From NCBI GenBank assembly GCA_036971615.1, contig JAYKKR010000033.1, positions 1 through 64,000 on the forward strand: a stretch of DNA of 64,000 bases. The letters run 5' to 3'. Shown piece by piece: positions 1 to 64,000 of this stretch; position 1 is the stretch's first letter; each line of letters starts with the position of its first letter. Made by a program: the position numbers and the translations under genes. The stretch comes from Amyloporia xantha (taxonomy: Eukaryota; Basidiomycota; Agaricomycetes; Polyporales; Adustoporiaceae). Below the pieces are notes generated by a model that saw nothing but the letters and a program-made list of their open reading frames with translations, was not told where the DNA came from and made no database searches.

Positions 1-122
1 ACCTAACCTAACCTAACCTAACCTAACCTAACCTAACCTAACCTAACCTAACCTAACCTAACCTAACCTAACCTAACCTAACCTAACCTAACCTAACCTA
101 ACCTAACCTAACCTAACCCTAA
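1..122. repeat. Terminal telomeric repeat array (CCTAA)n
   Basis: About 23 uninterrupted copies of the 5-mer CCTAA start at base 1, with a single 6-mer CCCTAA at the inner end. The C-rich strand reads 5' to 3' from the left end, which is the polarity of a left chromosome end. The G-strand unit is therefore TTAGG, rather than the TTAGGG most often reported from fungi. Confidence 0.93.
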
Positions 123-297
123 GCAAGGGCCTGATGAGTCTATATAAGACGAAATGGGTCGGTGTTGTAAACTCAGCACCTCATTGCCCAGCTCTGTCCC
201 CCGCTCCTCAGCAACTTCCTTCGATAAGGTCGCCTTCGGCTCCCATATCTCAGTCGTCGCTTCGTCGCTCCACCACCTAACCTAACCTAACCCTAAA
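123..297 (+). mobile_element. 3'-terminal fragment of a Coprina-like Penelope element
   Basis: This stretch is a diverged copy of the last 160 bases of the element end found at 8468-8626. It holds the hammerhead core, a hairpin and the closing CCACCACCTAACC junction, followed by three CCTAA units and one CCCTAA up to about base 296. No coding part is present, so it is a strongly 5'-truncated insertion capped by the terminal telomere. Both flanks are telomeric repeat, as expected for an element added to a chromosome end. Confidence 0.85.
127..252 (+). ncRNA. Hammerhead ribozyme motif, copy 1
   Basis: CTGATGA (131-137) is followed by a 3-bp stem GTC/GAC and then GAAA (151-154), the invariant hammerhead core. 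TGGG just after GAAA can pair with CCCA at 242-245, followed by UA at 246-247 as cleavage site. The outer stem I is imperfect here. A conserved inner hairpin (GGTGTTG/CAGCACC) has a loop unlike the other copies while its stem is kept. Activity is inferred, not shown. Confidence 0.7.
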
Positions 298-1260
298 CGG
301 TAATGCACATTTACAAGCACGAGTCAGCTTCATGCCCGGAATGTCGTGGACAGGACCAGGGAGTAAAGCGCGAGGCTGGTGAGCTCCGAGCTGTGCTAGC
401 ATAACGAGGAGTGTTTCTTTGGATGGTAGGCGATGCTCCGGGAGGCGACGCTGGGCGCCCGCGTTGTGATTACGACGATGGCCAAATATATCCTCGATGG
501 ACACAGGAGTACCGCAGTCGATGCATATGATCAAGCGATAAAAAGCATCAACCAGAATTCCCAGAAGCTTGAGGCGCGCGCGGACCTTGTCGGCTTCCTC
601 ACCGTGCAGGGGGGCCTCTGCAAATAAGCGTTCGATGGGAACGTGTGGTTGATCAACATGGCTTGCAGCCTCTTGCATGACGATATCCTCGTCTTCGTCG
701 CTGAATTCATCATCATTGCTCCCTTGGCTGTCCGAGTCTGCATCATTGCCCGGGTTGGTCGACTCGACGTTATCTGACATGACGACATCCAGCGTAGGCG
801 GGAGGGTAGACGCGGCGCCAATCGTGTCGATGGAGTCGTCTCGAGAGTCCGATTGACCAGAAACGGGGCCATGGGGGTCGACGGAGCCAGTATGCGCCTC
901 GAAAGTGCTTGTATGCGCGTCGACGGTGCTTGTATGCGCGTCGACGGTGCTTGTATGCGCGTGAGCGGTGCTTGTATGCGCGTCGACGGTGCTTGTATGC
1001 GCGTGAGCGGTGCTTGTATGCGCGTCGACGGTGCTTGTATGCGCGCTGGGAATGCTTGCATGCGCGTCGAGATGGTCAAGATGGCTGGGTTGCGTAGGAG
1101 GGTCCAGATGCTGATTGCCACCGACGGAATGATCAGAGAGGCGGACGATGTTGCGGAAAGTGTAATAAGAATATCGGGAATGTCGTGGATCGCCACACGG
1201 ACACTCAAACATGCCTGTCTCGGCGTTCCGAGTGACCGTGATACTTTCACCTGGGCGCAT
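298..1260 (-). pseudogene. Telomere-truncated DUF3505-like (telomeric helicase-type) gene fragment
   Basis: An open frame runs toward the telomere and its last codons read straight into telomeric repeat (after residues ACKCALP), so the 3' part has been lost. The first ATG in frame is at 1260. The frame is open further upstream, so an earlier exon is possible. Visible parts are an N-terminal CPCG...H motif, a 7-residue repeat block (AHTST plus two variable residues), an acidic Asp/Glu stretch, then LIICIDCGTPV with H..H spacing and a final IPGM...CKC. The last part resembles the paired Cys/His motifs of fungal DUF3505 proteins, which are often attached to subtelomeric RecQ-like helicases. The family call is from memory of motif spacing and is moderate. 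Confidence 0.6.
905..1071. repeat. 21-bp coding minisatellite
   Basis: Eight head-to-tail 21-bp units (starts near 905, 926, 947, 968, 989, 1010, 1031, 1052) share GTGCTTGTATGCGCG. They alternate between GTCGACG and GTGAGCG endings and encode seven-residue repeats in the truncated minus-strand gene. Unit length keeps the reading frame. Confidence 0.9.
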
Positions 1261-2769
1261 CCCGGTTAGCGGACGCGATGGAAGTGTATGCAATGGCCCA
1301 CCTTTGTTCTGGAACTTTATTTTACATGAGGGATTATGAAAATTGGTCTTGTGCTCTTTGGCGTCTTTGAGAAGAAATTGGGGCCATCTGCAGCCTTTGA
1401 CAGTACAGCTGGTGATACAGATTAGACTGAGGTCACATCGGCGGATACGCGGATCTTACGTATCATACTTGCGGTCTGCTTTAGGCATTGCGCAAATATT
1501 AAATTAGACATGCGACAGCAGGCAGCCAGGCGGGTGTGCGTGCGAGGGGGTAGGAAAAGGCTTCAAATGAAACGAGATTGAGACAGAGTAGCATACATCA
1601 GGGCCTAGCCTAGCCTAATTGAAGCGCGTAAGAAGGTTCTCACTTGCTACAGTTAGGACTAGACCGGGGAGACATGGAGGTAGAGAGAAGAGAAAGACCA
1701 GCGGACTCTGCGCGCGGAAGCGTGTCGAGTCACATGGGCCCGGGCAGATCACATGATGGCGTGGTGCACGTGAGAGCGCGGATCGACGCAAAATCGACAA
1801 CGTATCGCACTGCATCGACAACGTATCGTCACTGCATCGGCGGTTCACGTGCATGCATCGGCGTATCGCCCGCGGATCGACGCCACACGTGACATATGTC
1901 ATGACATGTTTCACGGCCCGGGCAGGGAAAATGGAGAGGTGGGATTAAGAGCCGTGTCTTGTAAATAAAAAAGATTGTTTAGTGCGTACAATGAAATACC
2001 ATGACGAGCGAACCAAACAAGCAGCAAGCAGAGGTCTGGCATACCCCGACCCGAATATAGGGTTAGGGCAGCCGCCGCTCAAAAGTTGCGAAATTGGGGA
2101 CTTGGGGATCTCATCTTGGGCAACGAGGCTCACAAATTGAAAAATGCGAGACTTGGTGGTGTAATGTGGTTGATAGGCGGTTGGGTGTGCTAAGTGAGCT
2201 GCGTCGCTACACGGGGGCACACAGCTGGCTGCCCTGTCAGCCACGCTGATAAAAACACCCGTTGGGAAAAACCACCCAGTGTGACTTGTAGGATACGATA
2301 ACTGTGGCGCTGCTGCCACTCCCGGCAATGCAAGAATTCTCAAGGGTTGGTCTTGGCGATACACGCCATTAATATCGGGAGTGGGGACGACACGGGCTCT
2401 GTGCGCGCTGCATGGGCTCCCATGAAAGGCAAGACATGCACAATCTTGGGCAAAATAACAAGAGTATTGCTTACACTGCTTCGATAACATACATGAGCGC
2501 CGAACTACATGTACGACATTGAAAGGACAACAACAAATGCACGTGCAACAGAAGAGACGTTCTACAAATTCGAAAAAAAACATTGGCGAGAGACAAAAAC
2601 GGCCACCGGTGCGGAGAGATACAAGTACAAGGTGCAGAGGGTACGAGATGCGGACGGACACTGACTCTGGGAGCTAAAATTACACGGTTTGCCGAAACAG
2701 AGGCTGGTAGTGGTACACAGACATCAAGAAACATACCATTCTCGTACTAAACTCGTCCTGGTTGCGCGA
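1261..2769. other. Intergenic, no supported gene
   Basis: Several open frames cross this stretch, but none has splice signals, conserved motifs or a sensible composition. Around 1778-1890 there is a local cluster of near-repeats (ATCGACAACGTATCG and GCGGATCGACGC each occur twice) with nearby CACGTG-like sites. It holds the upstream region of the truncated gene and the 3' flank of the next one. Confidence 0.5.
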
Positions 2770-4913
2770 TTACTCTTGCACATGAAAGCCAGGCCATTTG
2801 GGGAATAGCATCTGGTCGTCCTGGTCCCGGAGAAACTTGTACACGTATCGAGCGACATCGACACCGGCGATCGTCTCCACAACGCATAGCAGCATATGCT
2901 CAAACGCGGGCTGCAAGTGTGACACGCCGTGGTACCGTTTGCCTTCGTGCTCTTGAATGCCCAACTGCGTCCACGCAATATGCATGGCATGGAAATGCAT
3001 CGCGCGAGAGTGATCACGCATGTGGGCTTCAGTCCACACCGGGTCGATGAGAATCAGGCAGCCGTACTATAAGGACGTGAGACGGCGGGTGAGTGGTGAA
3101 CATTATGGGTACTGACGAGATGGAATAGTTTGCTGAGCCTGTTCTGCATGGTGACCGAATGCTTGTGCGTGGCGTGCCACATGTCATACTCAAGCCGTAC
3201 GATTTGCCAGATTTCGCGCTCAGGGAGCTGCCCGTGCGATTCAAAGAGCCGCGGATGCAGCCTGCGGAACAACTTCTTGGCGAACTCGCCCTTCGCGCTC
3301 TTGGCCAGTTGGGAATAGTCGGTACCCCATTTTATATGGTCGATGCGAGTGAGCACACGACACACAATCTGCGCGCCGAGCGATTGCTGCGTAGTCTGAT
3401 CGAGGAGCTGCGCGAGATGAGCCAGGTGTGAGGGCGTAGGTGACTGTACTCACAACAGCCCTCTGCAGAAGGCGTTCCTGTCTGTCTTCCTCTTCGTCAC
3501 ACTTCAAAGACTGTGTGGACTGATGAACAGCTTCGTAGGGGGTCTGGATGGCGAGGTCACGGAAGATGTCTTGCTGCAAGAAGACATGTAAGTGATGGTA
3601 CACGAATGCGGGCGATACTGACCCAAACCGCCGTCGGGAGCCATACAACACCAGCGATCAGCCGCACAAATGCCAACTCTTCCAATTTGTTGCGCGACGC
3701 GACGGGTAAGGTGGTGAGGTACTCCTTCACGTGCGGACCGTCGACGTACCGCTTGCGCTTGAGGTGATTTAACATCATGGCACGTACTGAAGCCTTGCGA
3801 TGGAACTGGAAGTAGACAGTCAATGGCGTATATGCGTGCAAGGGGACACGGAATTACCTCTCCAGGAGGGGGCGTAAGTGCTGGCACGCGACTGTCAGCG
3901 CGCGCAGCATCTCTCTCGTCGCTGTTCTCAGGATCGTGGTCCTCATCGCTGGCATGCCCGCCGAGTCCTTCACCATCGCCCTCGCCGTCTCCTTCACCAT
4001 CGCCCTCGCCGTCTCCTTCACCATCGCCCTCGCCGTCGCCTTCACCATCGCCCTCGCCGTCGCCCTCGCCGTCGCCCTCGCCGTCGCCGTCGCCGTCGCC
4101 TTCACCTGGGCCCTCGCCTTCGTCATCCTGTTCCCCATCTCCTGGCCCTGCGCCCTCACCCTGGCCTTCGCGGTCATCGTCATTGCGACCCTGGGACTGA
4201 CTGTTCAAGGCTTGCGAGGGGGTGCGACGCGGGGGCCTGCCGCCAGTAGAGATGCGTGCAGTCTGGCGTTTCTTGCGGGTCGTGGGAATGGGTTGGGAAG
4301 ATGCAGGTATGTTCTGGTTGGCAGCCTGGGACTGACTGCAATCGACACTCGGATTGCGCGGGTCGCCGGGAGGGCTACGGGGAATGGGTGGATGGGGTAC
4401 AGGAGAACGCGAAGCGTGCGGACGAGGAACAGGGTTCACATGCGGAAGGGGTTTTGTGAGATCAATTTTACCAGGAGGGGGGCCGTTCTTGCGTTCGCGA
4501 GCGCGCTGCTCGGCGACAGCGACTGTAGGCGCGTTATCTTCCTCGTCTTCTTCTTCATCGTCGGTGGGAACCTGCGAAATATCCTTGCGGCGTTTGTAGT
4601 TGGGGACAGATGGCGGGTGCACATGATGGTGCCGGGCGTATGTGTTGATTGCTTTGATGGCATCGCGAACGTCGTGCGCCAAAGTGATGTCCGGGCTTGA
4701 GCGAGACTCAGGGATGTCCTTGGGAACTTTATGGAAGGCTTGTTGTGTGACTCGCAGGGAATCCCGGACTTTGCGGAGGCGGGCTCTGTATTCAAGCCGC
4801 GCGCGCTGTGGACAATTGGGATCGTCGTTGGGAGAGGGCTCGTGGGATGGCTCGGGCGCGGGCTCTGGAGAGTGCTCGGAAGATTGGTCTGGAGAGCGCT
4901 CCGGAGAGGACAT
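2770..4913 (-). CDS. Hypothetical acidic-repeat protein, 5 exons
   Basis: The product is not recognised. Five exons join cleanly in phase 0: 4913-3858, 3805-3623, 3573-3454, 3407-3117 and 3066-2770 (donors GTAATT, GTCAGT, GTGAGT, GTCAGT; all acceptors AG), giving 648 residues. The start is the first ATG after a TTG-initiated extension. The N-terminus is Pro/Ser/Glu-rich, and the middle has a Lys/Arg patch. Residues roughly 265-315 are a (GEGD)n run, highly acidic. The last 300 residues are ordered-looking, with many His, Trp and Leu, ending FPKWPGFHVQE. There is no signal peptide or membrane segment. It is transcribed away from the small basic gene at 5172, sharing the gap between them. It could be a lineage-specific nuclear or chromatin protein, but that is inference from composition only. 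Confidence 0.75.
3958..4115. repeat. Gly-Glu-Gly-Asp coding microsatellite
   Basis: Imperfect 6- and 12-bp units (CCCTCGCCGTC and TTCACCATCG) are iterated within exon 1 of the minus-strand gene and encode alternating GEGD. The complementary strand and other frames are also open here (Pro-Ser and Leu-Ala repeats), but these are by-products of the repeat. Confidence 0.85.
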
Positions 4914-5171
4914 GGTGGACAAGAAGAAACCAAGAAATGGGGGCTATTTTTTTGCATCCAGGGACTCTAAATATCGCTGAACGCGATCACGTGGAGATGT
5001 CAAAGGAGGGCCGACGCGTCCAAGGATCGACAGCCATGGCGTCATAGATGCCCAGTGGCGTCACGATCACCTGACGCAGGTAGCACGACCAGACGACGCG
5101 CATACAGACACAGGGCGCATATACCCACCAAAAAACATCTTCGACCTGTACCACCACTACACACTCCCGCC
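4914..5171. promoter_or_regulatory. Divergent promoter gap
   Basis: These 258 bases separate two start codons pointing away from each other (4913 minus, 5172 plus). The region likely drives both genes. No clear TATA box was seen on either strand. Confidence 0.5.
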
Positions 5172-5845
5172 ATGTCCGAGCTCGACCACTTCCTCCTCAG
5201 CGAGACCATACCCGATGATCCCACCGAGAGCCGCCAGTACTACTGGAGCAAGAAACTGCTCGAAGAGAAACGTAACGAGGACAAGTTACCGAAGTAGACC
5301 AACTCTTGCGCTGCTGCGAGAGACACTGACCGTTCTGCAGCGACAAGGTCAAGGTCTTCATAGACGAGTGGCGTTGCGCGCACGGTAGAAAACCGAGCTT
5401 GTCCCGCACGCATATACTGACCACGGACAGTGCTCTCGAGCGACATCCCCGGTCTCACCGTCTGGAAGGAGCGGTGCCCGGACGTCATTCCCACAAATTG
5501 GATCCTCATCAGCGGAGAGGAGTACATCATGTGGAAGGAGGGTGTCGACCCCATGGACTTGGGGAACATCGTCGTGCCCAGTACTTGCGCAGACACACCC
5601 GGGACCCCCAAGGGTAGAATCAGGATCCGGGCGAGCGACAGGACAGTGCCTATCAACCCGAACACGCCGGAGAAGAAGAAGAAAAAGAGGGCTCCCCCGA
5701 AGAAGAAGGTCGAGACGACGGTGAGTGTGTCGCCTGTCTGCGTGTGCTCACGGGAGCTGAGCTGCCACAGTCGAAGCGTCAACGCGAGAATGCGAGCCCC
5801 GGCCCGTCAGGCAGCAAGGGGGGGAAGCGTGCTAGGCGCGGCTGA
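5172..5845 (+). CDS. Hypothetical small protein with basic tail, 4 exons
   Basis: The product is not recognised. Exons are 5172-5293 (or 5284), 5341-5384, 5431-5720 and 5771-5845. Introns use GTAGAC (or GTTACC), GTAGAA and GTGAGT donors and AG acceptors, and frame is kept throughout, giving about 173-176 residues. The protein begins MSELDHFLLSETIPDD, has a charged region (YYWSKKLLEEKRNEDK) and DKVKVFIDEWR. It then has a folded-looking middle with many Trp and Ile (LTVWKERCPDVIPTNW, YIMWKEG), and ends in Lys-rich runs plus KRARRG, a likely nuclear-localisation tail. Its neighbour is the acidic-repeat gene, read divergently. A strongly acidic and a strongly basic product from one promoter region might interact, but this is conjecture. 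Confidence 0.72.
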
Positions 5846-6111
5846 TGGCAGAGCACTGCGTTGAGAGAAAACAAACTGGGACTCGGGCTTCGGAGCGTGC
5901 GAATCGTCAGGCTGTATGACAAAAGGCTGCATTCTTGTAACAATAGCTCTCCTGTACATGGAAAACGAACGGAATTGTGTATATTAAAAAAGTGGCCTTA
6001 TCACGGTGTGACTGACCTGTGTGTGATGCTGAGGACGCGGCCTGCAGTGGGCGTCAATACGGACATGAGCAAGTGTGGCCCACTCTGAGTATGTAGCAGA
6101 GGAGTAGCAGT

Positions 6112-6980
6112 AACTCTCGGCTCAGTGTTACTGCCGTGGGCGCGAATTTGGCTGGGCGCGCGAAGAGGACCCACCATTCGCGCGCCCTCCCCTCCCTCGC
6201 TGCGCTCGGGGGGTCCCCCGAACCGGGCGCGCTCAGGTGGGCACACTAAAGCCTCGTTCGCGCATTTAATGAGATAGGGGGTATAGTGGGGACAGGCCGG
6301 CTTCATGCAAGGCTTGCCGAGCTGGACCTAACCTAACCTAACTAAGAACCTAACGATAACGCGCGGCTGAGTGTTACTGCCGTCGACACGAATTTGGCTG
6401 GGTCCTAACCTAACCTAACCGTGTGGAGACTAGTAACAATAACTCTCGGCTCAGTGTTACTGCCGTGGACACGAATTTGGCTGGGCGCGCGAAGAGGACC
6501 CACCATTCGCGCGCCCTCCCCTCCCTCGCTACGCTCGGGGGGTCCCCCGAACCGGGCGCGCTCAGGTGGGCACACTAAAGCCTCGTTCGCGCATTTAACG
6601 AGATAGGGGGTATAATTGGGACAGGCCGGCTTCATGCAAGGCTTGCCGAGCTGGACCTAACCTAACCTAACTAAGAACCTAACGATAACGCGCGGCTCAG
6701 TGTTACTGCGGTCGACAAGAATTTTGCTCGGTCCTAACCTAACCGTGCGGAGACTAGTAACGATAACTCAGGGCTCAGTGTTACTGCCGTGGACACGAAT
6801 TTGGCTGGGCGCGCGAAGAGGACCCACCATTCGCGCGCCCTCCCCTCCCTCGCTACGCTCGGGGGGTCCCCCGAACCGGGCGCACTCAGGTGGGCACACT
6901 AAAGCCTCGTTCGCGCATTTAACGAGATAGGGGGTATAATTGGGACAGGCAGGCTTCATACAAGGCTTTCCAAGTGACGG
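6112..6980. repeat. Three tandem 325-bp subtelomeric repeats with telomeric seeds
   Basis: Units begin near 6112, 6441 and 6765 (periods 329 and 324), starting AACTCTCGGCTCAGTG or a close variant. Each contains an 11-bp perfect inverted repeat, GGGCGCGCGAA...TTCGCGCGCCC (6154-6164/6177-6187 in unit 1), a G6/C5 dyad, and a run ending in AACGAGATAGGGGGTATA. The first two units close with CCTAACCTAAC tracts (about 6329, 6403, 6655, 6734) and a short second copy of the GTGTTACTGC start. Open frames across the units are repeated by the repeat itself and are not taken as genes. Confidence 0.88.
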
Positions 6981-7215
6981 CCGTGCACAAGTGCACTTCT
7001 GCAGTCATTGCTGAGGCAAGTACACGTGTTTTACGTGTCAAATAGGGTCCTCAATACGACCAGGAGCAGTACTTGTGTAAGAGGGGGGACAGGGTGGCGG
7101 GCGAAGCTGGTGGGAGCGGGGGTGTGGGCGCCTAAAGTGTATAGCTAGTCGGATGTGGTGTCTTCGTCGAACAGAGTACCGTGCGTAGACTAGTATGTGG
7201 CGAGAATATGCTGAG

Positions 7216-7567
7216 CGTGTAATACACGGATCGCATGAGGCGCAGGGAAGGAGCAACGCAGCGAGACGGACCAAGGCTAACCTGGCTCTAGACACCAGGA
7301 CTGCGGAGAGAGGCGGCGTCAGGTGTATATCGTCGACAGACTGCAGGGGGATCGTCGAATGCAGAGCGTGTAGGTACACGGCTCGCATGGTCGCCTGAGA
7401 GATGGTGTGTGCAAGAGGGTAGGGACGCCGAGTGCACCAGAGCTACAGGCGCGCCCGGCGCGTGAGGTAGAAGGGCGGGCGCATGCAGTCGACGGTGGTA
7501 TGGCGCGCCGTAGGAGCCCTGTTCAAAAAGAAATACGTCCCACCGATGCTGAGCGTGTAGGTACACG
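7216..7567. repeat. Three dispersed copies of a GAGCGTGTA palindrome
   Basis: The motif GAGCGTGTA-GG-TACACGGCTCGCA occurs at 7364-7385 and 7551-7573, with a variant at 7213-7233. The inverted halves CGTGTA and TACACG are exact in all three. The copies are 151 and 187 bases apart in otherwise unlike sequence, so the motif itself is what is repeated. Confidence 0.7.
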
Positions 7568-7864
7568 GCTCGCAAGGGTGGTTGGACGAGTGAGATGGGC
7601 AGGAGAGCTTGAGTACCCACCTGAAGGCCCAGCACGGCTGCCACCCTGCACGCTGTCCCTCGTCTGCCTGCCGTTCTGCGCAACATCCTCCCTCCAAAAC
7701 ACCTTTGGGCGAGGCCGACGGGCCATACGCGCGAGTCGCAAACGCTCCGGCGCGTGCTGGAGGTGGTGGTGAACGAGCCAGTTCCGAGTTGTCGGGCGGG
7801 TGTGGCACGGGCGCTTGGCGGCTCGACTTGTCCCGAGCATATCTCGACAACGCCGCTTGCGACT

Positions 7865-7904
7865 GCTACGGGGTAACTTGCGAAAGCAAGCTACGACCCG
7901 TAGC
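7865..7904. other. Two-part hairpin with GAAA loop
   Basis: GCTACGGG (7865-7872) pairs with CCCGTAGC (7897-7904). Inside, CTTGC (7877-7881) pairs with GCAAG (7886-7890) around a GAAA tetraloop. The two helices are separated by short internal loops. It is a good RNA hairpin, of unknown role. Confidence 0.6.
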
Positions 7905-8181
7905 TACGAGTCGCAAGCGAGTCGGTGGCGAAACGGGACGGGATGAGGGAGTCGCAAGAGGGACTTTGCGGGTGGCGCCGACCCGTGAGACACCTCTGAT
8001 CGCCGTTGCCGCCGGCGACGAACGGCTGATCCGCGCACCGTCGCCCCTTTTGCGAACGGTAGATAGGATGTAGGCCGTTAGATTGAGGGTGTTCCGAGGG
8101 CAAATGGCGCGGAATTGATGTACGGCAGGACGGGAGAGTGCGGGAAGTGCCGAATGGACCATTCGGCGGCTGGCATATGGG

Positions 8182-8626
8182 TAGGCCTGCCTAGGCCATG
8201 ACGTCAAGGGTGGCACATGTGATTGCATGAATCACATGCACCGGCTCGGGTACTTCGGTGACTTCTCGGAACGGCGGAACGCCGACGGAATGACGTCACT
8301 CCTATTTATAGGAGACAGGTCTAGACAATGACATCATAGTCCGAGTCCACCCGATGGCGGGATAATGCCATTGGCTCGGTCTCGTCGGCAACTATTAATA
8401 AGATATTATGCCGTCGTACGATTCTCAAAGTCGTACGATGCGAGGTATTTCTCGCTTACCAAGATAGAGGGCCTGATGAGTCTATAAAAGACGAAATGGG
8501 TCGGTGTTGGATCCCCAGCACCTCATTGCCTTGCTCTGTCTCCTGCTCCTCAGCAACTTCCTCCGCTAAGGTCGCCTTCGGCTCCCATAGCTCCGTCGTC
8601 GCTTCGTCGCTCCACCACCTAACCTA
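8182..8626 (+). repeat. Left terminal repeat of the Penelope-like element
   Basis: It matches 13949-14393 at a constant offset of 5767 with no difference noticed. It contains several dyads: TGTGATT-GCATG-AATCACA, CGGCG-GAA-CGCCG and CTCCTAT-TT-ATAGGAG. A direct repeat GTCGTACGAT and the hammerhead ribozyme are at its 3' end. It ends at the CACCTAACCTA junction. Confidence 0.92.
8468..8594 (+). ncRNA. Hammerhead ribozyme motif, copy 2
   Basis: The core is exact: CTGATGA (8473-8479), stem II GTC/GAC with a 7-nt loop, then GAAA (8493-8496). Stem III is closed by TGGG (8497-8500) and CCCA (8584-8587), followed by UA (8588-8589), a legal NUH cleavage site. Stem I is formed by GGGC (8469-8472) and GCTC (8590-8593). 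Stem III encloses about 80 nt, including hairpin GGTGTTGG/CCAGCACC. Hammerheads in the terminal repeats of Penelope-like elements are established. The large stem III is unusual, and the exact fold is inferred. Confidence 0.78.
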
Positions 8627-9028
8627 GCGGGGTGAATCGGCGGTTAAAGCGCGCACTTTGATGGCACCGGTGTGAGCCGGGTACGGTAATAATCCAAAGT
8701 ATGAGCGATGGCGCGCCTTCTGGGTGTATACCCTGGGACGTTCGAAGCGAAATGGGTAATCAGCAGCCAACCAGCTTGGAGCGTTTATTCGCTTCGAGGT
8801 GAGGGGTTCAACGACTAGATGGTTGTGGGCGGAGCTCTGTTTCTCGCCTCTGTGACGGAGATGGTATTCTCGGGATGGCTGGGGATCACGCCACCTGGGC
8901 CGTTGGCCTTAGTTCCCGCAAGGGGGCGAGGGTTCGACGCGAACTCCTCTCTTGAACATGTGAGCATCTCCGCTTAAGATATAGTCTATATAGTGGCGAA
9001 AGTCACGGTGATACGCTAAACGTGTAAA
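8616..9028 (+). ncRNA. Group I intron-like ribozyme in the element's 5' leader
   Basis: The conserved R and S blocks are plain: GGTTCAACGACTAGATGG (8805-8822) and TTAAGATATAGTC (8974-8986). A full topology can be drawn: P1 CACCU (8616-8620) with GGGUG (8630-8634), ending in the U.G pair that marks the cleavage site; P2 GCGCGCACTTTG (8649-8660) with CAAAGT and GCGCGC (8695-8716); P3 CCUUCU/AGAUGG (8716-8721/8817-8822, one mismatch); P4 GGGUGU/GCAGCC (8722-8727/8763-8768, one mismatch); P5 TACCC/GGGTA (8729-8733/8754-8758); P6 CTTGGAGCG/CGCTTCGAG (8775-8783/8790-8798); P7 GACTA/TAGTC (8813-8817/8982-8986); P8 GCGGAG/CTCCGC (8829-8834/8968-8973); P9 GTGGC-GAAA-GTCAC (8993-9006). No homing endonuclease is present. 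The 3' splice site was not found, so splicing or plain self-cleavage are both possible. Confidence 0.82.
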
Positions 9029-9234
9029 AATAAGGCGGTTGGAGGACCGTCCTTATGGTGGCTGTCTGCTTTCGGGGTTTCCTGCCCTGACCACCCGCGC
9101 CTGAACGATCACGCCATATAAAGCCGCGCGGAGGTTCACTGTTTTGGGTAAACCGAAACATATCTTCGTGCGCCGCTAGTAGCTTGTGGTGTAACAGCCC
9201 TTTGTGAACGCGTGTACACGTGACGAAAAACGGT

Positions 9235-9372
9235 GTCCCTTAGTAAAGGACCTAACTGGACAATAGTTCAGCCGTGAAGTAGGCTCGTCAGTCTCTTATT
9301 GGTCCGCCCTTAGTAAAGGCGGTTCGCAGTGGCACTAGCCGCGCCAGTAGTCGTGGCCCCTTAGTAAAGGGC
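9235..9372 (+). ncRNA. Three tandem covarying hairpins with a shared CTTAGTAAA loop
   Basis: The 9-nt loop CTTAGTAAA is invariant, while its stem changes on both sides together: GTCC/GGAC (9235-9251), CCGCC/GGCGG (9304-9322) and GCCC/GGGC (9356-9372). Each is followed by a related block (CTGGACAATAG, GTGGCACTAG, CTGGCAATAG). Spacings are 70 and 51. Compensatory changes point to a conserved RNA structure in the leader, perhaps a protein-binding or translation element; the role is unknown. Confidence 0.75.
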
Positions 9373-9563
9373 ATTAAACTGGCAATAGCTGGGCGATCTT
9401 GTGAGCTGAGTTTCTTGCGGTCTGCACACCCGAAAGGGATCTGTTCACGCGCAAAATACACGGAGATTACTTGTATGGTAACCGCGGTATGCCTAGCTTC
9501 TCAACGATGATCTGCCAGTTTGCACAAGAAGCTGGTGGTAGGATGGAGCAAAGCCGTATCCTT

Positions 9564-9638
9564 GCAGCAACTTCCTCCGCTAAGGTCGCCTTCGGCTCCC
9601 ATAGCTCCGTCGTCGCTTCGTCGCTCCACCACCTAACC
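9564..9638 (+). repeat. Partial copy of the element end before the coding region
   Basis: This copy matches 8552-8626 from AGCAACTTCCTCCGC to CCACCACCTAACC and so lacks the hammerhead core. The 930-bp structured leader is thus flanked by direct repeats of about 75 bp. The sequence after the junction leads directly into the RT start codon 46 bases later. Confidence 0.88.
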
Positions 9639-9684
9639 TTTACCACCAACGACGCACCCCCATTGAGTGTTTCATTTCTTTACA

Positions 9685-10879
9685 ATGTCTTCATTCAACT
9701 TCTCTGTTGGCACCCCAAGCTTCCTTCGCGCCGTCTCCCCGCTGGTTGACTCAGTTCGCATCAGCAATGTTTCGGCCCAGTCTGGCGACGAGTCTAACAC
9801 CTCGTTGCTGTACGGTCGTCACACAGCGATTCTCGCGGCCAACACGGTCGACGAAGTCGTTTCCATGGTGTCTCCGGACTACCGTGACGTTCTCCGCGGC
9901 CCGCTCTTAGAGCTCGCCAAAACCGTCAGCAAATGCTGTTCGGCGCGGTCCACTCTCGCAAAGTGGGAGCACCACAAGAGTGCCGGAACGTACCCTCAGC
10001 ACCTCCGCGTCGCAAAACCCGACCTTCAGCTCACGAAGGAATACTCGGATTCGACGAGTGCCGCCGAGCACAAAAAGAAAATCTCAGATGATTGGGATAA
10101 GTATTTGAGCGGTACCTTGGAGGAGTCGATCCGAGCGAAGAAGGACGACGTAGCTCATTTAGAGGGACTTCTTGGTCGAGATGTGTTGTTCCAGCAGCTC
10201 GACAATATCGTTAAGCATCGGTGGCAAGTGGTAAAGACACAAGCCATGGTACCGAAGCTCGTTGCCTCGCCCAACGACCCGAACGAAGCAGTCGTCGACG
10301 GCTGGGAAGTGTCGCCTGTAGCGGTGGCAGCCTACCACGCCTGTCGAGAAGATCTGTCGGTCTACGTCTTGCGCATTCAGCGGCTCGTCGAGAGTCGTGA
10401 TGCTGCGTCTCGCCTCAAGCAGGACGCCAAGAAGGAGATCGCCGCCGCCGCCGACGTCGAAATGGTCGATGTCTCTGACAACGCCGTCGCTGGTCCCGGG
10501 CCCTCTACTATGGCCCTGATCAACAAAGCAGTCGATGCGCGGTATCATAAGCTCGCGGACAAACTCAGCAAGGAGTATGCGCAGAAGTCGAAGGTAAGTC
10601 CAGGTCCCTCACTTGGCACTAAGGCTTACACGCTAATGTCGTACCTAGAAGAATGGCGGGTCGACTCAGTCCAAGGGCAAAGGGAAGGAACTCCCTCGTC
10701 CCCCGGAGGTAAAAAGGTACATCCCTCCTCCGACTCGTTCGCGCCAAAGAAGCGCAACTCAGTCATCCCTAAGCAGAAAGGCCAAGGCAATTCGCGCGGC
10801 GGGAGGGGTAAAGGCTCATCAAAAGAAGGAGCAGGCGAAGGAAAAGAAGGGGAAGGGAGGAAAGAAGGGTGGCAAGTAA
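9685..10879 (+). CDS. Element ORF1 (spliced form), Lys-rich C-terminus
   Basis: From the ATG at 9685, a 55-nt intron (10594-10648) with GTAAGT donor, CTAAT branch-like site and TAG acceptor can be removed. The reading frame then shifts and stops at TAA 10877-10879, giving 379 residues (exons 9685-10593 and 10649-10879). The first 300 residues contain charged, probably helical segments. The alternative tail is Lys-rich (KEKKGKKGGKKGGK near the end), as in nucleic-acid-binding Gag/ORF1 proteins. Without splicing the frame stays open into the RT. The donor is close to consensus, which makes this more than chance, but transcripts are needed. Confidence 0.55.
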
Positions 10880-13242
10880 GCGCGTACTATAGTGAGAAAT
10901 CACTTACGCCGTTGTCAGAGCATGAGGCTTTGTCTCGGACTTTTGTTTATCATTACGGACGTCCCTCTTCTCTCCCAGATTGGTTGCTTTCAATCCCGCA
11001 TCCGTTAGCTGTGCGTTGTGTACTTTTAAATACTCCAGTAGATGTTCTGCGAGCAGCCCAATTTAAAAGTTATGTCCACCTGTCTACCGGTGTCTCTGTC
11101 CCCCGTGAGATACAATATCAGTTGAGTATAGGCATGAAATTCATGTTCTATTCGCCTTACAATCGAGAACTCATACGCGATGCCTGGCGAGAATTTAATC
11201 GTCGTATTCATTGGCGATTATTTTTTCACTTGACCGATCAAAATCAGTGGTTTGATCCTGAGTATGAAGTGAAATCTGAGCATCGTGCAAAGAGAGTACC
11301 TCAGCTACCGCACTATATCGAACAAGGACTTCTCAAAGGCAGGCTGTTCGTTAACAAAACGCTAGCCAATATGCCAGAGTCGCTAGAGTCGGAAGACCAC
11401 CTTAAGCCGCTCGGTCCGAATCTCCGCCAAGTTCGAGATTTCTTGAAGGCTCACGACTATATTGTGACGCCTACAGACAAGAATCTGGGCATTGCGGTGT
11501 CAGAGCGCACCTGGATCATCTCCCAAACCTTGGAGGTACTGTCAAACGTTAAGGATTATCGACGCCTTAACCGATTAACAGCCAACGAAATCCTCCGAGT
11601 AAAATGTGCAGAAATGAATGAGATAGCAGACTTAACTGAGGTCTACTTAACTCTTGAGGAGCCGTTTAACCTGTCAGACTTTTTGCGGTCTAAGATAACA
11701 CCGGCAGGTTCGAGTAACCATCATATACCAATATTTTATGGTATACCTAAGATTCACAAATACCCTGTGAAATTTAGGCCGATAATTCCATGTCACTCGG
11801 CCATTCAAAATCCTGCGGCTAAATTCGTTTCTAAAAAACTCAAACCGATTGTCGAATCGGCGCCAACCATTTTACATGGTACCAAACACTTGGCGATAAA
11901 ATTGAGTCAACTGAAGTTGCGTCGAGATCGTCGCTGGTACATTGTTACTGGTGATGTCGTCGCGTTCTACCCAAACATTCCTTTAGACAAATGTCTTAAT
12001 ATTGTCAACGAGCTTTATCTCGAACACTATTGGAGTGCGGATCCGGAACGCGGCGGAGCAAATCATGCTAAGAAGGTCCAAGAAATCTTCAAACGCTGTC
12101 TCGAAGTTGGCAACACTCGGTTGCTTACACAGTTTCAAGGTGTTTTATATGAGCAATTGCGCGGCCTAGCAATGGGCGTAGCGGACTCGCCGGATCTAGC
12201 TAACTTGTATGGTTGGTGGTTCGAGCGCAAATGCGATATAATGAATAACGACTTAGTTCCTTTCTATGGTCGTTACATCGATGATTGTTTAGCGATTGTC
12301 TACGCTTCTAGTGAACAAGAGGCGTTAGATATTATCTCTTACAATATACACTTCGATGGCTGTGTTATTGAGTGGAACGTTTCGCATCGGTCTCAGGTGT
12401 TCCTGGACATGACGCTCTACAAAGACGAATTTGATAGGTTGCAGCACATGCCATACCGCAAAGCAGCGTCCCACCAAGAAAGGATTCCATGGATATCTCA
12501 TCACCCTCTCGACGTAAAGAGAGGTACCTTTATAGGGGAGATGTCGCGGCTTGCCACCCTGAGTAGTACTAAGCATACTTACTTACAGGCCATGCAAGGC
12601 TTGGTCGCCTTGTACATGTGCAGGGGGTATCCCGAACAACTCGTAACTCATTGGCTGAAGAATAACATCTCAGAACGATGGGAAAAACGGCTCAGTGTAC
12701 CGCGTGACGGCGGTGAGCCTAAGGCGTCGCAAGGCGTTCTTGTACTGAAGTCTGAGTTTAACGAGGCATGGAACTACTTTCAAGCGAAAGAGCTTGGAGA
12801 CGTCATCACAGGATATTGGCGTGAGTGGTGCACACGCGCCGCCACAGGGGACTGGTCACCAGAATACCCGTACGAAGATCTGCAATCTGGCAGAGCCTCA
12901 TTCGACGCCGCGGCGAAATTCGGCAGTTGGCATGTGGGCGAGGAAACCAGATTTGTGGATATTCGTAAGACTGATATCCTAGACCGTCGCTGGTTAGTGT
13001 CTCGTAAAAGAACACGAAACCTAGCCGACATCGCAAGTGTCTGGAAAAAGATGATTCTCGAAAAGCTGGACGAGCGTGTCGTCAACGAACAATCTGCGGA
13101 AAGTTCGTCAATGGCGGCACAAGATGTTCAAGGCGGTTCGCAGTTACCGTTTAGTCAGCCGGGGGAAGTCCCTGGGGTTTCTGACGATGATACGATTTAT
13201 CTGCACCGCCACTCGCCGGACCCATTTGGGTGGGCGCATTAG
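9685..13242 (+). CDS. Penelope-like reverse transcriptase (ORF1-RT read-through form)
   Basis: One unbroken frame of 1185 residues runs from the ATG at 9685. An in-frame GTG lies 18 bases earlier and was not used. The RT part starts near residue 580 (DYIVTPTDKNLGIAV). It has the Penelope signature GIPKIHKYPVKFRPIIP near 685, motif A GDVVAFYPNIP with Asp 757, motif B GLAMGVADSPDLANLY near 830, motif C YIDD (864-867) and a downstream FLDMTLYKD block near 905. The C-terminal stretch keeps the family's SHHPLDVKRG and RGYPEQL connector motifs. No GIY-YIG endonuclease is visible, which places it with the EN-minus telomeric Penelope elements (Athena/Coprina). All catalytic aspartates are present and there is no internal stop. 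The RT may also be expressed from an internal start or by intron retention. Confidence 0.92.
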   Translation: MSSFNFSVGTPSFLRAVSPLVDSVRISNVSAQSGDESNTSLLYGRHTAILAANTVDEVVSMVSPDYRDVLRGPLLELAKTVSKCCSARSTLAKWEHHKSAGTYPQHLRVAKPDLQLTKEYSDSTSAAEHKKKISDDWDKYLSGTLEESIRAKKDDVAHLEGLLGRDVLFQQLDNIVKHRWQVVKTQAMVPKLVASPNDPNEAVVDGWEVSPVAVAAYHACREDLSVYVLRIQRLVESRDAASRLKQDAKKEIAAAADVEMVDVSDNAVAGPGPSTMALINKAVDARYHKLADKLSKEYAQKSKVSPGPSLGTKAYTLMSYLEEWRVDSVQGQREGTPSSPGGKKVHPSSDSFAPKKRNSVIPKQKGQGNSRGGRGKGSSKEGAGEGKEGEGRKEGWQVSAYYSEKSLTPLSEHEALSRTFVYHYGRPSSLPDWLLSIPHPLAVRCVLLNTPVDVLRAAQFKSYVHLSTGVSVPREIQYQLSIGMKFMFYSPYNRELIRDAWREFNRRIHWRLFFHLTDQNQWFDPEYEVKSEHRAKRVPQLPHYIEQGLLKGRLFVNKTLANMPESLESEDHLKPLGPNLRQVRDFLKAHDYIVTPTDKNLGIAVSERTWIISQTLEVLSNVKDYRRLNRLTANEILRVKCAEMNEIADLTEVYLTLEEPFNLSDFLRSKITPAGSSNHHIPIFYGIPKIHKYPVKFRPIIPCHSAIQNPAAKFVSKKLKPIVESAPTILHGTKHLAIKLSQLKLRRDRRWYIVTGDVVAFYPNIPLDKCLNIVNELYLEHYWSADPERGGANHAKKVQEIFKRCLEVGNTRLLTQFQGVLYEQLRGLAMGVADSPDLANLYGWWFERKCDIMNNDLVPFYGRYIDDCLAIVYASSEQEALDIISYNIHFDGCVIEWNVSHRSQVFLDMTLYKDEFDRLQHMPYRKAASHQERIPWISHHPLDVKRGTFIGEMSRLATLSSTKHTYLQAMQGLVALYMCRGYPEQLVTHWLKNNISERWEKRLSVPRDGGEPKASQGVLVLKSEFNEAWNYFQAKELGDVITGYWREWCTRAATGDWSPEYPYEDLQSGRASFDAAAKFGSWHVGEETRFVDIRKTDILDRRWLVSRKRTRNLADIASVWKKMILEKLDERVVNEQSAESSSMAAQDVQGGSQLPFSQPGEVPGVSDDDTIYLHRHSPDPFGWAH

Positions 13243-13948
13243 TACCTGCGTTGGTGAAAACTGTAGCCAGCGTGTGGGAGGGTGTGTCTGCTAGCGAGTC
13301 AGCCAGCATGTGGCTTTTATTTGTTATACTCTGGAGACTATTCTGTTCGCCCGTTGGCGGTCTCCTTTACATTCTCAGAAGTGTGGAAGGCGCATAACTG
13401 GGCCTGTGCCTCTCAGAGGAGGTGCCACTTCGGTGGAGTTGCCTCTGATGCATGGGGGGAGGGTACCACGACTACTCTTATGGATGAACTGACCCTGCGC
13501 GGCAGTCCTGCGACCGTTGTATAACTGATAATTTCATGTGCTGTAACTGGCAGCCCGCGATTCGAATGGTAGTTCCTCACGAGCTCTCACTCAGTGTCTT
13601 TCAGCTGTTTGGGAAGGGGGGAGATCAGCAACTCTTTCGCAACCTCACTTGCAATATCTTGTAAGTACTACGGTTTTTGTGTACACCACAGACGGTACTA
13701 ACCGAGGCGTTTTACCTAATTTAACCTAACCTAAAACCTAACCTAACCGTACGTACATGCCTTAATCGGTAATACAATATTGCTGACTAATTGATGTCAT
13801 GTCAAAATAGTAACCTAACCGAACCTAACCTAACGGACCTAACGGTCCGGGCCAGGTGCGTAGTCCTTAATGCAATTAGCGCCGGGGTAACGTGACACTG
13901 TCACGTGACATGGGGCGTCTAATATACGCGCTCGATGACGTCATGTTC
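13243..13948 (+). other. 3' region of the element with internal telomeric tracts
   Basis: There is no coding frame of note. Short CCTAA runs lie at 13714-13748 and 13811-13844, and a dyad CGTGAC-ACT-GTCACG at 13891-13905. The tracts probably mark an earlier element end followed by telomere addition, before the next copy of the terminal repeat. Confidence 0.65.
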
Positions 13949-14393
13949 TAGGCCTGCCTAGGCCATGACGTCAAGGGTGGCACATGTGATTGCATGAATC
14001 ACATGCACCGGCTCGGGTACTTCGGTGACTTCTCGGAACGGCGGAACGCCGACGGAATGACGTCACTCCTATTTATAGGAGACAGGTCTAGACAATGACA
14101 TCATAGTCCGAGTCCACCCGATGGCGGGATAATGCCATTGGCTCGGTCTCGTCGGCAACTATTAATAAGATATTATGCCGTCGTACGATTCTCAAAGTCG
14201 TACGATGCGAGGTATTTCTCGCTTACCAAGATAGAGGGCCTGATGAGTCTATAAAAGACGAAATGGGTCGGTGTTGGATCCCCAGCACCTCATTGCCTTG
14301 CTCTGTCTCCTGCTCCTCAGCAACTTCCTCCGCTAAGGTCGCCTTCGGCTCCCATAGCTCCGTCGTCGCTTCGTCGCTCCACCACCTAACCTA
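13949..14393 (+). repeat. Right terminal repeat with hammerhead copy 3
   Basis: This is the partner of 8182-8626, base for base as far as compared. The hammerhead core lies at 14240-14263 and its predicted cleavage is after 14356. It ends at the CACCTAACCTA junction, after which a diverged copy continues. Confidence 0.92.
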
Positions 14394-14764
14394 TTTCGGT
14401 GTTTTCTCGGACCGGCGGAATGCCGACGGAAGGAAGACTTGCCTAAACGGGCAACTGGTCTAGACAATGACATCATAGTCCGATGCCACCCGATAGCGGG
14501 ATTATGCTATTGGCTCGGACTCCTCGGCAACTATTAATAAGATATTAATGCCGTCGTACCACTTTTCAAAGTCGTACGATGCGAGGTAATTCTCGCTTGA
14601 CTAAGCAAGGGCCTGAAGAGTCTTAAAAGACGAAATGGGTCGGTGTTGGATCCCCAGCACCTCATTGTCCAGCTCAGTCTCCCGCTCCTCAGCAACTTCC
14701 TTCGCAAAGTTCGGCTTTCGCCTCACATTGCTCAGTCGTCGCTTCGTCGCTCCACCACCTAACG
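14394..14764 (+). mobile_element. Degenerate third copy of the element end
   Basis: The sequence is recognisably the terminal repeat from the TTCGGTG...CTCGG block to CCACCACCTAAC, but with many substitutions and a deletion. It contains hammerhead copy 4 (CTGAAGA 14613-14619, GAAA 14632-14635). Position 7 of the core and the stem II loop have changed, while every invariant base is kept. It abuts a broken gene at 14765, so it was probably the first element added to this chromosome end. Confidence 0.85.
14609..14733 (+). ncRNA. Hammerhead ribozyme motif, copy 4 (diverged)
   Basis: The core CTGAAGA-GTC...GAC-GAAA is intact. Stem I GGGC (14609-14612) pairs with GCTC (14730-14733). Stem III is weaker than in copies 2 and 3 because CCCA has become CACA. 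It may be inactive. Confidence 0.6.
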
Positions 14765-15870
14765 GGGAGTGTACGGAAGTCGACCGAGGGCAGGGCGAGA
14801 GACTTCAGTTCAGGACAGTGGGTTGCAAAGTCGAGGAGAACTCGTGCGTCAATGGTACAGCCACGCGGGGTGTAACGCAGATTGAAAGTTTGCACCCGAG
14901 GCCATGGACTGTCAGGCCCGTCCATACTGGTGGTCGGGATGGATGAGTAGCTCAAGACGATGGTCTCCAGATCATGTATGCCCAATAATGAATGAAGAAA
15001 CTCGTCTCCCGACGGTGCCTGGCCTCTGAAACTGGGAATGCCACGAACAGACACTGTATGCAATGCCGTGAACCTGCGAAGTGCGATACACAATTCCGGG
15101 ACCGACATTGCCTCTTGAGCCTCTGAGCGTTAAGGCGTGACCTCAAGGGAGAGATGCAGGAGCTTCCCGGGAGGTAGGTAGAGCAGAAAGCCAGACAGGT
15201 CCTTCGATTCTCCCCGAATATTTAATTTGCGCAGAGCAGCAAATACACCCGGGACAGATGTAATAGCTGTTGTGAAGCGCACATTGATCGACATCTCCTC
15301 TAGCTCGGGCAGCGCGGCAGTCATGCAGACCGGAGAGATATCAAGCATTCGAAGATTGTTGCACCCTGCCAAGGGCAAGAGAATGTCGGGATGACAACCA
15401 CCCTGGCTGAACGAGGCGCCAAATCTTTTCAGAAAGGGTGCCCATGAGCACAGGGCACGAAGAACCGTTCTAAAGGCGCGAGCATCCTTTGCATCGTCAT
15501 CGGGGCCTCGGACAACGGGGTACATTGTTGCCATTAATTCTATAGAGAGACATACATAGCGAAGGGAAGGTGACACGAGCGACATTAGAGTGAGGTCTTG
15601 CATGGTCATCTGCTCGCAGGAGACTTCCCCGACCGATGGGAACAGGTGGGAGCCATTAATACGAGTTAACTCTGTTTGTGAAGATAATTCAAAGTTATGG
15701 TGGTTTCTAGCTAATAAAGCGAAGGAGCAAGTATCCCATAGCGATAGCCTCTCATGCACTATGCTTATAGAGGCCGAAGGGCAGGGTGCCAGGACGTTTG
15801 AAGAGGTGTCTAGTCCGAGTCTCCGAGACGCCCGCGCCACAACGCGATCACGATCACGTGGATGGTTCAT
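14765..15870 (-). pseudogene. Broken F-box/LRR-like gene
   Basis: The frame starts at ATG 15870 and reads through leucine-rich segments typical of basidiomycete F-box-associated LRR proteins (LRYVCLSIE, LPELEEMSINVRF, LRKLNIRG, LLHLSLEV). It is interrupted by an in-frame TAA at 15130-15132 and continues in the same frame (LRRFTALHTVSVRG, LETIVLSYSSI, LKSLALPSVDFRTLP). It ends where the telomeric element junction begins at 14764. No F-box is seen at the N-terminus. The gene has lost its 3' end and carries a stop, so it is treated as dead. The first part is copied in the inverted duplication at 51300-51495. Confidence 0.75.
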
Positions 15871-18800
15871 GGCCCACGCGCTTAATGTTACGACGCGGTC
15901 TTTGTTCTAACCTCCACAAGCCACAGCAGGCCACACTCTCGCTAAATCGGCGCGTGACCGGATTGGCCACAGATCTTCAAAGATATTTAAAAGGTCACAA
16001 AAATGGGTCTCCTCTACTTCCCCTGTTGGACTCGGAACCCACTCCGCGACTCTCATCCCGAAATATTCGTCGTGATGGCCGCAGACACTGAGGCTCACGA
16101 TAATGAAGCTCGCGATGTTGCCCGTTCTCTACCAGTCAATCCCTGTACTCCTCGCGCTGGGAAGAGAAAACCGCTCGGTGCACTTAGCCTTGGTAAGCGA
16201 CATTTTGCTTGTTGGCGATGGGAGGCTAATAGTATCTTTTGTGTGTGTTGCCGCTAGACACCACACCCATACAGAACAGTGCCATAAACAACGTCAGGTC
16301 CGTCAAGGGAGTTGAAGACGACAACGTCAAGGTCTATGTGGAAGCCACATTTACCGACAAAATTCACTGGGATTTCGACGTTGATAAATTCATCTCGGCT
16401 GTCTGGCGCTTCAATCGCGAAGACATTCCTCGACTAGGTGTCCCACCTGATGGAGCCGCGGGTCCGCGTAACTGCTATAGGCTGTCCATCGACGATGTCA
16501 ATCGTTACCGCATTTCTCGCGAACGAGCTTCATATCTTCACCTCGGCAACATGATTAACAGCCTGATCAAACAAGCGTATGACGACTCTGGACCTAGCCT
16601 CGATGTTGCGCCCACAGAGGGGCCGACAGGGACGAGCCACTGGCAGTGTAGAGGTAGGGCTACGCTCACGTCCCTGAAAGAAACCATCGTTAAGGGGAAC
16701 TACGCCGCGTTCAAACCCGACATGGAGTGGAGCATAGCGAAAGCCGTCGAGCAGGAACCACGCTGGGAGTTTCAGATGACGCACATCGAAGTGAAGAAAC
16801 GCAGAGCCCATGTAGTCTTGCATCGCAACGACATGCCGATTAACCTGGATGAATCTGAGGTAATGTCACTTCCTGACAAGATCAATTTATCTTCTCATTT
16901 TTGTGCTACTTAGAGTATTGGATTGAAGCGGCCGAAGCGGCGGAAACGTGAGCCTCAGGATGAGCACAGCGGGAGCGATCGTCCTCCCAAGCGAGCACGG
17001 ACTGATGCACCACTACCACGGACTGATGCTCCACCACCTGAACGATTATACATGACACACGACGAAATACAATCCGCAAAATACATCAACGAGTTGATGT
17101 CGCACGGGATCCGGTCATACGGGTCCGGGATACTGATCCAGGACTACAAAATGCGGCTGTGGTATGCCGATCGCATGGGCATCGTCGTCACCAAGGCATT
17201 CGAATTCCTAAAGTCACATATGGACAGGTTCCTCCTCACCGTTGCCGCCATCGCCAATGCAGATATGTATACGATGGGCATCTTGCCCAATCTGCGTCTC
17301 CCTGCTGCTTCAACGTCATTTGGATCCTACGACGGTGCTACTCTGGTGCTGGATAGTAAGCTGTGTCATTTCCCTGACGGTTCCACACCCGTCGTCGACC
17401 AACTTGAAGACGCTGCAGCGGCCTGTGTCGAATCTGAAGACACGTCTGAAACGGATTTGGTCTTCAAGCTCGACGTCGGCGAACGTCGTCGTGTTTACAC
17501 AGAATTCGGGGCGATTGGACGCGGGACGACGGTCGTGCCGATCAAAGCCACGGGTCTTGCAGAGACAGTCTGCGGATCAGAGGATCTAGTGGCCAAGATA
17601 GCATGGCCAGCAAGGTCTCGAACAGGGGAAGACACGATGATCAGGGCCATCCGTGTTAATCTAGCCGAGAAGAAGCCTCAGTATCTGAAGCATGTTGTGG
17701 ACCTGAAGTGTTCTCTGAGGCGGACGCAAAAGCAAATGAACTTGCCTCGTGTTGCCATGGGCATTGCGGCGGACGAAGAGCGTGTGTGCCGAACGATGAT
17801 CCTCAAGCGGTACGAGGCACTCGAAGCGGTTGAGAGCGTCGAGGAATTCAAGACTGTCTTCATCGATGTTGTGCGAGGTCAGTCTTGTCCTGCTTCGACG
17901 TTTCTTGTATCTTATATTTTCACGCACAGCGCATCATTGGGTATGGGAGACATCGGAGATTCTCCACCGAGACATCAGCACGAATAACATTATGTTCTAC
18001 CGGGATGAGGGGCGGGTGTTTGGCGTGCTCTGCGACTGGGACCTTGCCAAGAGCGCCAGGCCACTCGAGGATCTCTGCGATGAACTTCAGGATGATGAAG
18101 CGCGGCCTGACCTGTCTGTGCCTCCTAACGAGTCTGAGAGCAACGAGGGTGGAAGCGATATGAGCGACGACGAGGAAGCGAACTCCAAGCAGGACGAAAC
18201 CATCGATGACGTATTTGGACCCGTGTCGGTTCCCGACATCCCCGCGACTAAGAAACAGGAGCGGCCGCGGCCTCGTTATCGCACAGGCACTGGGCCGTTC
18301 ATGGCTGTTGAACTTCTCATGGAAGACACGCCACCGGTCCATTTATATCGCCATGACCTGGAGTCATTCTTCTTTGTTCTTGCGTACACATGCGCGGTAT
18401 TTAAACCCAAGGAACATAAATTTGGCCATCTCGGAGCGTGGTCAGGTCCTAAGTTAACGGATGTTGGGGACAAAAAACAAACATTTCTCGCTGACCTGAA
18501 GGTTTTCGATGCGACGTTCAAGAACACACATCCTAGCTATCGTCCTCTTGTTGATTCTTGGCTCGTACATCTAGGAATTTGCTTTCGTGGAATTGGGTCG
18601 CTAACATCTGTCATCCGGTCAAATTACAGCAACCGTGTTGTATTTTCACGACTGAAGAACGAGAAGATGGTAGCTGAACTAGACCAGCAGATCGAAACAT
18701 ATATGCGCCAAAGGGATAACATGATTTCATATGAGATGTTTATGGAGATTCTTGGAGCGGAAACAGACATTACAGACTGATTTTGTTTTCGTTTTGATTG

Positions 18801-19302
18801 TGATAGTTACGCTAGTATATAGTATCATATAATTGTTTCTGCGATCCAGTGTGCATCTTATAACTTCTGTGTCTGGTCTCGACTTGCTTCCGAGAGTCGC
18901 GACCGCTGTTAGTCATGAGTACCTTCTATCAGTACCGGATTGAATAAGATTCTTTATGGTTGCTCAACAAACAGAGGCGGGCAACGGGACCGTACCAGCC
19001 GCGACCTGCCTTGCCACCAGCTTCAAGTCTCCCCATTTGTGGTTCGACCTGATGACCAGTTTGTCAGGACTGCCCATCGCCCGCAGCGATTTCGCAGTGA
19101 ATTGAGGTAACGATAATTCAGTCCATACATACTAGTGCGCGAATACCGTCGGCCATGTGATTATATGGGCCGTCAGACGATACTTACACTTGCCCTGGTC
19201 AGCAATAACAGACCACGCTTTCCTCTTATTACAGCTTCTGGCCTAAAATCTCGAGTGCAGCTATCAAACTTTTCCTTTTTGTCTCGGCGCATCTTAATTG
19301 AC
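15675..19302 (+). repeat. Inverted duplication, arm A (3.6 kb)
   Basis: Arm A matches the reverse complement of 47878-51495 from TTTGTGAAGATAATTC to CATCTTAATTGAC. It covers the 5' end of the broken LRR gene, the whole FunK1 gene and its downstream flank. Similarity stops sharply at both ends. The LRR frame continues past the boundary only here, so this arm is probably the source. Confidence 0.9.
16075..18780 (+). CDS. FunK1-type fungal protein kinase, copy 1
   Basis: Exons are 16075-16192, 16258-16859, 16914-17877 and 17930-18780; all introns are GT-AG and frame closes at 844 residues. An in-frame ATG at 16003 was passed over because it lies about 14 bases after a TATTTAA box (15983-15989). 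The N-terminal half is the FunK1-specific region (TDKIHWDFDVDKFI, then MTHDEIQSAKYINELMSHGI), with a basic KRPKRRKRE stretch at the start of exon 3. The kinase part has HRDIS.NN near residue 575, CDWDLAK (in place of DFG) near 597, RTGTGPFMA, and YRHDLESFF. FunK1 is a family expanded in mushroom-forming fungi; substrates are unknown. All expected catalytic residues seem present. It is nearly identical to the copy at 48411-51095. Confidence 0.92.
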
Positions 19303-19364
19303 ATATTGGTGAAGAACGTTCGCCCAGACTAAATACGAAGTGTGGCTCAGCGGGAATGTTGATT

Positions 19365-19929
19365 ATGGAGTCTCTCCATATCGATATGAGGCAGATCGCG
19401 GTATGACAGAACCTGCATTACGGCTCGCGGCACACTAGCTTGACCGTCTTGCGTGGATTGGGTGCTGCAGGCTCGGCTTGAAGATCTGGAAAAGGTCACG
19501 GGGAACTATTTCACTTTGGTTGATGCCAAACGCAAAAATGAGATGGTAATTGACAGTAAGTATGCCAGTTCGAAGCTATGATACAGGCCATCGCGTCAAG
19601 CGAAGTAATAGGGTACGTGTTCTGTTTTCTCGAAGTTTGCCTTTGTTTCTGCTTAGACACCTGTACGCACAGGAATGATGTTTGTCAGACGGACGGCAGT
19701 GGTACTTCGCATTGTATACACGGGATGATCAAGCAAATCGTGTCTCTTATGAGGGCACAGTGCTTACCATAATAGTGGACCGTCAACCTGACTTGCAGCA
19801 AGAATTCGACAGGGGCATCCGACGCCCCGTTGTAGTTTGGTATCATTGGGTATGTCTGTCCCGTCGTTGTCCTTCGTTAGCTCACAGCTGATGGCGATCC
19901 CGAGTGATCTGCTGTGTATAGTAGAATGA
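19365..19929 (+). CDS. Hypothetical 107-aa protein, 4 exons
   Basis: The product is not recognised. Four short exons join in frame: 19365-19400, 19471-19555, 19689-19849 and 19888-19929, with donors GTATGA, GTAAGT and GTATGT and AG acceptors. The product starts MESLHIDMRQIA and has a charged helix (RLEDLEKVTGNYF) and a beta-like core (QWYFALYTRDDQANRVSYEG, TVLTIIVDR). Its four pieces are open only when spliced and their phases agree, which argues for a real gene. Reading through the last intron would give a slightly different C-terminus (CLSRRCPSLAHS). It sits just outside arm A of the duplication. Confidence 0.55.
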
Positions 19930-20670
19930 GCTGTCTCAGTGATTCCAATAGCGTTTCACGATGGTATCATAGAGGTAAACGACAGTAGGGACACTGGATG
20001 CCGAAAATTGCTCCCGATTTCATTCACGCGTTATAGCCGATTTGGTCCAAGTTTAATGTAGTCACCGCAATATAGTGGTGATGCGAGGAGCCTTTTTGGA
20101 GACGCAATGCTAGCAAAGATATCGCACAGAATACTGGAAGCAGCGAAAGGGGAACAGACGAACTAGTATGATTGACCATCGAGGGAGACCCGCCTGTGAT
20201 ACGTCAAACAATTGCAACATGTTATTGCCAAAATGAGGGTACCTGTACCCGGACCTAGGTAAGAAAATTCCTATGTTCTCTGACAGGACGATCCCTCGGG
20301 AAAATACAGGTTTCAAGACTCCAGACCTTACAGCGACCGCGGCAAGCCGGAGGTAGTCCATAATTCAAGATTGTACAATGTCATTGAAAGGCACTACAGC
20401 GCAAAAAATAACCGCGTCCATGGCCTCATCCGGACCAGAAAAGCACACTGGTAAGCACCGAACGAGGACACACACATAAAAAGGATGATAAGATATGCGA
20501 AAGCGCGCGGGTAACAGACAGGGAGAAAGCTACGACAGGGGTCGCTCTCCGAGCGTGGTAGCATAAATACACCATTACCTAGACAAGCGAAAATTTTGGA
20601 CACACCCGTTGGTTCGGGGCATTCACAGTAGTAGCAATAAAGGATACGGAAGCCGGTCAGATCCAATCAC
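19930..20670. other. Intergenic, no supported gene
   Basis: Only short frames without splice support or recognisable composition were seen. The right part is the 3' flank of the membrane-protein gene. Confidence 0.5.
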
Positions 20671-22588
20671 TCATTTGCGACCTGGAGAAATATAGACATC
20701 AGCTCTATCGGGGTTCACACCTTTTAAGTACATACCTTCAGGATCCGCCGACCGCCGCCATAGGTATAGTCCTCGTCGTCGCGCAAACTCATACGACTGT
20801 CCTGGCCCTGCCAAGCGGGCACATCTTCCGGCCCGTCCTCGTCGTACCCGTGGTCCGCAGAGCTCTCTGGCGACGCGAAATTGGCCCCCAGGAGCCGCGG
20901 CTCGTCGGCCTGCCCGGCCTGCTCAAACGGATTCGGAAGCGCACCTGTCGACGCGCGCTGGTCGTTGGCAGGAGCGGGAGCGTACCCGGCATACGGGTCT
21001 CCCGTGGAAATCGGGCGTGCAGATGCAGGGGGCTGGCTCGTAGCGGGCAGGTATGCATTCTGCGCTAGTGGCTGATGCGCTGCAGACGAGCTGTAATCGG
21101 ATGCAGAGCTCATCCCTCCCAGTGTCGCCGCGCCGAGGCTGCGGTTGCGGGACAGGCCTGCGTCGGGAGAAGACGTCGTTGACAGGTGCTGCGACGGTCC
21201 GCGCGCAAGACCTGCACCCAGACCTGCAGCATCGAGGAGATCGTTGCTGTTACCGGAGCCTCGGGACGTAGCCGTGGGCGCGTAGCCCTGCGGCTGGGCA
21301 GCATATCCCGTAGGTGCAGCGGGCGAATTGTAGTACGCGCTCGGGGGTGTAGGTCCAGCGAACGCATTGTACGGCGCCAAGTTGTTAGCATGACCCAGGC
21401 TCCTCGCACGACCGACACCCGCAAGACCTGCCGCGCCGGCGGCGGAGTACGGGTCTCCAGAGGCACCAGCGATGCCGTACGGGTCGAACGGCGGTAGCTC
21501 GCTCATGTTATAGCTCTCGCCAGGTTGCATCGGCGGTTGGCTATACGTGCCATGGCTCGCGGTATCCGAGTAGCCACGGTCGCCGAATTCCTGCGTGCGT
21601 TCGTCAGGGTAGCCGTAGTCGTCATCAGTGAAGTCGGGCGCATGCGCATTGGCGGCGGCCTCGGCGGCGGCTTCGGCGACATCACGATCGAATTTCTTCG
21701 CGCGACGCCGGCGAACAGCAGTCGTTAAAATGGCAACGATAATTCCCAGGGCAACAAGTCCGACGACAGTGAAGACACCCGCGACATCGCCCTTGTTGTG
21801 GAAGAACCTGTAATAGTGTACTCAGCATCCTTTCAGGTGGCGGGCTAGAGCAGGGCAGCCAGATGAAAATGAATATACACAAGTGATTCAGTGCGTGAGA
21901 AGGCGGAGGAGCGATCCGGATGTGCTACGAAACCAGGGACTACTCGCGTGTGAAAATGTCACAGAACTCATCTCGAACTGAATTGTGCAGTACAGAAATT
22001 TGGACTTAAGAAGCAGCAATGGTCTTGCAAACCATCGCAGGGTCCACAGGAAGAGGGAATAATTATAGATATTGAGCGTGAAATGATCATACTCACGAAG
22101 TGTCAGTCACGGCAGTAGAAGTCGGCCTTCCAGTAGACGTTATCGGTACAGTCTTGACGACGGTGAAAACGTCGGTACCCGACGTGACTAGACCTGTAGA
22201 CGTTACAAAGGAAGGACTAGAAGTGGGGGTGTTTGTTTGTGATTGGGTCGGAGCAGTGGTACCAGTGGCAGAAGCGCCGCCAGCAGAAGTCGTCGTCGAA
22301 GAGCTAGAAGACGGAGTTGTGGCAGACGAGGAAGACGTGTTAGATGACGACAGGGAGGTCGTACTCGATTGCGACGAGGTGGATGAATGGGAGGTGGTGT
22401 CGCTAGAGGTCGTCTGAGTTGTCGAAGTTGTCGAACTAGAAGACGAGCTGGAGGTGTCGGAAGTCGTCGTCGACGAAGAAGTACTCGACGAGGTAGATGA
22501 CGAAGTCGAGCTTGACGTCGATGTTGATGTGTCCGAACTGGAAGAAGTAGACGGAGGAGCTGATGAGGTGGGATCAGTTGTCGACGAG
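20671..22588 (-). CDS. Ser/Thr-rich single-pass membrane protein (5' end unresolved)
   Basis: Three exons are clear: 22588-22097, 21807-20736 and 20681-20671, ending RRILKVANE. The first encodes a Ser/Thr run of about 160 residues, a likely O-glycosylated extracellular stalk. The second opens with a membrane segment (GVFTVVGLVALGIIVAIL) followed by the basic stop-transfer RRRRAKK, then a long Gly/Ala/Pro/Tyr-rich cytoplasmic tail with DPYAGYAPAP and PNPFEQAGQ. The short C-terminal exon and its ILKVANE ending recur in many basidiomycete proteins of this shape. The exon with start codon and signal peptide, expected between 22590 and 23060, could not be fixed: an in-frame TGA lies just upstream at about 22617. 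It may be a wall-stress sensor-like protein, by architecture only. Confidence 0.75.
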
Positions 22589-23075
22589 CTGCGAGAATAT
22601 CCGCGATGTGATCAGCGAGGGTCGGCAAAGATGCTGTACAACCTACGCATGTGGATCGAAGAGAGACGAGAAAACTATGTAAAGACAGTCAGAATTGGTA
22701 CAGGAGTGAATGGGACATCCATGGAGACTTACAGGAGGCCATGGCTGATTAACCGAAAGCAGAATAGATCAAAGGAGCGTGAGCTTTTCACAGTGAAGCA
22801 GCACAGTGTGAGCGATAAGAACAAGACTCTGAGAGCAGTGCGACGGATGAAACGAGGCGCAGGGTCGTCGTGGTCGACATTCCCGCCGTCCTCTGAACCC
22901 GACACGCAAATTGACCCAAGGGAACGCATTATGTAAGCAGTCACCGCCACCGCCGGCAATGCACAGTCGGCCGTCAATGGCAAGCCGACGGCCGCTACAG
23001 AATGTAAATGCCAGCTGAGGCTTGGGCAAAGGAGTAAAAAATATGAACACAGGAGAGCACGACAAGTGAGATACA

Positions 23076-24254
23076 CTAATCAGCCTTCCGCCGTTTCCGC
23101 TGCCCACCCTCATCCTCGTCGCTCTCTACATCCATCGACCTGTCCGCCTTCAAGCCCTTCATCTTCCTTGTCTGCAGCCGCCCCAGATCCTGCTTCGCCA
23201 CATGAATGCGCCCCCGCACGTCGCCCATGTCGTCGACCTCCATGTTTTTGCGCTTCTTGCCCAGGCCCTTCTCCACGTCCTGCTTCCGCAGCTTCGGCCG
23301 CCTCATGGCCTGTTTCATCATCTCTGCGTCCGCTTCCGTGTTGCGCCGCAACGAGAGGTCCATCGACGGGCCCATCGGCGTCAGCTCGACGCGGGGCGTC
23401 CGCGTGCCGGACGCAAGCAGACGGACCATGTATGCCCGTATGTGGACTTTGGGCAGAGCACCCTCTTGCGACTTTGATGCGGAGGGCTGCAATGTGTCGC
23501 TGGGGGCTGTGGAGTTGAGCGACGTGGGAGTGGGTCCAAGGGAGATGCTGATAACGTGTTCGAGCCCAGTCAGACAGATAGAGTCGATGACTTCCCCGTT
23601 AAAGAAGCTTATGAGCAGAGATTTCAGTTGAATAAACCGCGGATGCGTGTCAAACAGATCTGAGGCGAAATGCATGAGTGGTTTGTGACCTGGCGTAGAT
23701 TTTTGTGTCTGTTGTTCGCGAAGGTTAGGTCAACCGGAATATAAGAAGACCATGACCCACTTTGAACTCGTTCATGCTGACCCAGTTGTCTACACCCACT
23801 TCGCACATATCTAGCACGCGCCCATCATACATGCGGACGAACACCATGCCATCGGGACGCTTTTTGGTACTCTGTCCGAGCACGAACAGACTAGCGTCGT
23901 TCTTCTGCGCCCAGAATTCAAGCGAAGATGCGTCCTCGAAAGGTCTCACGGCGTTTTTCTTGGAGAAGGAGATGGCATGTGGTCTTTTGAGGGCCATCTA
24001 ACCAGAAGAAGAATTAAGTTACAGCAAAATTTGGAACAGTTCATGGTACATACCAGTTCCTTCATGACTGCAGTGACTTTCTCTCCAGTATGTGTTCCTT
24101 TAACGAAGATCGCTGTTCTCGGGTCCTCAATTTCCTTCGGTTCGCGGGCGTGCATGGCCCGCTTGGAACGAGCATTTTTGGGTTTTCTGCACAGTGGATG
24201 TGTATGAGATACGTAAACTTTCGAAAAAGAGAAGGCTTACACTGTTCGCAACAT
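23076..24254 (-). CDS. RPF2: Ribosome production factor 2 (Brix domain)
   Basis: Exons are 24254-24241, 24186-24054, 23997-23757 and 23689-23076, totalling 333 residues, close to the yeast length. The start MLRTVKPKNARSKRA spans a 14-nt first exon. The Brix domain is evident in TAIFVKGTHTGEKV, ALKRPHAISFSKKNAVRPF, SLEFWAQKNDASLFVLGQST, KRPDGMVFVRMYDGRVLDM and GHKPLMHFASDLFDTHPRF. The C-terminus is a basic nuclear tail with GQRKRRKAD at the end. RPF2 works with RRS1 to load 5S RNP onto pre-60S particles in the nucleolus. It is transcribed divergently from DBR1. Confidence 0.95.
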
Positions 24255-24517
24255 GAGGCCTGAGGACGAGAGAATGAATCGCAGGCACACAAAATACTCG
24301 ATCGCGTTTCCCAAATGAGACGCTAGGGATCATGTGATCGTCATGCTGCCAATTGACGCAATTGGCCTCTGAACTCTGCAGTCCGTCTCCGCAACTCAGA
24401 CTCTCGGAGTCCTTGACTGTGTAAGCTCTGGCAATACCTCACTCGTACAAAGGCTTTCGAAAGGTGATACAAAATTATCAGATAGGAACTCCTTGTGGAA
24501 AGTTCGGGAAGCGTGAA
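24255..24517. promoter_or_regulatory. Bidirectional promoter between RPF2 and DBR1
   Basis: Only 263 bases separate the two start codons, so promoter elements for both housekeeping RNA-processing genes must lie here or in the first exons. No TATA box was seen. Confidence 0.55.
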
Positions 24518-26425
24518 ATGAAGGTTAGTATTCGTATACAATACCTGTATCCTCTCAATAGTTCATTTGGCACAGATTGCAATTGAGGGCTGCTGCCATG
24601 GAGAACTAGATGCTATATACGCACAGATTGCGTACCTTGAGCAGCGTAACGGGTACAAGGTCGACCTCCTCCTCATCTGTGGAGACTTCCAGGCTATACG
24701 AAACCACAGGGACCTGCAATGTATGGCTGTCCCAGATAAGTACCGCCGGCTAGGCGGGTTTTACAAGTAGGTGGGCGAAGTTCGTTGATATAGCGCCGCA
24801 TCTTCCACGCATGTGCAATAACATGATCGCCTGGTGACTTAAGACAAGCAGCTAACTGACGTCCGTTATACGCCTTCGATCGCTTTTCCAAAGAAAACCT
24901 GCCTACTTATCATTACTCATGCACGTCCCGTCACAGATACTACACCGGAGAGATTGAGGCCCCCGTGCTCACCATCGTGATTGGAGGTAACCACGAATCG
25001 TCGAACTACCTCTGGGAGCTGTATGTCCATGTCCAACGACTACTACTCTCTCACATTTTGAACTGGTTTTATTAGATACCATGGAGGGTGGCTCGCCCCA
25101 AACATATATTTCCTCGGTCATGCTGGCTGTATTCAAGTTAATGGAGTTCGCATTGCGGGCGCCTCGGGTATCTTCAAACGACAGGATTTTAAACTTGGTG
25201 TGTTCGCTGTGAAAAGCATCATGTTCCGGCTCATTGCTAATGCCGGCATGATGTTAGGCCATTGGGAAAGAGTGCCTTACAATCACGGTTCTATGAGAAG
25301 CATCTATCATGTTCGGGAGTTCAATATTCGCAGGCTATCTCTGGTGCGCTTTGATATCTTGACTCATCTACGTCACTTCATTAACAAATATGTGGGTGTA
25401 GCTCACGTCGCCGACTATATTCTTGTCCCATGACTGGCCCCAGTCGATCGAGCACCACGGGAACCTACGAGAACTCTTACGGCGCAAACCGTACTTCCGA
25501 GATGATATCAACAAAGGCGCACTAGGTTCTCCACCAATGATGGAGCTGCTGAGGATACTGCAGCCGGAATGGTGGTTCTCCGCGCATCTGCACTGCCGAT
25601 TCGAAGCGCTCGTGGTGCACGAGAATCGCCGCCAGAATGCTGATCCCGACGAAGTGCATCCTGCAGAACGCAAAAATCCCGATGAAATTATGATCGAGGA
25701 TGACGAAATAGTAGGGGATGCTGGACTGCCGGCGCCAGGAGATGAATCTCAAGCTAGCAAGCCCGATGTGCAGCACAATGCTTCGCGGAACAAAACAGAG
25801 AATCCAGACGAGATTGTACTTGATGACGAAACAGAGGACGTGGAAGCGCCACCATCCCCACCGCCCCGTCCGAAAGAGACGCGTTTCCTTGCGTTGGACA
25901 AGTGTCTACCAAAGAGACAATTCCTAGAGGCAAGTTGCCTTCATACTTTAGCTGACACCGTGTATTGATTTCGAATGGAGATTGTTGATGTGCCGGAACC
26001 CCCGGGATTGAACCCCAGACAGGAGGCAGGTTGCATGCCAATCCTCACATTTGATCCTGAATGGCTCGCTATCACTCGTGCCTTTCATCCTTATATGTCC
26101 ACCAATCAAGATCAATGTCCGTATCCGAATGAGGCGGTCGCACGAGAAGCTGTAGCAAAGGAACTTGACTGGGTCAAGGAACATGTCCTGGCCGGTCAGG
26201 CGTCGAAGCTGGTGGTAGACTGTCAAAAGTTCGCAGTAACTGCGCCGGCACCAGGTTCTGAGGGTGCTGACATAAAACAACAACGTTTGTATCTGTCAAT
26301 CTTGAAGTGGGTTGTGCTGACTGATACTGCTCGATTGTACAGCGCCGCATTACAAGAACCCTCAAACTGAAGCATACTGCGCAATGCTGGGGATTGAGAA
26401 CAAGATTGATTTACCTTCGCTGTAA
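24518..26425 (+). CDS. DBR1: RNA lariat debranching enzyme
   Basis: Eight exons: 24518-24523, 24576-24766, 24937-25020, 25076-25197, 25258-25343, 25402-25929, 25981-26284 and 26343-26425, giving 467 residues. The first exon is only ATGAAG. Metallophosphatase motifs are in order: [39 protein letters not shown] and SAHLHC. The C-terminal DBR1 domain follows ([34 protein letters not shown]). The enzyme cuts the 2'-5' bond of intron lariats in the nucleus. Intron 6 starts with GC (GCAAGT at 25930) instead of GT; all others are GT-AG. The acidic insert after the phosphatase domain carries two NPDEI repeats. All metal-binding residues look intact. Confidence 0.95.
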
Positions 26426-29400
26426 CCTGCTGCCTAACCCTGCGATGGTAGCTCAGTACACTCGGGTCGTTGATGTATAAATATGCGATCGTCAACGTCG
26501 TACGTAAAGGCGGGTCTTTTCTGGTGTGCCTTTCATTTGATGCGGGCCCTCGGTATCTTGCGGGATGATGCGGTGGCACAGTCGCCAAACGACCGCAGGC
26601 ATGCACTTCGTTTGTGGATGCTTGCCTTCGTTGGGATCTTTCCAGAGGATGGTAGCATCTACTAATGAATGACGTTGTATTATGCCGTTAGTTCGAGTAC
26701 AATGCTTCTTCTGCCTCCCTCCTCGTAATGGACGCTCTGTGCGTTACGGCGTGATGAGGATGTGCGGATGCATTGCAAACATGCTCTCATACGGGCAGAC
26801 GTGTTCTTCCACTTGTGACGTCAAACCCAGACTGTCGGAAACTTGGTAGTCAAGGTGGACTGACGGGCAGGTTAGGGAGAATGATCACGCTTGATGACGC
26901 CGTTGTGCTCATGATTTGGCGAGCAGATTTAATTTACGCCGGCAACGTATGACACGCTGGCGACCCGATGTCGAAATGGAATGCTCGTTTGGAATAGACG
27001 AGGTGATTATCAGGGTTCTTGCTGTCCGGACCCTACCCATGCTTCGATCTTCGAGCGGATCGAAGAAAGCGGAGGACAATGCGCCCACCCCCGTTCTGAC
27101 ACCCGTTGATGAGATTGCGCCAATATTAGCAAGTAGTCTATGGGCTGCCTGATTGTTGGGTCTCATCTGACCGGTTAGACCGTCTTACAGCGTTCTATCG
27201 ATCGTGGCGCAAGAGCTAACCATCCTCGTAAGGTTCGTCGCCTTCTGCGCAGTACGATTCAGTGCAACGTGCACGGTGTAGCTTAAAGACTCCAATACAG
27301 AGACGCTACCGTGCAACCCTGAACGTCACAGACGAGTCTCTATCTGACCCTCTAGCACGTTGCCGAATCACCGCCGCTCTCGGTTCTCCGAGCATAAGCA
27401 CCCTGTGCCCCAGTTCTCATATCACCTTTGGTTCTACGATGACCTCACTGGTGCTGTCGTCTGACACATACAGTGAACTCGCGATTCACGTTAGCCAGCC
27501 CTGGGGGTCGGTCGGGGGGACAGGACTAACCATATCCTTCGGTTTGCTCCCACAGATGTCTCTCATATTCTTTCCGAATGTCTCCCACAACGCGATAGAA
27601 CACCACGATCTGTCATGAATGGGCAGGCCGTTCCGCTTCTCACCTGGATCATGTGGATGTGCGACACCATCTTGGTCCAGCTTATCCCTTGTTGCGGCGT
27701 GCTGGAGCAAGGTTCAGCAGATATGGTCGACAGCAACAACAACAGAGCAGACGATCTGGGTACAAGGACAAGGACATGTACACACGTGTCGGGAACTTCT
27801 CTCTTCGCGTCAGATAGTCCGCGCTCATAATTGGGATTTAGTTAGCAGTATTCCGCGAGATTCGCCGTGATTGGTTCTCTGGAACTCCGTGTCAGGGCGC
27901 GTCCGACCGCCCGTTGATTTGTCTTGATGGTCCGTGCCCTAAATCGGATTTCGTCGGAAAGACCCGTCTGCCTCACGGTGGGCTGCCACATCCCTGGCCT
28001 GAATATTCTGAGTCTTCACCTCCTGGCGACGGCGATAGTCTTCCATTGCATACGTCGCCATCGAAACGACCGTTGGATCGTACCGTGACGGTACCACTGC
28101 GAGCCCGATGCCCCCCAGAGTAGCTCTACCGACGTTGAACACCTCCAGAAGGATGCAGCGCAGTCGACGTTGCAGCCAGCTGCCAGCCAAATTTTTAAAG
28201 GCTTCGGCCAACGCGTTACACAGTCAAATTTCTGCATCCTTGAATTCCTGCCGGCAAATATGGCGCACTTGCCAACTGCTATGCACTACGGCCATGCAGA
28301 CGATATCGACCGCTCAATATTGCTGATTTATGTGTTGGACTTGGTGCACAGGCATGAACACGCTCGGAACCCTTCACTTGCTCTGGGACGCATCGCTTTC
28401 CTCACAAGCTTCAGCTCCGGTTGGCATGTCTTGGGCCATCCTCACGTACGCCCGTACAGCAGCACTCACGGTCAAGTGGCTCCTTCTGACGGGTCTCGAT
28501 CTCCCACTGGACGTTGCCGACTTACCTGCACTGGGGACAAGGAAACCGTCTTCAATCAACCCCCTGCGGCAGATATTTACGGTGACTTGTCCTTTATATT
28601 ATCCTCGTCCGCTCTAACGTTCATGCTAGATCTACATGCGGCAGAACGACAAGTCTTCTGAACATGCTGCCCAGGAGCGCAGGAAATTTTCAGATTGGCG
28701 TCGACATGCAGGGGTACGGCTACTGTAAGCAGGCGACGTATACAAGCTCCGTTCGACAGCTCCACCCACAAACGACTTGTCGAACGGACATGGTTTTCAC
28801 GCACGTTCAGGCTGGATGATTAATTGCAGACACCGTCTCACGCTGAGCGACTACCCAGCAGCCTCAAAAGGCTTTATTTGACCTGTAAGTCATGCTTGCG
28901 GTTCATCTCGTGCTGATGTAGGACGTGCTGTCCAGACGCAGGGTGGAACTCGTGGTTGCCCAGAACACGCCTTTTAGCCGCTAAAAATTCACGCCTCACT
29001 GTACTTGCCATATTGCACTGGAATGTCCCACCCAATTTGCGGTCCTTGCTTCGCAGACTAGCAGCAGACTTGCGCGATCGAGTGGCCGTGGGCTACGGCA
29101 GAAGATCGACCGTGATTAATTGCAAGAGGCCGTCTTCTGCGGGCGGACGAAGTTTATTTTTCATGGCCTAGTCCGCGCGGTAGCGGACACGGCCAAGCAC
29201 CGACGCTCCACTTCATTCAGAGTGCGATTGGATCAGGCGCGATGCTTCGCGCCTGGTTTTCGTCGAAGAGAACGGTGATTTTTTGTGCACAGCCATTCGG
29301 TTGCAGATGTGAAGCTTCACGGCAAGGCCGTACTGCTGCCGCCCCACATTCATATGGATCGAGTGGGCGTATTGCCACCACTCAGACTGCCGTCGAGACG

Positions 29401-31542
29401 CGAGTGTGTGTGCCGTCTGGGCCATGTCGTTTGTGCATCCAGGTGAGCCCGGACGCGCGAGAGACATTAAGAACGGGCTGTGCTGTGACAGGAGAGAGCG
29501 AGCTGTGATTGGCTGGGATCCTAGTCTGCCAGGGAGTCCATCCGGCGCTTGACTTGGTCCATTGGAGCCAACAGGGTCCGAGTCCGGAGACCACGGAGCA
29601 CGGAGACCGGCGCGGACAGCCACCTTGGGCCTGGCTCTCCGTTACATAATCAAATTGCCGCCGGTTATTCGCCGGAGCTTATCTGAAGGGATGGCCAGGC
29701 CCAGACCCGCGTGGTTCTCGATCTGGGCGTCTATCTTCCCCAATCTGACTTTCTCGGTAGCTTATCCGGGTCGTCTCTAACCCGCACACACCAGGCCGAG
29801 CCCCGAACTGTCCTCCGTCTTATTGTCGCACATCCCGTAATCCTGCACGTTGCCATCCCCGGCGACAACCATTTGTACTTGCGAAAAACACAGCAGCCAT
29901 GCCGAGACGCGTCTCACACATCGGACATGTCGTACACACATGCTCTCGCGCGACAGTCGTGCGCATGCGCGTGTGTCAGCATTGGCTGATTCTGGCCTGT
30001 ACGAGCGGGTCGGCGTTCGATCAATTCTCCTATACAGAATAAGACTGATGAAATGATCACGACGCGCAGATACGACTCAAACGCTGCCAGACGTCGTGAT
30101 CGTGCGCGCGAATGTCATCGGACCTCGGGCGGCTCTGCAGAACGGATCGCGCGGACGGCGAGTAGTTGGGAGCCCAGGACGGCAGTGCACCTGCTATACC
30201 GAGTGCTTTCATTACTATCTGCTGCATAGACGCGTGCTCGACATTGCCATCGCGGCCTTGGCACGCACATCTCCCGCGGCAGCTCTCGATCAGGGGGGAG
30301 AGGCAGGGACTGTTGCAGAGAAGGATTGACAGGGGCAACAACTCTGCACGAGCCCGCTAAAGTCCGGGCATTCAACGGCTTGTGGTACGTATGACAAAAC
30401 GATTTCCATATCCATATCTTTGCAGAAGCGTGTGCCGCGGTGTGCGATAAGCTGCACCTGGCAGCTGGCGGAGACTCCGGAGAGACAATCTGCACGACGG
30501 CGTTCCGAAGAGGGGACAAACGATATGAATTGGCAAATGTGTGGCCATCAGAAGAAGAACGCAACCGTGGTGCTCCGAGGACGAAGATTATCTCATTGCT
30601 AGGCGGCGCATGCGTGCGAGTGTGTATGTACATGGTAGGAATGGAGAGTGGAGAATTCATACATACTTGGAGAAGCATTTTAGCTCTGGCGCGGGTGCGG
30701 GGCTTGTGATTGCAGAAGACTCGGACGGACGGTGCTGCCGCTGCAAAGAGCGCGGACGCTGCGGGTCGCCGCGGTTGTTAGCGGGCCGAGAGGCCGGGTC
30801 GGGGTGGGAAGATTGACGGCAAGATGAGTGTGCTCCGGAGAAGTGGGGGACCCAATGGCCGGGCGCGGCGAGATGCATGCAAGAGGTGTGCGTGGGAGGG
30901 GAGAGTCAGCGCGAGCACGGGATGGGGGCCTAGAGTGCGCAGCTGGCGTTTGAGAGGGAGAACAAGAGTCGCCAAAGGCGGCGCAGCGATGGACGGACTA
31001 AGGGGCGTAATGTGATTTGGCGAGGGAATGGGAAAGGCCGTGAGGGATGTGTTGTGTAGGCTGTCAAGGGAGAGGTGAAGCGAGGACGGTGATAGATGCG
31101 AGGCTGTGTGGATGAAGATGGTGAAATGCCGAATCACTCGGAGGGTCTGGCCACGGGGAATATGGGAGCGAGAGTGAGGATGTGCGGGGAGGATGACAGG
31201 AGACCTGAAGAGGTGAGATTCGAGAGGTGATGGGAGTGCACGCGAGGTTAGATCATGATGAAACGAATTCAATGTTATGATGCTAGTGCACGTGAGATGG
31301 TTATGGACGAGTGTACGTAGTGCGACATACGATTCCAGGGGCGAAAGCGGTGCAGGTGCTTCAGAGACTCTGTCGTTGTCGGGGATCGACATGGGCGGGT
31401 TAGCTGATGGCAGAAGCGCGCCTCGAATCGGTCCCGGGCGGTGCCTGACCCGAGAATCCGGAGCCGTTTGAAACTCCGCTGTGCCTTAATTGAGAGGGCT
31501 CAGGCACCTTTTAGGTTGAACATCCCGCGACGAACGCGGCCC
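26426..31542. other. Gene-poor stretch with decayed frames
   Basis: No gene could be supported across 5.1 kb. Frames such as 27486-27710 (minus), 27939-28211 (minus) and 28170-28661 (plus) have protein-like composition, but no family, start or splice pattern was recognised, and stops interrupt their extensions. They may be remnants of genes or transposons. The region 30778-31392 is open on the minus strand but is pyrimidine-rich and is more likely the promoter and 5' leader of the C2H2 gene that follows. A cluster of perfect hairpins lies at 29170-29255. Confidence 0.45.
29234..29255. other. Perfect 9-bp hairpin
   Basis: CAGGCGCGA (29234-29242) and TCGCGCCTG (29247-29255) flank a TGCT loop. 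A second stem, GTCCGC-GCGGTA-GCGGAC, lies about 60 bases upstream. The function is unknown. Confidence 0.5.
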
Positions 31543-34032
31543 ATGGACAGCCAAAAGTCCCCGCCAGTCCCCGCTCCTGACCTCACTCTCCTCGACGCTC
31601 CCGACGACGACGACGACGACATTGTCAGCAACGACGACAGCAACATGGCCGCTGTCGCCAATCCCGTCCTCCCTGTCCCCCCACCCGCCTCCTCCCCTGC
31701 CCAGGCCTCCGCCGCCGCAGGCGTCAACAAACGCTACCGTCCCGCCCCCGCCAAGACGTTCCAGTGCAGGGGCTACGGCGAGTGCAGGATGGTCTTCAGC
31801 AGGAGTGAACATTTGGCCAGGCACATCAGGTTAGTTCCCGCCTCTCTGCTCCCGCCCGCCCCCACGCTCACCCACCACTCCCCCAGGAAACACACCGGCG
31901 AGCGCCCATTTACCTGCCATTGCGGAAAGCAGTTCTCTCGCCTCGACAACCTCCGCCAGCACGCACAGACCGTCCACGCAGACAAGCAAGAGCAGAACGA
32001 ACGCATGATGCACGAGCTCACCTCCCTCCATGCCAGCATGACTGCCGCTAACAAGGGCTCACAGCGCAGCAAGCGTGCTCAGGCGAACATGGCCGTCACC
32101 AACTCCACCTCCTCTTCCTCCACCCTCCCCGGCACCCTCCCCTCTATGGCCTCAATCAAGCAGGAAGACGTCCCGCTCCCACTCGCACACCAACGTCCTG
32201 GCACCAGCACCGGCTACGAGGGTGGCCATCTATATCACCCCGGCGGCACGACATGGCATGTACAAACCTCGGACGTCGATCGCCCCAACATCCGTCCGAC
32301 CAACAACCATTCCTTTCGTGACCCCAGCCAGTCCTTTCGTGCCCCAACCGCATCCTCCTCCTCCGCCTCCTCCGCTGTCTCTCCCTATCCACCACCCGGC
32401 CAGTCCTTTCTCGTCCCCTCCGCCGCCACATTCAACTTCAGTCTCCCCGAGCTCGTCGGTGGGACTCGCCCAGGATCTAGCAACGGTCCTCCAGCAGCAT
32501 CCGAGTCCGCCCCCACACTCCCACCCCTCTCTGCCGTCGTCTCCTCCGCCTTCGCACGCCCGCCCCCTCCCTATCCCGCACAATCCGCACAATCACAACA
32601 CCCACAGCACCCACACGTCCTCCCCCCACAGCAGCCACTCACACACGCACACGTTCTTCCCCTACCCACCCCAAGCGGTCCATATGGGATCCATGGGCGA
32701 CGGCCCTCCACCGCCGCTCGGCCCACCACAGCTCCCGCCGCATACTACTACGCACCTCCTTACTCCGCAGGACTTGGAGCCCTTCCCGGCCTGGGCGCGC
32801 CTCGCACAGAGCTTCCCCTTCCACCCGGCCATGCAGCACATGGACGTGGTCTCGAACCATTACGACTCGCTCCCGCCGGATATGGCAGCGGTGGCGGCGA
32901 TGGAGGAGACGAACGCGAGCCGACGAGCCCAACAGGAGCATTCGGCGACTCTCCATTTTCCTTCCACGCACCCGCTACACTCGCACCGCCGCTCGCCTAC
33001 GAGCCTCCACCAGCAGCAGGCGCATACAACCCTCGGAAACGACCTTTCTCAGGGGACGATGATGGGCCCCGGGAGCGTGAGCGAGGAGGAGATGCTGGCC
33101 GCCCACCTAGCAGCGGTGGGCGCGGCGCAGGCGCAGGGGAATATGAATACGGGAGCGAATCTCGGCCCCAGTCTCGACGACTCTCCGTCATGGAACTCTG
33201 CAACGATACAGATGCAGATGGAGCAGCTCGAGCGTTTGTACCGCTTGCAGCCGCAGGCGCAACAGCAGCAGCATATGCAGCAGGCGCAGGCGCAGGCTCA
33301 GCAGCAGGCTCAGGCTCAGCAGCGCACGCATCGACAGGCACATTCTCGCGGCCCACCACCACCTCCGGACTCATCACGGGCGCCGCGCAACTCGCACTCG
33401 TCGATCGGGCCAGCCCCGCACCCGAGTCTCCAACACGCGGTACAGGCGCAGGCGCAGGCACAGGCTCACCGGTACTCGCTCGAGCTGCGCCGGCAGCAGC
33501 AGGAGCAGCTCCAGGCGCGGCTTCGCCAACAACAGCAGCAGCAGCAGCAGGAGTACGAGTACGAGTACGAGGAGACGGCGCGCCAGGAAATGGAGCGGGA
33601 GCGGCGGCATTCGGAGGAGGAGGCGTACCTGCGGCAGCTCGCGCAGGCGTATGGGAGCACGAGCCCGCACGGGTATGGGGGGAGCACGAGCCCGCACCCG
33701 TATGGCAGCGTGAGCCCGCACCCGCTGCTGGATATGCATACGGAGGCGGGGGCGGGGTCCGGCGGACACCACCCGTACTTGCCAGTGGGGTACCCGGACG
33801 GGGGAGCGGGAGTGCACCCGGGTCACCCGGGCCAGGAGCGGCGGGGGGGTGGCGAGGAGGGGTATCTGCCTCACCACGGAGTGATGCTGGAGCACGGGTA
33901 TCACCTGGTGGACGGGCGGCATCCGGATCCGCTGGACCTGGTGGGAGTCCCCGGAGTGCAGGTGGGGGAGGGGAGTCCCACGGGGGGAATGATCAAGTAC
34001 GAATCCCCGCTGCCGTTGGAATGAGGGCGTAG
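31543..34032 (+). CDS. C2H2 zinc-finger transcription factor
   Basis: Exons 31543-31829 and 31887-34032 encode 810 residues. The 57-nt intron splits the linker between two fingers. Finger 1 is C-X5-C...HLARHIRKH and finger 2 is C-X1-C ([18 protein letters not shown]...H), joined by the standard HTGERPF linker, at about residues 75-135. An acidic run (DDDDDD) precedes them. The long tail is Pro/Ser-rich and carries motifs seen in related mushroom regulators: [11 protein letters not shown] and [18 protein letters not shown], with [16 protein letters not shown] further on. The last 200 residues are Gly/Ala-rich. The chosen start is the first ATG; upstream codons are open but non-ATG. Targets are unknown. 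Confidence 0.88.
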
Positions 34033-36362
34033 GGCGCGTGTGTGTGTGGAAATGTTTTGTTAAAAGCTGCGTCTTATTTTTTCTTCACTTCTCTCCGGTC
34101 AAGGTTCTGTCGTTCTCGTCGTCCCTCTTTTTCCTTACTTTAAGGAGAACGGTTAATTGTGCGTCCTGCCGGATTTTCTTGACTGTTTCGTTTTTATGTA
34201 TAGTTACGCTGCGCACTTTCCCCGAGAACATACGCATTGTGTATATATCCCCCCGCTGCTACTGCTGTCGAACTGCCGATATCCCTACAGCCATTTCTAA
34301 TCCCCTGTTCTGTTCGTCTTTATTTTGTGACTTTGGTGCTTTCTACAACAACGATACACGATTTTTATACAAAAGGCCCCGCGTGTACGCCTACGCCTGG
34401 ATCTGGGTTGTGCTAGTAGTGTATATTTTCCACATCGTATGGCTTTTGTCGATGGCTATTAGAGACTTCCTCGGAACGTTAATGATACCAGTGATTGCTG
34501 TTCGAAATATTATCTGTACCGTCTAAGTGTCTTAAGTTTGTCGAGGATGGCGTACGTCTCCAAACGATCGAGACTTCGTGATGTAATTGATAATGGACAC
34601 CATTACTGCGCGAACCTGAGTCCCGGACAACAAAGACGTCACTGTTATTTTTTAATACAGAAGTCTACGGATTTATACTCCATGCTATTGGGTACATGCA
34701 GAGTGTCGAACTCTGAGTAAAAATTGTGGACTCCGTGCCCTCAGAAGCCCACCTATTCGCAGGGGGCTCCGTGGCTGAGTCCGCATCCCAAGCCAGGTCG
34801 CCGGGCGCCGCTAGGGAGACTATCTCCCCACTCGACCGGTTTCGGGAGGGAGACGGCGTCCGTTCTGGTAAGGGAGTAGGTTCCCTTATTGGTGAGAGCA
34901 GAGTCCAGACTCCAGGGGCGGCTCGGGGGACAAGGAGCGGATCAACCGGTGTCCTCTCCCGACCTCTCCCGCCGCCCATTGGGTTTGAATGTCGCTGAAC
35001 GCCTCATGGACGTCTGAAATACGTCACCGTTATAGTGCAGTAGGTATGACGGTTAGCATTAAACGCGGCGATCCGTATCGCTCCTGTTTATGAGGTCCAC
35101 ACTACTTGTGTAATTAAATTGTCCTCGAGGAGATGGTGCCTTACGGAGGCTTTTGGCGGCGGGCTTGCCTTTCCTGTTATAGTGGGGGGGGGGGGTCATG
35201 ACGATTCGAAATATATGCGGCCTCGGGAGAACTCTTGCATACCATTCGTCGATACATCCGGTGGAGGAGGCGCCTCGGCGACACGCTTCCCATTGCGCAG
35301 CAAGTTCAGAACGGAAGCTGAGGGGCGGTCTCTGGTGACCCGAGGCGTTACCGACAACGCAAGATGAAGTGACTTTGCGATGCGACTCCACCGTCACATA
35401 ATATGCGGTCGCGTGTCCAATTAGGCTGTCCCTTGCACGATCACGCTCATCTGACACTCTGGATGAACAAAGCAATCAACTAGTTTTGGGGGATGGCTCT
35501 GAAACGAGTACCTGAAACGTCGGACGTAAACCGAGGGTCGAGCGGTCAACATGCCCCGGCAGAGGTAGACGCAGAGCGGGTGTTTGGAGTCAAGGTGAAA
35601 ACGTGATGGATAAGACCATGGCATTTCTGGCCATAATGATCGACAAGCGAATTTCACTGTTCTGGTACTTGCAAATTGCAGCAGAACGCTCGGCGGTTCC
35701 TGATCGTCCACAGGTTTGACAAGCTTGACGCCATGCACGGTAGATGAGACGATGTAAGGCCTCGCCGTTCACACGTAAAATCCGATACATCTGGCTGAAA
35801 GAAATGGTGGAATTTAAAAGAGTATCTTGTGCGATACCGGTGGAGCCACTTGCACGCTGTCGATTGGGTGTGTGTGCGTATGTACGACGGCGCAGTCAGG
35901 CTGTGTCGCTAAGGGTTCCTCGTTAGCCGTTCGGGAGAGAGCAGATCTCGGAGACGTCGCAGGTGGCCATCGGGAGCGAGCCGTTGGCGCCCGAGGATGA
36001 TCGTAGCACGAGCCGATCACTCGACGAAACTCAGCGTACGGGCGATGGCCAGTCTGGGCCCCGCCGTCGAGCCCCAGCCTTGCCACTGTCCTCGACGGCG
36101 CCTGCACCCGACGCCTCGTCTGCGGACGTGGGCGGTGCGCGGGTGACGTGCGCTGAATCCGCATCACTTTCTGATACGCCCTGGCAGACACGTCCATCGA
36201 AACCTGTGCCTAGGCCCCGCCCCCTCTTCTCTCCCTTCTGCCGCGAACTGTAACCCCGCACGTCCCGCCCTCGTCCGTCTTTGTCTCCCGTCGCGTGCAC
36301 GCTCGTTCTCCGCCGTCTCATGCGTCTCACGCCGCGCCCTTAGCTCGTCGTCCCATCCACCC
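34033..36362. other. Intergenic: 3' flank, GC-rich island and upstream region
   Basis: It begins with a T-rich 3' flank of the C2H2 gene (to about 34550). Around 34720-34990 a GC-rich block is open on both strands, but no start, splice pattern or family was recognised. An 11-G run lies at 35183-35193. The last 400 bases are pyrimidine-rich with CCGCC/CGTCC motifs, typical of a core promoter before the gene at 36363. Confidence 0.45.
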
Positions 36363-37972
36363 ATGGGCACCAACTACACCCTCGACGACGACTCGCCCTG
36401 GCTCATCTACTCCGACGGCTGGGCCATCCAGTCCGACTCCAACCCGTACCTCGACCGCTACTTTGCACACACGTACCACGTCGCACAGGCAGACGGCGCC
36501 AGCCTCAACATCACCTTTCCCGCCGAGTACGCCTACGTCGCCATCTATGGCTCCATGGGCCCCGGCCATGTGCGTCCTCTCTGTCTCCATGCCATAGCAC
36601 ATCCCTGACTCGCCCGCAGGCCGGGTTCAGCGTCCAGTTCGACGACGACGTCTTCGACCTCTCCGCCACAGCCAACACCACCCTCTTCCAGCAGTGTCTC
36701 TGCCAGCGCGCGCTCCCCAACATCACGCAGCAGCACTTTGTCAGATTCGTCGCAAACTTCATCAGCCCCCAGGACGCCTGGCTCGACGTCGACTTTATCA
36801 CGCTAGGGGACGGAAAGTGCGTGTGCGTGCTCGCACCGACGGCGTGGTACTAAACCCCTTCTAGCGCGACAGTCACCGCGACTCTCCCGGTCGGAACGGC
36901 TACGCCGCCATACATCAGCGGGTAAGCTCTCGTTGCCCATTCGTGGCTGTTTTCTTTCGCTGCGTAACGCGCATGAGATAGTTCATCTCTCACTGGGGGC
37001 GAGGAGGAATGTTCGGACTCCGCGTGTCCATAAAGTACTGTCCGAACTGGTCAAGTTCGCTCAGTGAGTGCCAGGCATGCTACGCAAACATGGAATGGTC
37101 CTGGGATCCAGCCAGCACTCGTTGCCCATTCATGCTCGTTTTCTTTCACTGCGTAACGCGCGTTCTCTTTCCTTGTTTTCCGAAATGGCACGGGGACACC
37201 TCGTTATAGGCCGTATTGTTCTTCTAACTCGTCGTCTGCCTTCGCTCATGTATTCCTCCACAATGCTGACGCTTCTCCAGGCTATCCGGCAGCAACACCC
37301 CCAGTTCATCCCCGTACGTCGATGACACTCGCACTCCCTCCCCGCAGAGCGCTCACATCACGTCTCCCCATCCAGTACCCCCTCCCGCTCCTCCTCCACA
37401 ACGCCCGCGATCCTCGCGATCGTCTTCGGCGCGCTGATCGGCCTCGTGCTGCTCCTCACGCTCGTCTACTGCCTCCTGCGCCGCACGTACGACCGCCGCC
37501 GCGCGCGCGAGCACAAGTTCCGCTACGGCCAGGCGCCCACCACGCCCAAGCGCTCCGGGTTCGGCGACGCGGAGGACGAGCAGCAGCAACAGGGCAGCAG
37601 CAGGAGGACATCGCGATGGGCGGATACCGTCCGAGGGACCGCAGCATTTTCGCCGGCCTGCTCAACCCCTCCACGCAGTCCCTCGCGCTCGCGTCGCACT
37701 CGCAGGTGAACCTCAGCCTCGCCGCGCCGCTTCCTGGCGCAGGCACGAGCGGGTATGCGCACGTGCCGGCGCGCGCGACGCCGCCGCTGGAGGCGCAGAG
37801 CGGGAGCGGGAGCGTCGCGAGGGACGCCTCGGGGTCTGTCACGCCGGAATCTCCACGGCAGGGGCGCCGGGCGGGGACGCCCGTGCATGCGTTCTTGAGC
37901 CAGCAGCCGCTGTTCCAGAAGAGGCATAAGGGCGATGCGGACTCGTTACGGACAGATTTTCTGCAGGTCTGA
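36363..37972 (+). pseudogene. Single-pass membrane protein gene with a frameshift in its poly-Gln tract
   Basis: Exons 36363-36569, 36620-36816, 36865-36921, 37281-37313 and 37376 onward join in frame. The ectodomain (MGTNYTLDDDSPWLIYSDGW, NITFPAEYAYVAIYGS, several N-X-S/T sites) lacks an obvious N-terminal signal. A Ser/Thr/Pro stalk leads to the membrane segment AILAIVFGALIGLVLLLTLV followed by LLRRTYDRRR. The tail has FRYG...KRSGFGDAEDE, then a CAG/CAA run broken by two extra bases (GG at 37593-37594). Beyond that, the family-like continuation (EDIAMGGYRPRDRSIFAGLL, to 37972) is in another frame, while the in-frame reading stops at 37709. It is either a true truncation or a base-calling error in the repeat. 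Intron 3 is unusually long (359 nt) and holds a dispersed repeat. Confidence 0.72.
36989..37113 (+). repeat. Dispersed hairpin element, copy A (inside an intron)
   Basis: It resembles the reverse complement of 46975-47096, sharing TCACTGGGGGC, AATGTTCGGACTCCGC, GTCCGAAC, CATGCTACG and TCCTGGG in the same order. Both copies keep an 8-bp inverted pair GTTCGGAC...GTCCGAAC (37011-37018/37040-37047 here). About 45 bp of host intron is repeated on both sides (from 36929 and from 37118), both ending GCGTAACGCGC. It may be a small non-autonomous element. Confidence 0.65.
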
Positions 37973-38397
37973 CTGAAAACCCCGCGGCTGGGAGGAGGAT
38001 GTGCGGTGTGCCCTTGCGGTTTGTGCCTGCTTTGACACGCGCCGCTTGATGGATTCTCTACTTGGCGTCCCGGCCACTGGACGGTGTTGTGCTCTTCTTA
38101 TTTCCGTTGTGCTATTGTTATAATTAATGTTACCCCGGCTCGTCCCCCACATGTTGATACCAGCAACTGACATATCCACGCTTTCGTTGTAGAGCCTTCG
38201 TTCCCATTCTTGCGCTACGTTCGCATTTATTTACCGAGTAATATCTGGATATTGGTATGCTCACGTTACACGGGCTCCGTCTCAGGCTATCTTTATTACC
38301 AATATGCTTTCGATTCTATCTGATGTGTTCGATCAAGCGACGCGCGTTACAAGAAATGTACAACGTTGTTCGGGAACCAGGTCACTGCACATCCGCC
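37973..38397. other. Convergent intergenic region
   Basis: This is the 3' flank of both the membrane-protein gene and the ZNFX1-like gene. It is AT-rich and no gene is seen. Confidence 0.5.
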
Positions 38398-41300
38398 TCA
38401 TGCACCCCTCGTCCAGTCCCACACACCCGGCTGCGACCCCTGTCTCCCCGCGATGGCTTCGAACTCCGTGGCTCGTGTGTTGGACGAGTGCAGTCTGTGA
38501 CTATTACCGCCGATGGGAGCTTTGCATTCGGGACAGGTAGCAGCTTGCATGGCTCCGCCGCACTACAAAAGGAACACACATCAGTTATTCCATCGAGAAC
38601 AGAGAATCGCAAATTTTGTACCTCCGTAATGACGAACGCGTGTCCGTTCTCGCAGTTGTAGAAATGGCCCCGATGAGCTGGGCGAAGGACGGGTATCAGG
38701 CCATGGATATGGAAGCAGAAAAGAACAATCAACTCACAGAATCCGAATGCCTTCACTATATCCTCTCGCTCCTGCAGTGAGAGCGGCTGATAGACCTTGT
38801 CAACCAGCATGAACTTCTCAAGCTCGCGGCATTCTTCTCTCCAGCGCTCCACCTTCCGGCCACAATTGTCCTTGAACCACTGTCGCTCCTCCATTAGGTC
38901 GGTAAGCGATCCCGATGGCCGACTGCGGATATAGTCCTTCTCTGCCTTGTCCGCAAAGTTAAGCATATAGGTGGATTCCTGCTTCGCCATCTCAGCTAGC
39001 TGCTGTCGCGCAGCTTCCGTTAGTCCCCCAGTCTTGAACAGCGCAGTCCGTTTCTCGACGAGTCGCATGCGGAATTGCTCAAAGTCAGACCTCAAGACAT
39101 AGATACTCGATCTCGCTGCTTGACGAGAAGCAGATGATCGGTGAGCCATCTCTAGAGCCTTTTGACTATCCGCGACGCAGGATTCCAGTGTGAAATCTAC
39201 GAACGAGGACCACCGGGCCCGATGTTCAGCTGCACTGGCATTGTCCGAGGCCATCGAGAGACCTTCGAGGCGGCTCATACCGACTTGCGCTAACATGAAG
39301 CGTACTTCCAGAGACAGCAGGTAGGCGTCGATCTGGAAACGGGTATCGGCCTTGTGCGGGGGCTGTCCGACCTTCGCATTTACGGCCTCCATGGCAATAG
39401 GCTCAGGAGCGTCCGATGCGCGTTCGGGATCGTTAGCAATAGCCTCCATCTCGAGGCGGTAGAGGGTAGTAAGAGCTGCCTCGTATGCCTTGACGTGAGC
39501 TCCTCTGGTCTTTGCGACCTTGACGGCGCTCCTGTAGATGCCCAAGAGATCTTTGATGATATCACGCCATGCTTTTGCCTCCTCGGCAGAGAGGCCATGA
39601 ACAGTCTGCATCGAGCTCATAGAGAACAAGTCAGGATCGAGTGGCTCGGTAGACTTCCCTTCAGGGGACCGCGTCGGTAAGATAGGGGGTAGCTCATCCA
39701 TGTGGCTTTGCATTTCCTTCGCTGACGTCTGCAGAGTTTGAATGTTGGACGAAGTCCTTTCCATCGCCGGGGAGATCTTTTCGAGGGCTAGTGACATGCT
39801 GCTCGCCACGTTCTGTTCCAAGATGTCGAGCGTGGCGCGCTTCGTTACTCGACCGTAGCGCAGCGCTGTAATCGGCCCCCTACAAGTCGGGCACATAGGA
39901 GGGGTTTGATAGCTGATTGGGGGCGCTTTGGTGTCCAAGAATTGACCCATCTCATCGATCTCGTAGTAAGCGGCCATGTTGCAGTGCCCGTCCAAGGTCT
40001 CGACGGTGAAGACGTGACCACAACCAAGAGTAATCAAGCGTTCGCTGACGTCGTTTGAGGTGACATCGATCTCATCCAGTCGGCGCTGCATGATGAAATC
40101 AACAATGTCCCTTTTACGCTCGTCCGGCAAGCAAACGGCACAGAGTTGCTGGTTGCATGGTTCTCCGCAGACTGTCAAGGAATGGAGAATTGGAGATCAG
40201 CACATTGGAGAATACTTCAAGCACTAACCTGAAGGGCAAGCATGACCACATGCAAGCGTGTTCGTGCAAGCTTCATCACAAGGAAGACGGGCACAGATCT
40301 GAGTGAATGGGATTTTAGTGATGTTTCTATTGTGGGAGAACGATACTATACTCACGGAACCGCATAAAACTGGACACGAATGGTGAACGCAAGACCACGG
40401 ACAAGGTTCCATGCATGGTGCGCATGGTTCGGAGCACGGTTTGGGACATTTGTGGTGTAGGCATTGCTGCCGACAGGCTTGCTTGCAACGGGTATTGCAA
40501 TGGTGATCCTGAGAGCAGTCCAGTCCGCAGCTGTGTTGGCAGTAGAGCGAGCGGTCACAGGGATGGCTCAAATGCACTGCGCGCACGACCTTGGTTCTCA
40601 ATGTCAACATCGTTGGTCCGACGCTTGCACTCTGACATTCGGAACACAGAGATTTGCATGTTTTGGAGCAACACTCCATTGTCCCACCGCAGCGCTCCTT
40701 ACAGATGAAGGTGCTCGGGTCTTGCCAACAGGGCATCACAGCAGTATGTTCGCATCGCAGAAGATATTTTTGCACTGGTTCTTGACATTTGACCTGCGTC
40801 AACTTCGCCAGCATGTGGCTTCCGCATCCCAGTGAGTATGATACCTCGCAAAGCTCAGGGTGACTCACCAAGGAACCTTTGCCTTAACGTGTCCGCAAGG
40901 AAGTGGGATATTGTACATTGGAAATTCGCAATTTCCACAATCATCGGAACAGCGTCGCGAACAAGGATGTTGGCGAGGGCAAGGAGTGCGGTTGCAGCGC
41001 TCATTGCATTTCATACTGCGATGATTATCCAAAGTCGCGTGACACTGATCGACAGATTAAAGACTGCATCGAAAGAGTACTTATTGATTCGCACATACCG
41101 AGGATGGGCAGATATGTCCACAGCCGAGACGGAATCCACATGGCAATAAACAGCCACCACCAGGAGACCAACGATTGAGCTCCCCCGCTTTCGAAATGAT
41201 CTGTCTTTGTTCTGGATGGCGAGGACAGACGATTGGCAAGCCATTTCCAATCTGTTCCCGAGCCTCCATATCATCAAGGATTACAGACCAAACATCATTC

Positions 41301-44300
41301 TTGCGAAGGTTTGCAGCATTTCCCAAAATATATAAGCCGTGCTTCGCTCTGGAAAGTGCGACATTGATTCGGTTGGAACTCTGTTGCTTGTTTTAGTGGA
41401 GTGCCAATCATTCTAATGCATGTTAATACCTTGAGGAACCCGATCGATGCGGAACCTGTCTCAAATGTGCCAGAGTTTCGCACGAGAGAGACAATAACGA
41501 TTTTTGCTTCTTGGCCTTGAAAGATGTCGACTGTTCCCAGTCGGACCTACAACAACATGAGTGCGTTGAAAGAAGCTGAAGCCGAGGGGCAACCAACATG
41601 TTTCGTCACAAGCACTTCCTCGATCTCTGGCTCCTCGTCAATCCCTTGTCGCGTAAGCTGCTCTTGGTCCCGCTCATCGACAGCGACAGCTATTTTGAGG
41701 TCTCTAAGAGACGCTCGCACTTTCTGCAACTGTCCTAGATATGCGCAAAGCACGGCAATATCTCCAGATCCGTTGTAAACACCTTGCTTCAGGAAATAAA
41801 GCACCAAATCGCGAATCATTCCAACCTGAGCAAAGCTTAGTGACGGTCTACAAGCTGAGGAAAAGAGTATACTTCGAAGTCATTATGTTTGGAAACTGAG
41901 TCATCAGAACCGTTTTCCTTGTTGGTATGGCTCAAGAAGAATACGTCTTTCTGCATGCCTTGAACCGGAGGATACGCATGTACAGTTTCATTATCTTCGA
42001 GTTTGGGATACAGTATCTGCCTGCTCTCAAGAATTACAGCGCGAAAATGCTGATAATCTACAAAAAGACTCACCGAATGAAGTGAGAGATGGTAGGTCTC
42101 ATGCGTCGCTGAACATTGATTTGTGACATAGGCAGCCCATTGTCTGCCAGCCTCTCCATCAAAGACCTATCGAATTTGAACAGTTTGTTGCCGCGTTCGC
42201 TATCCATGGAAAGTGCTATAACATGTGTGAATACCACGACCAAACTCTGAGGTAGTCAGGACCTACCAAACGTCGCTAAGGTCGGGCGCAATTGTTGCGG
42301 ATCTCCAATACAAATGAGATGATGCACTGGGGATATGAACTCAGCATGGCTTCCCATGTATTCAGTAAATAGAGGACTCACCAGATGTCACAAGTGAAGT
42401 AAGGATGTGTGCCTCTAATACTTGACCTGCTTCTTCTACCATCAGGACTTTCGGAGAGATATTCTAGACGCGGGTTCAAAATTGCCCTTCAGGACATTGA
42501 ATACGACTGTTGTCACTTACGCTCAGAAGCGAAGTCAACTTGGCAGCACCTAAGAATATACTTTGAGTTCCGTAATCATGCGAAGGAATCCGAGCTCACC
42601 CGTAGTCGTGCATGCTATCAAATCCGTCTGACTGAGTAGAATACGACGGTTCTAGAAGTGGTGCCTAGGTCAGCCTGCCACAGCTCTATACAGCCGCTGA
42701 CGCCACGTACTTCATCTCTGGCGTCGTTATATTCTTTGCATGCGTCTTTGTAATCGCTGCGTAACTGTTCGTAATGCTGCAGATTAGACGTGTACGCCAG
42801 TTGGCGCATCCGCTGTTCCCATTCCGCCGCCAGTCGATTCCTCTCGTCGACAGACATAGACCAAACGTTACTCGAGTCCAGGAGCACCTCGATCCGACGT
42901 GTCGTGGTCGGGACCGGTGGAAGCTGTGTACCGAAACCCGAGTGAAGCGAAGAAGGCAGCGACGGCAGGATCCACTGAAGCACCAAGTGGAGAGTTATCC
43001 TGTTCCTGTTTCTGCTTTTTCTTGCCTTTCTTCGATGTCTCCAGTGGAGGCGACACGAAAGCTAGATCTCGCGCTTTCCGCCAAAATCCATATAACGTAC
43101 GAGATACTTCATCGTCGATTTTCTCCTTCTTTTTCCCCGCAGTGGTCCATTCTCCATTCGTTTCCTCTTCCTCTTTGTCATGGTTGAACAAGGCTGAAAT
43201 CCAAAACGGCGGAGATTCGAGGCTATCGGCGTGCTCTGGGTAGTGGATATTGAGATATTGACTTAGCTTGTCCCATGTGAGTTTAGGAAGCTGTATCGAG
43301 TCCATGACGCGGCCCATTTCCTCCTCGAGTTTCTTCATGATAGCATATTGTCGTTTTATCGGGCGATCCAGCATGGAGGATCCTCCTGCAACCTTCTCCA
43401 ATTTGTCGAGGGTAAATTCGGATATGCGTTCATCGGACGACCGTGAGCCGAGTCGTATAAATTTCCGGGTGATATTTGCGTCCAACACCGAGGTTAGTAG
43501 ATGGTCTAGAGCGTGGTTTGTGTACGCTATCAGGACTAAATTCCCAAGATCACTCAGTAAAGGGACAGATACTCAATCTAATAAAGAAATACCTATAGGC
43601 CGTATTCCACTTGTGAAAAGTACGCGCAAAATCTCCTTTGCGGTGTAGCTCTGAGATATCACAATTAATTGAGCTCTAGTATGTTAACATCATTGACGCA
43701 CCTTCCCAGTCCCAGGTGGTCTGGCAAACAGATGTCATATTGAACAATTGTGCTCCCAAAATGCAACCGAGACACTTACCCTTGTATCAGAGACACTTCG
43801 CGTGTCAATGTATTCACTACCGCATCCACTTGACTGGGGTCAAGAATGCTCGACTCCAAAAGCTGACGACGTGCCACGTCGGCCGCGTTGACTCCTGATA
43901 CGTTCAGCGGTCGTATACGATTCTTGTGACCATCCTTCGCCAGACAATCGAGCTTGAACACGAACCCCGGAGCAGTTGCGTATCGTGGTGGACGCAACGG
44001 AACAGCCTCTAGGGAGCCACCATGAGCTATGTAGCGCGAGAATGGGATCTCCGTCGGTTCGATGGTCTGTAACTTCTCGAGGAACGGGCGAGAAGCTTCG
44101 TACATCACGCCATTGTCAACGAGGAACGCGAAAGTCGATTTGCCGTCCGAGATTCTCTCCCGCCGAAGGGCCATCAGCTCTACCTCCGCGTCGAAGAACG
44201 ATATGCGAATCTGGATCTCGCTCGCGCTCGCTTTGGCAGATTCAGCGATATCTTTGCTGAACGAATTAATGACCCCAAGATATATTCTGAGCATCCCGTG

Positions 44301-46459
44301 TGTGACCACGACGAGCGCGACGAGGCTCCCGCTCTGCAAGCGCTTGCTGTGCTCCCAGTACGCGTAGCGCTTCGCTGCAGCTTTGTCCCGGGCTTCTCGA
44401 TGGTTTGGGGCGTCGAGACGCAGTCCAACGGTAAGGTCACGACGTTCGGCTTTGACAGGCGTGAACTGGGCGCCAGTGTAGACTTGGAAGAACACAGAAT
44501 CGTGTCCGCTGGAGCGATATGCGCCTCCCTGGGTCTGCAGTACTTGTTGCAGCTTGGTAGGTTCTCTCTTGCCGTTGGTCCGCTGCGACATCGTCGTAAG
44601 ATCATCCTGGATGGCCACAATGGAGGACCGCGTCGTCGCGCTACGTGTTTGGGTGAGTATACCTTGACATCGAAAGGAAGAGACTTCCATACATAAGTTC
44701 TTCTCGTAGTAGCCTGAACTGAATATCAAGATGACGCTGTATCGAGTGCTCAGGAAGGTGATGAGGAGCGTCTGGAAGGGATACCGGAAGGTACGGCGCG
44801 ACGGGGCATAGCAGCTCGTTATGAGTCGGCGCGATTCTAATGGCTGATATATCCTCAAAATCATTATCATGGCGAGCTCCGCCCTGACGGAGACCTCCCG
44901 GGGGGTCGTAAGTCTGGGTAAGCTGTGCCAAGAGCGCTTCTCTTCGCTGAGCCGGGCTCATCTTCGGCGCCGAAGCTGGACGTTTCCGCCTTTCAACCGT
45001 ATCAGACTCCCGCTGAACGATAGTCTTCAGGCGGTCTACTTCTTCGCCCAGCTGAGCAATTGTTAGCTTGCGAACATTGGGAGGTGACGACGCGACGGTA
45101 TCTGCGAAACGAGGTGGGCTGGCCGATACATCACTCGCCCAAATATCAAACCAAGAGGCCAGATCATTGACCAATTGAACTATATTTGGGTGATTGCGTA
45201 CGGCGTCCCGGAAGCGGTTGAAGAATCTGATTGCGGTACAAGGTAAGGCTCTGCGGGGAAAGGGAATGGCGGAACTTACTGTAGAAGGACAGTAGTAAGA
45301 GTCTTAAATACGACTATGCCATCGAGGTTGTTTTGCAAGGACGCAGGAAGGGACGGCGTTGGATCCTTCCAAGACTTCGCATCAATCATGCCTCCAAGCG
45401 AGTCATGAATCACAGCGTGAACCGCGTCATAGTTGTTCTCGAGTACAGTATACAAGTGACTGTATAGCGCTCAGTACATATCACGATTTTATTGGCGGTA
45501 CATACTTTATGTTCTTATGTAGCGTGGTCTTGAGTACAAGATTCGACGCGAGGTACTGCACCAGATGTCTCAGATGAAAAAATGAACGCACATAATGTCA
45601 ACAATTACCTCAAAGATCGGAAAGTATCCCTTCTGAAATGATAACGTGCGGCCACCGCTCGGGCCAATCTTGAAACTTACGGGGTCAAAACGAAGCACAT
45701 CTCCGATGCGTAATACAGCATTTCCCTTGGGCACATGACCTGATTAGTTGCGCGATAGAATTTTAGAGAGATAACACACATTCACGACCATATCGAGGAA
45801 CGCCTAGCAATGAGCTTCTCAGTGATTGGCCATGTGAACACATAGTATCATGGATGCTTACCTGTGCGTTCTCGGAGTTCTACGAAACAATGCAACAATG
45901 AGAGGTAACCCGACGCAACGACATGCTGACGCACCCAAGCCTTATTGCGGTCATTGACGCTGGCAAGGATACGAACGAAACCCTGCATCCTTGAGGCGTT
46001 TTCAAAGTGGTAATTGTCGCCTAGAAAACCCTTGATATGATTGTGTGCTTCGCTCGGGGTCAGATTGTGACGATCTTCGCGCACAGAGCCGTTATGCAGA
46101 GCAAGTCCTTCAGCGGAGAAGAAGTCGGGCGCCTCTTCATCTTCCGCAGTACCCGGTACCTCCTGGGCTGCCTGGACGACAGGTTGCCGTTCGTGCTTGT
46201 AAACGCAGTCGAACCCTCTTTGGCAACTTCCTGTGGTCCAAAAAAAGTTGCATACTCTAGGAGGAACTCCTGGAGTAGGCCCGCGCCTGGCAGGTGAAGG
46301 AGACGAGGGAGTTTGAGCTCGTATCTGATTGGAATTCGAGGCTGTTGGGGAGCTCGGCGTCGCTGGGGAGCCTCGCTCATGAGAGAATTTGCAGCGGGAG
46401 CCGAATCTGCAATTGCCGGCTGCAAAAAGGCGACAAGGTCCAACCTTGCGCTCAGACAT
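38398..46459 (-). CDS. ZNFX1-like SF1 helicase with CCCH, NFX1 and RZ zinc fingers
   Basis: A large multi-intron gene, intact as far as traced, of roughly two thousand residues. Exon 1 (46459-45862) encodes two CCCH fingers (C-X7-C-X5-C-X3-H and C-X8-C-X5-C-X3-H). A helical region follows (45726-44870), then the ZNFX1 core. Helicase parts are PPGTGK (about 43700, next to an intron), AYTNHALDHLL, the DEAD-equivalent VEEAGQV (about 42430), CIGDPQQLRPT (about 42310), MSQINVQRRMRP (about 42110) and VDIFQGQEAK (about 41520). An NFX1-type Cys-rich array lies at 41330-40150. The last exons give an RZ finger (HFYNCENGHAFVITECGG...CPEC) and stop at 38398. Relatives act in small-RNA amplification and RNA surveillance in animals and fungi. 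Not every exon edge was fixed. Confidence 0.88.
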
Positions 46460-47877
46460 GGAAAGATATAAAGGAGGTCAAGTAGTCGCAGTGGTTGGGG
46501 AAGAGAGAGTGAGCAGACGCCAGATCCTGTAAGTGGCAGCATGTTGCCTCGTGTATCGTTTGACAGAAGACCCTGTATGATTATCGATAGCCAGGAAAAG
46601 GAAGACGCCTACAGATGTCCACACAGCTCGGCTGGAGATGCGTTCGTGGCCCCCAATCCCGAGCACATATTCAAGTCAGTCACATGGCCCAGTGAACGCA
46701 TTCCACCCGTAAATACAAGGCCTAAGGCATGAGGCCCAACGCTATTGAAAGGCGTACCACTTGAGATAGCTATTGTCAATTTTAAATTAGTACTCGAAGC
46801 TGAGCGCCGAGTTTCAGCGCTTATCTCGTTGTAGGAAGTGTCCTTGCCGAAACAAACACTGGGGGCAATGAACGATGTTCGTGCTCCGAAAAGGCATGTA
46901 AACATGGGCAGAGCAGGTTAAATTTCCGGCCAAAATGCTCGGTCGCCTGATATTGTAAATGGAGCTCGCTGATTGGCTGAAGACCCAGGAGCATTGTATG
47001 TTTTCGTAGCATGTCCGGCGCTCAGCATATTTAACCGGTTCGGACTGTATTCAATGAATGTGCGGAGTCCGAACATTCATTCTTGCCCCCAGTGAAAGAA
47101 ACACCAAAAAGCGAGATAACGGACTCGGGGACGCGAGTAGGTGCTCTCCATATCCGTGTTTCAGTGTTTTTTCTAAACTTGTTCGTGGACGACATTGTAT
47201 CACAGCTCCACCGTCCGATCTATTACTAATTGAGAGTCAGCGGCGATTCAGCGCGCGTTTCCTCGATCAGCTCATGGATTCAAGTCAACTTCAAAATTAT
47301 GTACTAGTGCGACTTGCTGTCCGACCGCCGGGACTACATGGACATTGTGATTTATAACCGATGAGTGGAAACGTAAGCATGTGGACCTCCTTCCGAGTTC
47401 AACCTCAACCCTATGTCTCCCTCTGCCAGTGAACGGTTCTTTAGCCTTTTGAGTGCCAGTGGCCGAGTGCTTCACCAACAATCACAGTGGACGGAATATG
47501 CCACTGAGCCTTGCCAGAGGCCGCCTTCTGCTCTACGGCGATACCGGGTATGTATCATGAATTATCTGTAGTACCCTCCACTTACATAGAATTGGGCTAC
47601 GTTAGTTATACTAGCACTGCATCGCTAGATCTCACGAGTCGTTATAATTGGTGACTGCGTTACAACTGTGGAAGCATGACTCATCTCGTTGGACGCGCAA
47701 TCCTCAATTTTTACCCGGTTTGAATTCTATCATCTTGGTATTCCTGTTCCTGCGTCATCGCTCCAGCAACGTCTTTTTATTAATTGACATTACCTCACAG
47801 GTTCTGAGTTTTATGATTATTTGACACTGTCCGGATACAAATTTCCAGCGATGTTCTATCCTGAGCTTCCTTCTCTG
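46460..47877. other. Intergenic, contains a dispersed repeat
   Basis: No gene is supported. Frames of 60-100 codons on both strands lack splice context. A dispersed hairpin element lies at 46975-47096. The right edge is the junction of inverted-duplication arm B. Confidence 0.5.
46975..47096 (-). repeat. Dispersed hairpin element, copy B
   Basis: This is a reverse-strand relative of 36989-37113. Its inverted pair GTTCGGAC/GTCCGAAC lies at 47038-47045/47067-47074 and has a wholly different spacer from copy A, so the stem is conserved but the loop is not. Confidence 0.6.
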
Positions 47878-50800
47878 GTCAATTAAGATGCGCCGAGGCA
47901 AAAAGGAAAAGGTTGATGGTTGCACTCGAGAATTTAGGCCAGAAGCCGTAATAAGAGGAAAGCGTAGTCTGTTATTGCTGACCAGGGCAAGTGTTAGTAT
48001 CGTCTAACGGATATAATCACATGGCCGACGGTTTTCGCGCACTATGTATGGACTGAATATGTATGGTAGTATCGTACCTCAATATATTCTCTGCGAGATT
48101 GCTGGATTCAATGGGCAGTCCTGACAAACTGGTCATCAGGTCGAACCACAAATGGGGAGACTTGAAGTTGGTGGCAAGGCAGGTCGCAGCTGGTACGGAC
48201 CCGTTGCGCGCCTCTGTTTGTTGAGCAACCATAAAGAATCTTATTCAATTCGGTACTGATAGAAGGTACTCCTCATGACTAACAGCGGTCGCGACACTCG
48301 GAGGCAAGTCGAGACCAGACACAGAAGTTATAAGATGCACACTGGATCGCAGAAACAATTATATGATACTATATACTAGCGTAACTATCACAATCAAAAC
48401 GAAAACAAAATCAGTCTGTAATGTCTGTTTCCGCTCCAAGAATCTCCATAAACATCTCATATGAAATAATGTTATCCCTTTGGCGCATGGTCGTTTCAAT
48501 CCGCTGGTCTAGCTCAGCTACCATCTTCTCGTTTTTCAGCCGTGAAAATAGAACACGTGCACTGATTTGTGACCGGATGTCCGATGTTAGCCTCCCCATT
48601 TCAAGAAAACAAATCCCCAGGTGTACGAGCCAAGAATCAACAAGAGGACGATAGCTAGGATGTGTGTTCTTGAAGGTCGCATCGAAAACCTTCACGTCGG
48701 CGAGAAATTTTTGTTTCTTGTCCCCGATATCCGTTAAGTTAGGGCCTGACCACGCTTCAAGATGACCAAATTTATGTTCTTTGGGTTTGAAGACCGCGCA
48801 TGTGTACGCGAGAACAAAGAAGAATGACTCTAGGTCGTGGCGATATAAATGGACCGGTGGCGTGTCTCCCATGAGAAGTTCAATAGCCATGAACGGCCCA
48901 GTGCCTGTGCGATAACGAGGCCGCGGCCGCTCCTGTTTCTTAGTCGCGGGAATGTCGGGAACCGACACGGGTCCAAATACGTCATCGATGGTTTCGTCCT
49001 GCTTGGAGTTCGCTTCCTCGTCGTCGGTCATATCGCTTCCGCCCTCGTTGCTCTCGGAGTCGTCAGGAAGCACAGACAGGTCAGGCCGCGCTTCATCATC
49101 CTCAAGTTCATCGCAGAGATCCTCGAGTGGCCTGGCGCTCTTGGCAAGGTCCCAGTCACAGAGCACGCCAAACACCCGCCCCTCATTCCGGTAGAACATA
49201 ATGTTATTCGTGCTGATGTCTCGGTGGAGAATCTCCGATGTCTCCCATACCCAATGATGCGCTGTGCGTGAAAATATGAGATACACGAAACGTCGAAGCA
49301 GGACAAAACTCACCTCGCACAACATCGATAAAGACAGTCTTGAATTCTTCGACGCTCTCAACTGCTTCGAGCGCATCGTACCGCTTGAGGATCATCGTTC
49401 GACACACACGCTCTTCATCCGCCGCAATGCCCATGGCAACACGAGGCAAATTCATTTGCTTTTGAGTCCGCCTCAGAGAACACTTCAGGTCCACAACATG
49501 CTTCAGATACTGAGGCTTCTTCTCGGCTAGATTAACACGGACGGCCCTGATCATCGTGTCTTCCCCTGTTCGAGACCTTGCTGGCCATGCTATCTTGGCC
49601 ACTAGATCCTCTGATCCGCAGACTGTCTCTGCAAGACCCGTGGCTTTGATCGGCACGACCGTCGTTCCGCGTCCAATCGCTCCGAATTCTGTGTAAACAC
49701 GACGACGGTCGCCGACATCGAGCTTGAAGACCAAATCCGTTTCAGACGTGTCTTCAGATTCGACACAGGCCGCTGCAGCGTCTTCAAGTTGGTCGACAAC
49801 GGGTGTGGAACCGTCAGCGAATTGACAGAGCTTACTGTCCAGCACCAGGGTAGCACCGTCGTAGGATCCAAATGACGTTGAAGCAGCAGGGAGACGCAGA
49901 TTGGGCAAAATGCCCATCGTATACATATCTGCATTGGCGATGGCGGCAACGGTGAGGAGGAACCTGTCCACATGTGACTTTAGGAATTCGAATGCCTTGG
50001 TGACCACGATGCCCATGCGATCGGCATACCACAGCCGCATCTTGAAGTCCTGGATCAGTATCCCGGACCCGTATGACCGGATCCCGTGCGACATCAACTC
50101 GTTGATGTATTTTGCGGATTGTATTTCGTCGTGTGTCATGTATAATCGTTCAGGTAGTGTAGCATCAGTCCGTGCTCGCTTGGGAGGACGATCGCTCCCG
50201 CTGTGCTCATCCTGAGGCTCACGTTTCCGCCGCTTCGGCCGCTTCGATTCAATACTCTAAGTAGCACAAAAATGAGAAGACAGATAGATCTTATCTGGAA
50301 GTGACATTACCTTAGATTCATCCAGGTCAATCGGCATGTCGTTGCGATGCAAGACTACATGGGCATTGCGTTTCTTCACTTCGATGTGCGTCATCTGAAA
50401 CTCCCAGCGTGGTTCCTGCTCGATGGCTTTCGCTATGCTCCACTCCATGTCGGGTTTGAACGCGGCGTAGTTCCCCTTGACGATGGTTTCTTTCAGGGAC
50501 GTGAGCGTAGCCCTACCTCTACACTGCCAGTGGCTCGTCCCTGTCGGCCCCTCTGTGGGCGCAACATCGAGGCTAGGTCCAGAGTGGTCATACGCTTGTT
50601 TGATCAGGCTGTTAATCATGTTGCCGAGGTGAAGATATGAAGCTCGTTCGCGAGAAGTGCGGTAACGATTGACATCGTCGATGGACAGCCTGTAGCAGTT
50701 GCGCGGACCCGCCGCTCCATCAGGTGGGACACCTAGTCGAGGAATGTCTTCGCGTTTGAAGCGCCAGACAGCCGAGATGAATTTATCAACATCGAAGTCC

Positions 50801-51495
50801 CAGTGAATTTTGTCGGTAAATGTGGCTTCCACATAGACCTTGACGTTGTCGTCTTCAACTCCCTTGACGGACCTGACATTGTTTATGGCACTGTTCTGTA
50901 TCGGTGTGGTGTCTAGCGGCAACACACAAGAAAGATACTATTAGCTTCCCATCGCCAACAGGCAAAATGACGCTTACCAAGGCTAAGTGCACCGAGCGGT
51001 TTTCTCTTCCCAGCGCGAGGAGTACAGGGATTGACTGGTAGAGAACGGGCAACATCGCGAGCTTCATTATCGTGAGCCTCAGTGTCTGCGGCCATCACGA
51101 CGAATATTTCGGGATGAGAGTCGCGGAGTGGGTTCCGAGTCCAACAGGGGAAGTAGAGGAGACCCATTTTTGTGACCTTTTAAATATCTTTGAAGATCTG
51201 TGGCCAATCCGGTCACGGGCCGATTTAGCGAGAGTGTGGCCTGCTGTGGCTTGTGGAGGTTAGAACAAAGATCGCGTCGTAACATTAAGCGCGTGGGCCA
51301 TGAACAATCCACGTGATCGCGATCGCGTTGTGGCGCGGGCGTCTCGGAGACTCGGACTAGACACCTCTTCAAACGTCCTGGCACCCTGTCCTTCGGCCTC
51401 TATAAGCATAGTGCATGAGAGGCTATCGCTATGGGATACTTGCTCCTGCGCTTTATTAGCTAGAAACCACCATAACTTTGAATTATCTTCACAAA
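47878..51495 (-). repeat. Inverted duplication, arm B (3.6 kb)
   Basis: This is the reverse complement of 15675-19302, with scattered substitutions and small indels, including a 21-bp in-frame deletion in the kinase gene and a short insertion downstream of it. It carries only the first 65 codons of the LRR gene, then unrelated sequence, so it is the likely derived copy. Confidence 0.9.
48411..51095 (-). CDS. FunK1-type fungal protein kinase, copy 2
   Basis: Exons are 51095-50978, 50912-50311, 50256-49314 and 49261-48411, giving 837 residues. The structure is that of copy 1 except for seven residues missing near the start of exon 3, where copy 1 has a doubled RTDAP motif. HRDIS.NN, CDWDLAK, RTGTGPFMA and YRHDLESFF are all kept and no frame damage is present, so both copies could be functional. 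Differences are mostly single residues (for example FNRED to FKRED and YDDSG to YDHSG). The last intron's donor is GTGAGT here and GTCAGT in copy 1. A TTAAATA box, the mirror of the one before copy 1, lies about 90 bases upstream. Confidence 0.92.
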
Positions 51496-52119
51496 TCGGA
51501 GTATGATGGATACATGTCCTGTGTCCTAGGACACTACCCTCGGCGTTGGTGTTGGATCATGTCGACAATAATTGACCACGGGCCGCCCAACGAGGACCGG
51601 TGTGAACTAGGCGTCTGTCGTGAACGGATGCAGTGCTGTAAGCTCCACGAAAGGGAGCTGATATTCAAAGGTACATGTTTTCTATCCTGACATCTTTGGA
51701 GAACATCGTTAATCTTAAGCTTCATTTGTACGCTTAGCAAGGGCAAGTATATTTTCTCGAGTGATCCAAATTTTTATTTGAGCTGTGCAGTATCCTCCGA
51801 GCGTTCAGAAGCTCATGGTGAGCAAGTGAACGAGTACATGTTAGGTTCGACGATATGTCAGGTCGGGGAGTGAGCAATGGTCGAGATCTAGCTGCGCGGT
51901 TTGAGATGACAAAGGTGAGTCAATTTTCACTCCAGAGTAGGGCACTGCAATGAGAACATAGCACAGCAACCTTATTTGTGGCGCATGTAGTAGTCGTCGC
52001 CACCATTGCGGCAGCATAGCCCGACAAGTACGCCACAAATTTGCAGGATATAAGTCGGTACGGTAAGTTTTCATCCTGACATTGAACTTCACTCTTCTGA
52101 CTTCATCGCGTATCTCGCT
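51496..52119. other. Intergenic, no supported gene
   Basis: This is unique sequence between arm B and the next gene. No frame was convincing; it presumably includes the promoter of the gene at 52120. Confidence 0.5.
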
Positions 52120-53324
52120 ATGTTGGAATTCGAAAATTTTGACGCGGCACAATTCTTCGACTTCGCTGGATACCAAGGCTTACAGCCTACGGCTCAGGCC
52201 CATGATGGTGTGGTCGACCGTTCTGACCAGAAATCTTCTTCAGGACCCAATAGCAGCAATGAAGAACTTCAGTTGACAGCTGCTTCCTATCCGTCCATTC
52301 AGACTATGCTATACCCAGAAGGCCGTCCCTTAATCTCTCATATCCCGTCCATAGTTGATCACTCTGACGACAATACCTATGAGGCGCTTTACGACAACTG
52401 TGGCGTACCGGGCATACTTCAGTGCTACACATGGGATAACCTTTCGTCGGCCTTCCCTCCCCATATGAGCTCTAGAGAACCTGCTTCAACTCTCCGTTCA
52501 TCCACGGTGGGCACTAATTCTCTTCTTCAGGATTATAACGTGGACCAGTCTGTATCGGCGTATCAAACTGAGCCGCAGAAAAACATGTGGAATCAAGTAG
52601 ACCCTTCTTCCACATCCCAAGGATACGGGAGGCCAATCAGACTCAAAGTCGTGCCTCAGCAAACCTATGATCCATATCAGAGCTTGCGTTCCAGCTCATG
52701 GCGTGCGCCACAGATTGTTTTGCATGCTGAACCTCGTGGCATAACATCGAAGGATAATCTGCGCATCTCATTCGACCTCGTTAGTAACACTTCAAGGTCG
52801 GGAATCTGTATGGCCCTTCTAGAAAAGAGTCATTTTGATCGCACAAGGCGGAACATACTCAACGGAGAACAGCCCGTCGTAATTCCCTGTAGCCGTTCAC
52901 AACGAGCATATCCCTTTGTTTACTTCAGGATTCAGGTATAACTTCTCCATGGCCGGTTTGAGCATGCTGATTCATGTTGTGGGCAGTGGCCGACATATCC
53001 ACAGACATCCAGGAAAGTTAAGGGAAAACTTCCGCTGGTAAACGCCTCTGGAGTACGTGTAACGCAAGCTGGACTCGCCAAGGAGATTGTCAGACGCTTT
53101 CAGCTCTTCATACAAGTCAGTCGCGCTATTCAATTGCTGACTCGGATCAAGTTACAATGACTGATTGACCTTTCCAGCTTGCTAGGGGGGAACAGCCTTC
53201 GCCCGGGCAATCACATTTGATGTTTGGTCAGAACGGACTTACGCTCGACAAGATGTGGCTACGATCATTATATCAAATGTCTGGGCAGTATTTCTTCGCT
53301 GAGATTTGGGTACAGACAGAGTGA
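52120..53324 (+). CDS. Hypothetical protein, 3 exons
   Basis: The product is not recognised. Exons 52120-52935, 52987-53115 and 53178-53324 join in phase 0 for 363 residues. Donors are GTATAA and GTCAGT, and acceptors are GCAG and CCAG. The first 150 residues are Ser/Gln/Asp-rich and probably disordered. The rest looks folded, with PIRLKVVPQQTYDP, a beta-rich ISFDLVSNTSRSGICMALLE stretch, and WPTYPQTSRKVKGKLPLVN. The end is ARGEQPSPGQSHLMFGQNGL then MWLRSLYQMSGQYFFAEIWV. Strands rich in hydrophobics suggest a beta-sandwich. No signal peptide is present. A regulatory or DNA-binding role is possible but not shown. Confidence 0.75.
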
Positions 53325-53779
53325 TCTCTGGTGGCTTCGCATTATTACCGTGAAACGTACACATTTTCGTACTTGCTTCCAATGTGATGGTACTTTCTCA
53401 TTATATTGTGTGCCATAGAGTCGAAAATAGAATAGGATATCCTCCAAAGAGCATAGCACTGGCAGTGTGTCTCTCGGATGGTAACCTGCGATCAAACCAT
53501 AACAGACTGGCGTGCAGGCACTAAACTCACACATCTATCCAACGCCGTAGAGTTATTTCCTTTATTTGTTTTGTACAGATTCTACCCCATATACACACGG
53601 TCCAAATGGTGGGTCTAAACGAAATGACACAAAGCTATATTACTACCATCTATATGAATATGAATTGCCGTGGTAAAGGAAAAGGATGAGCTAGCTATAC
53701 ACTGCGCAGTGGTTTGAGCACCCACTGGCAGCACAAATGATGAGTGTGAATCCGGAGTTCGCCAGTGTGGCACGGTCAC
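53325..53779. other. Intergenic, upstream of kinase 3
   Basis: No gene is seen. The stretch holds the promoter of the following FunK1 gene. Confidence 0.5.
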
Positions 53780-56675
53780 ATGACCGCACACCTCCCTTTG
53801 TTCCACACGTCCCGTGAGGTGCTTTGACCACTCCGAGAACTTCGAGGACGAGGCAACAGATCAACTAGGACCTCTTCCGCCGCATGGAACATACGCCATT
53901 TGTGGAATTGGTGTCCCAGGTAAATATCGCGATGTGACACCGCCGCCTGCGCGTGGCGCGATCAGCGATGGCGCTTGTAAGTCGACGATATATCATTCGG
54001 TTGTTGCAATCTCTGACACCGCTCCTTTGCTGTCCAGTGCACGAGAAGACAAAGGCTACCCCACGTAAGGGAAGCGCAATTGAACGTATACAAACAGAGA
54101 AGGGCATACGGGACCCCGCTGTCCGCAAGTATATCCGCGACGAATTCACTGACAAGATACATCGCGGCTTCAAGGTCGAGGAGTTCGTGCGAATTGTCTG
54201 GGACTTTGAGCCAGTCAACATACGACCTACTCCATTTCCTACCACACTGCATCCAGAGGCCGAATTCTACACACTCCCGCATGACACGTTCAAGGCGTAC
54301 TACCATGCAGTAGAATTGAACTCGTACGAGCCGTTGGCTGCACTCCTAGGCCATCTCATGAAGCAACTGTTTGGCGATCCGACCTCGATGGCCAGAGGTT
54401 GTCTCGTGCTAGGCCATCGAAGACTGCTGCAGGTGCTCGACGACGGTTCCGTGACCCCACACCTAGTCCTCAACTTCAGAAACTGCGACCGCGCACCAGT
54501 CATCACTCACGAGGCTCTGCCCCGCCTCCTCCTAAACACCCTGAGCTAATCAAAACACGGGCAATGGACGCTCAATTTCTCCCCGTGGCTAGCGATTACC
54601 TGAATGGCAATTACTGCGATATGAAGCCTGATCTGTCGTTCAGCACAGTGGAAGACAGAGGAGGTCAACATTGGTCGTGGCTTATGAGCTTTGGTGAAGT
54701 CAAGAAGCCGAATCGTGGCCTAGGGCCACAATGGGTGCATGCGGGCGATGTCATCATCCCTGTAGAAAAACTCATGGAGGTTTGTGTTACAGTTCCCTAG
54801 TTCGAAGTCAGTCATGCTGATATCGCGACAGGATGTGCCTACCAACTCCAAATTCGGCCGGAAACGCAAGCGGATGCCGTTGCAATCGGCCAGATCACGC
54901 AAGCGGCTTCGTACTCTACTTGAGGATCAGGCAATTGGACGTCAAGAGTTTGCGGACGGTGCAAGCTCCGACGAGCTGGAAGAGACCTGCGATGTCGACA
55001 TGAATGCAGCAGAGAACTGGCGATTGCCAACCTCGGGGGAGCCAGACAGCCCGATGACTGGTGACGAGATCCAAACGGCAAAGTACATCAACGAGATGAT
55101 GTCCCATGGGATGCGTTCGTATGCGTCTGGCTTCTTCATTTCGGAGTGCAGGATGTCACTCTGGTACGCGGACCGGATGGGTATCGTGGTGTCCGAAGAG
55201 TTCGACATCCTCGAGCAGCCAGAGTTGCTGCTCCTCGTTGCCGGTGCGATGGGTGCAGCCGACGTCCACACAGCGGGTATCTGCCCCAACATTCACTTCC
55301 CGCTATCTACACGAACCTATAGCACATATGACAATGCGAAGCTGGTGCTGAATGCAGGGCTCGCGCGCGACGTTGATGAAAACAAGAACGAAGAGGATCT
55401 AGAGTTTAACTTGGTCCTTGGCGGGGACACGAAGATCTATACTGAATTTGGAGCCATTGGGCGCGGTACGACGGTGGTCCCCATCCGGGCAACGGACAGG
55501 ACTGCAGCTCGGCTATGCATCGATGACAACGATCTGGTGGCAAAGATTGCATGGCCATCGGCGATGCGCGATCCAGAGCAGGGATTCATCACCGCTGTGC
55601 GCAGGAAACTCAAGGAACACAAACCTGAGTATCTAAAACATATCGTCGATCTCAAGTGCTCGCTCGATCTGACCATGCATGACGTTGATTTGCCCCGGTC
55701 GTACATGGGCATCAAGGCATACGAACCTCGGGTGTTTCGAACCCTCATTCTTCAGCGATATGAGCGGCTCGAGCAGGTTTCCAGTCCAGCCGAGTTCAAA
55801 GGTGTCTTCCTTGACGTTGTTCGTGGTGCGTATTATCCGCTATTTGCAGCTGTCCCTCGCTCACCGTCAATTCTACAGCTCACCATTGGGTATGGGAGAC
55901 GTCCGAGATCCTGCATCGCGACATCAGCGTGAATAACATCATGTTCTACCGTAAAGACGGCCGGACATATGGTGTGCTATGCGATTGGGACCTTGCAGCA
56001 AGAAGGGACACTGCGAGCGAGATAGCAGAAGACAAAGATGATGAGGTTGCAATTAGCGATAAGAGGACCGATCCATTGGAGGTACTAGTTCGCGCAGCCA
56101 AAGCGCAAGCGAAAGGCGAGCCGGTGGACCAGCCAGCGCAAGCGATGGATACCGATAACAAGGAACCCCGCGCAGACCGACCTCGCTATCGTACAGGCAC
56201 AGGACCATTTATGGCTGTCGATTTACTTCTCTCGACGAAGGTACCACATCATCGTTACCGGCACGACCTCGAGTCGTTCTTCTACGTCCTTGCATATTTC
56301 TGCGCCGTGTTCGATCCCATCGAGAACAATCTCGGCCATCTTGTACAATGGGAATGCCCTGAGCTGGCCAAGGTTGGCTATAACAAACGACAATTTCTTG
56401 AGGAGGATCAAGTCTTTCAAGATCTTTACCTCGGGAGGAATGTTGGCTACGTGGAAATTGTCACACAATGGATCAAGCCCCTTCGCATCCTCTTCTTCAA
56501 AGTCTTGACTGCTCGAGTGTTGATTCAGGCCCTGTGCTTAGACCTGGGGGCCTGTTCATCAGATGATGAGAGGCACGATATCCAAAATGCAATTCGACGT
56601 CAGAAAGCAAAGCGAAATAGTAACATCACCTACGAAGCATTCATGGCGTGTCTCGAACAGGACGTAAAAGACTAG
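53780..56675 (+). CDS. FunK1-type fungal protein kinase, diverged paralogue
   Basis: Six exons: 53780-53813, 53860-53976, 54038-54432, 54480-54779, 54832-55825 and 55879-56675, totalling 878 residues. An apparent frameshift near 54430 disappears when the 47-nt GTGCTC...TTCAG intron is removed. FunK1 landmarks are FTDKIHRGFKVEEFV, MTGDEIQTAKYINEMMSHGM, LWYADRMGIVVSEEFD, YTEFGAIGRGTTVVPIRA, HRDISVNN near residue 626, CDWDLAA near 649, RTGTGPFMAVDLL and YRHDLESFFYVLAYF. It shares two intron positions with copies 1 and 2 (before SEILHRD and after exon 1) but is clearly older, and it has extra introns in the N-terminal half. A KFGRKRKRM basic patch may direct it to the nucleus. Confidence 0.9.
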
Positions 56676-57489
56676 GCGTGATTGAAACCATGTTAATGAT
56701 TGTCGAACCTTTTCAGTGATTCATATTGTCCTTAGTATTTATCTGTATCTATATCTATTAGTACTCACATACCAATGTATCGTAGCTTCGTATATCTGGA
56801 TAACCGCTAGCCTCGGACGCTTCCAAATCAATTATTCAAAGGGCTTTAGACAAAGAGTGTAAAGATAGGGACCTCATTGAGAAGTCAAGTCAGTTCAGTG
56901 AACCATTCGTCATGGGCGTATACACGGATTAGGGCTATGACAGTCAAAGACACAACATCGAAGTCTGGAAAAGTGAGACAGTAAGAAAAGTAGGAGACCA
57001 TAAAAACTCACATTAGTAGGATGAAATGAGTCTCGAGCCGGAAACTGAAAACGGGGTTTTATACTATATTCAATAACTGGAGAACTTCGGGGTTTTCGAC
57101 GAGAGAAGGACCAATACATAGAGAATCAATGTAAACTGGTCCGATTCGAAGAAACGCAAGACAGGAGAGTGGCGATGGATGATGAGGCTCAATTGCTAGT
57201 GGAGAGGCCTCGCTAACGACATCGCCATGTCTTTCCATCTGCGAAGCATGGTATGCTTCAGTTAAAGTCGCGCAGAGAACTTGTGAATGGACATGGACTT
57301 AGAGGGCTCATTGACTATCGAAGAGATGAGAAAGAACAGAGCAAATGGGGAGGGTGCTCCAGTTAGGTATCGACCAGAGGATCCCATCTCCAGGAATACC
57401 TTGTGCATATTTACGAAAGTCATTGTAATGTACGGACCTGCCCGTCCGGTGCAGGGCTTTGCAAGATGGAGCTCGTGATCAGATGGTCG
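56676..57489. other. Intergenic, no supported gene
   Basis: Part of this stretch (56900-57290) resembles 60060-60420, so it belongs to the tandem duplication that made the two F-box genes. No coding frame was accepted. Confidence 0.5.
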
Positions 57490-58795
57490 TCAACACCCAC
57501 TCTGCCAGGGACGGAATATAAAGTATAAATCAGCCAGATCATTTATCTTAGAATACAGAACGCACTCCGGAACCCCTCCCTCATGCAGCCGAGGCATGTG
57601 AGACGTCACCTGCGGCCATAAGTTCTTTTTCAGATCTTCCCATATTGGATTGGAGACGTTGTACGAATTAAGTGAAATCTTTTCAAGGTTCGCAAAGACA
57701 GGGAGAGGAGACAGAACATCGTCCAGTCGGGGGCACAAGCCTTGGCAGATCCTTGCCATAGCTGTATCAACCGGCAAGGTATCTTCAAGTGTGAAGCTAA
57801 TAGAAACGTCTTTGATGATTTCAGATGTGACGTGCGAGAGATACCGAAGGACCCAGTCGTAGTCGGTATTTTCACAGACATCATAGAGCATCAGTCCCAG
57901 CCTTTCAAGCTTTGAACAGGGAGCAATGTTCGGACAATCTGCAGGAGGATATGAATCAGGGATGAACATTGTTCTGTTAGCAAAATAATATGGACGCACA
58001 GAATTGTGAGCTGTCACCGATACGATTCTGTTCGGATCCTACATTCAAGTACAAACACAATCCACCCAATGATGTGCCTGCAGTCTCCACCATTTTTTGT
58101 AGGAAGGCCGACGCATACACAAGTTTAGGAGCCTCAATGTATCGGCAGTCAAACCATAGATCACACAAGTGGGAAACAACACCAGAAGCGAGTAAGATAT
58201 TTGCAATGCCAATGGACGAGGCCCCATTGTCTGATATGTGCAATGATGACATCCCCTGGGGCCACTTGTACAACGCAGGAGGAACAGCTGCATGCTCCGG
58301 GAAGGATAGATTGGAGCAGAGGAGCGATCGGAGTTTAGGGAAACAGCAGATGAGCCGACGCACTGTGAAGATGGATGGGAAAGTGACTCGATTAAGTATG
58401 AGGGATGTGATGGAGGAGAAGGCAGAGAGGTGGAGGAAGATGCGTGGTCCCAAGTCCCCCGCACGCCATGCAGCATCTTTGATCTGCAGGACCTGCACTC
58501 GAGTCCATCGGCCTGCTAGCATCATGACGAACAACCTCAGATGAAAAATTTGTTTACGTTCATCACCTGTGTTTCCATGCATATGCACGCTGCTTGGTCC
58601 TTTCCCCAGTGTTCCATTGTCCTGTGCAACTTGCACAACTTCGTGTCGATCATAAAATGTCATGACTCGGGGCAGGTTATGCCGGCTTCTGGATACCCAA
58701 AATTTGCAGACCAGCATGCAGGTCAACAGCGTACTATAGTCGCCCTGCAGGCAATCGATAATGTGATCCCAGATCTCCGGAGGAAGGATGTGCAT
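57490..58795 (-). CDS. F-box protein, tandem copy A
   Basis: Exons 58795-58000 and 57938-57490 give 414 residues. The F-box is at the very N-terminus (MHILPPEIWDHIIDCLQ...LLTCMLVCKFW), the part that would bind Skp1 in an SCF ubiquitin ligase. The rest is a degenerate LRR-like region (SSITSLILNRVTFPS, MSSLHISDNGASS, LEKISLNSYNVSN) that would choose the substrate. Upstream codons are open, but the ATG at 58795 aligns with the start of the sister gene. The intron has a GTGCGT donor and TGCAG acceptor, at the same place as in copy B. The target is unknown. Confidence 0.85.
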
Positions 58796-60486
58796 CGCGG
58801 TGAATTCGAATTTGACTGTTCCGAACCGACGAATGAGAACGAACGTGAGTCTATATTTCGGTCTATCAAATTGATCAATCAAATTTTGAGCAATTATGAC
58901 TCACAATGAATAGCGGGAGTTCTTCTGAATTGGCGTAAAGTACTGTGAGGTAGTAGTAGTCCGAAGCGACCGGGCGAGTAACAACCGTGAATGAAATGTA
59001 TGATAGCGCTAGCGGTGGCAGCAGGAGGGTTGAATTGGTGAATTGGCGGTGGTGGTCAGAGTCTCAGAGCGAGCTGTACAAAGGGCGTCGTGTTGGATGC
59101 GAGTAACTCTGCCAGTGTACTCAGCTCAGCTGGCTACGTGCTGTGTCGCCTCGAAGGCTCGAAGGTTGCATGCACGTGCTCTGTTCCTCGATCGTGACCA
59201 TCGCGGCTATCTGTCTGGTCCCTCAGGGTCCCTCCCGCGACTAGTAGGCCGGCTTTGTTTCTGAGCTCGCTGTACTCCCGACCTCTGCGCCAGGCACATG
59301 GTCTTCTTGGGTTCCTCTCTCAACGTGCCTTCCGATGGGCCAGCTGGTCAAATGGTACGTCTATTACCTCATTGCGCACACTGCATTGCTTCCCAGTCTG
59401 CAATCTGCTAGCCATGAACCCGGTGAGTCGCTCGTTCTGCGAACTATTCCGCACAGTTGGGCAAGGATATTGGACACTGGCTGTTATGAGAATGTCAGCG
59501 GTGAGGAGTGCGGGACACGACATGATTCGACATAGACTGTCGAATATGTGCCTACGCGAGATCATGTATGCGTCGAAACAGAAGACTGCTGAACGTCAAC
59601 ATCGATTCATCAGAGAATGACAGAGTCGACAGTAATAGCTCGGAACCTTCGAATTCGTGATAACGGATGGCACACAACAGCGGAAACGGTGCGACGCGTG
59701 GAATGGAGCATCGAGACATATCGCTAACGAAAGACTGCATTAGCCGTGATTGCTCCTGGGGTACGCCTGAATTTTGAATGTCGGGCACCAAGTCGTTTAG
59801 ACATCGATGTACCCCATACGAGTCGTATACCAGATGATACGCCATTCCTCCAGGCTCTTTTATTTCGTGCTTCTTGTCATCTCTAGATGGCTACCGACTC
59901 TTCTTCGAGAAGTTCTTGCTGATACATCGATATCCCTCCAATCATCCTTCAATATAGGGATTTCAGTGCAGGACAGACGCCGATCCTGTGGACTGAACAT
60001 GGAGGGTGAACAAATCACGATGTTCACACAATCCGTACCGGGGAGCATGTCAAAATAGTACGTAGCTACGAAGCGCAGGCTGTCAAACGTGAAACAAGGT
60101 CCATAGAAGCGGGAGCCTCGTGAATAAAGCAGGCGTGGCGTAAGACACTCGAAAATATATCAATAGAAGAGGACAAACATAGAGGACAAACGTCGGCAAG
60201 ACAAATCTCCGCCACAAGACTTCCCGCCCGAAGGCCATGGTCGTTCGCTGGCTCGAAGAGGATGGATTTTGTCGAGCGGCCTCGCCTAGACATTGCCATG
60301 CCATTCCATTCGCGAAGCGCACGTGCTTGAATTGAAAGTAACGCAGGACCAGGAGGGCTCATTGGCTGTCGAAGAGGGGAGAGGGAGAAAATAGCATGAC
60401 GAGCGGATGACATAGACGCAGAGATGTCCGGAGTATGTTTACAAAACCGATTGTAGAGTGCCGACCTGCTTGTTCTGCAGACAGGT
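58796..60486. other. Spacer between the F-box genes
   Basis: It contains the upstream region of copy A, unique sequence, and a block related to 56900-57290. Several 60-120 codon frames on both strands were not accepted, for lack of splice support or similarity to each other. Confidence 0.5.
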
Positions 60487-61843
60487 CTAGATGGAACTTG
60501 TGATCGGCTTGGAGTTAACTTGCAATCTGGTAGGAATGAAATGTAAATTGAGAATCAGCCAAATGATATTGGAATACAAGACGCACTTGAAACGTATTCC
60601 TCGCTCAAGCAGCCGGGGCATGTAATACTTCACCTGCGGCCACAATTTCATTGCCTTACCTTCCCATATAGGATTGTAGAGGTAGCTGAGATCAAGTGTA
60701 ACATCTGCAAGGTGCAAAAAGAAATCGGAATAATGGAGATAGTAATCCAGTTGGGCGCAATGGTGGCAGATTCGTGCCACAACCGTATCAATTCTTGTCA
60801 CGGCTGTATCAAGCGGTAAGGCACCTTCCATTGGCAGCTGAAATGAAAACACAAGATCCCTGATGAAGCGGGACGTGACCCGCGAGAGATACCGAAACAC
60901 TATGTGATAGTCGCTACTTTCGTAGACATCGTTTAGTATCAGCGTCAGCTTCTCAAGATTTGAACAGGGAGCAAGGTTCGGATAGGCTGCTGGACGAAAT
61001 GAATCAGTAGTAAACATGGTCCTGTCAACGAAAGGATATGGACATACAGACTTCTGCGCTTTCATCAATCCGATGCTGTGATGATCCCACATTCCACACC
61101 AGATCGAATCTACGCAATGATGTGCCCGCAGTATTCACCAATGCTTGTAGGGAGGTCGATGCACGTGCATGTGCAAGAGACTCGATGTATTGGTAGCGAA
61201 ATTTCAGGCAATAGAGGCGTGAAACAATATCAGAAGCGAGTAAAAGGTTCACGATGCCGACGATCGATGCCCCGCTACCGGATAGGTCCAACCATGATAG
61301 CTTCTGCGGCCACTCTGCAGATGCCGGACGAGCAGCTCTATGCTCCGGGAAGGACAGATGGGAGCAGTATAATGCTTCGAGATTTTGGAAAGAGCAGATA
61401 AGCTGACGCAGCGTGGTGATTGATGGGAAAGTGATAGCCCAGAGCCACAGGCTTGTGATGGAGAAGGCGGAGAGATGAAGAAAGATGCGCGATCTCATGT
61501 CGCCTGCATGCCATGCAGCACATTCGATATGCAACTCATCCACGCGGGTCCATCGGCCTGCTAACATCATGGCGAACGTGCTCAGATGAGGGATTGGCTT
61601 ACGCTCATCTCCTCTTCCGCCCAGTATGTGCGCAATCTTCGGTCCTTTCCACAGTGCTCCGTTATCTTGTGCAACCTGCGCAACCTTGTCTCGATTCTCA
61701 AATACAATATACTTGGGTAGGTTATGCCGGCTTCTGGGTTCCCAGGATTTACAGACCAGCATGCAGGTCAATAGCGTGCTATAGTCGCTCTCCAAGAAAT
61801 CAATGATGTGATCCCAGATCTCGGGAGGAAGGATTGGAGCCAT
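60487..61843 (-). CDS. F-box protein, tandem copy B
   Basis: Exons 61843-61048 and 60986-60487 give 431 residues. Exon 1 has exactly the same length as in copy A (796 nt). The F-box reads MAPILPPEIWDHIIDFLE...LLTCMLVCKSW. Conserved islands with copy A include RSRHNLP, QVAQDNG, MLAGRWTRV, RIFLHLSAFS, LSFPEH and NPIWE. The donor is GTATGT and the acceptor CAGCAG. Divergence between the copies is high in the LRR part, as expected for substrate-recognition regions under change. Confidence 0.85.
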
Positions 61844-64000
61844 GGCGACCTCGAATTCGACCGCCGATTCAAGACCTGAATTGACGGACGAGAGTCAACG
61901 AGAGCCTATATGTCGTCCATTCGAAATGATCGAGCAATATCTGAGCAAGGGAACTCACGATAGATGGCGGGCAGTCTTTCGAATACGCGTAAAGTACTGT
62001 GCGGTAGTACACACCGAGTGCGTAGAACAACTGCGCTGAGATTGTGTGCAGATAGTGGTAGCGGCAGCAGCGGGGTGAATGGGAGAGTGGTGAGTGGATC
62101 TCGGAGAGTGCGAACCGATGAGTGTGGTATCCTAGATGAGGGAGGAGGGAAAGAGATGCAGTGTATGCAGGTCTATATAATGGTGTGCACGGGCTGTGCT
62201 GCGTCGAATGTTGTCTCGAGGCAACGAGGCGGACCGGGGCACTATGGACATGTGCTCATCGATCGAGAAGAAACCACAGACCTGAGGTCTCGGGGCTTGT
62301 GTCTACTGTGAGAGCGTGACACTGAGCTCCACACAAGCCCGACAACGGTCCAACTGACCACTGAGACAATGTGGTGCCCTCTGCCCGACGACCTCCTGGC
62401 CATAGAATTCCTTGAGTAATTGCTTCATCGTCCGACGTTACAAGTTTTGGAGCTATTCTATCAGAAGTTGGGAATTGAGCATTAGTAAGGAAGTCTCATG
62501 TTTTCGCGAGAACATATGTCAGTGCACCCCGACAGCGCGGGCTCCCTGACAATACCAACAAGCTTCTCGACGGTGCTAAGGCGCTACATGTATTGGAAGT
62601 CGCATACCTGACCTGACCTCGGACGACTACGCTCATTGCACCCCATCATTCCATACTGACAGGCCCTTCCCATGCATTCATTATCGCGAAGTTATCGCGT
62701 AGGATGTATCTGCAGTATTTGTTGCTGAAATGCAGAAAATGATTACTGTATCTCGTGCGTGATATGAGCGATGAGACTGAGATCCGTTCCCCTGCATCTA
62801 ATTATGAATAAATTTCGCAGCCAAAATGAGGGCAGGATGGCAAGTTGACTCGCAGACAGGCAGAGCCAGAAATACAGTCATGAAGTCAAATAAATGTATT
62901 ACGTGAGATGCTGCACGTACGAGACGACATGGGCATTGGGGGCACGAAGCTTTGAAAGACAGCACGTCCGTCCGTCACGGTCTCCTGGTCTCTGAGACAT
63001 TATCGATTAGTATTGAACTCAAGCAGTAGAGCACCGTGGCGAGCAGAGAATGGGGAAGTCCGAAGATCATAAAAAGAGAGGGACGCAAGCTACGACGGTA
63101 ACGCAACATTGAGAAGAGTTGATCATTTGGATCCGGGCGAGTTTGAACGAACGTATCCGAAAGGGATGGTAACTTGAGATAGACACGCTAGAGATATGAT
63201 GGTGGCGCCAATATGGAGGCAGTAGACCTCGAGTATAAAAGCCTCAGTCCTCTCAGCTATGAGACGCGAAGGCAGCAAGAGCTCAGCATGTCGAAGTCCA
63301 GGACAGGGAGATGATGAAGCTGGTGTACCTAAGAGAAAGACAGACGGGCTGAAGGAGACTTGAGCTTGAAGCTTGAGCTCAGACGTTTGAACGCTGAGTA
63401 CCACAGAATAAGTGGACAGATGACCGCATACTCCGAGTGTGCACGATGTCGATGAACGATGAGCGGCACGACCGACGCCCGATGCCCGACGCCCATCGGC
63501 GGGGCACGTGACTCCGCCCACATGGTCAGACCTTTGGCGTCCACTTCGGAGTTCGGACTGAGCGAACATCGGGAACACCCACCTACTTAGGCTTGTCTCC
63601 TTGTCTCCCCTAGGCAGACCAAAAATAGCGCCCTTTAAGAGTGAGGGAGGGACGGTCGCTATCAAGTACTTAGGCAGAGATGGCGATGCTCCGCACGACC
63701 GAGCCCAAATGACCATACGTGTACTGCATGAGTTCCGTCCCCCCTCATGCACTTTCGGACAGCACTCAGATGTGCATGAATGCTCTATCGTATGCAGTCG
63801 GATTTTATATAAATACATTGTCATGTATATGCGGGAGTAAGGAAGGTAAAAGAGATGTTTTACTGTAGCCAGGAGGTTACCAGAAAGGAGTAAAGAAAGT
63901 CCGATTGCACAAAGGAGAACTGGAAGGATAGTAGACAAGCATAACATAGCTAGATAAAATTCAGACAAATATACAGGATGTAGAGAACGATTGTCGCTAA
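61844..64000. other. Right-end intergenic region, no supported gene
   Basis: A 281-codon minus-strand frame (63123-63968) has no ATG at its first codon, an atypical composition and no family resemblance, so it is not called. The promoter side of F-box copy B (61844-62040) resembles that of copy A. Nothing else was recognised up to the window edge. Confidence 0.5.

Follow-up and report, generated by a model that had tools for sequence, protein, structure and literature searches.

We describe related group I introns that reside in leaders of a telomeric retroelement; one truncated member of this family lies in the 64,000-nucleotide stretch of DNA analysed here (the window). We consider it likely that these are endonuclease-free, self-splicing introns housed in the leader of a telomeric Penelope-like element of a fungal-type nuclear genome, and that they parasitise this element and spread, most probably, by reverse splicing together with its reverse transcriptase. 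Their structure, the presence of empty and filled leaders, the use of several sites, the match between guide and site in two introns and a recent transfer were established directly.

All intron copies compared come from one genome (46.8 Mb, 60 contigs). The element and its surroundings in the window comprise the following features:

2–116, forward strand: telomere repeat (CCTAA)n, marking the start of the contig as a chromosome end
8182–8626, forward strand: pseudo-LTR of the telomeric element, ending in CCACCACCTAACCT plus A; 100% identical to 13949–14393
8473–8496, forward strand: hammerhead core CTGATGA-GTC..GAC-GAAA within the pseudo-LTR, found by core pattern match
9565–9639, forward strand: leader exon 3′ of the group I intron, identical to 8551–8625 of the adjoining pseudo-LTR
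9685–13242, forward strand: single ORF of the element with the reverse transcriptase region, 1185 aa from ATG when unspliced
10594–10648, forward strand: 55-nt spliceosomal-type intron, kept in all eight element copies checked
13949–14393, forward strand: 3′ pseudo-LTR without the group I intron, found by sequence comparison with 8182–8626

The pseudo-LTR at 8182–8626 has 45 matches genome-wide, partial ones counted, and the hammerhead core pattern was found at 19 distinct pseudo-LTR places in the element loci fetched. The pattern was unmatched in diverged pseudo-LTRs, namely at window 14392–14763 and in a 77% identical copy on contig C13, and the hammerhead model RF00008 gave 20.1 bits at 8452–8496, below its gathering score of 48.5. 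The same type of end as that of the window pseudo-LTR also adjoins a 5′-truncated intron piece and an ORF piece on contig C11, as well as a pseudo-LTR piece at window 14392. Published accounts of telomeric Penelope-like elements describe a hammerhead, a telomere-complementary 3′ end and 5′-truncated arrays, and the truncated-piece junctions and the pseudo-LTR end agree with the architecture set out in that part of the literature (PMC6431247). A further truncated pseudo-LTR with a hammerhead core lies at 126–284, about ten bases after the telomere repeat, and the sequence upstream of the first pseudo-LTR (7359–8186) is 82–89% identical to element loci on C23, C44 and C1. A target-site duplication was ruled out as the origin of the 75-bp repeat formed by 8551–8625 and 9565–9639, which consists of the terminal repeat and the leader exon of the element itself.

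The class of the element was assessed from both its layout and its protein. Pseudo-LTRs with a hammerhead core (below the Rfam gathering score), a telomere repeat at the 3′ end and a location at the chromosome end are as expected for a telomeric Penelope-like element. For the window protein, searches of Pfam (E 0.1) and of PDB sequences (E 0.01) gave no match; a profile of its family had a single PDB match, the Drt3a reverse transcriptase (E 0.067), and one relative matched RVT_1 below the cut-off. With the predicted structure (mean pLDDT 65.5), telomerase reverse transcriptase accounted for nine of the best ten Foldseek matches, with a best E of 1.6e-7 and TM-scores of only 0.25–0.40. The motifs KIHK and YIDD, which we take to be reverse transcriptase motifs, are invariant in 17 sequences. 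The architecture, these motifs and the weak telomerase-type structural match point weakly to a Penelope-like element, the sequence profiles being uninformative; the name Coprina is carried over from the original prediction. A protein search retrieved 387 relatives, known as proteins only, and among the 120 of these that were listed is a Lentinula edodes protein 52% identical to that of the element.

The spliceosomal-type intron in the ORF has the form GTAAGT...GCTAATG...CTAG. Left unspliced, it allows seven of the eight copies to read through into the reverse transcriptase as a fusion of 1185–1186 aa (671 aa in C22); spliced, all eight read 379 aa with a lysine-rich tail. From this arrangement, its splicing may act as a switch between a Gag-like protein and a Gag-RT fusion. 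Since every copy checked has kept it, the element copies appear to have been made from intron-retaining templates, and intron retention is among the topics that PMC3846280 discusses for the Penelope-like class.

Four further stretches of the group I RNA were found in the genome: complete introns on C15 (1311 nt), C22 (1306 nt) and C11 (1192 nt), which all start with GAAGACCCACG and end with TATCCTTG, and a second truncated piece on C11. C15, C22 and C11 form lineage A, and the window copy (contig C27) and the truncated C11 piece form lineage B. Identity between the lineages is 78–83%; C15 is 91.6% identical to C11 and 99.9% to C22, and the two B copies are 96.6% identical. All five copies lie in sense orientation within element leaders, and DNA searches of the genome with three intron pieces found none outside them. 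No copy found is located in rDNA. In a genome-wide search with the group I model RF00028, 26 of 868 candidates were scored, and the ten matches listed comprised four in element leaders and six on C47. This 180.8-kb contig, on which four of the six matches score identically, was taken as mitochondrial because the three loci checked carry bacterial-type LSU rRNA and/or tRNA genes. When a core model was run on 19 sequence sources, it picked out the four core-bearing element introns together with two of the three C47 loci; five pattern matches in viral contigs yielded no confirmed relative.

The original prediction had placed a group I ribozyme with helices P1 to P9 at 8616–9028, inside the leader of a telomeric Penelope-like element, and proposed a covariance search. 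The location of a group I RNA in such a leader is supported, more strongly by the sister copies than by the window itself. All three complete introns exceed the RF00028 cut-off of 50 (63.2 bits for C11, 59.9 for C22 and 59.8 for C15; E 6.7e-14 to 6.6e-13), whereas the window copy remains below it, reaching 31.4 bits when 3.1 kb were scanned (E 1.8e-5) and 28.5 bits in the genome-wide search (E 4.8e-4); an Rfam scan of the whole window gave no family at gathering score. The RF00028 alignment of the window copy is excellent in the 3′ half (Q, R, S and P6–P9), and its 5′ half is filled by sequence from the hammerhead region. The folding energy of 8616–9028 was not informative, with z at −1.5 and 8 of 100 shuffled sequences reaching as low a value. 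The window copy consists of these parts:

8627–9564, forward strand: 5′-truncated group I intron of lineage B with the 3′ end ...ATCCTTG, delimited by alignment with complete copies and, at the 3′ boundary, by exon continuity
8754–8766, forward strand: 3′ strand of P5, J5/4 and 3′ strand of P4, the 5′ partners of which are missing in this copy
8813–8817, forward strand: 5′ strand of P7 (GACTA), pairing with TAGTC at 8982–8986
8820–8827, forward strand: 3′ strand of P3, its 5′ partner missing here; CAUGUCCA/UGGAUGUG in complete copies
8829–8973, forward strand: P8 (GCGGAG/CTCCGC), carrying a large extension not present in the complete C11 copy
8993–9006, forward strand: P9 (GTGGC-GAAA-GTCAC), two pairs of which are changed on both sides relative to other copies
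9007–9564, forward strand: 3′ domain of the intron, in which CCCTTAGTRAAGG hairpins recur

Alignments of this copy with the complete introns start at 8628, G8627 being read directly, and position 8627 (GCGGGG) corresponds to intron position 401–402. P1, P2 and the 5′ strands of P3, P4 and P5 are consequently missing from the window, so that P1 to P5 are not intact as had been proposed. The intron keeps P4′, P5′, P6, P7, P3′, P8 and P9, with the Q, R and S blocks and P6/P6a in place; P7, P8 and the GAAA-capped P9 lie where they had been predicted. Neither of the proposed ends survived the comparison, as bases 8616–8625 (CACCTAACCT) are the end of the separate terminal repeat at 8182–8626, and the intron runs beyond 9028 to 9564. 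A P1 formed by CACCTAACCT and GGGGTG, probably the one originally intended, was ruled out since about 400 nt of intron precede GCGGGG in the complete copies. The window would hold what remains of an element that lost its 5′ end within the intron, the telomere-type 3′ end of a different unit being joined there; this truncated copy is probably inactive. Two repeated arrangements were seen along the intron. In the 3′ domain, at window 9230–9400, a CCCTTAGTRAAGG hairpin followed by a second hairpin occurs three times, and the P8 extension and the 5′ domain of the intron (window 8829–8973 and positions 904–1100 of the C11 locus L040) have the blocks GCCTCTGTGACGG... and CTTGAACA...TCCGCTT in common, possibly reflecting a module duplicated within the intron.

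The conserved group I core, P3–P8 including P7 and the Q, R and S blocks, is present in the complete copies. Their P3 is CAUGUCCA/UGGAUGUG, P4 pairs CUGUU(CU)GG with UCAGCAG, P5 is GCCC/GGGU, and J4/5 is rich in A; in the C11 copy, the Rfam alignment places P3–P9 in the same way as our own model. An initial P4 of CTTCTGG with TCAGCAG was replaced by the present one after P3 had been found, and Rfam agrees on P3 and P4 in C11. Across the five copies, 97.9% of the cells of the 258 modelled pairs are paired, and 39 of the pairs are changed on both sides; shuffles gave 21.1, none of the 500 reaching 39, and slid controls gave 1–5. These statistics benefit from the fact that some of the modelled structure was derived from this alignment itself. 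Four of the five pairing measures exceed all 500 shuffles, and the occurrence of further pair types does not (69 versus 69.1). Helices P1 to P9 contain no unpaired cell and 14 changes on both sides; P1, P6a, P8 and P9, placed by the general group I plan, have eight on their own. P6a, P8 and P9 of the window copy covary with those of the other copies. All five copies end in ...CCTTG^, so that the last intron base is G. No P10 pairing was seen by eye.

Among 23 reverse transcriptase matches, we could read nine element copies in which the leader is joined to the start of the ORF. The intron is present in four of these leaders (C27, C15, C22 and C11) and absent from five (C10, two on C13, one of them the 77% relative, C6 and C12). 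Four of the intron-free elements (C10, C13a, C6 and C12) have open reading frames of 1186 aa. In C15 and C22 the site is CTTCGGCT^intron^CCCATAG or CCCATAT, and in C11 the complete intron lies at CACCTAACCT^intron^TCACCACC, such that introns with the same ends occupy different leader sites. The 3′ exon is CAGCAAC for the window intron and CCTCAGCAAC for the upstream C11 piece, the 5′ exons of both being absent; the upstream C11 piece thus lies at a third position, with a 3-nt shift. The C11 leader (L040 270–2095) holds two introns, a truncated one of lineage B and a complete one of lineage A, with a 78-nt exon between them. Because five of nine leaders lack the intron, at least three positions are used and its removal restores an uninterrupted leader as in the empty copies, a built-in ribozyme is not supported; the group I RNA is an optional intron of the element leader. 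That part of the leader could be excised was right in kind, although the part concerned would be the intron itself.

Guide and site were found to change together. The guide lies at intron position 195 in C15 and 194 in C11, just 3′ of the P1 extension GACCCACG/CGUGGGUC, and in C15, C22 and C11 it pairs with the 5′ exon, with a U-G at the splice site. The C15 guide GGCCG forms 5 bp with its own exon CGGCU, as does that of C22, and the C11 guide GGGUUAG forms 7 bp with CUAACCU, a motif resembling the telomere repeat; when the guides of C15 and C11 are swapped between their exons, each forms 2 bp. Three of the five P1 pairs common to C15 and C11 differ on both sides. With the guide taken at this position and compared with the 51 positions ending in U in the joined leader of the window, both introns pair best at their real site (5 versus next 3, and 7 versus next 5). 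Under the rule that cross-pairing be below 4 bp, 30 of 20,000 random exon pairs and one of 2550 ordered leader site pairs, which is the real one, do as well. Once this rule is dropped, the support becomes weak, since the observed value is then reached by 425 of the 20,000 random exon pairs and by 91 of the 2550 pairs of leader sites. Support is likewise weak if the matching segment may lie anywhere in the intron (110 of 2000 and 288 of 2450); the guide position had been found by the same search and not set in advance. As both lineage B copies lack the 5′ part, only two guides can be read, and for these two the support for a guide-site match is good.

One transfer of the intron is recent. Of 1305 intron positions aligned between C15 and C22 one differs, as against 420 of 5190 elsewhere in the element, meaning that the elements otherwise differ by 8% and that the island of identity is bounded by the intron ends. 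Exon identity stops 17 nt 5′ and 6 nt 3′ of the intron, the flanking 150-nt exons being 92.0% and 88.6% identical. In its N-terminal ORF, C22 is closest to the intron-free C10 (98.2%, versus 88.0% to C15). Short indels also separate the two introns, and they may be sequencing errors near a contig end. We found no homing endonuclease in the intron ORFs examined, a search that a gene split by an intron would escape. In C15 the longest ORF with a start codon has 109 aa and three of the four longest ORFs had no Pfam match; nor did the stop-to-stop frames of 219 and 121 aa in C22. The longest stop-to-stop frame in C11 has 102 aa, and that of the window remnant has 92 aa and extends beyond the remnant.

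From these comparisons we infer that the introns are transcribed, spliced and able to reverse-splice, and that the element's reverse transcriptase takes part. The complete introns would fold into a normal group I core, with the guide pairing with the last 5–7 nt of the 5′ exon, a U-G at the splice site and a large P1 extension, and a two-step GTP reaction would excise them and leave the leader intact. The freed intron would then reverse-splice into leader RNA where sites match its guide, and the element's own reverse transcriptase would copy the intron-bearing RNA onto a chromosome end. Mobility by reverse splicing into leader RNA followed by such copying seems to us somewhat more probable than not; that the intron hitchhikes in the full sense, with a guide retargeted to new sites in element RNA and the copies carried to chromosome ends, we regard as evenly balanced. 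Reverse splicing combined with the element's reverse transcriptase would account for the sense orientation, the several sites per leader, the guide-site match and the confinement to the element. It is opposed by the consideration that an intron that splices efficiently should often be lost before reverse transcription, and homing or gene conversion could explain the common site of C15 and C22.

The latter point leads to an alternative that we judge unlikely but worth weighing, in which a true group I intron is mobilised as DNA, either through a homing endonuclease supplied in trans or by ectopic gene conversion among subtelomeric copies. Subtelomeres recombine often, and the same site and an identity island restricted to the intron in C15 and C22 are what such movement would produce. 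However, the tested ORFs of the complete C15 and C22 introns contain no endonuclease domain, homing to one site leaves the different position in C11 and the two-intron leader unexplained, the guide differs with the site, and it would take a coincidence for a conversion tract to stop within 17 nt of one intron end and 6 nt of the other. It is rather improbable that a single arrival gave rise to every copy and that these are now fossils, unable to splice and moved later by recombination only. Truncation of two of the five copies and the indels between C22 and C15 would fit such decay, yet changes on both sides maintain pairs in P1, P2, P6a, P8 and P9, and the C15/C22 transfer is recent.

The original prediction had proposed an integral second ribozyme that could process the RNA ends of the element together with the hammerhead. 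We now consider this very improbable: sense orientation, the leader position and a hammerhead core in the same pseudo-LTRs would suit it, but the RNA is absent from five of nine leaders, including the four elements with open 1186-aa frames, it occurs at three or more positions, and the window copy is truncated. An assembly artefact, with repeats misjoined at chromosome ends, is the least probable explanation. Near-identical repeat arrays do lie near contig ends and the C22 indels may mean lower sequence quality there, but the introns are found on four contigs, in different exon backgrounds and sites, and the three complete ones have the same ends.

The ribozyme is of a known kind, and its host and probable route of spread are new within the literature searched (mostly open-access journal papers), where we met no group I intron reported from a Penelope-like element. 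According to PMC3679873 and PMC8395846, group I introns of the nucleus are restricted to rDNA, an exception being those of cryptophyte polinton-like viruses (PMC12220804). Like the nuclear rDNA introns treated in PMC1299323 and PMC3679873, the introns described here combine a group I core with a short guide pairing (4–6 nt there) and lack an endonuclease, and related introns occur at several sites, which in rDNA share only short 5′ exon sequence. They differ in that the host is a telomeric retrotransposon encoding a reverse transcriptase and that the guide changes between sites along with the exon. The polinton-like virus introns resemble them as group I introns in mobile elements of protist genomes outside rDNA, but, in the portion of PMC12220804 concerned with them, their hosts are DNA virus-like, the introns are 309–376 bp long in a gene beside the capsid gene, and neither a retroelement nor an analysis of guides and sites appears.

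The host resembles the telomeric endonuclease-deficient Penelope-like elements and Terminons of PMC6431247 and PMC3846280, as far as these are described there, in its terminal-repeat hammerhead, reverse-complement telomere repeat at the 3′ end, 5′-truncated head-to-tail arrays at chromosome ends and intron retention; minimal hammerheads of such elements are a subject of PMC7761336. The group I intron sets it apart, since the words "group I" are absent from the main text of PMC6431247, and the corresponding parts of PMC3846280 and PMC7761336 mention none in such an element. One element here combines two ribozyme classes with a spliceosomal-type intron. Mobile group II introns likewise move by reverse splicing and reverse transcription, but the ribozyme here is group I and the reverse transcriptase would be that of the host element.

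For fungal rDNA introns, spread by reverse splicing has been proposed (PMC1299323), whereas evidence of the complete pathway is said, in the section of PMC3679873 dealing with it, to be lacking. A retrotransposon host brings together an RNA-inserting ribozyme and a reverse transcriptase that acts on the same RNA, which makes this long-proposed route directly testable. If true, hitchhiking on the element would supply the reverse-transcription step that is lacking in the rDNA reverse-splicing model.
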